This document shows, one piece after another, positions 1 to 36,869 of a DNA stretch of 36,869 nt (the stretch's first letter is position 1; each line of letters opens with the position of its first letter). Under the pieces are notes generated by a model. That model was not told where the DNA came from, made no database searches, and was given only the letters and a program-made list of their open reading frames with translations. Source of the stretch: Acidaminococcus hominis. Lineage in GTDB: Bacteria; Bacillota; Negativicutes; Acidaminococcales; Acidaminococcaceae. The translations under genes were made by a program, and so were the position numbers. The DNA lies in NCBI RefSeq assembly GCF_900291475.1, contig NZ_OLMM01000003.1, positions 25,051 through 61,919 on the forward strand, given 5' to 3'.

Positions 1-1548
1 GGCTCTTCACGTTTTATTGTGGGATGGCAGATTTCTGCCATCCTTCTTTTATGTCTAGCAACATCCCACTGTCGCAATCTCTAGACAGTGCCGTTTCGTA
101 TAGATGGTAATGCTGAATATCGAATCAGAGTGAAAAAATATTCATCATTTTTGTATCCATACCCTATTCGTTTTGCAACCTTAATCTTGTTATTGAAGCC
201 TTCAAGCTTTCCTGTGGTAATCGGATGGGCTGAGTGAGCAATCAAACCCTCTTTGCGTTTTCGCTTTAAGCGGGCAAACTTTTGCAGCTGCGGTATGTTG
301 CTCTCCTCGGCTCCTTTAAACCATTTTTCCCATTCTACGGCAGCTAAATCGGGGTTTCTAAGCTCGAATAGATCACTTAGTTCCTCTTTCATTGTATGGC
401 AAACTGTCAAATTTTCATGTTTTTTAAGGATTTCCTTGAGATTTTCTGCCTTTTTATCGCTTAGTGTTTCTTCCTTGCAAAGCAGCGTCCAGCGAGCTTG
501 TTTTACTTCCTTGTAAAGCCGATTCTCCTCTTTAATTGAATCCTCTGCTTTTGTTGCCTGCTCTTCAGCAATATTCTCTGTAATCCCAAGCTTTAGGTTA
601 TCGGCTTTCTCTTTGTGCTGTCTTGCTTCCTCCAGCCTTACGGCTCCCAGCACATCTCGTCCATACTGGGCTTGCATATGGTAGCGGTCGTATACTATTG
701 CCGCATGAGGCAGATACTTTTCTACCAGGGTGTTGAACGATGCGTTCATGTCCATTGCGACAGCTTCTACTTCAGACAAATACTCCAGGTCTGTCTCTTC
801 AAAAAACTTTGTAAAGGCAGCTATAGAGCGTCCCGCACCAACCCAGAGGATGTCTCCCATATCAAGGTCCATAACACAGGTTGCGTAAGTATGGCCTTTG
901 TGCATTGCAAACTCATCAACGGCAAGATGCTTAGGACGGTAGCCACTTTTGCGAAGTTCCTCGCTTCGCGTTTTGAGAGCCTCGTCCATAATTTCCTTAT
1001 GGATTTTAGAAACTGTTCCCCAATGGATACCGGTCAAATCGCTGACTGCTTTAATCGTCATTTGATGCATAAGCAAAATCTTGATCCATAAAGCGGCACG
1101 AGAAGTGACTCTGGTTCCAGGATACTTAAAGGTTATGTTTTCATTGAAGGTATGCCCGCATTTTTGGCACCGGTAGCGGTGGAATCTCACACGAAGAATC
1201 CGTGGCTTTCCGGGTATCCAGGGCATGTCTTTAAGTGTAGTTACAGGGTTGTCATGGACATGGACCTTACCGCCGCAGCAAGGGCATACAACGTCGGCTG
1301 TAGGCCGGGTACTATTTACATCTATGATCTCTTCAAAAAGAGAAGCAATATTCGTAGGAATATTAAAATTGTCCTGTATGTTTTTGCATAAATTTGCTAT
1401 ACTTGAGGTTGAGAGCACGTGGATCATTCCTTTCGTAGTTTTGTCGCTATTACTTAGAATGGAGCATCCCGTGCTCTTTTTCAATACCTTTTTTCAGTTT
1501 TTAAATTCTGTCTTAGATTTCGTATCCCCCAATTTTCCGTGATGAGCC
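1..1548 (-). mobile_element. ISL3-family insertion sequence, complete
   Basis: The element carries one transposase gene and has matching ends. Bases 1-25 and the reverse complement of 1524-1548 both begin GGCTC, then N, then TCACG, and share ATTG and GGGAT further in. I count 19 of 25 positions identical. This end type and the single long zinc-finger transposase are those of the ISL3 family. The left end falls exactly at base 1, so the left flank and the family's usual 8-bp target duplication cannot be checked. The right end abuts a short hairpin (1551-1573) and repeat region R1. Confidence 0.85.
81..1418 (-). CDS. ISL3-family transposase
   Basis: Transposase of about 445 residues that moves the surrounding IS. 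Near the N-terminus are two cysteine pairs (CPCCGG and CQKCGH), the zinc-finger region of ISL3 transposases. A helix-turn-helix follows (MTIKAVSDLTGIHWGTVSKI), then the DDE catalytic core: Asp in LAVDEFA, Asp in VAMDMNASF, and Glu in GKLEGFNNKIK near the C-terminus. A charged helical insertion lies between the second Asp and the Glu, as is usual for the family. I place the start at a GTG at 1418 because AAAGGA lies 9 bases upstream. The ATG at 1427 is directly against that ribosome binding site, and an upstream TTG at 1484 has poor spacing. The frame is intact, so the IS may be active. Confidence 0.9.
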   Translation of the reverse strand: MLSTSSIANLCKNIQDNFNIPTNIASLFEEIIDVNSTRPTADVVCPCCGGKVHVHDNPVTTLKDMPWIPGKPRILRVRFHRYRCQKCGHTFNENITFKYPGTRVTSRAALWIKILLMHQMTIKAVSDLTGIHWGTVSKIHKEIMDEALKTRSEELRKSGYRPKHLAVDEFAMHKGHTYATCVMDLDMGDILWVGAGRSIAAFTKFFEETDLEYLSEVEAVAMDMNASFNTLVEKYLPHAAIVYDRYHMQAQYGRDVLGAVRLEEARQHKEKADNLKLGITENIAEEQATKAEDSIKEENRLYKEVKQARWTLLCKEETLSDKKAENLKEILKKHENLTVCHTMKEELSDLFELRNPDLAAVEWEKWFKGAEESNIPQLQKFARLKRKRKEGLIAHSAHPITTGKLEGFNNKIKVAKRIGYGYKNDEYFFTLIRYSALPSIRNGTV

Positions 1549-1980
1549 CAAAAAATTGCCTCAGGCAATTTTTCTGTAGTTGGACTACCTAACGGTCCGC
1601 ACTAGCCCCAAATGGGGACGAGCTTTCCCCTTGGGGAAAGTGGCACCACAGGTGCCGATAGAGGAACCCCCCGAAGGGCCGTCCAGGTATTAGCGGCCAC
1701 CGGCCGCCTGCCTTCCCCTTCTCCTGTTCGCTGCGTTGCGCGAACAGGAGAAGGGGAAGGTCGGCATTGCCAACAGCAATGCCGGGTTGGGGTTCAAAAC
1801 CAAGCTTCACAACAATCCCCCATTCAGTACATGACCAGTAGTGGCCTAAGACCGGCCCCTGCAAGAGTGTAGGGGCTGGCAGTCCGTAGGACTGACTGAG
1901 GAAGTTTATTAGAATACGGCTATAACGAACGTACAAAAAAAAGACTTGCGAACTCAAACTAGTTCGCAAATCTTTTTTTC
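1549..1980. repeat. Repeat region R1 (structured intergenic repeat, empty form)
   Basis: No gene is visible here. In order it holds: a short hairpin at 1551-1573; two small GGGGAAAG-type hairpins near 1620-1665; a GCGGCC/GGCCGC hairpin near 1692; a perfect 20-bp stem with a 10-nt loop (1711-1730 with 1741-1760); a GGCATTGC/GCAATGCC hairpin near 1762-1782; the conserved box GACCAGTAGTGGCCTAAGA at about 1833-1851; the outer-helix arms CCCCT (1856-1860) and AGGGG (1871-1875) with only ten bases between them; a CAGTCC/GGACTG hairpin (1880-1894); and a terminator-like hairpin at 1943-1972. R3 and R4 have the same order of parts, but R1 lacks the 117-nt module between its outer-helix arms. Confidence 0.75.
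1935..1979. terminator. Bidirectional terminator-like hairpin after mgtE
   Basis: Arms 1943-1954 and 1961-1972 pair over 12 bp with one G-T wobble. A-rich sequence on one side and T-rich on the other gives a run of T on either strand. On the minus strand it lies 43 bases past the mgtE stop and would end that operon. The stem core (ACTTGCGAACT) recurs at 6353-6397, so it belongs to the repeat family as well as serving the gene. Confidence 0.75.
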
Positions 1981-2021
1981 ACAATCTTGTTTCACTTTAT
2001 ATACTTCTATTCTCCCCACCC

Positions 2022-3422
2022 CTACTGCAGCAGGTACGGCAGGAACATCTTGCTGAGCCCCAGGAAAATAAAGAAGCCGCAGACATCCGTTGCCGTGGTA
2101 ATGAAAATACTGGAGGCAATGGCCGGGTCAAAATTGAAGGCCTTGAGCACCACCGGCACCAAAAAGCCCACAAACGCCGCAATCATCAGGTTGCAGGTCA
2201 TGGCCACCAGGATAATCAAGCCCAGCGCCGTATTCCCGCTCATCTGGCTGATGACAAAACCGGCGATAATCCCGTTCACCAGCCCGTTGATAAAGCCCAC
2301 AGCGATACCCTTAAAGATCCGTTTCTCGTTGCCATGGAGGCGGATATCCCCCAAAGCAATCCCCCGGACCACCACCGCCAGGGTTTGGGTCCCAGCGTTG
2401 CCCCCCATGCCCGCTACAATGGGCATAGCAGCCGCCAGGGCCACTACCTGGGAAATGGTATCCTCAAACAAAGATACCGTAGCAGACGCCAAAAATGCCG
2501 TAATCAGGTTGACCAGCAGCCAGGGCAGACGCATCCGCACCGATTCAAACACCGTGCTGTCCACGTCTTCTTCCTTGCTGACACCGCCTAATTTCAACAT
2601 ATCCTCGGTGTTTTCTTCTTCGATAACATCGATGATATCGTCGACGGTGATGATGCCGATAATCCCCTTGCGCTTGTTCACAACCGGAATGGCGTGCAGG
2701 TCATATTTGGATACCAGCCGGGCAACGTCCTCCTGGTCCGCTTCCGGCTCCACAGAAATGACATTGTCCTCCATGATATCGTTTAACGTATCATAGTTTT
2801 TGGCCACCAGCAGTTCCCGGAGAGAAACCGTGCCTACCAGCTGCTTCCGGTCGTTGGTGATGTAGAGAATGTTGATTTCCTCAGTCTTGGGAGCAATCTC
2901 CTTTACCTTTTCCAACGCCTGACTCACCGTCAGCGTGCTGCGCATGGAAATGTACTCGGTGGTCATAATACCACCGGCAGTGCTCTCCCCGTAGCCCAGC
3001 AAATCCCGAATAACGGTCTGGTCGCTGGTCTTCATCAGCTTGACCAATTCCTTCCGCCGATTGGCCGGCATATCTCCCAGAATGTCTACGATATCGTCCT
3101 TGGACATATGCTGGAAAATCCGCAGAATCTTGTTCAGGTCAAACAGCTTCATGATCCGCACCTGCAGATCCTCGTCAGCCTGTTCAATGATTTCTGCGTT
3201 TTGGGCATCATCCAGCAAACTGGTCAAATACACAATATTGCTGTCCGAAGCCTCCTCCATGGCAATGGCCAGGTCGATGGGGTGGGAATCCTCCACCAAC
3301 CGTCTTACCGCTGCCTCATCCTTATGATTCAGAGCCTCGTTCAGTTCGCTTTCCATGCGTTCTTCCAGCAGCTCCTGCTTTTCTTCTTCGCTTTGTGCGC
3401 TAACTTCCTTTTCTTCGTCCAT
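2022..3422 (-). CDS. mgtE: Magnesium transporter MgtE
   Basis: Magnesium channel/transporter of the inner membrane, 466 residues, the usual family length. In order: a charged superhelical N-domain (about 1-130) that ends near YGESTAGGIMTTEY; two CBS domains (about 135-260) that sense cytosolic Mg; a linker helix; and five membrane segments from about residue 285. The membrane part contains the family motif PIVAGMGGNAGTQ and the Asp of TTATDVCGF, which corresponds to the selectivity-filter Asp. I chose the ATG at 3422, with AGGGGAG 6-8 bases upstream, over a GTG at 3440. It is the last gene of a run with the SH3-like gene and the methyltransferase. No Mg riboswitch is visible upstream. Confidence 0.96.
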   Translation of the reverse strand: MDEEKEVSAQSEEEKQELLEERMESELNEALNHKDEAAVRRLVEDSHPIDLAIAMEEASDSNIVYLTSLLDDAQNAEIIEQADEDLQVRIMKLFDLNKILRIFQHMSKDDIVDILGDMPANRRKELVKLMKTSDQTVIRDLLGYGESTAGGIMTTEYISMRSTLTVSQALEKVKEIAPKTEEINILYITNDRKQLVGTVSLRELLVAKNYDTLNDIMEDNVISVEPEADQEDVARLVSKYDLHAIPVVNKRKGIIGIITVDDIIDVIEEENTEDMLKLGGVSKEEDVDSTVFESVRMRLPWLLVNLITAFLASATVSLFEDTISQVVALAAAMPIVAGMGGNAGTQTLAVVVRGIALGDIRLHGNEKRIFKGIAVGFINGLVNGIIAGFVISQMSGNTALGLIILVAMTCNLMIAAFVGFLVPVVLKAFNFDPAIASSIFITTATDVCGFFIFLGLSKMFLPYLLQ

Positions 3423-3488
3423 GCCAAGCTCTCCCCTCACCTGCTGTGCCTGGCTCCTCCCTAGGAGGTCCCCTTGCTGCAGGCTAGA

Positions 3489-3824
3489 TTATTTTCTAGA
3501 AAATGCTGCATCCTCGGAGAGCAGCCATCCTACAGCGCCATCAAACCGGATGGCCAGGTTGTAGGTTTTCTGCTCCGCCGCGTTACGGGTTTGGTTTATC
3601 GGAACAAAGAGTGTACCCTTGGGATAGAACCCCAAAGTCAAACTTTTTTGGGACGGTTCCGCGTAGAACGGAACCTGATTGTGGGTGGTTACCAGCGCAA
3701 TCTTGGACTGCTGAAAGTGGGTTTCTGTGCTTTCCGCGTGGGCGGCCGGCAGCTGTCCAGCAGGGAACAGGCCAAAACCCAGGGCGGCACAAAAGGCCGT
3801 CAGCAGACAAAATTTCTTAATCAT
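3489..3824 (-). CDS. Small secreted SH3-like protein
   Basis: A protein of 111 residues with a signal peptide (MIKKFCLLTAFCAALGFGLF, cleavage likely after AAHA). The mature part of about 80 residues looks like a bacterial SH3-type fold: a short beta-rich chain with VPFYAEPS, LGFYPKGTLFVP and a final VGWLLSED. Such domains often bind the cell wall, but a binding target cannot be read from the sequence. Start at ATG 3824, with GAGGTG about 6 bases upstream; the GTG at 3836 overlaps that site. It begins 24 bases after the methyltransferase stop and lies 66 bases before mgtE, so the three genes are probably co-transcribed. Confidence 0.75.
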   Translation of the reverse strand: MIKKFCLLTAFCAALGFGLFPAGQLPAAHAESTETHFQQSKIALVTTHNQVPFYAEPSQKSLTLGFYPKGTLFVPINQTRNAAEQKTYNLAIRFDGAVGWLLSEDAAFSRK

Positions 3825-3847
3825 AGCACACCTCACTTCTCCAGGCC

Positions 3848-5074
3848 TTACACCACCTGGAAAATATAGAACTTCAGATAATCAGTTTCCGGCACATTGT
3901 ACAAAATCGGATGGTCCGGAGCCTGCTGCCGGGCTTCCACCTGGCGCAGGGACACCGCTGCATCGTGGGACGCTTCCCGGAGCATCTGGACAAACAGCTC
4001 GTCCGGCATAAAGTGGGAACAGGAACAGGTGGCCAGGTACCCGCCCCGGGGCAGCAGCTTCATGGCCTTCATATTGATTTCCTTGTAGCCCCGGAAAGCC
4101 GAATGGACCGTATGGCTGGATTTGGTAAAAGCCGGAGGATCCAGGATAATGAAATCAAACGGATGCTGCTTCTTTTCTTCCAGCTCCGTCAGATATTCAA
4201 ACACATTGGCTTCCACGGTCTGGATGGCTTCCTCCGCCCCGTTCAGGGCGAAATTCCCCCGGGCCCGCTTCAGCGCTTCCCCGGAAATATCCACCGCCGT
4301 TACCGAAGCCGCCCCGCCCTTCCAGGCGTTCAGGGCAAAAGGCCCCGTATGGGTAAAACAGTCCAACAGATGCTTGCCCTTGCAGATTCGCTGCACTGCC
4401 AGCCGGTTGTATTTCTGGTCCAGGAAGTAGCCCGTCTTTTGGCCGTTGACCACGTCCACCTGGTACTTCAGACCGTTTTCTGTGATAATGGGCAGCAGGT
4501 CGTCTTCCGTCAGCGTGGAGCCCGGCACCTCGGCAATGCCGCAGCCTTCTTCCATACCTTCCAGTTCCCGGATTTTCACATCGTTCCGTTCGTAGACGCC
4601 CTTCACGTCTTCCCCCATGGCCCGCAGGGTTTTCAGCAACAGAGAGAAAATCAGCTGCTTGCGCTGCTCGATGCCCAAAGACAGCACCTGGGCCACCAGC
4701 ACGTCCTCAAACCGGTCCACCGTCAGCCCCGGGAATCCATCGGCCTCCCCAAAAATCAGCCGGCAGCAGCGGAAATCCGCCCCAGGCATTACCGTTTTCC
4801 GGTAGTCCAGAGCATACTGGATTCGCCGTTCAAAGAACGCTTCGTTAAAGGTATCATTGGCATTTTGGGAAAGCAGCCGAATCCGAATCTTGGAATGGTC
4901 GTTGATAAAACCCGTACCGATATATTTGCCTTTTTCGTTGACCACATCTACCAGCTGGCCATTTTCGTACGCACCGTCCAAGGCCAGCACCTCGTCGGCA
5001 AATACCCAGGGATGACCATGACGGGCAGCCCGTTCTCCTTTTTTCGTAATCGTTGCTTTTCTAAAATTGCGCAT
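3848..5074 (-). CDS. Class I SAM-dependent rRNA methyltransferase (RlmI-like, PUA domain)
   Basis: A 408-residue RNA cytosine-5 methyltransferase of the RlmI/YwbD type. An N-terminal PUA-like domain (about 1-75, HGHPWVFADEVL) precedes a linking domain with TGYFLDQKYNR. The Rossmann fold follows, with the SAM site LLDCFTHTGPFAL, the acidic end of strand 2 in VTAVDIS, and motif IV LDPPAF. A Cys lies in TCSCSHF, as in RlmI. I start at ATG 5074 because GGAG lies 6 bases upstream; longer in-frame starts (5086, 5173) lack a good site. It is the first gene of the run toward mgtE. Substrate (23S rRNA) is inferred from the family. Confidence 0.88.
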   Translation of the reverse strand: MRNFRKATITKKGERAARHGHPWVFADEVLALDGAYENGQLVDVVNEKGKYIGTGFINDHSKIRIRLLSQNANDTFNEAFFERRIQYALDYRKTVMPGADFRCCRLIFGEADGFPGLTVDRFEDVLVAQVLSLGIEQRKQLIFSLLLKTLRAMGEDVKGVYERNDVKIRELEGMEEGCGIAEVPGSTLTEDDLLPIITENGLKYQVDVVNGQKTGYFLDQKYNRLAVQRICKGKHLLDCFTHTGPFALNAWKGGAASVTAVDISGEALKRARGNFALNGAEEAIQTVEANVFEYLTELEEKKQHPFDFIILDPPAFTKSSHTVHSAFRGYKEINMKAMKLLPRGGYLATCSCSHFMPDELFVQMLREASHDAAVSLRQVEARQQAPDHPILYNVPETDYLKFYIFQVV

Positions 5075-5100
5075 TTCCTTCTCCATTCTTTTCTGACCAA

Positions 5101-5130
5101 AGTATAGAAATATTGTACCATAACCAGCAA
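5101..5130 (-). promoter_or_regulatory. Candidate sigma-A promoter of the methyltransferase operon
   Basis: On the minus strand TTGCTG (5125-5130) lies 18 bases before TATACT (5101-5106), 27 bases from the chosen start codon. A second possible -10, TACAAT, sits nearby with a weak -35. The assignment is a match to consensus only. Confidence 0.45.
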
Positions 5131-5283
5131 GTTTATACACGTTAAATATGAAAACTTTGGTACATTCAGCCATTCCCCTTGGGCATTTCCCCCAGGCTTT
5201 TCCCCCGTATTTCCTCCCTCCGCCGTGGTATAATAAAAACCAGGGCTGGCAGTTAGCGTCCAGCCCCAGTAAAGGAGAACCCT

Positions 5284-5961
5284 ATGCACTATCCCAATGT
5301 CTGTCCCGGCCGCTTTCTGGCCCGTCCCAACCGCTTTATTGCCCAGGTGGAAATAGACGGCCAGGAAGAAACCGTCCACGTAAAAAATACCGGCCGCTGC
5401 AAAGAACTGCTGGTGCCCGGCTGCACCGTATACCTGACCCGCAGTGACAACCCCGCCCGAAAAACCAAATACGACCTGGTGGCCGTCCAAAAAGGAGACC
5501 TGCTCATCAACATGGATTCCCAGGCCCCCAACCACGCCGCCCAGGAATGGCTGGCCGCAGGCGGCCTGGGCCCGCTCACCCTGCTCAAGCCCGAATGCCG
5601 CTACGACCAATCCCGCTTTGACTTCTATTTCGAAGCAAAGGACCGCAAAGCCTTTTTGGAAGTGAAAGGCGTCACCCTGGAAGAGCACGGCATTGTCCGT
5701 TTCCCTGATGCTCCCACCCAGCGGGGGGCCCGGCATATCCACGAGCTCATCAAGTGCCAGGAGGAAGGCTATGACGCCTACCTGCTCTTTGTCATCCAAA
5801 TGAAAGGCGTGCAGCATATGGAGCCAAACCGGGCCACCGACCCGGAGTTTGCCGCTGCCCTTTTGGCAGCCCAAAACGCCGGCGTTCACCTGTTGGCCTA
5901 CGACTGCCTGGTCACCCCAGGCGAAATGACCCTGGACGCCCCAGTGCCCCTGATTCTATAA
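5284..5961 (+). CDS. sfsA: SfsA family DNA/RNA nuclease-like protein
   Basis: A protein of 225 residues, full family length. N-terminal OB-like part (FLARPNRFIAQVE, then HVKNTGRCKELL and a PGCTVYL strand) and a C-terminal nuclease-like core with FYFEAKDRKAFLEVKGVTLE, which carries the acidic and Lys residues of a PD-(D/E)XK-type site, then FPDAPTQRGARH. SfsA was named for sugar fermentation stimulation; its cellular role is not settled. AAAGGAG lies upstream of the ATG. A TATAAT (5229-5234) is present without a clear -35. A GGGCTGG/CCAGCCC hairpin (5243-5266) lies in the leader. It is the only plus-strand chromosomal gene, divergent from the methyltransferase and convergent with metQ. Confidence 0.94.
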   Translation: MHYPNVCPGRFLARPNRFIAQVEIDGQEETVHVKNTGRCKELLVPGCTVYLTRSDNPARKTKYDLVAVQKGDLLINMDSQAPNHAAQEWLAAGGLGPLTLLKPECRYDQSRFDFYFEAKDRKAFLEVKGVTLEEHGIVRFPDAPTQRGARHIHELIKCQEEGYDAYLLFVIQMKGVQHMEPNRATDPEFAAALLAAQNAGVHLLAYDCLVTPGEMTLDAPVPLIL

Positions 5962-6175
5962 AGCCTGAAACACCCGACAAAAAAAGGTGTGAAATAATGA
6001 AACTTCTATCGTCGCCTTCGGCGACACTTCCTACACGCTTGCAGGAAGCGTTCTATGCCACTACTGGTCAAGTAATAGACTAGGGTAGTGCAAATATTTA
6101 CGAACTATGCTGCTTTGCGATACCCGTTTTGCACATGACTCGTATAGGCCTAAGACTGGCCCCTGCTAGCGTTGC

Positions 6176-6292
6176 GCTCACATCCAAGAGCATATCCGTG
6201 GTTCAAAATGCTCTTGGTTCATGTGAGCCATGTGATAGCAGCCCAAGAAGCAAGCCCGCAGGGCGCGGCTGATTGGAACGCTGCGAACCACT
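6176..6292 (+). repeat. Structured module M0
   Basis: One 117-nt module. Stem 1 is GCTCACAT with ATGTGAGC, then CC, an inner stem CCAAGAGCAT/ATGCTCTTGG, and TTC. The fixed box CCATGTGATAGC follows. Stem 2 is GCAGC/GCTGC, then the fixed box GCGAACCACT. The strand given is the one in which the fixed boxes are read in this form; transcription is not shown. Confidence 0.7.
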
Positions 6293-6352
6293 AAGGGGCC
6301 GTCAGTCCGCAGGACTGACTGAGGAAGTTTATTAGGTACGGTTATAAAAAGC

Positions 6353-6397
6353 AAAAAAACGGCTTGCGAACTCTTTTGAGCTCGCAAGTCGTTTTTT
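6353..6397. terminator. Bidirectional terminator-like hairpin between sfsA and metQ
   Basis: A stem of about 16 bp built on CGGCTTGCGAACTC and GAGCTCGCAAGTCG with a few wobbles, flanked by seven A on one side and six T on the other. It can stop metQ transcripts on the minus strand and sfsA or repeat transcripts on the plus strand. The core matches the hairpin at 1943-1972. Confidence 0.75.
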
Positions 6398-6449
6398 CTT
6401 TTGGGGGGCAAGTAATTATTTCACACCCTTTTTTTGTTTCGTGCTCTTC

Positions 6450-7274
6450 TTAGAAGGACGGGAGAATGGCACCTTTGTACTTATCTTCGATGAACTTCTT
6501 CACTTCCGGGCTATTCAGGGCTTTCATCAGCTTCTGGATTTCCGGACGGTTTTCATCGCCTTTCCGTACGGCCAGAATGTTGGCATACGGAGAATCCTTG
6601 GATTCGGTGAACAGGGAATCCTTGGTGGGGTTCAGCTTGGCTTCCATAGCGAAGTTGGAGTTGATTACCGCCAGATCCACATCATCCAGGGTACGCGGCA
6701 GCATAGCAGCTTCCGCTTCGGTGATTTTCAGGTTCTTGGGATTTTCCACAATATCCGCCGGAGTAGCCATAACGCCTACACCGTCTTTCAGCTTCAGCAG
6801 ACCAGCCTTTTCCAAAATGGCCAGAGCTCTGCCGCCGTTGGTAGGATCGTTGGGGATAGCCACGCTGGCATTGTCAGGTACGTTTTTGATGTCTTTGACT
6901 TTCTTGGAGTACACGCCCATGGGTTCGATATGCACCTTGCCCACAGAAACCAGACCCAGGTTCCGTTCTTCATTGATCTTGTTCAGATACGGTTCATGCT
7001 GCATGAAGTTGGCATCAATTTCCTTGTCGTGAAGACTCAGGTTGGGTTTTACGTAATCGGTAAATTCCACCACCTGCAAGTCCACACCTTCCTTGGCCAG
7101 CATGGGTTTAATCTCGTTCAGGATTTCCGCATGGGGCACAGGAGTGGCTCCAACCTTCAAAACCACTTTCTTGTCGCCGCCGGCGCTTTTGTTGTCCGTG
7201 GTTTGACCGCCGCAGCCAGCTGCAATCCCTGCTACTGCCAGAATACCGGCCAAAACCAGTGCCATCTTTTTCAT
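6450..7274 (-). CDS. metQ: MetQ/NlpA family methionine-binding lipoprotein
   Basis: Substrate-binding lipoprotein for methionine import, 274 residues. It has a signal peptide with lipobox IAAGC (Cys at about 21), so the mature protein is lipid-anchored at the outer face of the inner membrane. Typical NlpA features include KVGATPVPHAEIL, FTDYVKPN, NFMQHEPYL and IPNDPTNGGRAL. The ribosome binding site is AAAAGGGG. No metN ATPase or metI permease is next to it: sfsA and a repeat lie downstream, malic enzyme upstream. It must rely on a transporter encoded elsewhere, or serve another related ligand. Confidence 0.93.
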   Translation of the reverse strand: MKKMALVLAGILAVAGIAAGCGGQTTDNKSAGGDKKVVLKVGATPVPHAEILNEIKPMLAKEGVDLQVVEFTDYVKPNLSLHDKEIDANFMQHEPYLNKINEERNLGLVSVGKVHIEPMGVYSKKVKDIKNVPDNASVAIPNDPTNGGRALAILEKAGLLKLKDGVGVMATPADIVENPKNLKITEAEAAMLPRTLDDVDLAVINSNFAMEAKLNPTKDSLFTESKDSPYANILAVRKGDENRPEIQKLMKALNSPEVKKFIEDKYKGAILPSF

Positions 7275-7305
7275 TCGCTACACCCCTTTTAGGTATTTTC
7301 CTAGT

Positions 7306-7334
7306 ATTATACGATGAATTCCCCAATTTGCCAA
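7306..7334 (-). promoter_or_regulatory. Sigma-A promoter of metQ
   Basis: TTGGCA (7329-7334), 17-base spacer, TATAAT (7306-7311), 32 bases from the metQ ATG. Just upstream on the same strand an AT-only inverted repeat, AACTTTTTGTAAAAAAGTT, may be an operator or a weak terminator for the malic enzyme gene. No S-box or other methionine riboswitch is visible. Confidence 0.8.
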
Positions 7335-7377
7335 CAACTTTTTTACAAAAAGTTTACATATTAGGCAAATATCTGTC

Positions 7378-8628
7378 TTAGGCGTTCCAGTTCCGTTCCA
7401 CCCGTTCCGCAGCTTCCTTCCGAATATCCTCTGGATCCCGCTGCACCCGGGCAATCCCCTGCTCCATGGCCGTCTTGGCCACAGCCGCAGCAATGGCCGG
7501 TACAATCCGCCGGTCAAAAGCCCCGGGCACCACATAGTCTTCCTTCAGTTCGTCATCAGCAATCAGGCCCGCAATGGCTTTCACCGCTGCTACCTTCATC
7601 TCTTCCGTAATGGCAGAAGCCCGTACCGCCAGAGCCCCCCGGAAGATTCCCGGGAAGACGCACACATTGTTTACCTGGTTAGGCGCATCACTGCGGCCCG
7701 TACCAGCAACGGCAGCACCCGCCGCCTTGGCTTCCTCGTAGGTAGTTTCCGGCACCGGGTTGGCCAGGGCGAACACCACAGCCTGGGAATTCATGCTTTG
7801 GATGATTTCCTTGGTAAACAGCCGAGGAGCGGAAACCCCAATCAGCACATCGGCACCTTTCACGGCGCCGGCCAGATTGCCCTTGTAGTGTTCCGGGTTG
7901 GTAACGCTGGCTAGGTAAGCCGTAGCCATATCCATTTCGCCCGGACGGCCTTCGTACACAGCCCCGTCGATGTCGATCATAATCAGGTTCTTGACTCCCA
8001 GCCGGTACAGCAGCTTGCCAATGGCAGAGCCAGCAGCGCCGCAGCCGTTGACCACCACCTTCACCTGGGAAATATCCTTTTTCACATAGCGCAGCGCCCC
8101 GGAAACCGCAGCACAGGCAATAATGGCCGTACCATGCTGGTCATCGTGGAAAACCGGAATATGGCAGCGCTTGATCAGCTCCGCTTCAATCTCGTAGCAC
8201 TTGGGAGAAGAAATATCTTCCAGATTGATGCCCCCAAAGGACGGCTGCAATTTTTCGACGATATTCACAAATTCCTTGGGATCCTTGGTATCGATGCAGA
8301 TGGGCACAGAGTCCACATCCCCAAACTTCTTGTACAAAACCGCCTTGCCTTCCATAACGGGCATGGCAGCTTCCGGACCAATGTCCCCCAGCCCCAGCAC
8401 CCGGGTGCCATCGCTGATGACGGCCACCATGTTGCCCCGGCAGGTATATTCAAAGGACAAATCCGGATTTTCCTTGATTTTCCGGCAAGGTTCAGCTACC
8501 CCCGGCGTATAGGCAATGGACAGGTCGTGCCCATTTTCCAGAGGTACCTTGCAGCGTACTTCCAGCTTCCCATGATTCTTGGCGTGCATTTCTAGCGCTT
8601 CTGCATTCAAATCTTCCGTATTGGCCAT
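7378..8628 (-). CDS. Malic enzyme, NAD(P)-dependent (oxaloacetate-decarboxylating)
   Basis: Converts malate to pyruvate and CO2 with reduction of NAD(P) in the cytosol. At 416 residues it is the short bacterial form without a phosphotransacetylase tail. Visible are the N-terminal malic domain with SIAYTPGVAEPCR, the block DGTRVLGLGDIGPEAAMPVM, the catalytic Lys region GKAVLYKKFGDVDSVP, metal ligands in HDDQHGTAI, the Rossmann motif NGCGAAGSAIG, and FALANPVPE. Cofactor choice (NAD or NADP) cannot be read safely. A strong AAGGAGG precedes the ATG. It lies 39 bases after the phosphodiesterase gene and ends the rdgB run. Confidence 0.95.
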   Translation of the reverse strand: MANTEDLNAEALEMHAKNHGKLEVRCKVPLENGHDLSIAYTPGVAEPCRKIKENPDLSFEYTCRGNMVAVISDGTRVLGLGDIGPEAAMPVMEGKAVLYKKFGDVDSVPICIDTKDPKEFVNIVEKLQPSFGGINLEDISSPKCYEIEAELIKRCHIPVFHDDQHGTAIIACAAVSGALRYVKKDISQVKVVVNGCGAAGSAIGKLLYRLGVKNLIMIDIDGAVYEGRPGEMDMATAYLASVTNPEHYKGNLAGAVKGADVLIGVSAPRLFTKEIIQSMNSQAVVFALANPVPETTYEEAKAAGAAVAGTGRSDAPNQVNNVCVFPGIFRGALAVRASAITEEMKVAAVKAIAGLIADDELKEDYVVPGAFDRRIVPAIAAAVAKTAMEQGIARVQRDPEDIRKEAAERVERNWNA

Positions 8629-8667
8629 CTTTTTGTTCCTCCTTAGGAATCTGCTTGATTTTTGTTT

Positions 8668-9171
8668 TTATGCCTTGCTGTCCAGGGTCTGAACCACAAA
8701 CTGGGGCTTTTTGCCCCGCTCCAGGGTCAGCAGCCCAAAGGACGGAATCCCGTTCCGGGGCCGGGAAGGACTGCCCGGATTGATGAGCAGCAGGCCCTCC
8801 TCCTCCAAACATACAGGTACGTGGATATGGCCAAAAACCACCACATCCGCCTGCTTTTCCGCACCCCAGTACAGCAGCCGGCTAAAGTCATTGCCCCACA
8901 CATACCGATTGCCATGGGTCATCGCCAGGGTAAAGCCCTCCTGGCGGGTAACCAGTTCCTGAGGAGCCCGGTCCTCGTACACGTCGCAGTTGCCGCATAC
9001 CGCATACACCGGCTTCCCCGCCAGCTGCTCCACATAAGGAGCATCTTGGCTGTAGTCCCCGGTATGGAGCCACAGGTCCACGCTGCCCGCCTGCCGGATT
9101 ACCCGGCGGATGGCTTCCCGGTCCCCGTGGGTATCCCCCAGGACCCCAAGCGTCATTTTATTTTTTTCCAT
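8668..9171 (-). CDS. YfcE/MJ0936-type metallophosphodiesterase
   Basis: A 167-residue calcineurin-like phosphoesterase with all metal-binding blocks: LGDTHGD (D-x-H), HTGDYSQD, CGNCD, MTHGN and FGHIHVP (GHxH). Close relatives hydrolyse small phosphodiesters; the natural substrate is unknown. The start overlaps the end of rdgB by 19 bases, so translation is probably coupled. This pairing of rdgB with a YfcE-type enzyme is common in Firmicutes. Confidence 0.88.
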   Translation of the reverse strand: MEKNKMTLGVLGDTHGDREAIRRVIRQAGSVDLWLHTGDYSQDAPYVEQLAGKPVYAVCGNCDVYEDRAPQELVTRQEGFTLAMTHGNRYVWGNDFSRLLYWGAEKQADVVVFGHIHVPVCLEEEGLLLINPGSPSRPRNGIPSFGLLTLERGKKPQFVVQTLDSKA

Positions 9172-9743
9172 TGGTTCACCAGCTTGCGGATAGCCTTGGC
9201 CCGGTGACTGATGCTGTTCTTTTCTTCCATAGTTGCTTCCCCCAAAGGAGCGTGCAGCTCCGTGGACCAGAACAGCGGATCATAGCCAAAGCCATTGGTC
9301 CCATGGGGTTCGTGGAGAAGAATCCCATCACAAATCCCCGACGTTTCCGCCAAAATCTTACCTTCCGGATTGGCCACCGCCAATGCGCAGAAAAACCGGC
9401 AGTTCCGCCGGACCTGCATCTTCATATTGGCCAGCAGCAATTCATTATTTTCCTCATCAGTGGCCTCCTCCCCGGCATACCGGGCAGAACGCACCCCAGG
9501 AGCCCCCTTCAGGCTCAAAACTTCCAAACCAGAATCATCCGCCAGACAAAGCTTTCCCGTTTCCTTGGCATAATATTTTGCCTTGATTCGAGCATTGGCT
9601 GCAAACGTGCGGCCATTCTCCTCCGGCTCAGGAATGGGCGGATAATCAGACAGACAAGTGAATTCCAGTCCCAGCTCATTCATCAAAGACTTGAACTCTT
9701 CCACCTTGCCCAGATTATGTGTTGCAATCACAACTTGCTGCAT
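9153..9743 (-). CDS. rdgB: XTP/dITP diphosphatase (RdgB/HAM1 family)
   Basis: Removes non-canonical purine nucleotides (dITP, XTP) by pyrophosphate release, keeping them out of DNA. The protein of 196 residues starts QQVVIATHNLGKVEEF (substrate and metal loop) and carries LADDSGLEV with the catalytic acidic pair, APGVRSARYAGE, FFCALAVA, GFGYDPLFW and ISHRAKAI. The start is the ATG at 9743, where homologues begin; the open frame runs on to 9857 but that part is non-homologous and covers the promoter. Confidence 0.95.
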   Translation of the reverse strand: MQQVVIATHNLGKVEEFKSLMNELGLEFTCLSDYPPIPEPEENGRTFAANARIKAKYYAKETGKLCLADDSGLEVLSLKGAPGVRSARYAGEEATDEENNELLLANMKMQVRRNCRFFCALAVANPEGKILAETSGICDGILLHEPHGTNGFGYDPLFWSTELHAPLGEATMEEKNSISHRAKAIRKLVNQWKKIK

Positions 9744-9771
9744 AATTTCACCAACCTTTTCTATAAAAGCT

Positions 9772-9800
9772 ATTGTACCATCGAAACCCAGGAATGCCAA
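9772..9800 (-). promoter_or_regulatory. Sigma-A promoter of rdgB
   Basis: TTGGCA (9795-9800), 17-base spacer, TACAAT (9772-9777), placed 28 bases before the rdgB start and just after the terminator of the CofE-like gene. Confidence 0.75.
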
Positions 9801-9828
9801 CCTATAAACCCAGTAAGCCGTCAAAAAA

Positions 9829-9854
9829 CGGGCTGCGCCTCCTGGCACAGCCCG
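9829..9854 (-). terminator. Rho-independent terminator after the CofE-like gene
   Basis: An 11-bp stem CGGGCTGTGCC/GGCGCAGCCCG with one wobble and a 4-nt loop, followed on the minus strand by a run of T. It separates the thioesterase operon from rdgB. Confidence 0.85.
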
Positions 9855-9866
9855 CATTTCTTTTTC

Positions 9867-10511
9867 TTATCGCAAATAATCCTTGATTACGCAAATCGGC
9901 GTCTTCTGGCTGTCGTTGCCAAAAGGATTGTCGATGAGGATCTTTTCCACCAACCGGGGATCCACACCCTTGGTGCAGCCCAGCACGCAGGACCGCTTCA
10001 GGTCGTTGACGTCAGCCACCGCAGCCCCGAAGCACCCCAGCCCTTCCTTGATGTTCTCAGACACCCGGTTGGGGTTCTTTGGCCCCAGCACAATGTGCTT
10101 GTCATAAGGAGGCATGGTGCCGGTAATATCGTCAATCAGCCGAGCCTGTTCCCCGCCCATGCGGTAGAACACCCCGGGCTTGCCCGCCACCTTGGCGAAG
10201 AAGCCGCAGACCACAGCCACCAGCACCTTCAGCGTCCCGGATTCGTTCAGCAGGGACTGCATGGAAGACCAGTTGCCGATACTGCCCACGCCGGGAAACA
10301 GCTGGGACAGCACCTTGGCTGCAAAAGAAATCTTCATAGTTTCCGGACGAATAGCCCGGTTTTGGGTAATGGCCACCACGGACTCGGCCACACAGACTAC
10401 ATCCCGGGGACCAATCTTGTCGCCGCCAAATTCCTTCACCGCATCCACAATATTGTCGTGGATGGTCAGAATGCGCGTAGGAATGGGAATAATTTCATAC
10501 TTATCAGCCAC
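9867..10511 (-). CDS. Coenzyme F420:L-glutamate ligase-like protein (CofE domain)
   Basis: 214 residues, resembling the F420_ligase domain of CofE: IPTRILTIHDNIVDAV near the N-terminus, DVVCVAESVVAITQNR, PGVFYRMGGEQARLIDDI, a region matching the GTP/metal site, and VADVNDLKRSCVLG. CofE adds glutamate to F420, but nothing else of F420 synthesis is seen here and Negativicutes are not known F420 makers, so the substrate is probably different. I start at GTG 10511 with AGGAGG 8 bases upstream. That start overlaps the preceding gene's stop by 8 bases, so the two are translationally coupled. Confidence 0.75.
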   Translation of the reverse strand: MADKYEIIPIPTRILTIHDNIVDAVKEFGGDKIGPRDVVCVAESVVAITQNRAIRPETMKISFAAKVLSQLFPGVGSIGNWSSMQSLLNESGTLKVLVAVVCGFFAKVAGKPGVFYRMGGEQARLIDDITGTMPPYDKHIVLGPKNPNRVSENIKEGLGCFGAAVADVNDLKRSCVLGCTKGVDPRLVEKILIDNPFGNDSQKTPICVIKDYLR

Positions 10512-11043
10512 GGTACGCACCTCCTGCCAATTTGGCCATTTCAGCCCCATACAGGGTCACGAAATACTTTCTTACATAATGTGCCTTCCGGCCAACCCCG
10601 GTCACATAGATGGCTGCATCCATGTCCACCATCCGGCTCAGGACTTCGCGCATATCCTTGCCATTTCTGGCTTCCAGCCGCAGGGTCACAATCAGTTTCC
10701 ATTCGGACCATTCCTTCAGCACCAGGGCTTCGAAATAATGGTCCTTCCGGCGTCGGTCATCCTTTTCCACATCCCCGGTGCAAACTGCATCCGGGAATTG
10801 TTCCTGGGGCAGGTACGGCCGCACAAAGCAGTCCGTTACCGCAGCACATTCCTGGCTGTTGTTGCGCAGAGGCACGGTAAAAGAATACACCGCGTGCTGG
10901 CTGTCCAGCTCCTCCAGCTGCAAAGGCGTCTTTTCGTCCATAACCACCTTGGTGTCATCCGTGGGTTTTAAGGCGGCGTAAACAATCATGACCAGCGCAC
11001 CCAATACGCACAGGCCAAGAAGCAGTAAAATCACATTGATCAT
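10504..11043 (-). CDS. Membrane-anchored protein of unknown function
   Basis: 179 residues that I do not recognise. It has one N-terminal membrane segment (about residues 3-25, VILLLLGLCVLGALVMIVYA) and a soluble remainder of mixed strand and helix, with no metal or nucleotide motif that I can see. It starts inside the thioesterase stop (ATGA overlap at 11040-11043) and ends inside the CofE-like gene, so the three genes form one coupled operon. The context suggests a shared job with the CofE-like ligase. Confidence 0.7.
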   Translation of the reverse strand: MINVILLLLGLCVLGALVMIVYAALKPTDDTKVVMDEKTPLQLEELDSQHAVYSFTVPLRNNSQECAAVTDCFVRPYLPQEQFPDAVCTGDVEKDDRRRKDHYFEALVLKEWSEWKLIVTLRLEARNGKDMREVLSRMVDMDAAIYVTGVGRKAHYVRKYFVTLYGAEMAKLAGGAYRG

Positions 11044-11462
11044 ACTTTTTTCTTCCCTTCTTCTGCAAGCATCCGCTGCAATTTTTCATAATACGGTGGG
11101 GACAGACGCTCCACCTTTCCTTCCAGATTGGTAAAAGCGTTGGTAGAATCGCCCTTGGCCAGCAGCACCCCATCCCGTTTCCGGATAATCTCATATTCGT
11201 ACACGATTTTTACCCGGCTGCAGGACGCCAAGGTGGTCCGCACCTCATACTCGTCGTCAAAACGCGCAGACTGGCGGAACTGGCAGTGGACCTCAATAAT
11301 GGGGACCATGAAGCCATCGGCCATCAGCTGGTTCAGCTCAATGCCCGCTGCCCTCAGATAGGCCACCCGGCCCATTTCAAACCACCGCAGGTAATTGGTA
11401 TGATGGACCACGCCCATCAGATCGGTTTCAGAAAAACGGACTCGATCGGTGATTGTAACCAC
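11040..11462 (-). CDS. Acyl-CoA thioesterase, YbgC-type hot-dog fold
   Basis: 140 residues of the 4HBT hot-dog family. The N-terminal RVRFSETDLMGVVHHTNYLRWFE has the Asp and His-x-x-Tyr pattern of YbgC/FadM-like thioesterases, which cleave acyl-CoA or acyl-ACP. Start at GTG 11462 with AGAGG 7 bases upstream. A TATAAT lies at 11492-11497, with no convincing -35. It is the first gene of the operon with the membrane-anchored protein and the CofE-like gene. Confidence 0.88.
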   Translation of the reverse strand: MVTITDRVRFSETDLMGVVHHTNYLRWFEMGRVAYLRAAGIELNQLMADGFMVPIIEVHCQFRQSARFDDEYEVRTTLASCSRVKIVYEYEIIRKRDGVLLAKGDSTNAFTNLEGKVERLSPPYYEKLQRMLAEEGKKKV

Positions 11463-11568
11463 GGCAAAACCTCTTTTCTCACAGCTTTTTCATTATAGCA
11501 CGTTTTCCCAGAGAAGAAAGACCTTCTTTGGGATTCCCGGAATTTTATAACCCCCTGGAAAATAAGAG

Positions 11569-11600
11569 ACCCCATAATGCGCTTTCGCGAATCATGGGGT
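11569..11600 (-). terminator. Terminator after tRNA-Arg
   Basis: ACCCCAT (minus strand) pairs with ATGGGGT across an inner GCG/CGC stem, followed by a weak T-rich stretch. It lies 12 bases past the tRNA 3' end. Confidence 0.65.
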
Positions 11601-11612
11601 AAAAGTACAAAA

Positions 11613-11687
11613 TGGTACGCCTGGGCGGAATCGAACCGCCGCACACGGCTCCGGAGGCCGTTGCTCTATCCACTGAGCCACAGGCGT
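11613..11687 (-). tRNA. tRNA-Arg (anticodon CCG)
   Basis: 75 nt with a full cloverleaf: acceptor ACGCCTG/CAGGCGT, D stem GCTC/GAGC, anticodon stem ACGGC/GCCGT with loop CTCCGGA (anticodon CCG, reading CGG), T stem GGCGG/CCGCC with loop TTCGATT, discriminator A, and an encoded CCA at the 3' end (11613-11615). Confidence 0.97.
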
Positions 11688-11704
11688 ATTACTGAACAAG
11701 CGTT

Positions 11705-11733
11705 ATTATAGCATGAACCGGGCATTCATGCAA
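11705..11733 (-). promoter_or_regulatory. Promoter of tRNA-Arg with an inverted repeat in the spacer
   Basis: TTGCAT (11728-11733), 17-base spacer, TATAAT (11705-11710), 17 bases from the tRNA. GCATGAA (11711-11717) and TTCATGC (11725-11731) form a perfect inverted repeat within the spacer and the edge of the -35. Confidence 0.75.
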
Positions 11734-11761
11734 GGAATTTATACAAAAAAAGTAAAATTTT

Positions 11762-12379
11762 TCACCGGGGCTTCCGGAGCAGCCCTATAAAGCGCCCCAT
11801 GGGCAGCACCCGGTACAGCAGCAGACATATGGCCAGATCCGGCAGCAGATACAGCCCGTTGGCCCACAGGGAGTACACCACTGGGGACATCCCCGCCGGC
11901 GCATAGCTGGCAAAAAACGCCACCCCGGACACAAAATGGCAGAAGTACCGCATCAGGACTGCCAAAATCATGCCCCCATAAGGGTGCTGGGGAAAGAAGC
12001 CGCACACCCCCAGGGCCATAAAAGGCAGCGGATAGTCAAATAGCACCTGCACTGGATGAAGAATGTACGGATTCAGCAGCAGGTTTAGAATCCCGTAGGC
12101 AAACCCCGCCAGCACCCCCACTTCCGGCCCAAAAGCAAAGGCCACCAGCATAATGGGCAGCATACCGCCCAGGGTAATGGTGCCCCCGTAGGGCATCCGG
12201 TAAAGCGGAAACACACTGAGCACCAGCGTCAGCGCCAGCATAAAGCCGCAGCTGGACAGCTGGTGGGCGCTGAGCTTCACCTTCCGGGTGTGCAGCAAAA
12301 CTACCAAAAGCGCCAGCACCCCCACCAGGGTCAGCAGCGTCACCGGGCTTGCAAAAACTTTCGCCAAACCTTCTTCCAT
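11762..12379 (-). CDS. thiT: Thiamine ECF transporter S component (ThiT-like)
   Basis: A 205-residue membrane protein with about six hydrophobic segments. It binds thiamine and works with an energizing module (EcfA-EcfA'-EcfT) that is not encoded here. Family features include MPYGGTITLGGMLPIM, FGPEVGVLAGFAYGILNL and the C-terminal MRYFCHFVSGVAFFASYAP, where ThiT carries its thiamine-binding residues. The ATG follows the nfo stop by one base, so it is coupled to nfo. No TPP riboswitch is visible upstream, which is unusual for a thiamine uptake gene. Confidence 0.88.
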   Translation of the reverse strand: MEEGLAKVFASPVTLLTLVGVLALLVVLLHTRKVKLSAHQLSSCGFMLALTLVLSVFPLYRMPYGGTITLGGMLPIMLVAFAFGPEVGVLAGFAYGILNLLLNPYILHPVQVLFDYPLPFMALGVCGFFPQHPYGGMILAVLMRYFCHFVSGVAFFASYAPAGMSPVVYSLWANGLYLLPDLAICLLLYRVLPMGRFIGLLRKPR

Positions 12380-12380
12380 C

Positions 12381-13217
12381 CTACCTTCCCTCCTCAGCGG
12401 CCTGCCGCATCAGAGCAATCTCCCCGGCGTAGCCTTCCAGCTCATTGGGAGTTTCCAGGATAAAAGGCAGCTGGGTCAGCGCCGGGTGGCGCACAATCCG
12501 CCCCAGAGCCTCCAGTCCCAGGTAGCCCTGGCCCAGCTTCTCGTGCCGGTCCTTATGGGCCCCCAGGGGATTCTTGCTGTCGTTTAAATGAATGGCCTTC
12601 AGCCGTCCCAGCCCAATGACCTGGTCAAATTCCGTCAGCACCTCATCCAAATGGTTCACCACATCGTAGCCCCCGTCCCACACGTGACAGGTATCCAGGC
12701 AGACCCCTACCTGCTCCTGGAGCTTCAGCTTATCCAAAATGGCAGCAATTTCCTGGAAGGTCTTTCCCACTTCCGTGCCCTTTCCCGCCATAATTTCCAA
12801 AAGCAGCGTGGTGGTCTGCCCCTTTTGCAGCACCTGATTCAGGCAGTCCGCAATGAGCTGAATGCCCACTTCCGGCCCCTGCCCCAAATGGTTTCCCGGA
12901 TGCATATTGTAATATTGGTAGGGCACCAGTTCCATCCGCACCAAATCGTCCGCAATGGTTTCCCGGGCAAAAGTCCGCACGTCCTCCTTGGTGGAACAGG
13001 GATTCAGCGTGTAGGGCGCATGGGCCACCAGAGGCACCGCCTTGCCCTGCCACAGCTCCCGAAACGCCTGGACATCCTTGGGGTCCACCTCCTTGGCCTT
13101 GCTCCCCCGAGGATTCCGGGTAAAGAACGCAAAAGTATCCGCCTGAATAGACAGCGCCGTTTTGCCCATGGCCAAAAAGCCCTTGGAAGAAGACAAATGA
13201 CAACCGATATGCAGCAT
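12381..13217 (-). CDS. nfo: Deoxyribonuclease IV (endonuclease IV, AP endonuclease)
   Basis: A 278-residue TIM-barrel enzyme that cuts DNA 5' to abasic sites in base excision repair. Zinc ligands and family blocks are present: [44 protein letters not shown] (usually NIHPG), [10 protein letters not shown] (usually ENTAGQG), [31 protein letters not shown] and [17 protein letters not shown] lies upstream of the ATG. It lies between the flavodoxin/ferredoxin gene and thiT with gaps of 14 bases and 1 base. Confidence 0.95.
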
Positions 13218-13231
13218 CTTTTCTCTCCCCC

Positions 13232-14002
13232 TTAGCGATGGAACAATTCCTGGGCCTGCACCTCAGGATGATGGTATTGGTCAGCCTTGGCAATCACATG
13301 CCCGTGGACCGCAATCCCCCCGTGGGGGCAGAACTGGACACAGGCCATACAGTAGGCACAGTGGTCGTGGACCTTCACCTTCCCGTCCTTCAGGGACAAA
13401 TTACCCATAGGACACAGCCGTACGCACAGCCCGCAGCCCACACAGTCCTTGGGCCGGGCCGAAATGGCAAACCGCTTCTTCCCCAGCTTCCGCACCAGCG
13501 GAATGGCCATAAGCGTCCCCGCCAGGGACTTCTTCACCTGGGACAGGTCCACCTTCCGGGCCAGAATATCCTGCCCCATAGCCTCCACCAGCTGCTTGGC
13601 CTTCTCCAGCTTGCTGTAGTCGTAGGTCACCCCCACCTTCCAGGTGGACGTAGAATTGGCAATCATGGGCACCACCCGGCCGTAGGACAACTTGCAGCCC
13701 TTGGCCCCCAAAAGCTCCTGCACCCGGTAAAGCGCACTCCCCTGGGTACTCCCGCAGGTAGCCGCCGCATAGTAGTACGCCTGAGGCGATAAGGTTGCCT
13801 TCTTTAAGAACTTCAGCACCGGCTTGGGCACATCCCCAAAATACACCGGGAACACAAGCCCCACCGACTTGGCCGATTGCAGCAGCAGCCCAATCGCCTC
13901 CCAGTTCTTCTTATCCAGAGGAATCACCTGATCCTGGGTCAGCGCTCCCAGCTCCCGTGCCACCGCATACGAATTCCCCGTACCAGAAAAATATATAATC
14001 AT
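13232..14002 (-). CDS. EFR1-type flavodoxin/ferredoxin fusion protein
   Basis: 256 residues. The N-terminal flavodoxin-like part has the FMN phosphate loop [12 protein letters not shown]. The C-terminal part holds two 4Fe-4S motifs, [12 protein letters not shown] and [12 protein letters not shown], as in a bacterial 2[4Fe-4S] ferredoxin. It is a cytosolic electron carrier of unknown partner. I start at ATG 14002, with AGGGGAG 7-9 bases upstream; the GTG at 14011 is too close to that site. It heads the run with nfo and thiT. Upstream lies repeat region R3. Confidence 0.88.
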
Positions 14003-14011
14003 GGAACCCAC

Positions 14012-14169
14012 TCCCCTACCTTTATTGTTAGCACATATCCTGCAATTTTTTTACAGGAAGAAACATCCCAGCCAACAACACCAAAATGGCCAAAATGCCC
14101 ATTACATTTTATTATAACAGATACACCACGCCCCTGACCCATTTCAAGAAAAATTATTGAAATAAAAAA
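14012..14169. other. Leader and promoter region of the flavodoxin/ferredoxin gene
   Basis: No gene. On the minus strand a TATAAT occurs near 14113 without a good -35, and a TTGAAA lies near 14157. A promoter is likely here but I cannot fix it. The repeat region starts just beyond. Confidence 0.35.
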
Positions 14170-14487
14170 GAAAAACAGTAGGCCACACCAACACCCCCTT
14201 GACCGCACCAACCTTTAAAGGCTCCTCACTTTAGGGGGGAGCAGTCAGCCACGCAGTGGCTGACTGAGCGAGGATACCCGGAAAACATTGCCTGCAATGT
14301 TCGCTGACCGCACCAACCACCCAACGATTTGTCCAAATATTAGCGGCCCCCGGCCGCATGCCTTCCCCGCACAACAGCAGTCCCAAGCGGGGAAGGAAGC
14401 AATGCCGCCGGCATTGCAGGATGGGGCAACTACCTAAATTTCCGCACTAGCCCCTTTTAGCACACGACCAGTAGTGGTCTAAGAAAG

Positions 14488-14652
14488 CCTTCTGCAAACG
14501 TTGCGGTCACGTCCAAATATCTTTACAAGTTATCCAAAAGATATTTGGAATACGTGACCCATGTGATAGCTGCTCAGAAGGCAAGCCCGTAGGGCAACGC
14601 CGCCTGGCTAGCAGCGAACCACTGTAGAAGGTGTCATCCACAACGTGGATGA
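14488..14652 (+). repeat. Complete repeat unit with module M1
   Basis: Outer arms CCTTCT (14488-14493) and AGAAGG (14626-14631) enclose module M1 (14506-14623). Stem 1 is GTCACGT/ACGTGAC, the inner stem CCAAATATCTTT/AAAGATATTTGG, stem 2 GCTGC/GCAGC. The unit ends with TCATCCAC-AAC-GTGGATGA (14634-14652). Confidence 0.7.
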
Positions 14653-14721
14653 CGGATGAAGTTCAATCCAATAGGCCCGTAGGGCCAGCCCAAAGAGCGC
14701 CCATAGCTCTCGCCTTTGGGA

Positions 14722-15229
14722 GTCGTATCCACCGTTCAAGGCATCAGCCGCAGAAAGGTGGAATATACGACCCCTGTGATAGCTGCCCAGAAGGCAAGCC
14801 CGCAGGGCGACGCCGCCTGGCTAGCAGCGAACCACTATGCGGCCGCATCCAAACAGCCCAACAAATTCTGCAAGGGGCTGTTTGGTCAATAAGGCCCATG
14901 CGATAGCCGTCCGTGAGCCGAACCCTCAGGGTGACGGGGAACGGAATACGGCGAACCGCTTACGGCCGCATCCAAACATCCCCACAGTTTTCCAAAGGAT
15001 GTTTGGTTAATAAGGCCCATGCGATAGCGGCCTGCAAAGCAAGTCCGTAGGACGCAGCTGCGCAGCGAGCCGCGAACCGCTAGGAGAGCTGTCACCGCAG
15101 GCTGACTAAGGGAGTCGTATCCATTTCTCAAGGCCTCTGGCCGTAGAGAAATGGAATATACGACCCCTGTGATAGCGGCCCGCGAAGTAAGCCTGAAGGG
15201 CGTAACTGAGTGGGTAGCCGCGAACCGCT
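14722..15229 (+). repeat. Tandem modules M2-M5
   Basis: Four modules in the same direction. Stem 1 arms: GTCGTAT/ATACGAC in M2 and M5, GGCC/GGCC in M3 and M4. Stem 2 arms: GCTGC/GCAGC (M2), GCCGT/ACGGC (M3), GCGGC/GCCGC (M4, M5). Linkers are 4 nt (M2-M3) and 3 nt (M3-M4). M4-M5 have a 32-nt linker with its own small hairpin. The M4-M5 block is nearly identical to M7-M8 in R4. Confidence 0.7.
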
Positions 15230-15351
15230 CGAGGATACCCCGCACCATCGCCTGCAATGTACGCTGACCGCACCAACATCCCAAAGGGCCACTACCTGCA
15301 TTTATGCACTAGCCTCCCCATTTAGCACACGACCACTAGTGGCTTAGAACG

Positions 15352-15518
15352 CCTCTTTCAAGCGTTGCGGTCACGTCCAAACAGCGTCACAGGTATTCTA
15401 GAAGCTGTTTGGTACACGTGACCCATGTGATAGCCGTCCAAGAAGCAAATCCGCAAGGACGCTGCTGATTGGAGCACGGCGAACCACTAAAGAGGTGGCA
15501 TCCACAGCGTGGATGACG
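15352..15518 (+). repeat. Complete repeat unit with module M6
   Basis: Outer arms CCTCTT (15352-15357) and AAGAGG (15490-15495) enclose M6 (15370-15488). Stem 1 GTCACGT/ACGTGAC, inner stem CCAAACAGC/GCTGTTTGG, stem 2 GCCGT/ACGGC, 3' hairpin CATCCAC/GTGGATG. Confidence 0.7.
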
Positions 15519-15694
15519 AAGAAAGTTTAAAATTGGCCATCACCAACACCCCATGGACCGCACGTCCCGCCAAAACCTCTACCCTTTAGGGGAGAGGAAA
15601 GCATCCCCTTTCCACCGGCCGCAGTGTGATTGAAAGGGGATGCAGGAGAGGGGATACCCGGCATCAGCACACATCAGGTCCATTGCCCGCACCA

Positions 15695-15738
15695 AAAAGG
15701 CATACTGCTGACGCTCCCGCATCAGCAGTATGCCTTTT
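15695..15738 (-). terminator. Strong terminator after the hybrid kinase gene
   Basis: A perfect 17-bp stem (15695-15711 with 15722-15738, core GGCATACTGCTGA) and a 10-nt loop, with T-rich tails on both strands. It lies 31 bases past the kinase stop and ends the long envelope-gene run. Confidence 0.9.
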
Positions 15739-15768
15739 CCTATCGTTATTCTATCGTTATTCTTACCC

Positions 15769-17505
15769 TTACAAAAAACTCAGCAGAACCTGCAGCAGCT
15801 GCTCCTTCTCCAGCGGCTTCACCAACTGCCCGTTCATTCCATTCTTCAGCGCCTGGGCCACATCCTCCGAAATCAGGTTCTCCGTCATGGCGATAATGGG
15901 CACCGTCTTGGCGTCCTCTCGGTCCATAGCCCGAATCACCTTGGCCGCCTCATTGCCGTTCATAACCGGCATATCCAGATCCAGCAAAATGGCGTCATAG
16001 GTATGGGGCGCAGCCTGGGCAAACTTGTCGCAGGCTTCCTTGCCGTTGGTCACCCGGTCCAGCAGCATCCCCAAAGGTGCCGTAATCTTCTCCAGCACCT
16101 GGGCGTTCAAATCGCTGTCTTCTGCCACCAGGAGGTGCTTGCCCTGGAGATGAACCTCCTCCGCCGTCAGCTTGGCCGCATGCTTTTCGTAGCCAAAGGG
16201 CAGCTCAATGGTAAACCGCATCCCCTTGCCTTCCGCCTGGTCGGCCTTGATCACCCCGCCCAGTACGTGCACCAGGTTGTGGGTCACCGCCAGCCCCAGA
16301 CCGCCGTGGACCGTATTCCCGTCCACCTGGCTGGACAGCTCAAAGGGCAGGAACACCTTATCCAGCATATTCTCCGGCACTTCCATGCCCTCGCACTGGA
16401 CCACCGCTTCCAGGCACACCCGTTTGTGCTTGATGGCCTTTTCCCGAATCTGGCAGGTCACCTTGTGCTGGGCTTCCGTAAACAGCATAGCGTTGTTCAG
16501 CACATTTAACAGCACCTGTTCCAGCCGGTTCTGATCCCCCAAGAGCCGAGGATACTGCAAAGCCTCCACCTGCATGGAAAAATCAAGCTGCCGCTTGGCC
16601 GCCTCGTCCTGGAACACCTGGTTCAACGAATCCAGCAGCTTCTGTACGTCAAAGGCTTCGTAATGGGTCTGCAAGGTGCCATTTTCCATGGCAGACAGGT
16701 CGATAACATCGTTCAGCACCCCCAAAAGGTACCGGACCTGCTCCTGGCTTTCCCGTACATATTCCTTCCGGGTTTCCTGGCTGGCTTCGTCCTCCGCCAG
16801 GGTCAGATACCCCATAATGGAGTGCAGCGCTTCCCGGGTATCCTTGCTGATGTGGGCCATAAACTTGCTCTTGGCCTCCGCCAGTTCCCGGGCCTGGTCC
16901 ATGGCGCTGGTGAGCTGGGCCCGCCGCTCCATTTCCTGGCTGTGCATATCGTCCACCCCATGCTTTAGGAGCAGGCAGCTCCGGCGATGGGTCTTATCCT
17001 TCTTGATGCCCTGGAGCAAATAGGACATCCACCGATAGGAGCCGTCCTTCTGCTTTTCCCGGGCAGTAAATTCCACCTGGCCGCAGGTCTTCATGGCCTT
17101 TTCCACCGCCGACCGCAGGAAATCTTCCGTGTACTTCCGGGCGTCCTCCGGATGGAGTTCCCCGGCCAGTTCCGTTACGTTCTGGAACGGCTTTTCCTGC
17201 ACATTCAGCTTTCCATCGTGAATCACATAGGTATAGCAAATCTGGTTTTTCCAGTCGATGTCCTCCATCTGCTCGTAGGTATCGCACAAATGGGAAATCA
17301 GCTTGGAAAGCCGGTACTTGATGCCCCGCTGCCGCCGTACCTGCCGGGCCCGGTATTGGTACAGCACCAAAAGCAGAATCACCAAAGCCAGCAGGATTTT
17401 TAACCCGGTCCACACATAGGGCCAGGCCGCCAGCCTCCCGGCGTCGGTAGTCAGATATGCGTTCCATCCCTGAAAATGACTGCTCAGTTGATTGAAAATA
17501 TCCAT
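15769..17505 (-). CDS. Hybrid histidine kinase-like protein with degenerate kinase sites
   Basis: 578 residues: one membrane segment (about 30-49), a PAS-like domain (about 75-190), a dimerisation region (about 210-275), an ATPase-like domain (about 320-435) and a C-terminal receiver (about 455-578). The H-box reads FMAHISKDTREALHSI, so Lys221 stands where the phospho-accepting His should be. The G1 box, normally DxGxG, reads QCEGM (370-374). The N-box Asn and G2 box (GGLGLAV) remain. The receiver is intact: acidic pair in AEDSD, phospho-Asp509, Thr541, Lys563. It is probably not a normal kinase but may still bind ATP or receive phosphate from another kinase. AGGAGAG precedes the ATG. It lies 21 bases after ctpA. 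Confidence 0.88.
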   Translation of the reverse strand: MDIFNQLSSHFQGWNAYLTTDAGRLAAWPYVWTGLKILLALVILLLVLYQYRARQVRRQRGIKYRLSKLISHLCDTYEQMEDIDWKNQICYTYVIHDGKLNVQEKPFQNVTELAGELHPEDARKYTEDFLRSAVEKAMKTCGQVEFTAREKQKDGSYRWMSYLLQGIKKDKTHRRSCLLLKHGVDDMHSQEMERRAQLTSAMDQARELAEAKSKFMAHISKDTREALHSIMGYLTLAEDEASQETRKEYVRESQEQVRYLLGVLNDVIDLSAMENGTLQTHYEAFDVQKLLDSLNQVFQDEAAKRQLDFSMQVEALQYPRLLGDQNRLEQVLLNVLNNAMLFTEAQHKVTCQIREKAIKHKRVCLEAVVQCEGMEVPENMLDKVFLPFELSSQVDGNTVHGGLGLAVTHNLVHVLGGVIKADQAEGKGMRFTIELPFGYEKHAAKLTAEEVHLQGKHLLVAEDSDLNAQVLEKITAPLGMLLDRVTNGKEACDKFAQAAPHTYDAILLDLDMPVMNGNEAAKVIRAMDREDAKTVPIIAMTENLISEDVAQALKNGMNGQLVKPLEKEQLLQVLLSFL

Positions 17506-17526
17506 CGTACACTCTCCTGACCTGTG

Positions 17527-18672
17527 TTATTGCAGCTGCTCTTTTAAATACGCTTCCGCCGCCTGCACCTGATTGGTGCCGTACTCGTCCTCCGCAGCCA
17601 CCGCCACGTCCGGCGTAATCCCCACCTTGTCGATGCTCCGGCCGCTGGGGGTATAGTACTTGGCTACCGTCAGCTTTACCGCCGTGTCCGGGGACAGCAG
17701 GAACACGTTCTGCACCACGCCCTTGCCGTAGGTCTTCTCCCCAAACAGCTGGCCCGCATGGGTGTCCTGGATGGCCCCGGCCACAATCTCTGCCGCCGAC
17801 GCCGTTCCCTTGTTCACCAGCACCGCCAGAGGATACGGGAATTTGTCCAAAGTGGACGATTCCGTCATGGTCTTGCCCTGCTTGTCCGTTACCGACACAA
17901 TGGGACCCTTGGGCACCAGGCACTGGGCCACGGCCACCCCGCTGCTGAGCAGTCCCCCCGGGTTGTCCCGCAGGTCCAGCACCAGAGCTTTCATTCCCTG
18001 GTCCTCCAGCTTCTTCAGCTCCGCCTGGAAATCCTTCCCGGTATCCTCACTGAAGTTGGTAATCCGGATATAGCCGATATTGCCGTCTTCCATTTTCCCG
18101 TAGACACTCTTGATTTTAATATCCCCCCGGGTAATGGTGTAGGTCTGAGGTTCTTCTTCCCCCCGCTGGAGCAGCAGCTGCACCTGGGTGCCGTCCTGGC
18201 CCCGGATCTGCTTTACCACATCGCTGAGGCTTTCCCCCGCCAGTTCCTTGCCGTCAATCTGCAGCAGCACGTCCCCGGACTTGATTCCCGCCTTGTAGGC
18301 CGGTGTATCCTCAATGGGCGATACCACCACAAAGGTATGGTCATCCTTCATGCCCATCACCATGCCCACCCCGCCAAAATGGCCTTCGGTCATGGTATTC
18401 AGGGCAGCAAAATCCTGGTTGTCCAAATAGGTGGAGTACGGGTCCCCCAGCTGCTTCACCATCCCGTTCAGGGCGCCATCATAAATCTTCTTCCGGTCCG
18501 CTTCCCCTACATAATGCTGCTGAATCAGATGCATGGTCCGGACAATCTCACCCAGAGCCTCCGGATCCCCCACCCAGTTTTTCAGCAGATAATAGGACCC
18601 GCCGCAGAACACCCCCAAAGACAGGAAAAACGTTCCCAGGAGGGCCGCAGCGCTGTATTTTTTCTTAAACAT
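17527..18672 (-). CDS. ctpA: Carboxy-terminal processing protease CtpA (S41 family)
   Basis: 381-residue exported serine protease. An N-terminal membrane anchor/signal (AALLGTFFLSLGVFCGGSYY) is followed by a PDZ domain (about 85-165, HFGGVGMVMG, AGIKSGDVLLQIDG) and the S41 core. The core has LDLRDNPGGLL, the catalytic Ser in NKGTASAAEIVAG and the catalytic Lys in KTYGKGVVQ. It trims or degrades exported proteins outside the cytoplasmic membrane; in other bacteria relatives control cell-wall hydrolases. AAGGAG precedes the ATG. The gap to the EnvC-like gene is 15 bases, so the pair is probably co-transcribed and may act on the same process. Confidence 0.95.
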   Translation of the reverse strand: MFKKKYSAAALLGTFFLSLGVFCGGSYYLLKNWVGDPEALGEIVRTMHLIQQHYVGEADRKKIYDGALNGMVKQLGDPYSTYLDNQDFAALNTMTEGHFGGVGMVMGMKDDHTFVVVSPIEDTPAYKAGIKSGDVLLQIDGKELAGESLSDVVKQIRGQDGTQVQLLLQRGEEEPQTYTITRGDIKIKSVYGKMEDGNIGYIRITNFSEDTGKDFQAELKKLEDQGMKALVLDLRDNPGGLLSSGVAVAQCLVPKGPIVSVTDKQGKTMTESSTLDKFPYPLAVLVNKGTASAAEIVAGAIQDTHAGQLFGEKTYGKGVVQNVFLLSPDTAVKLTVAKYYTPSGRSIDKVGITPDVAVAAEDEYGTNQVQAAEAYLKEQLQ

Positions 18673-18687
18673 AGATTCTCTTCTCCT

Positions 18688-19830
18688 TTACGGCAGATAA
18701 TCCAAAGGCTGGGTTACCTCGCCGTGGACCCGGACCTCAAAATGGCAGTGGGGACCGGTGGAATCACCGGTACTGCCGGCCTGGGCAATCACCTGACCCT
18801 TGCTGACGGACTCCCCTTCGCTGACATTCAGCGAAGTATTGTGCCCGTACAGCGTCACCAGGCCGCCCCCATGGTCAATCATAACCGCATTGCCGTAGCC
18901 GCCCATCCAGCCGGCGTAGATTACCACGCCGCCATCGGCCGCCCGAATCGGGTCGCCGTAGTCGCAGGCAATATCAATCCCCGCGTGGAAAATCTGGGTT
19001 CCCCAAATGGGGTGTACCCGCCAGCCAAAAGGTGACGTAATCTCCCCGTAGATGGGCCAGCTCAGCCGTCCGGAGCCGTGCTGGGCCGCCGTAATCCGTC
19101 CCTGCTCCTCCATGCGCTTGATCATGTCCGTAATCTGGGCACTGCTGCGCTGGAGTTCCTCGTACTCCGCATCCAGTTGGGCTTTTTCCGCCAGGGCCTG
19201 TTCGTACAGGGCCTGCCGTTCCGCCGTCTTCTGCTGCACCAGCTGCTGCTTGGCCGCTACCTGGGCGTGGGTGGCGTCCAGGTCCCGCTTGTTGGCCTCC
19301 AGGGTAGCCTGCTGGGCCTGCAAGGCTTCCTTCTGGGTTTCCAGCCGGGCAATCAGGGCAAAGTCCCGGTGGATTACCCGCTGGAGCAGGAACATCCGGG
19401 ACGCAAAATCCCGGAAATCCGTGGACCCCAGCAGCACATCCAGGTAATTCACCTGACCGTTTTCATAAATATCCCGCAGACGCTTTTTGTAGATTTCCCG
19501 GGTCCTGTCGTAATCCTGCTGCTTGGCGTAGAGCGCCGCCTCGTTCTGCCGGATCTGGATTTCCAGGTCACGCTGCCGGCCCTCCACCTCCGCCAGTTCC
19601 CGTTTGGCCGCTGCCAGCTCGTTCTGGGCAGCAATCAGCCGGTCCACCGCAGATTTGATTTCCGCCTTCTTGTTTTCCCGCTGGGCGTCCTTTTCTTCCA
19701 TCTGCTGCTGCACGTCCTGCAGCTCCGCTTTCTTGTCCTCAATGGATTCCGCCTGGGTCACCGCTGCCGAAAGCTGCAGCGAAACAAGGAGTGCCGCCAG
19801 GAGCGCTGCTCCCGTTTTCCCTTTCTTCAT
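18688..19830 (-). CDS. EnvC-like murein hydrolase/activator, M23 family
   Basis: 380 residues with a signal peptide (ALLAALLVSLQLSAAVTQA), a long coiled coil (about 25-240, rich in Glu, Lys and Gln) and a C-terminal LytM/M23 domain. The metal ligands are kept (HAGID, YGHN, HCHFEV), so unlike E. coli EnvC it could cut peptidoglycan itself. Coiled-coil M23 proteins of this type are gated by FtsEX. I start at ATG 19830, which begins the signal peptide and has AAGGGGGG upstream; the frame extends further to 19893 without need. It lies directly after ftsX. Confidence 0.93.
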   Translation of the reverse strand: MKKGKTGAALLAALLVSLQLSAAVTQAESIEDKKAELQDVQQQMEEKDAQRENKKAEIKSAVDRLIAAQNELAAAKRELAEVEGRQRDLEIQIRQNEAALYAKQQDYDRTREIYKKRLRDIYENGQVNYLDVLLGSTDFRDFASRMFLLQRVIHRDFALIARLETQKEALQAQQATLEANKRDLDATHAQVAAKQQLVQQKTAERQALYEQALAEKAQLDAEYEELQRSSAQITDMIKRMEEQGRITAAQHGSGRLSWPIYGEITSPFGWRVHPIWGTQIFHAGIDIACDYGDPIRAADGGVVIYAGWMGGYGNAVMIDHGGGLVTLYGHNTSLNVSEGESVSKGQVIAQAGSTGDSTGPHCHFEVRVHGEVTQPLDYLP

Positions 19831-19843
19831 GCGCCCGCCCCCC

Positions 19844-20731
19844 TTATACGTCCAGGAACTTGCGCAGGGAAATGCTGCTGCCGCAGGCCCCAATCAGGGT
19901 GCCCACCACAATCAGCCCGCCGCACAGATAGTACATATACGGCCAGCTGGGCAGCATAGGAAAGAAGGACAGGGTGGCGTAGATTTTCTGCTGGGCCGCA
20001 TTATACAGTTGGAACAGGGCTGCGGCGGCAATGGCTGCCCCCACAAACCCGATAATCATCCCTTCCAAAAGGAAAGGCCAGCGGATAAACCAGTCCGTGG
20101 CACCCACGTACTTCATAATATTCACTTCCCGCCGCCGGGCAAATACCGTAATGCGGATGGTATTGGAAATAATAAACAGCGTGGCAATGGCCAGCATCAG
20201 GATGAGCGCAACGCCCCCCACCCGAAGAATCCTGGTCAGCTGAAAAATATGTTCCACCACTTCCTGGCCGAACTTGGCAGTTTCCACCCCGGGCATCTTT
20301 TCGATGACGGGTACCAGCTGCCCAATCCGTTCCGGCCGGTCCACCTGGATTTCAAAGGAATACGGGAACGGGTTGTCTTCCCCCAGGGCGTCCAGCAGCT
20401 TCTGCTGCTCCCCCAGCCGCTCCTTGAAATTCTTCAGAGCCTGGGCCTTGGTCACCGGGGTCACCTTCACAATGCCCTCGGTGCCCCGCAAGGCGGCATC
20501 CATATTTTTTAACTGATCAGCCGTGGCCGAATCAGCCATATACACCGTTACCTGCACCTGATTTTCCAGATGCTTCGCCAGATTGTTCACATTCAGCACC
20601 ATGGTAAGAAACATCCCCAGCACCAGAATGGACAGCGCCACCGTGGAGATGGACGCAATGCTCATGAGAGAATTGCGCTTCAGGGAGGTAAAGGTTTCTT
20701 TCAGATAATACCAGATTGTACTAAAGTTCAT
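19844..20731 (-). CDS. ftsX: Cell division protein FtsX
   Basis: 295-residue membrane subunit of the FtsEX complex. It has an N-terminal membrane helix after SLKRNSLMSIASISTVALSI, a large extracellular loop (about 55-165) that in the family contacts the hydrolase partner, and three C-terminal helices with an FtsX/MacB-type core (VARRREVNIMKYVGAT is seen as FARRREVNIMKYVGA). The ATG at 20731 overlaps the ftsE stop by 11 bases. The downstream EnvC-like gene is the likely partner. Confidence 0.96.
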   Translation of the reverse strand: MNFSTIWYYLKETFTSLKRNSLMSIASISTVALSILVLGMFLTMVLNVNNLAKHLENQVQVTVYMADSATADQLKNMDAALRGTEGIVKVTPVTKAQALKNFKERLGEQQKLLDALGEDNPFPYSFEIQVDRPERIGQLVPVIEKMPGVETAKFGQEVVEHIFQLTRILRVGGVALILMLAIATLFIISNTIRITVFARRREVNIMKYVGATDWFIRWPFLLEGMIIGFVGAAIAAAALFQLYNAAQQKIYATLSFFPMLPSWPYMYYLCGGLIVVGTLIGACGSSISLRKFLDV

Positions 20732-21407
20732 AACCGTAAACTCCTTTGAGATCATCCCGCACGATCTGCCCATTTTCAATGGCAATGACGCGTTTTTGCA
20801 TGTAGTCCACCATGGTCTTGTCATGGGTTGCCATGATAATGGTGGTTCCATTATGGTTGATCTGGGAGAAAATGTTCATGATTTCCATACTGGTTTCCGG
20901 GTCCAGGTTGCCCGTAGGCTCATCGGCAATCACCAGCAAAGGATCGTTGACAATGGCCCTGGCAATGGCCACCCGCTGCTGTTCCCCGCCGGACATCTCA
21001 CCGGGGTAATTCTTCCCCCGGCCCTTCAGTCCCACCAGTTCCAGCACCTCGTTGACCCGGTTCTTGATTTTATGGGCAGGCGTTTCAATGACCTGCATGG
21101 CAAAGGCAATATTTTCGTAAGCCGTCCGATCGTTCAGCAGGCGGTAATCCTGGAATACGATGCCCAGCTGCCGTCTGAGAAAAGGAATCTCACTGCGCCG
21201 CAGCTTCATCACATCCACGCCATCTACCAGAATCTGGCCGGAAGTAGGTTCGATTTCCCGGGAAATCAGCCGCACAAAAGTGGATTTCCCCGCCCCGCTG
21301 GGCCCTACCAGAAAAACAAATTCCCCCGGCTTAATATGCACGTTGATATCCGAAAGAGCCACCGCTCCCCCTGGATATACCTTACCGGCATGCTTCATTA
21401 CCAGCAC
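20721..21407 (-). CDS. ftsE: Cell division ATP-binding protein FtsE
   Basis: 228-residue ABC ATPase that powers FtsX and so gates septal peptidoglycan cleavage. Walker [11 protein letters not shown]-loop VFQDYRLL, signature [14 protein letters not shown], Walker [14 protein letters not shown] and the switch His in MATHD are all intact. The best start is a GTG at 21407 with AAGGAGG 8 bases upstream; an upstream TTG (21425) overlaps that site and an ATG at 21398 is possible. It follows csaB by 18 bases. Confidence 0.96.
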
Positions 21408-21425
21408 GATTCCCGCCTCCTTCAA

Positions 21426-22514
21426 TTATTGTCGGCTCAGTTCCACCGCTCTTTCAATATTCTTTTCCGCTTCCTGGCGCAGGGCCTGGATCTGTTCCCG
21501 GCCCTGCCGGCCATCCTGCTGCCACAGCTCCCGGGCCATGGAGAGGATTTCCCCAGCGGTAATCTTGTCAATGGTATTCACCACGTTGCCCTTCATCCCG
21601 GCCACAAACCGGTCCACCTTGGGATCGTAGGAAACCGCCATCAGCGGCACATCGTTAATGGCCGCAAACACCAGGGCGTGGAGCCGCATGCCAATCAGCA
21701 GATGCAGCCCGCTGATAAGGTCCTGGTACTCCTGGGTGGAGCACTTCTGGTCCAGCATATACACATCCTGCTGGTTTTCCATAGCCGCTGCCACCGCCTG
21801 GGACAGCTCCGCGTCCGCCGGAAATTGTAGCGGAATAAAGAGAATCTGGGCCCCAAACTCCCACTTCAGGGCATCGGCCGCACCGGCAAACTCCCGGCTA
21901 AACCGTGCCTCCCCCTTCCAGTGGCGCAGGGCAAAGCCCACCACCGGCCGGTTCAGGTCCACCCCCAGTTTGGCCAGGAGCCGCTTTCCTTCTTCCTTTC
22001 GTCCCGGCGGCAGGGAAAACACCGCATCCGAGGTAACCAGCACCCGGCTGGCGGGAATCCCCATGGCATTTAAATCCTCCAGAGAACCGTCGTCCCGGAC
22101 CGTAATCAGGTCCGCCCGGCTGCAAATCAGCCGGGTGAGCAGCCGGCACACACCGCCCCGAATGGGCCCAATGCCCTGGGCAAACAGCATCACCCTCCGG
22201 CCCAAAAGCCGGGCCAGGGCAATAATGCTGAGATAATACAACAGACTGATATGACTGGTCACGTTCTGCAGCAGGCTTCCCCCGCCCGAAAGCAAAAGGT
22301 CCGTGTGCAGCATGGCCTTCAGGATTCCCAGGGGCGCAAACCGGTGCACCGCCTTTACCTGGTGCAGCTTGCTGGTGGCTTCAGGATGACCGGATATCAC
22401 GGTAATTTCTACACTGGGGTCCTTTTTTCTGAGAGCCGTAATAATGGCCGTCAGCATGGCTTCGTCCCCGGCGTTGGAAAACCCGTAGTAGCCGGAAATC
22501 AGAATCTTACCCAA
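21426..22514 (-). CDS. csaB: Polysaccharide pyruvyl transferase CsaB
   Basis: 362 residues. It transfers pyruvate from PEP to a wall-linked polysaccharide so that SLH-domain proteins can bind it. Family marks: SGYYGFSNAGDEAML at the N-terminus, DLLLSGGGSLLQ, LFAQGIGPIRG, TVRDDGSLEDL, and LLIGMRLHALVFAA with the conserved His. The start is a TTG at 22514 with AAGGAGG 7 bases upstream, overlapping the stop of the preceding gene by 8 bases. In Negativicutes such pyruvylated polymer helps tether the outer membrane through SLH-domain porins, so the gene fits an envelope cluster. Confidence 0.93.
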   Translation of the reverse strand: MGKILISGYYGFSNAGDEAMLTAIITALRKKDPSVEITVISGHPEATSKLHQVKAVHRFAPLGILKAMLHTDLLLSGGGSLLQNVTSHISLLYYLSIIALARLLGRRVMLFAQGIGPIRGGVCRLLTRLICSRADLITVRDDGSLEDLNAMGIPASRVLVTSDAVFSLPPGRKEEGKRLLAKLGVDLNRPVVGFALRHWKGEARFSREFAGAADALKWEFGAQILFIPLQFPADAELSQAVAAAMENQQDVYMLDQKCSTQEYQDLISGLHLLIGMRLHALVFAAINDVPLMAVSYDPKVDRFVAGMKGNVVNTIDKITAGEILSMARELWQQDGRQGREQIQALRQEAEKNIERAVELSRQ

Positions 22515-24597
22515 GAGTGTCCCTCCTTGCCAAAAGGCGCTGCACATGAGGATAAGCCCAGGCAAACAGTACCAGGGCAATGAGCCCCAGCACCACCCCT
22601 ACCGCATACCCATCCAAGGCCCGCACATAGGACATGAGAATGGGAGAACGCATATGGCAGAAGGTCTGTACCAAAGACCCCTGGCCAATCACCGCGCCCA
22701 CGGCACACAGCCCGTAGAACCAGGTGGGCAGCTTTTTCCAGGCAGCCCAGGCCGCCAGGAAGAAGGCCGGATGGCCAATCATAAATTCCTTTTCCCGGGG
22801 ACGGGCCCACATGGTCTCCTCCAGGAAGTAGCGCAGCTTCTGCTCAATGGCAGGCACCGGCACCCCGGCCGTATGGCCGCTGCGGCCGATAAATACCCAG
22901 GCCACAAAAGCGAAGATTCCCAGCACCAAAAAGGCGTTGAGATTCAGCGGCCGCTTCAGGAACCCTTCCAGTCTGGCCACCGGCTTACGCCAGTTTTCCC
23001 CTTTGTTCCAGAACCCGTGGTTCTTCATGAACAGAAGGAACACCAGGCACACCGGCAGCATAAAGGTGGCCTTGACCCCCCGGTAGATATCCATTTCCAA
23101 AAGGAACCGGGTATCGCTGAGCACCCCGCCAAGAAGGCTGGCGCCAATCAGGGATAACACCATAGTTACAAACAAATCCACCACCGTCCGGCCGGCCAGG
23201 GCCCCAAAGGAGCCCTCCTGCCCCCGGCGCTTCCAGATTTCCAGCATCCGGGCCATGGACAGCACCGGGAAAATCACCGCTGCCCCAAAGGCAATGCCCT
23301 GCCGGGCCAGCAGCGTAGGTCCAAATACCGAGGCCGAAATCACAGCCCCCAGGCCCACCACCGCTTTGGTGTAATGTTTTTCCGGCAGCACGTCCAGCAG
23401 CAGGAAATACAGACACCAGGCAGCTGCCAGAGAGAAAGCCAGCGGAATGTACCACAGCTTGGACGGCTGGTACACCTGGTAAATGTCAGCCCGGCCAGAG
23501 GTAAAGCCCTTGCTGGCCACGTCTTTGTTCACTGCTTCCACATAGTCCAGATTGGTCTGGAGCAGGGTCTTGTTGTCCCGGGGCGTCAGGAACGTCTTGA
23601 TGTAGTTCACCCGGATATTCCGTTCCTCGTCGGACAGGGACCAGCGCCGGAACGCATCAAACACCTGCATCTTCCGCTGTTCCGCATCGGCAATCACGTA
23701 GGTCCTGGCCACCTGGTAATGAGTCAGGTCCGCCAGCTTGGTCAGCCCTTCCAGGTTCACAAACTGCAATTGGGTGACCCCTTCCACCATGCCCAGAGTA
23801 ATATGCCGTGCATCCAGGTCCTTGGCCACCAGCGGCAGCTGTTCCTTGTTGCCCAGCATCTGCTTGCCGCTGCCAATCATCAGGGACACCGTAGCCCCGC
23901 TGTTATCCAACCGGTTAAACAGCGCCTCGATCTGTTCCGGGGCGGAGGCAGCCCCCGCCGTGTACCGCTCGCTGTAGTTGGTAGGGCGAATGGCTACCAT
24001 AAAGCCATTTTTCGTTACATCTTGGAGTTCGTCCGTGGAGGGCCCCAGGTCCATTTCCCGGATTCCCCGCTGGTCCCCGGCAATGGGGTTCTTGCTCACC
24101 ACCGTATCCCCGGTAAACCGCAGGATCCGGGGCGCCGCACTAAGCTCCACAATCCGGTCCGCCCCAAAGCGCAGCCGGATATCCTCCACCGCCTCGTTCA
24201 GGGCCCGGGGAGACTGCCCCTCGGACAGATAGACTGCATCAGTTACAAAATCAGGATTGTCCGTAATGGCCTGCCAGGCAGGGCTCAGCGCCCCCAGTTT
24301 TCTCTGGCTCAGCAGCTGGGCACCGGTCACTACATTCACTGCCCCGCTTTGGGACAATTTATCCAGATTGGTATCAAACACCGCCAGGGTGGTAACCTCC
24401 CGGTCCTTGAATTCCTTGAACACCGTTTCCTTGGGAACCCCTTCTTCCTGGGCAATCCGCACCAGGCTGTTGTATTCCATCACGGTTTCAATCTGCTTGT
24501 TGGCTTTTTCCACCTGGATGCGCTGCCAGTTCAGGTTCAGGGAACAAACCAGTCCCAGACCCACCAGTGCCGCGAATAATTTTTTATAGTTCTTCAT
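22507..24597 (-). CDS. DUF5693-type multi-spanning membrane protein
   Basis: 696 residues. An N-terminal membrane helix (about 6-22) precedes a large exported domain (about 30-380), then about eight helices in the C-terminal half (from about residue 390) with charged loops. The exported part contains repeated LxxLxxLxDLT-like stretches and looks like a TIM-barrel-type fold, but I see no catalytic motif. It matches my memory of DUF5693 proteins found beside csaB in Firmicutes. Its overlap with csaB (8 bases) suggests a role in making or exporting the polymer that CsaB modifies. Confidence 0.75.
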   Translation of the reverse strand: MKNYKKLFAALVGLGLVCSLNLNWQRIQVEKANKQIETVMEYNSLVRIAQEEGVPKETVFKEFKDREVTTLAVFDTNLDKLSQSGAVNVVTGAQLLSQRKLGALSPAWQAITDNPDFVTDAVYLSEGQSPRALNEAVEDIRLRFGADRIVELSAAPRILRFTGDTVVSKNPIAGDQRGIREMDLGPSTDELQDVTKNGFMVAIRPTNYSERYTAGAASAPEQIEALFNRLDNSGATVSLMIGSGKQMLGNKEQLPLVAKDLDARHITLGMVEGVTQLQFVNLEGLTKLADLTHYQVARTYVIADAEQRKMQVFDAFRRWSLSDEERNIRVNYIKTFLTPRDNKTLLQTNLDYVEAVNKDVASKGFTSGRADIYQVYQPSKLWYIPLAFSLAAAWCLYFLLLDVLPEKHYTKAVVGLGAVISASVFGPTLLARQGIAFGAAVIFPVLSMARMLEIWKRRGQEGSFGALAGRTVVDLFVTMVLSLIGASLLGGVLSDTRFLLEMDIYRGVKATFMLPVCLVFLLFMKNHGFWNKGENWRKPVARLEGFLKRPLNLNAFLVLGIFAFVAWVFIGRSGHTAGVPVPAIEQKLRYFLEETMWARPREKEFMIGHPAFFLAAWAAWKKLPTWFYGLCAVGAVIGQGSLVQTFCHMRSPILMSYVRALDGYAVGVVLGLIALVLFAWAYPHVQRLLARRDTLG

Positions 24598-24626
24598 ATA
24601 CGGTTACTCTCCCTAAGCCAGTCCCA

Positions 24627-25727
24627 TTAATGCTTCAGGCTGCGCAGATAACTTTCCACAAACAGGTCCAGGTCGCCGTCCATCACGGCCTGCACATTCC
24701 CGGTTTCCGCACCGGTCCGGTGATCCTTTACCATGGTATAGGGCTGGAACACGTAGGAACGAATCTGGCTGCCCCATTCGATGGCCTGGTAATCCCCGGC
24801 CAAATCGCTGATTTTCTTGTCCTGAATGGCCTTTTCGTATTCAAACAGCTTGGCCCGCAAGAGAGCCAGGCAGCGTTCCTTGTTTTGCAGCTGGGAACGT
24901 TCGTTCTGGCACTGCACCACAATCCCCGTAGGAATGTGGGTCATCCGCACTGCCGAAGACGTCTTGTTGACGTGCTGGCCGCCGGCGCCGCTGGCCCGGT
25001 AGTAGTCCACCCGCACATCGTCCATGTTGATATTCACTTCCACCGTGTTGTCGATTTCCGGCATCACGTCCACCGCAGAGAAAGACGTGTGCCGCCGGGC
25101 GTTGGCGTCAAAGGGAGAAATCCGCACCAGCCGGTGCACACCCTTTTCGCTTTTCAGATACCCGTAGGCATTGTGCCCGTTAATGGACAGCGTAGCACTC
25201 TTGATGCCCGCTTCTTCCCCGGGGAGCACGTCCAGCATTTCCACCGCAAAGCCCTTGCGCTCTGCATAGCGGGTAAACATCCGCATGAGCATGCTGGTCC
25301 AGTCCTGGGCCTCGGTGCCGCCGGCCCCGGCGTGTAGGGTCAAAATGGCATTGTTGCTGTCGTACTGGTCGCTGAGCAGCAGCCCCAGTTCCAGGTCCGC
25401 CAGAGTCTTCTTGCCCTTTTCCAGCTCGCCCTCAATTTCTTCCTGGAGACTGTCGTCGTTTTCTTCCACAGCCATTTCCCACAGGGTTTCAATATCCTCA
25501 ATCTTCGTTTCCAGGGAATGGAAGGTATCCACATCACTTTTCAGATTGTTGGCTTCCTGGGCCACCTTTTGGGCCTTATCCGCATCGTCCCAGAACCCCG
25601 GAGCCGCCATCTGGTGCTCCAGGTCCTGAATCCGTTCTTCCTTTTGGGGGATTTTCAGGGCCCCGTTCATTTCCTGCAATTTGTCTTTCAAACCATTGAT
25701 TTCCGGTTTTAGTTCTTCCAGTAACAC
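24627..25727 (-). CDS. prfB: Peptide chain release factor 2
   Basis: 366 residues. Ends translation at UGA and UAA. It has the SPF codon-recognition tripeptide (VRISPFDANARRH) and the GGQ peptidyl-hydrolysis loop (ASGAGGQHVNKTSSA). It starts at a GTG with AAAGGG 9 bases upstream. The frame is continuous: where most bacteria have a programmed +1 shift at CUUUGA, about 24 codons in, this gene reads on through NGALKIPQKEERI. It lies after the secA terminator and 29 bases before the DUF5693 gene. Confidence 0.97.
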   Translation of the reverse strand: MLLEELKPEINGLKDKLQEMNGALKIPQKEERIQDLEHQMAAPGFWDDADKAQKVAQEANNLKSDVDTFHSLETKIEDIETLWEMAVEENDDSLQEEIEGELEKGKKTLADLELGLLLSDQYDSNNAILTLHAGAGGTEAQDWTSMLMRMFTRYAERKGFAVEMLDVLPGEEAGIKSATLSINGHNAYGYLKSEKGVHRLVRISPFDANARRHTSFSAVDVMPEIDNTVEVNINMDDVRVDYYRASGAGGQHVNKTSSAVRMTHIPTGIVVQCQNERSQLQNKERCLALLRAKLFEYEKAIQDKKISDLAGDYQAIEWGSQIRSYVFQPYTMVKDHRTGAETGNVQAVMDGDLDLFVESYLRSLKH

Positions 25728-25768
25728 CGTCCACAGCCCTTTCTCAGTTTAGTTTTAAAAACAAGGGA

Positions 25769-25798
25769 AACGAAGCCGGGAAAAGCCCCAGCTTCGTT
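25769..25798 (-). terminator. Terminator after secA
   Basis: On the minus strand AACGAAGC TGGGG and its partner CCCGGCTTCGTT form a 12-bp stem with a short loop, followed by a T-rich stretch. It lies between secA and prfB; prfB has no clear promoter of its own in the 41 bases that remain, so it may depend on read-through. Confidence 0.8.
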
Positions 25799-25806
25799 CT
25801 TGTCAA

Positions 25807-28341
25807 TCAGCTGTTTTTGCCACAGCAGTTTTTGTATTTTTTGCCGCTGCCGCAGGGGCAGGGATCGTTTCTTCCCACTTCAGGCTCGTGGGAAACCATC
25901 GCCGGTTCCCGGACCTGTTTCTCCGCGCCGTCCACGTTGGGATTGTTTACTTGGGCGTTGGACAAGTGGTCTTCCACCGCAGGCTGGGTCACCACGTTTA
26001 CCCGGTACATGTACCGCACCACATCGTCCACAATCGTTTCCTTCATGGCTTCGAACATATCGTAGGCTTCAAATTTGTATTCTACCAAAGGATCCCGCTG
26101 GCCGTAAGCCCGCAGGCCAATGCCTTCCCGCAGGGCGTCCATGGCGTCCAGATGTTCCATCCAGTGGCCGTCCACCACCTTCAGCATCACCAGGTTCTCC
26201 AGTTCCCGCAGAATCGGAGCCCCAATGGCTTCTTCCCGGGCGTTGTAGGCATCTACGGCTACCTTATGCAGGTATTCGTCCAGCTCTTCCCGGCTCATAT
26301 TTTGCAGCGTCTCGGCCTTGAGCAGCCCCTGAGGCGCATAAAACTCCTCGGCGTAGGCAATCATACCCGGAATATCCCAATCCTCGCTGTAGGCGTCAGG
26401 AGGAGCGTACATGCTTAGCGTCCGGTCCACAATATGGCTGGCCATGTTCAGCACATCGTCCTTCAGGTCCGCCCGCTCCAGAATCTTCCGGCGCTGGTCG
26501 TAGATAACCTCTCTCTGCTGGTTCATTACATCGTCGTATTCCAGTACGTGTTTCCGGATATCGAAGTTCCGGGATTCCACCTTCTTCTGGGCGTTCTCGA
26601 TGGAACGGGTAACCAGCTTGTGTTCGATGGGTTCGTCTTCTTCCATTCCCAGCTTGTCCATAATGCCGGAAATATTGTCGGAACCAAACAGCCGCATCAG
26701 ATCATCTTCCAGGGACAGGTAGAAACGGGTAGAGCCCGGGTCCCCCTGACGGGCGCAGCGGCCCCGCAGCTGGTTGTCGATACGGCGGGATTCGTGCCGT
26801 TCCGTACCAATGATGTGCAGGCCGCCCAGTTCAGCGACCCCTTCACCCAGGGTAATATCCGTACCACGGCCAGCCATGTTGGTGGCAATGGTCACGGCGC
26901 CCATCTGGCCGGCGTCGGCCACGATTTCAGCTTCCTTTTCGTGGTACTTGGCGTTCAGCACATTGTGCTGGATGCCCTTCTTCTTCAGCATATCGGACAG
27001 TTCTTCGGACTGCTGAATGGAAGTAGTACCTACCAGCACCGGCCGACCCTTGGCGTGCAGCTCCTCAATGGCCTTGACTACCGCCCGGTACTTGGCCTTC
27101 TTGGTCTTGTAGATAACATCCGGATAGTCGATACGGATGTTGGGTTTATTGGTGGGCACCACGTAAACGCTGAGCCCGTAAATCTTCTGGAATTCCTGTT
27201 CTTCCGTCTTGGCCGTACCAGTCATGCCGGACAGCTTGTCGTACATCCGGAAGTAGTTCTGGAAGGTAATGGTTGCCAGGGTCTGGCTTTCCCGTTCCAC
27301 CTTCACATGTTCCTTGGCTTCGATAGCCTGGTGCAGCCCTTCGGAGAAACGGCGGCCGTACATCAGCCGGCCGGTGAATTCGTCAACAATAATGACTTCT
27401 CCGTCCTTGACCACATAGTCCCGGTCCCGGAACATCAGGGCTTTGGCCTTCAGGGCGGCCATCAGCTGGTGGGACAGGTCCACGCCGTTTTCCCCGGCGT
27501 ACATATTCTGGACCCCCAGCATTTTTTCCGCCTTGGCAATACCCACTTCCGTAGGTGCCACGGTCTTTTGCTTTTCGTCCACCGTGTAGTCCACATCTTT
27601 TTTCATATTGGCTACTACGGAAGCCATCACATTGTACAGGTCCGTGGATTTTTCCCCCGGGCCGGAAATGATAAGCGGCGTTCTGGCCTCATCAATCAGG
27701 ATACTGTCCACTTCGTCCACGATGGCGTAATGCAGCGGGCGCTGTACCATCTGGTCTTCGGACACCACCATGTTGTCCCGCAGATAGTCAAACCCAAATT
27801 CATTGTTGGTCCCGTAGGTAATATCAGCCGCATAAGCCGCCTTCCGGGCAGGGAAATCCATGTCGTGGATAATCAGCCCCACGGACAGCCCCAGGAACCG
27901 GAATACCCGGCCCATGTCTTCACTGTCCCGGCGGGCCAGGTAATCGTTGACCGTTACCACGTGCACGCCCTTGCCTTCCAGTGCGTTCAAATACGCGGGC
28001 AGGGTGGCCACCAGGGTTTTCCCTTCACCAGTACGCATTTCCGCAATATTGCCCCGGTGCAGGATGCAGCCGCCGATGAGCTGTACGTCGAAATGACGCA
28101 TACCCATCACCCGTTTTGCCGCCTCCCGGACCACCGCAAAGGCTTCCGGCAACAGGTCATCCAGGGTTTCCCCCTTGGACAGCCGCAGCCGGAATTCGCT
28201 GGTCTTAGCGCACAGCCGTGCGTCACTTAAACCGGCCATTTCCGGTTCCAGCGCATTAATCTTATTTACATAGTTTTGGCATACCTTCAACTCTTTAGCG
28301 TTAGGGTCGCCAAAGACTACTTTCATTAGCTTTTCCAGCAA
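25807..28341 (-). CDS. secA: Preprotein translocase ATPase SecA
   Basis: 844 residues, the cytosolic motor that drives proteins through SecYEG. Walker A MRTGEGKT, Walker B/DEAD-like [17 protein letters not shown], helicase motif [27 protein letters not shown], and a C-terminal zinc-binding SEC-C tail ([15 protein letters not shown]) for SecB or ribosome contact. The start is best at TTG 28341, giving [12 protein letters not shown] as in homologues, with GAGGAG 8 bases upstream. A GTG at 28350 is too close to that site. Confidence 0.97.
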
Positions 28342-28390
28342 CGAGATCACTCCTCATAAGTGCAAAAAATCCTACTAAGCCTATTTTCTA

Positions 28391-28419
28391 ATTGTAGCAA
28401 ATAGGTATATGAAAGTCAA
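28391..28419 (-). promoter_or_regulatory. Sigma-A promoter of secA
   Basis: TTGACT (28414-28419), 17-base spacer, TACAAT (28391-28396). The -35 box touches the T tail of the hpf terminator, so the intergenic space is fully used. Confidence 0.85.
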
Positions 28420-28449
28420 AAAGAGTCGAGGCAAAAGCCTCGACTCTTT
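28420..28449 (-). terminator. Terminator after hpf
   Basis: A perfect 13-bp stem AAAGAGTCGAGGC/GCCTCGACTCTTT with an AAAA loop in plus-strand reading, T-rich on both sides. It lies 17 bases past the hpf stop. Confidence 0.9.
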
Positions 28450-28466
28450 GTAAACAATTCATGAAA

Positions 28467-29012
28467 TCAGGACAATTCCGGATTGATCAAGCCGTAATCG
28501 CCATTTTTCCGCCGATATACGATGGCAATCTGTTCCGTTTCATCGTTGAAGAAAACGAAGAAATCATGGTTCAGCATGTTCATCTGCATAATGGCTTCCT
28601 GCACGCCCATGGGACGCATCCGGTAGGTCTTGTTGCGGACCACCTTGAATTCTTCCGTTTCTTCCGGAACCTCTTCACTGAGCTCCGGCAACGGAGCCGG
28701 TTCTTCATCACGGAAGTTGCTGTATTTCCGTTTCATCAGACGGGTCTTATACTTGTGAATCTGTCTTTCGATCTTGGCAACACATTTATCAATGGATGCA
28801 TACATATCATCGGAAGTTTCTTGCGCTCTCAATACAATCCCGCTGGCCGGTACGGTGATTTCCACAATGTGGTTTCCCCGTTCCACCCGCATTACCGCCG
28901 TAATTTCACCCACCGTCTTGAACTGTTTGGTGATGGTCACAATCCGTTTTTCCACATAGTCTTTTAATGCAGGGGTGACCTCAATGTTTTTACCACGTAC
29001 TCTTACTGCCAT
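28467..29012 (-). CDS. hpf: Ribosome hibernation promoting factor, long form
   Basis: 181 residues. The N-terminal S30AE domain (about 1-95, VRVRGKNIEVTPALKDYVEKR) binds the 30S decoding site. A variable linker rich in Glu and Pro leads to a C-terminal dimerisation domain (about 125-181, KTYRMRPMGVQEAIMQMNML, HDFFVFFNDET) that joins two ribosomes into a 100S particle. Start at ATG 29012 with GAGGAGG upstream; the frame is open to 29093 but that part is leader. The leader has a 7-bp hairpin (29031-29037 with 29043-29049) close to the ribosome binding site. Confidence 0.96.
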   Translation of the reverse strand: MAVRVRGKNIEVTPALKDYVEKRIVTITKQFKTVGEITAVMRVERGNHIVEITVPASGIVLRAQETSDDMYASIDKCVAKIERQIHKYKTRLMKRKYSNFRDEEPAPLPELSEEVPEETEEFKVVRNKTYRMRPMGVQEAIMQMNMLNHDFFVFFNDETEQIAIVYRRKNGDYGLINPELS

Positions 29013-29183
29013 AATAACTACCTCCTCACCAACAGGACGTTTCCTGTTCGTTCTTATGGTATTATTTCTACAGTACCTTCCGTATTCCTGCAAAGAATTA
29101 AAAATTCTTGTAAGTTTTTTTCTTATAAGTAACTCTTTGTAACAATTGTTTACACAATCGCCCCAAAATTACCCCCAAAACCC
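29013..29183. other. Intergenic region between the amino-acid ABC operon and hpf
   Basis: No gene. It should hold the hpf promoter; a weak TTGCAG-17-TAGAAA is the best match I find. Two inverted repeats stand out: GAATT/AATTC near 29094-29106, and an imperfect palindrome TTGTAACAATTGTTTACACAA near 29138-29158 which could be an operator. No strong terminator follows the ABC ATPase gene. Confidence 0.35.
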
Positions 29184-29915
29184 TTACAGAATCTTGGACA
29201 GGAAGCTGGCCGCCCGTTCGTTTTTCGGATGGGCAAAGAATTCCTTCGGTTCAGCCTCTTCCAGAATCTTCCCCTGGTCCAGGAACAGCACCCGGTGCCC
29301 CACTTCACGGGCAAACCCCATTTCGTGGGTAACCACCACCATGGTCATGCCTTCCTTGGCCAGCTGCTTCATAACGTCCAGTACTTCGTTGATCATTTCC
29401 GGATCCAGCGCCGAGGTCGGTTCGTCAAACAGCATAGCCTTGGGCTTCATGCATAGCGCCCGGGCAATAGCCACCCGCTGCTGCTGGCCGCCGGACAGGG
29501 AGTTGGGATAGCTGTCAGCCTTTTCCAAAAGCCCTACCTTGGTCAGATACCGTTCCGCCAGTTCCACCGCTTCTTCCTTCTTGACGCCCCGGACCTTCAT
29601 AGGCGCCAGGATCAGGTTTTCCATCACCGTCATATGGGGGAACAGATTGAAACGCTGGAACACCATGCCGATTTCCTTCCGGACCTCGTTGATGTTGGCT
29701 TCCCCGTTCAGAGGAATATTATCGAAGGTAATGGTGCCGGCCGTAGGCACTTCCAGATAGTTGATGCAGCGCAGGAACGTACTCTTGCCGCCGCCGGAAG
29801 GACCGATAACCACCACCACTTCCTTTTCCGCAATATCTACATCGATGCCCTTTAAAACTTCGTTGTCCCCGTAGCTTTTTCTCAGGCCGGAAATCTGTAT
29901 CAATTTATCGTTCAT
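29184..29915 (-). CDS. Polar amino-acid ABC transporter, ATP-binding protein (GlnQ-type)
   Basis: 243-residue ATPase of the polar amino-acid uptake family. Walker [11 protein letters not shown]-loop [10 protein letters not shown], signature [14 protein letters not shown], Walker [13 protein letters not shown] and switch His VVTHEMGFA. Drives import by the adjacent permease, whose gene it overlaps by 11 bases. The substrate is set by the binding proteins and is not clear. Confidence 0.95.
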
Positions 29916-30561
29916 CTTTCTTAAACCGCCTTTCCAAGAGGCCTACAAAACGGGCAACAGCCAGGGTCATAATCAGGTACAGCACAGCAACCGTCAGCCA
30001 GATTTCAAAAGAAGCATACGTCCGGGCAATAATCAGCTGGCCCCGACGGGTCAGTTCCTCAAACCCGATAACAGATACCAGGGAAGAATCCTTCAGCATG
30101 GCAATGAATTCGTTGCCCAGAGGAGGGATAATTCTCTTGAACGCCTGGGGCAGAATAATGTAGCGCATGGTCTGCCACCAGGTCATCCCCAGGCTCCGGC
30201 CAGCTTCCATCTGCCCTTTGTCGATGGATTCAATGCCGCCCCGGAACACTTCCGCCACATACGCACCACTGTTGATGGAGCAGGCCGCAATAGCAGCCAC
30301 AAACGCATCCACCCGGTGATGGATCAGCGCCGGCAGCGCAAAATACACCAGGAAAATCTGAACCAGCAGAGGCGTGCCCCGCAGAAAGTCCACGTAAATG
30401 TTCCCCAAAATCCGCAGCGGCTTAATCCCCGACAGCCGGATTAGAGAAACAATGACCCCAATGGCCATACCAAAACCCACACTCAGGGCCGTAATCTCAA
30501 TGGTAATGCCCGCCCCTGCCAATAGTAAGGGCAGGGACTGCTCAATAATTTCAAAGTTCAT
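29905..30561 (-). CDS. Polar amino-acid ABC transporter, permease (HisM/GlnP-type)
   Basis: 218 residues with about five membrane helices and the family coupling motif ([20 protein letters not shown], the EAA loop). [12 protein letters not shown] near residue 60 is the usual HEAT/GTP-type signature of this family. Only one permease gene is present, so the channel is probably a homodimer. It lies 27 bases after the upstream binding-protein gene. Confidence 0.95.
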
Positions 30562-30588
30562 GCATTTTCACCCTTCTGCCAGGTAGCC

Positions 30589-31365
30589 TTATTTGGCTTT
30601 TTTATCAGTACCAAACCATTTGGTATAGATTTTGTCGTATTCACCGTTTTTCTTCAATTCAGCCAGTGCCTTGTTTACGTCAGCAGCCAGCTTGCTGTCC
30701 TTCTTGAAAGCCATCCCGTAATCTTCCGCTTCCAGAGTCTCGCCCACCAGCATAGCCTTATCCTTGCCTTCCTGGGTCAGGTAGTAGGCAGCCACCGGTT
30801 TGTCGATAATGACCGCATCCACACCCTTGTTGTTCAGTTCCAGGAATACCTGGGAGTTGGTATCAAAGCTGGTCACCTGAGCCCCGGGCACCTTGCCGGC
30901 ACGTTCAGCACCCGTGGTGCCAATCTGTACCGCAATCTTCTTGCCTTCCAGGTCCTGGATTCCCTTGATGCCCGTTTCGTCCTTGCGGACCACCACTGTC
31001 AGACCAGAAGTATAGTACGGATCCGAGAAAGTCACAGCCTTCTGCCGGTCCGGCGTAATGCTCATGCCCGCAATGGCCATATCAATATTGCCGGAGTTCA
31101 GCGCCGGAATCAGCGCATCAAAGCCCATGTTCTGGATTTCCACTTTTCTGCCCAGCTGCTTGCCGATCGCCCGGGCCAAGTCCATATCAAAGCCCTCAAA
31201 ATCACTGGAGTCCTGTTTCTGGAATTCAAAAGGAGCAAAAGTCGGTTCCGTACCCACCCGCAGAACCTTCTGATCATTGGCGGCCTGTTTGGAATCAGAA
31301 CCGCAGCCAGCTGCCAGCATCATAACCGCAGCCATCGCACATAAGATTGCCGTGATTTTTTTCAT
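30589..31365 (-). CDS. Amino-acid-binding lipoprotein, copy 1
   Basis: 258 residues. Signal peptide with lipobox LAAGC, then a periplasmic-binding-protein type II fold: VGTEPTFAPFEFQ, FEGFDMDLARAIG, IPALNSGNIDMAIAGMSIT, FSDPYYTSGL, and a final KIYTKWFG. The ligand is a polar amino acid; which one cannot be read. Start at ATG 31365 with GGAGG upstream. A paralogue lies directly upstream, and this copy has its own promoter. Confidence 0.94.
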   Translation of the reverse strand: MKKITAILCAMAAVMMLAAGCGSDSKQAANDQKVLRVGTEPTFAPFEFQKQDSSDFEGFDMDLARAIGKQLGRKVEIQNMGFDALIPALNSGNIDMAIAGMSITPDRQKAVTFSDPYYTSGLTVVVRKDETGIKGIQDLEGKKIAVQIGTTGAERAGKVPGAQVTSFDTNSQVFLELNNKGVDAVIIDKPVAAYYLTQEGKDKAMLVGETLEAEDYGMAFKKDSKLAADVNKALAELKKNGEYDKIYTKWFGTDKKAK

Positions 31366-31409
31366 AAAATTTTCCTCCATCATGATTGTATTTTCGATTC
31401 TAGGTAGAT

Positions 31410-31438
31410 ATTATACATCGAACCGTATCTTTATACAA
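31410..31438 (-). promoter_or_regulatory. Promoter of binding-protein copy 1
   Basis: TTGTAT (31433-31438), 17-base spacer, TATAAT (31410-31415). The spacer begins AAAGATACGG and ends TG next to the -10 box, closely matching the promoter of copy 2. Confidence 0.8.
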
Positions 31439-31486
31439 CCATTATGGAGGAAAAGGAAGAACAAAACCCTATGCAGTTAACCGCAA

Positions 31487-32275
31487 TTATTTAGCAACCG
31501 TAAACCATTTGTCGTAAATCTTCTGATATTCGCCGTCTTTCTTCATCTCAGCCAAAGCCTTGTTCAGCTTGTCCAAAGTAGCCGTGTCCTTCTTGCCAAC
31601 AGCAATCCCGTAGAAGTCACCCTTCTTAGGAGTACCCACACTCTTGGCATATTCAGAACCACCCTGTTTCAGGAAGTACTGCAATACCGGCAGGTCGCTG
31701 ATCACCGCATCTGCACCACCATTTTTCAGTTCCAGGCAAGCCAGGTCACTGCTGTCAAAAGTCTTAACCGTAGCCCCTTCAATCTTGTGGGCTTCATCAG
31801 CACCAATCGTACCAATCTGTACAGCAATCGTCTTGCCCTTCAGATCTTCCAGACCCTTAATGCTGTCATTGTTCTTGCCCACAATTGCCATCAGACCAGA
31901 TTCATAATACGGTTCCGTGAAGTTTACCTTTTGCTTCCGGGCATCCGTAATGCTCATACCAGTAATGATTGCATCAATGTTGCCCCCTTCCAAAGAAGGA
32001 ATCAACCCATCAAACGGAATACTCTTGAATTCCACCTTTTCATAACCAGCCTTCTTGGCCAGCGCATTCATCAAATCAATATCAAACCCCATCATCTTCC
32101 CATCCTGCTTGTCCGTAAACTCAAACGGAGCAAAAGACGGGTTCGTCCCCACCGTCAGCACCTTTTTCGTATCAGCCTTCGCCGGAGCCGCATCCTTCTT
32201 CGCGTCAGAACCACACCCAGCAGCCAGCATCAGCATCGCCGCCAAAGCACACAAAACAGCCGTAACCTTTTTCAT
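31487..32275 (-). CDS. Amino-acid-binding lipoprotein, copy 2
   Basis: 262 residues, a clear paralogue of the next gene. The signal peptide and lipobox (LAAGC) are almost the same; VGTNPSFAPFEF, MGFDIDLMNALAKK, DGLIPSLEGGNIDAIITGMS, FTEPYYESGL and KIYDKWF follow. A linker rich in Lys, Asp and Ala after the lipid anchor is longer than in copy 1. Start at ATG 32275 with GGGAGG upstream. Different pocket residues would let the single permease accept two substrates. Confidence 0.94.
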   Translation of the reverse strand: MKKVTAVLCALAAMLMLAAGCGSDAKKDAAPAKADTKKVLTVGTNPSFAPFEFTDKQDGKMMGFDIDLMNALAKKAGYEKVEFKSIPFDGLIPSLEGGNIDAIITGMSITDARKQKVNFTEPYYESGLMAIVGKNNDSIKGLEDLKGKTIAVQIGTIGADEAHKIEGATVKTFDSSDLACLELKNGGADAVISDLPVLQYFLKQGGSEYAKSVGTPKKGDFYGIAVGKKDTATLDKLNKALAEMKKDGEYQKIYDKWFTVAK

Positions 32276-32329
32276 AAATATTCCTCCCAACAGATTATAT
32301 TCAGTGGTATTTCCTTAAAATATGTGATT

Positions 32330-32358
32330 ATTATACACTTATCCGTATTTTTATGCAA
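32330..32358 (-). promoter_or_regulatory. Promoter of binding-protein copy 2
   Basis: TTGCAT (32353-32358), 17-base spacer, TATAAT (32330-32335). The spacer shares AAAATACGG and TG before the -10 with the copy 1 promoter, which points to duplication of gene plus promoter. Confidence 0.85.
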
Positions 32359-32447
32359 GTGATTTTAAAGAAAAGAATTGTATTTTGTCCCGCCCCACAC
32401 CAATACCCCCTGAACCGCACGACCCTTAAAGGCTCCTCACTCTGGGA

Positions 32448-32712
32448 GACGCATCCGGCCCGTCATCACAGGATTCAATGGCGGGCCGGCTAATGCGTCC
32501 CCTGTGATAGCGGCCTGCAAAGCAAGTCCGTAGGACGCAGCAGCGCAGCGAGCCGCGAACCACTGCGAGAGCTGTCACCGCAGGCTGACTGAGGGAGTCG
32601 TATCCATTTCTCAAGGCCTCCGGCCGTGGAGAAATGGAATATACGACCCCTGTGATAGCGGCCCGCGAAGTAAGCCCGAAGGGCGTAACTGAGTGGGTAG
32701 CCGCGAACCACT
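32448..32712 (+). repeat. Modules M7 and M8
   Basis: M7 stem 1 is GACGCAT/ATGCGTC with inner stem CCGGCCCG/CGGGCCGG; M8 stem 1 is GTCGTAT/ATACGAC with inner stem CCATTTCTC/GAGAAATGG. Both have stem 2 GCGGC/GCCGC and end GAACCACT. The block from late M7 through M8 nearly copies M4-M5 of R3. Confidence 0.7.
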
Positions 32713-32989
32713 GCGAGGATACCCCGCACCAGCACCAGGAATTCCGCTGACCGCACCAACAACCCAGCGGTCCCATCCAGGTATCAGCGGCCGCAGGCCG
32801 CAAGTGCCTTCCACTTACCTGTTCGCCGCGTTGCGCGAACAGGAGAAGGGGAAGGGTGGCATTGCCGTTGGCAATGCCGGGATGGGGTTCAAAACCCAAC
32901 CTCCCGGAGGGCCACTACCAAACTCTCCGCACTAGCCCCGTTCAGCGCACGACCAGTGGTAGCCTAAGAACGCTTCCTGCAAGCATTGC

Positions 32990-33110
32990 GGCCGCATCCA
33001 AACAGCCCAACAAATTTTGCAAGAGGCTGTTTGGTTAATAAGGCCCATGCGATAGCCTTCCAAGAAGCAAGCATGGCAGTGCGCAGCTGATTGGTAAACG
33101 GCGAACCGCT
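32990..33110 (+). repeat. Module M9
   Basis: Stem 1 GGCC/GGCC with inner stem CCAAACAGCC/GGCTGTTTGG, box CCATGCGATAGC, and ending GCGAACCGCT. Stem 2 is imperfect here (GCCTT against AACGGC), suggesting decay. Confidence 0.65.
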
Positions 33111-33314
33111 GAGAGGATACCCGGAAAACATCGCCAGAAAGTCCGCTGACCGCACCAACCGCCTGGAGGGCCACTACCATACTCTCCGCACTAGCCCCAT
33201 TCAGCACACGACCAGTAATGGCCTAGTAAGCCTTCTGCAAACTGGTATGCTATGAATAAAGTAGACTGGCATATAGTTAAACCTCCTGGATTCGTTGAAA
33301 GGAGAGTATGTAAA

Positions 33315-34013
33315 ATGTCTATATCGAAAGTCAGTGCAGAGGATAAATTAAAGGCTGTCAAAGCTGTTCTTGCTCATGAAGAATCACCAATGGTTTCTAC
33401 AAAAAGGTTAGGGGTTCACTGGAAAGCAGTACAGTATTGGGTAGATGAATATATAGGAAATGGTCCTGAGGTATTTAACAAAAGACAGGTTAAAAGTTAT
33501 TCTGCTGATCTTAAGATCCAATGCGTAGAGGAATATCTTAAGGGCGAAACGACTATGTCCCAGCTGGTACAAAAATACGGATTAAAAAGTTCTCGTCAAA
33601 TCAGAGACTGGTTAAAGAAGTATAATAGTCATGAGGAACTAAAAAGTTCGGGTACTGGAGGTGCCAAGATCATGACTAAAGCTAGACAAACGACCTTTGA
33701 CGAGCGCGTTGAAATCGTAAAATACTGCATTGAAAACGGGAATGCTTACCATGAAACCGCTGAAAAGTTTAAGGTTTCCTACCAGCAAGTCAGAAATTAC
33801 GTCTTAAAATATAATAAGTACAATACCGAAGGACTCATAGATGGGCGCGGACACAGGAAGCCAGTAGAAGTCCCTGAAGAAGCCCCTACAGAATATGAGT
33901 GTATGAAAGCTGAACTCAAACTGGCTAATGCAAAACTCAAAGCCAAGGATATGGAGATTGATTTCCTAAAAAAACTCGATATTGTGGAAAGGAGGCGGGA
34001 TTCACACAAATAA
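33315..34013 (+). CDS. IS3-family transposase OrfA
   Basis: 232 residues, DNA-binding part of the transposase. It holds repeated helix-turn-helix units (VSTKRLGVHWKAVQYWVDEY; MSQLVQKYGLKSSRQIRDWL; YHETAEKFKVSYQQVRNYVL) and a C-terminal leucine-zipper-like helix (ELKLANAKLKAKDMEIDFLK). It is longer than most OrfA proteins because of the extra HTH. Start at ATG 33315 with AAAGGAG 10 bases upstream; an ATG at 33252 lies in the left inverted repeat. Near its end the run of seven A at 33968-33974 is in phase for a -1 shift into orfB. Confidence 0.88.
   Translation: MSISKVSAEDKLKAVKAVLAHEESPMVSTKRLGVHWKAVQYWVDEYIGNGPEVFNKRQVKSYSADLKIQCVEEYLKGETTMSQLVQKYGLKSSRQIRDWLKKYNSHEELKSSGTGGAKIMTKARQTTFDERVEIVKYCIENGNAYHETAEKFKVSYQQVRNYVLKYNKYNTEGLIDGRGHRKPVEVPEEAPTEYECMKAELKLANAKLKAKDMEIDFLKKLDIVERRRDSHK
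33968..33974 (+). promoter_or_regulatory. Programmed -1 ribosomal frameshift site
   Basis: Seven A in the phase A-AAA-AAA relative to orfA, 12 codons before its stop, in the zone where the orfB frame is open. This is the classic slippery heptamer of IS3 elements. Confidence 0.8.
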
Positions 34014-34927
34014 GATATGGAGCCATTTATGAAGCCATTAAAGAACTGCACGCTGAAAAGAATTACCCTATTCTTGGCCTGTGCAAATTGGGAAAAGTGT
34101 CCCGGGCCGGCTACTACAAATGGCTTCATAGAGAGCCTTCAGCACGCGAAATTGACGACAAGGAAATTGCTAAAAGAATAGAAGAGATATACAAGGCTGA
34201 CCCAGCTAAAGGGTACAGACGAATAGCTGATGACTTACGAGCCCCAAATAAGAAGATCTATCCTGACACGAAACCAATAGCAATTGGTGACGGTCGCGTT
34301 CTTCATCTTTGTCGAGTGATAAATATAAAGTCTACGATTAAATATGCCCCTAAGGGCTGCACCCAGCGTGCAATAGATCCTGCATACATTGCAGAAAATA
34401 TCTTGAATAGGGAATTTAAAGCCGATGCCCCTAACCAGAAATGGTGTACTGACGTCTCAGAATTTCACTACTATGAGGGGGTAGTTGTGCATAAGGTATA
34501 TCTGAGCGCGATTATTGACCTGTATGACAGACGAATTGTTTCCTATGTGATAAGCAACCGGAACGATAAAAATTTGGTATTCAATACCTTCAATAAGGCA
34601 TTGTTGAAAAACCCTGGCGCGCATCCCCTGTTTCACTCTGACCGGGGATTCCAATACACCTGCAGGGATTTCCGCAAGATGATTCTAGATGCTGGTATGA
34701 CGCAGAGTATGTCACGGATAGGAAAATGCATTGATAATGGCCCGATGGAAGGCTTCTGGGGCATGCTGAAAAGAGAACGGTACTATACTCGTGACTTCGA
34801 CAGCCGTAAAGCTTTGGTAACGATGATTAATAACTACATGGAGTATTACAACAGTGGCCGTTTGCAGCGGAATTTGGGCCGTTTGACCCCTATGCAAAAA
34901 CATAATAGCTACCAAATGGCGGCGTAG
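33974..34927 (+). CDS. IS3-family transposase OrfB (DDE domain), made by -1 frameshift
   Basis: Catalytic half of the transposase. The frame is open upstream of the first ATG (34088) back to the A7 run at 33968-33974, so it is probably read as an OrfAB fusion after a -1 slip; this start is the point of the shift, not a start codon. A Shine-Dalgarno-like GGAAAGGAGG lies just after the slip site. The HTH_21 region (SRAGYYKWLHRE) precedes the rve core, with Asp in CTDVSEF, Asp in FHSDRGFQY and Glu in GPMEGFWGMLKRE. The end reads NLGRLTPMQ, as in the family. Confidence 0.88.
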   Translation, partial: TRYCGKEAGFTQIRYGAIYEAIKELHAEKNYPILGLCKLGKVSRAGYYKWLHREPSAREIDDKEIAKRIEEIYKADPAKGYRRIADDLRAPNKKIYPDTKPIAIGDGRVLHLCRVINIKSTIKYAPKGCTQRAIDPAYIAENILNREFKADAPNQKWCTDVSEFHYYEGVVVHKVYLSAIIDLYDRRIVSYVISNRNDKNLVFNTFNKALLKNPGAHPLFHSDRGFQYTCRDFRKMILDAGMTQSMSRIGKCIDNGPMEGFWGMLKRERYYTRDFDSRKALVTMINNYMEYYNSGRLQRNLGRLTPMQKHNSYQMAA

Positions 34928-34972
34928 AGGTTTATATTATTAGGAACTGTCTACTTGACGGGGAGCACACCA

Positions 34973-35161
34973 AAATTGGAGAAGGTGGCGCCGCAAGGCG
35001 ACGGATGAGGTTCACCCCAGTCTGCCCAGAGGGCGCCCATAGCTCTCGCCTTTAGCATTCTGGTAATATGTCAAGCATATTTTTTTTAAGATATTCTATG
35101 TATTAATCAAAAAAAGGGCGCACTTCACCTGCACCCGATGTTGCTTCAAAAAAAACGGGTG
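34973..35161. repeat. Repeat region R4, right part, and end of the IS110 region
   Basis: No gene. It opens with the outer arm AGAAGG and a GCGCC/GGCG-type hairpin ending GACGGATGAGG, the 3' part of the repeat unit that the IS3 element split. GCGCCCATAGCTCTCGCC (near 35031-35052) also occurs in R3 near 14696. A GCACCCG/CGGGTGC stem (about 35131-35162) with a long A-rich loop lies just before the IS110 transposase stop. Confidence 0.65.
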
Positions 35162-36460
35162 CTATTTGAAATCGTTATTCTGTTCGGCGTTCAACTTTCC
35201 GCCGGCGTACAGTTGGTTTTTGACCAGCAAACCAAAAACGAGTCGTACTAATTTACGAGATGCAAGCGCGAGTGCTCTTTTATGCTGATGCTTTGGCACT
35301 TCAGCATATTTCTTGGCGTAATACTCTGCGTATTCAGGGATGTATCTTCGGACACTGTTTGCAGCCTCTCCAATATAATTACGGAGATATGTGTTACCCG
35401 TTCTGAAAACGGGTGTTTCCTCGGCCACGAAGTCGCCTGAATCGCTCTTGCGCCAAGTAAGTCCAACGTATTTAGCTAGCGAATCAGCTGAGCGAAAAGC
35501 GGAAATATCACCAATCTCAGCGAGAATGCCAGCAGCCAAGACTGGTCCAATACCAGGAATGGACCGTAGAATCATGTAGGCGTTAGGATTAACGCCCTTG
35601 ACCGTCTTTTCTATAGCATGATCAATTGCCTTAATTTCCTTCTTGTAAGACTCAATACAGTTGAACGAACTGGCCAGAGCGATTGTCAGGGGTTCAGCTG
35701 CACGCTTATCAAGACGATAGGAATCCTGGGCGGCCTTTTTTAGCAATTTAGAGGTTTCAGCTAAGTTTGTAATGCGATTCCGGCTTTTTTTTGCCAGAAA
35801 TTGTAGGAGCTCTTCTTCGCTGGCATCCACAATATCCTGTACAGAAAAGAATTCTGTCAAAACGGCAGCTGAAGTGGTCCCAAAAATGTTACTAAAGGGC
35901 TGTGATTCCTGATCCAAAATCTCCAGTTCACTAAATTTAAGAAACAGATTGGAAATCATGTAGGTCTTTTCTCTTGTGATGCATTCAGCGAGGTGCAGTC
36001 GGTGCCGTGTCAGACGCTTGAGTGCAAGAAACTGACTGCCTCTCCAGGGAGAACTCTTGATTTTGCCAACCCGAGCTAAATCAGAAATGATATATGCGTC
36101 CGTTGAATCAGTTTTGGAAAGGCCAATAAAAGTTTTTCGGTAATTCGCTGTGATTTTTGGATTGAGACAATAAACATACGGATGAAAAGGCATGAGAATT
36201 TCGCTGGCTGACAGGAAATTGGCAATATGAATACTGTACATGGAGGTGGATTCTAATGCGAAAACGATAGTATTTAGATTTCGATGAGAAAGCATACATT
36301 TACAGATAGCATTCGCCAATTTTTCAGCGCCAGGCTGATTATTAGGGAAAGAATCAGAAAGAAGCTTATTCTGTTCAAAGTCCATGGCATAGACAACATT
36401 GGATTTTGAACTTACATCAATACCGACGTATAAAGTTGACAAAGTGTTGATCTTAATCAT
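35162..36460 (-). CDS. IS110-family transposase (DEDD)
   Basis: 432 residues. The N-terminal RuvC-like domain has Asp in YVGIDVSSKSN, Glu in FALESTSMYS and the paired Asp in KTDSTDAYIISDLA, the DEDD set. A coiled middle part follows. The C-terminal Tnp_20 domain has SIPGIGPVLAAGILAEIGD and the serine region WRKSDSGDF. IS110 enzymes act with a bridge RNA encoded in the element's own non-coding end. AAGGAGG lies 8 bases before the ATG. The frame is intact. Confidence 0.92.
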   Translation of the reverse strand: MIKINTLSTLYVGIDVSSKSNVVYAMDFEQNKLLSDSFPNNQPGAEKLANAICKCMLSHRNLNTIVFALESTSMYSIHIANFLSASEILMPFHPYVYCLNPKITANYRKTFIGLSKTDSTDAYIISDLARVGKIKSSPWRGSQFLALKRLTRHRLHLAECITREKTYMISNLFLKFSELEILDQESQPFSNIFGTTSAAVLTEFFSVQDIVDASEEELLQFLAKKSRNRITNLAETSKLLKKAAQDSYRLDKRAAEPLTIALASSFNCIESYKKEIKAIDHAIEKTVKGVNPNAYMILRSIPGIGPVLAAGILAEIGDISAFRSADSLAKYVGLTWRKSDSGDFVAEETPVFRTGNTYLRNYIGEAANSVRRYIPEYAEYYAKKYAEVPKHQHKRALALASRKLVRLVFGLLVKNQLYAGGKLNAEQNNDFK

Positions 36461-36869
36461 GATATCATCCTCCTTCCCAGATCAGATTTGTGAAGCCTGA
36501 GCAAAAGGTTTATCCCAGGCATCATGAAGTAACCGCAACCTCGCGCAATTAGCATTCATCCTGTCAGCCTTTTTGCTGGTGCTAAGGCAGGAGATGCAAC
36601 TTCTGTGTTAGCGGAGTAATGCTTCATGAGCTGGGCCGCATGCTAAAGGGAGCAGACACAGACGAACTGGCTGCAAGGGGAGATAGCAGTGCCTCCGGAC
36701 ATCAGACTCTACTGATATCGTACCATGGGAAAACCTTTTGTTACAGAGCTTCAGATTGTATAGACGGGAAACCGGAAGAGGAAAATTCTCCGAATGGTTC
36801 TTACCGCTATACGCACAAAAAATATGTATGTGAGCTGTTTTTAATAACTCACATACATATCATACGAGG
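36461..36869 (-). other. Upstream non-coding region of the IS110 element, candidate bridge RNA
   Basis: About 400 nt without a gene. Several nested stems can be drawn: CATGAAG (about 36523-36530) with CTTCATG (about 36621-36628), CCGC with GCGG inside, and GCAT/ATGC and TCCTG/CAGGA inside that, plus a GCCTG/CAGGC hairpin near 36495-36520. IS110 elements carry their bridge RNA upstream of the transposase gene, so this is the place to expect it. The exact ends of the element cannot be fixed. Confidence 0.45.
36822..36860. repeat. Perfect 13-bp inverted repeat
   Basis: ATATGTATGTGAG (36822-36834) and CTCACATACATAT (36848-36860) with a 13-nt loop containing TTTTT. It may be a terminator, the element's end, or the target into which the IS110 element inserted. 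Confidence 0.6.

Follow-up and report, generated by a model that had tools for sequence, protein, structure and literature searches.

Structured, modular intergenic repeats of bacteria include ERIC, BOX and MITEs. Non-autonomous derivatives of the IS200/IS605 family carry subterminal hairpins and insert without duplication, and REPIN units consist of two REPs in inverted orientation. REPs are short intergenic palindromes of high copy number that occur in clusters or arrays and are thought to be miniature mobile DNA (excerpts of PMC3733652, together with general background). REPINs, which are REP doublets, are described as two-hairpin miniature mobile DNA of ∼100 nt (PMC3116915 and general background). 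The RHE repeats of mitochondria form hairpins or double hairpins, some of them with complementary substitutions, and are possibly mobile (excerpts of PMC2800124). At the larger end, ICEs that enter rumA through a serine integrase insert in the 3′ part of the gene and alter the tail of the protein (excerpts of PMC4701971).

The element described here is a 120-nt unit of two tandem hairpins, P1 and P2. Like the REPs of RAYT/TnpA-REP systems, it is short, intergenic, palindromic, arrayed and of high copy number. Unlike them, it carries neither a GTAG nor a CGTC tag, its two tandem hairpins make up one unit, and 13 of the 19 carriers tested have no Y1 gene. The two hairpins are direct, unlike those of REPINs. 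The element shares with IS200/IS605 derivatives the insertion without target duplication, as seen at empty and filled 23S-end sites of one genome (G248), but it ends at the very feet of its hairpins, guide and cleavage sites apart from these were not recognised, and at 12 Y1 places its ends were not shared with an autonomous Y1 copy. It fails defining tests of both the IS200/IS605 and the REP families. It differs from MITEs in lacking terminal inverted repeats, since the left TNN and the right CRC are each paired within their own hairpin, and in showing no clear target-site duplication (a 1-nt effect is possible). The modularity known from ERIC, BOX and MITEs arises here from different P1/P2 combinations. 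RHE are mitochondrial and shorter, and the likeness is one of description. As with the rumA ICEs, insertion in the 3′ part of a gene (rlmD) changes the protein tail; those ICEs are large and encode an integrase, whereas the element has 120 nt, encodes the tail in an arm of its hairpin and occurs at dispersed sites as well. A literature search found no description of the family, which is weak evidence of absence as few subscription journals were covered, and no known MITE family was found in the searches made. The elements make up a new miniature mobile family and are not confirmed as a class of RNA.

The window, i.e. the whole stretch of DNA that was analysed, comprises 36,869 nt of Acidaminococcus hominis. 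The initial annotation had described ten modules in it, and all ten were found at the places given, all on the + strand, with true starts mostly a few bases further 5′ (Table 1). Matches of a covariance model in the window were exactly these ten, each at E 1.1e-24 or better; the ten copies being among the 58 training rows of the model, the search tells us just that none had been missed. The two conserved boxes, with at most one mismatch, occurred 10 and 11 times in the window (0.8 and 4.0 expected), and the eleventh occurrence of the second box is no module.

Table 1. Element copies and parts of the host repeat in the window
Feature	Coordinates	Strand	Details	Basis
Element copy	6173..6291	+	within host hairpin, 6158-6164 GGCCCCT with 6294-6300 AGGGGCC (read from sequence)	covariance model
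Host repeat, left part	14441..14501 (start approximate)	+	GCACTAGCC..TTTAGCACACGACCAGTAGTGG..AAACGT	repeat families D9, D10
Element copy	14502..14622	+	P1 class GTCACGT/ACGTGAC; first base pairs with A of CCA, terminal CAC with GTG; in host hairpin loop, arms 14488-14493 / 14626-14631 (read from sequence)	covariance model
Host repeat, right part	14626..14666	+	AGAAGGTGTCATCC..GGATGAC..GAAGTTCAA	repeat family D4
Element copy	14718..14835	+	GGGA left end, CCC partner	covariance model
Element copy	14838..14959	+	P1 class GGCC; nearly head-to-tail with preceding copy	covariance model
Element copy	14961..15080	+	P1 class GGCC, left end TACG; head-to-tail with preceding copy	covariance model
Element copy	15110..15228	+	GGGA left end; T·G at P2 foot (TGT with GCT)	covariance model
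Element copy	15366..15487	+	within host hairpin, 15352-15358 CCTCTTT with 15489-15495 AAAGAGG (read from sequence)	covariance model
Element copy	32444..32563	+	GGGA left end, stem GACGCAT/ATGCGTC	covariance model
Element copy	32593..32711	+	GGGA left end, stem GTCGTAT/ATACGAC	covariance model
Element copy	32987..33109	+	P1 class GGCC	covariance model

The host repeat is a family separate from the element, and many element copies are inserted into it. It occurs in the window at 14441-14666, 15286-15530 and 6121-6345, and its long outer arms read CGTTTTGCACATGACTCGTATAGGCCTAAGAC.. and ..GTCAGTCCGCAGGACTGACTGAGGAAGTTTAT. Beside element clusters (14200-14330, 15230-15290 and 32700-32780) a further short repeat, GATACCC..CGCTGACCGCACCAAC, is found repeatedly. 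From the look of their sequences, we take the window ORFs 81-1484 and 33252-34927 to be transposases of the ISL3 and IS3 types, respectively. The ORF 35162-36460 has the look of an IS110-type transposase and matches PF02371.

A strict two-box pattern matched 100 places in the 2.6-Mb A. hominis genome (68 forward, 32 reverse), and none in a reversed control. The covariance model also found copies outside the strict pattern (e.g. L018:1690-1808, L021:1229-1348 and L043:1443-1564), so the true number in this genome exceeds 100. We could parse 97 of the 100 strict copies, 96 of them with the common end; three were unparsable for P1 and one more had no RCT end. The 96 copies comprise 85 distinct cores and measure 119–124 nt, one trailing base included; the aligned copies are mostly ∼93–129 nt long.

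In strict copies the plan runs from TGCG or GGGA through a 7-base stem, a CC..GG inner hairpin, a three-base bulge on the 3′ side and the 7-base return arm to CC(A/C). It continues with T, G(T/C)G, ATA, GC plus three more stem bases and an inner hairpin with a GAA/TGA internal loop, and ends with a three-base bulge, the stem, GAAC and C(A/G)C. The partner of CC(A/C) is the very start of the module: all 76 copies that start with TGCG pair it with CCA, and all 15 that start with GGGA pair it with CCC. Together these make up 91 of the 100 strict copies, the other nine being mis-cut or variant. At the other foot, G(T/C)G matched C(A/G)C in 93 of 100 copies (TGT/ACT 60, TGC/GCT 33), with five mismatches and two other ends. 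Because the box bases are paired at both feet, the module consists of two abutting hairpins that fill its whole length from the first base to the last, the 5′ end lying at the foot of P1 and the 3′ end at the foot of P2. Fixed single-stranded boxes had been proposed for these modules. Most of their bases are, however, paired; the T between the hairpins, the internal loops ATA/GAAC and GAA/TGA, and bulges of one and of three bases are left unpaired.

Both hairpins are in direct orientation, with the same 3′-side bulge in each, and share a core of stem, three-base bulge, CCAA/TTGG and GAA/TGA. P1 and P2 types occur in many different combinations among the copies, which suggests that the hairpins may recombine in their loops. 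In one copy (G000:C13:8994, locus L047) P2 resembles a chimera of two P2 types and its stem pairing is lost. In other genera we observed the same plan in quite different letters, with feet such as TGC/GCA, TAC/GTA, TTC/GAA and TGG/CCA, and GTC/GAC, GCC/GGC and GCA/TGC. The termini TGCG or GGGA.. and ..CRC of A. hominis are elsewhere mostly TNN..CRC or a paired variant of it.

The fold was analysed on an alignment of 58 copies, 55 from the A. hominis genome and three from another family. Paired cells amounted to 96.6% of 2142, compared with 77.1% after shuffling and at most 38.7% with the partner slid. Changes on both sides were seen in 28 of 37 pairs (23.1 shuffled) and in 455 cells (132.6 shuffled), these being counts of sequences, not of events, from copies that within one genome also swap hairpins. 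The covariation score was 0.566 (0.193 shuffled), while further pair types showed no excess over shuffles (61 versus 64.4). The compensatory stem changes reported by the initial annotation are by these measures far beyond chance, and the selection on a fold that it deduced is strongly supported by covariation over the 58 copies. Folding without a given structure returned the same two hairpins in four of four elements, both as RNA and as DNA, with small differences in the internal loops, and the folding z-scores were about −4.2 to −6.9 on both strands. Since both strands fold about equally well, folding energy cannot separate DNA from RNA.

The initial annotation also implied a possible new class of structured RNA, with the boxes as protein or RNA contacts. 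That it is no known RNA class agrees with our searches of Rfam release 15, in which no family fell on the element: the sole match in the window was a tRNA-Arg, the best E in 14200-15720 was 0.93, far below gathering, and at gathering scores no family lay on the element in 28 other loci. G·T pairs filled 24 of 2069 cells in the aligned A. hominis set and 37 of 2518 in 75 rows from other genomes (1.2–1.5%), as against 82 of 1106 cells (7.4%) in 51 distinct tRNAs from the same collection of loci. They are five to six times rarer in the element (Fisher p 3e-24, the cells not being independent), which thus lacks the appreciable G·U pairing of structured RNA genes. Scarce G·T could also arise if copies swapped whole hairpins, or if an RNA had to pair very strictly. 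G·T exceeded A·C by 61 to 24, the latter count excluding 14 cells of conserved C·A in one P1 class in the per-pair table; this indicates that the + strand is the folded strand.

Ninety-six of the 100 A. hominis copies lie outside ORFs of at least 150 codons. Classified by ORFs that were chosen by length and are unannotated, the gaps holding the 100 copies were convergent in 40 cases, divergent in 14 and co-oriented in 29, with 17 unclassified at the edges of the fetched DNA. Among the 29 copies in co-oriented gaps, 15 are sense and 14 antisense. Such indifference to the strand speaks against an RNA gene, as a selected RNA should care about its strand. A structured RNA class is therefore disfavoured by the rarity of G·T, by the balanced orientation and by the nested, mobile copies described below.

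The two-hairpin unit can be traced across dozens of genera with a patchy spread. A first model (R1) found it in 64 of 380 genomes of the class, A. hominis included, and in 20 of 102 genera; the absences are weak, as at most nine candidates were scored per genome, and this also holds for eight genomes of the same genus in which none was found. A second model (R2) matched 11 of 398 genomes across the phylum, A. hominis again included and families outside the class among them, and, in another class of the phylum, 37 of 391 genomes and 32 of 222 genera, with rough E-values, so that a few weak matches may be chance. We take the class to be Negativicutes and use Selenomonadaceae as a presumed taxon name; genome G519 presumably belongs to Clostridia. 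Phage and plasmid collections gave no blastn match. Scans of genome and viral collections with an over-loose pattern matched 117 and 120 stretches, which is the reckoned chance level, and these were used solely in the tRNA control pool.

The ends of the element could be read from nested copies and from empty sites. The copy at C4:557480 lies inside P2 of another copy as GGGGA[TGCG..CACT]ACGG, where uninterrupted copies read GGGGAACGG; C13:122553 and C13:34844 are similar. These insertions disrupt the P2 of the receiving copy, and nested A. hominis copies gain one T beyond the T1..CRC unit, possibly a 1-nt junction effect. In the single-contig genome G248, one rRNA operon is filled directly after the 23S gene (C1:1373251-1373590), with 118 nt between the matched halves. 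At six other places of this genome the alignment runs through the junction, and at five of them it reaches base 170 or beyond of a 222-base query. Two of the empty sites read CTTT|CAGAGC and CTTT|CAAAGC, and the filled one CTTT[TGCTG..TTGACCGC]CAAGAGC. The comparison shows that the element spans T1 to CRC and has no clear target duplication. Insertion is precise and without target loss. Genome G243 holds a head-to-tail array with 118-nt spacing. At G000:C8:66258-68119 (locus L036) there are three head-to-tail blocks of ∼791 bp, each with two elements of different P1/P2 types. As copies are nested in each other and occupy sites that are otherwise empty, the element is, to judge from these sequences, almost certainly mobile.

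Of 96 A. hominis copies, 76 have T immediately 5′ of the element and 20 have A. Many copies of this genome sit in the hairpin loop of the other repeat family, in either orientation relative to it. An inverted repeat of at least 6 spanning the element was present in 43% of 92 contexts, compared with 19% for shuffled flanks (shuffled maximum 32%). Overall, frequent locations of the element are the loops of hairpins in other repeats, the 3′ ends of rRNA and tRNA genes, and gaps on the downstream side of genes.

The genes of candidate mobilising enzymes, namely Y1 transposase, reverse transcriptase and IS110-family recombinase, did not track the element across the carriers; on this ground IS200/IS605 or RAYT enzymes and IS110 were rejected as movers, and reverse transcriptases are unlikely ones. 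Reverse transcriptase was present in nine of 18 carriers, A. hominis included, and absent in the other nine (G243, G127, G135, G139, G133, G128, G104, G285 and G363). IS110-family recombinase is present in A. hominis and absent in 14 of 20 carriers. One carrier, G285, has none of the three. A bridge-RNA or attC-like reading was set aside by reasoning, as there are no large guide loops and no gene cassettes.

We consider the element to be a new, small, non-autonomous mobile DNA element of two tandem hairpins that would move as folded single-stranded DNA, a reading to which we assign a probability of about 0.6. The mechanism is likely one of single-strand DNA. It would be the + strand of the module that folds and moves, and an enzyme acting in trans may cut and join it at the hairpin feet, recognising the shared hairpin core (stem, three-base bulge, CCAA/TTGG, GAA/TGA). 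Precise insertion, ends at the hairpin feet and a common core fit an enzyme that, like those of IS200/IS605 or REP systems, works on one strand in folded form.

Most surprising is the tail-carrying form of the element at rlmD. Its start falls within codon HV|E near the end of rlmD in several genomes, and the P1 arm re-encodes the protein tail, e.g. HVESVALIVRK*. The ORFs of L364, L368, L399 and L400 are RlmD (TIGR00479, E 5e-104 or better), while L475, L477 and L478 were assigned to rlmD from the translated tail only. In L364 the displaced original tail, ETVVLINRK*, lies just beyond the element. Judged by eye, such a tail followed the element plainly in 11 of 13 rlmD-site copies, partially in one and not in one; in L459/L509 the stretch after the element may instead start a second element. 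By the RlmD model, the insertions are at one codon in five families (f15, f35, f63, f115 and f155). Of 28 chosen genomes, 25 yielded rlmD loci, 30 in all, and 10 of these loci have an element at the HV|E spot; this is no frequency, as the genomes were chosen as element carriers. In A. hominis rlmD is intact, with two element copies slightly downstream. Many dispersed copies start with TGAG or TGGAG, the V-E codons of rlmD, and L455, L402 and L411 retain TGAAGCCCTAGC or CGAAGCCCTAGC, like the rlmD-tail copy L477. By these shared letters, the dispersed copies appear to descend from an rlmD-inserting form with a substitute gene tail in its P1 arm.

The rlmD form leads to another possible reading, about which we are doubtful: a new kind of DNA element that homes by its hairpin arms, carries a copy of the target in P1 and has no element-specific transposase. 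The P1 arm would be a copy of the sequence downstream of the target, the end of rlmD; the complementary arm would pair with the target strand, and the inserted arm would replace the gene tail and leave the host protein whole. Later loss of the target sequence might then have let the element scatter into hairpin loops and to rRNA and tRNA ends. The mean identity of the P1 arm to the right flank was 0.47 in the 13 rlmD copies and 0.29 in 155 other rows, of which six reached at least 0.5 and some share genomic places. Shifted or offset starts lower the scores of L491, L499 and L500. The lack of such likeness in the dispersed copies argues against target-arm homing as a general rule.

The positions of some copies would suit an RNA-linked mechanism, with insertion at the mature 3′ ends of 23S, tRNA and 5S and after T-tracts. 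An element starts directly after the 23S 3′ end in L301 (LSU model 1-1500, element from 1501) and likewise in L307, directly after the CCA of a tRNA in L315 (tRNA-Leu by reading) and at the 5S 3′ end in L312. In L390 it starts seven bases past the 16S 3′ end, as delimited by eye, and T-tracts form the left flanks in L294, L295, L316 and L319. Together with the excess of G·T over A·C, this would fit a bacterial SINE-like element, whose RNA would be copied to DNA, with insertion tied to the 3′ ends of other RNAs through template switching or priming where rRNAs, tRNAs and terminators end. We nevertheless find it unlikely, given the nine carriers that have no reverse transcriptase, the rarity of G·T relative to tRNAs, and the many copies that lie in hairpin loops or antisense to rRNA (L296 and L307 have antisense copies beside 5S); no A- or T-tail was seen after the 3′ end in the flanks inspected.

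The 23S-5S spacers of L307 and L296 hold inverted elements, two each by the model and, in L296, a third by eye. In L307 the complementary P1 arms of the inverted elements could form a long stem. A pan motif (RF01749; L366:1262-1352) is located near a copy beside 5S.

The single codon used in five families, where the gene tail is replaced as by integrative elements, would also fit a passenger of a site-specific recombinase that targets rlmD, either a large serine or a tyrosine integrase. P1 and P2 would then be folded attachment sites and the dispersed copies secondary-site insertions. rumA is a known target of serine integrases, those of streptococcal ICEs and CTn5 (excerpts of PMC4701971). 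This is quite unlikely, as the element has no integrase, many of its sites are unrelated to rlmD, and the rlmD direct repeats, being long and diverged, do not resemble a short crossover core; nor does a serine integrase need precise two-hairpin ends.

Kinship with REP/REPIN or IS200/IS605, spread by a Y1 (RAYT/TnpA) transposase since lost in many carriers, is very unlikely. It would account for hairpin ends, one favoured strand, intergenic location, high copy number and the absence of a clear target duplication; Y1 genes are present in six of the 19 carriers tested, and REPs lacking a dedicated transposase have been recorded (CGTC REPs, excerpts of PMC3733652). Y1 is, on the other hand, absent from A. 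hominis and 12 other carriers, among them G243 with its tandem array, and present in all four non-carriers tested. Among 12 Y1 places scanned (13 sources, L392 repeating L324), clear elements were near only one, a Y1 copy of G244, which we take to be Selenomonas sputigena; the second Y1 copy of that genome had no elements nearby, and the place L331 gave a weak match (E 0.017). The missing GTAG tag and the direct rather than inverted hairpins also speak against it. Finally, a structured RNA that serves the host as terminator, processing signal or sRNA, and that selection has preserved after duplication, would explain the covariation and the copies in rRNA spacers and downstream of genes, but is extremely improbable in view of the missing strand preference in A. 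hominis, the eight same-genus genomes in which none was found among at most nine candidates scored per genome, and the nested insertions that break each other's P2.

Bacteria commonly carry small hairpin repeats, but the ends, an empty site and the fold are seldom all this clear. The same unit can be followed from a tail-restoring insertion in rlmD to an amplification of a hundred copies. As DNA that apparently travels in the form of a folded single strand, and for which no enzyme of its own was recognised, it offers a testable case, and it may explain repeats and rRNA-spacer inserts in the class and elsewhere in the phylum.
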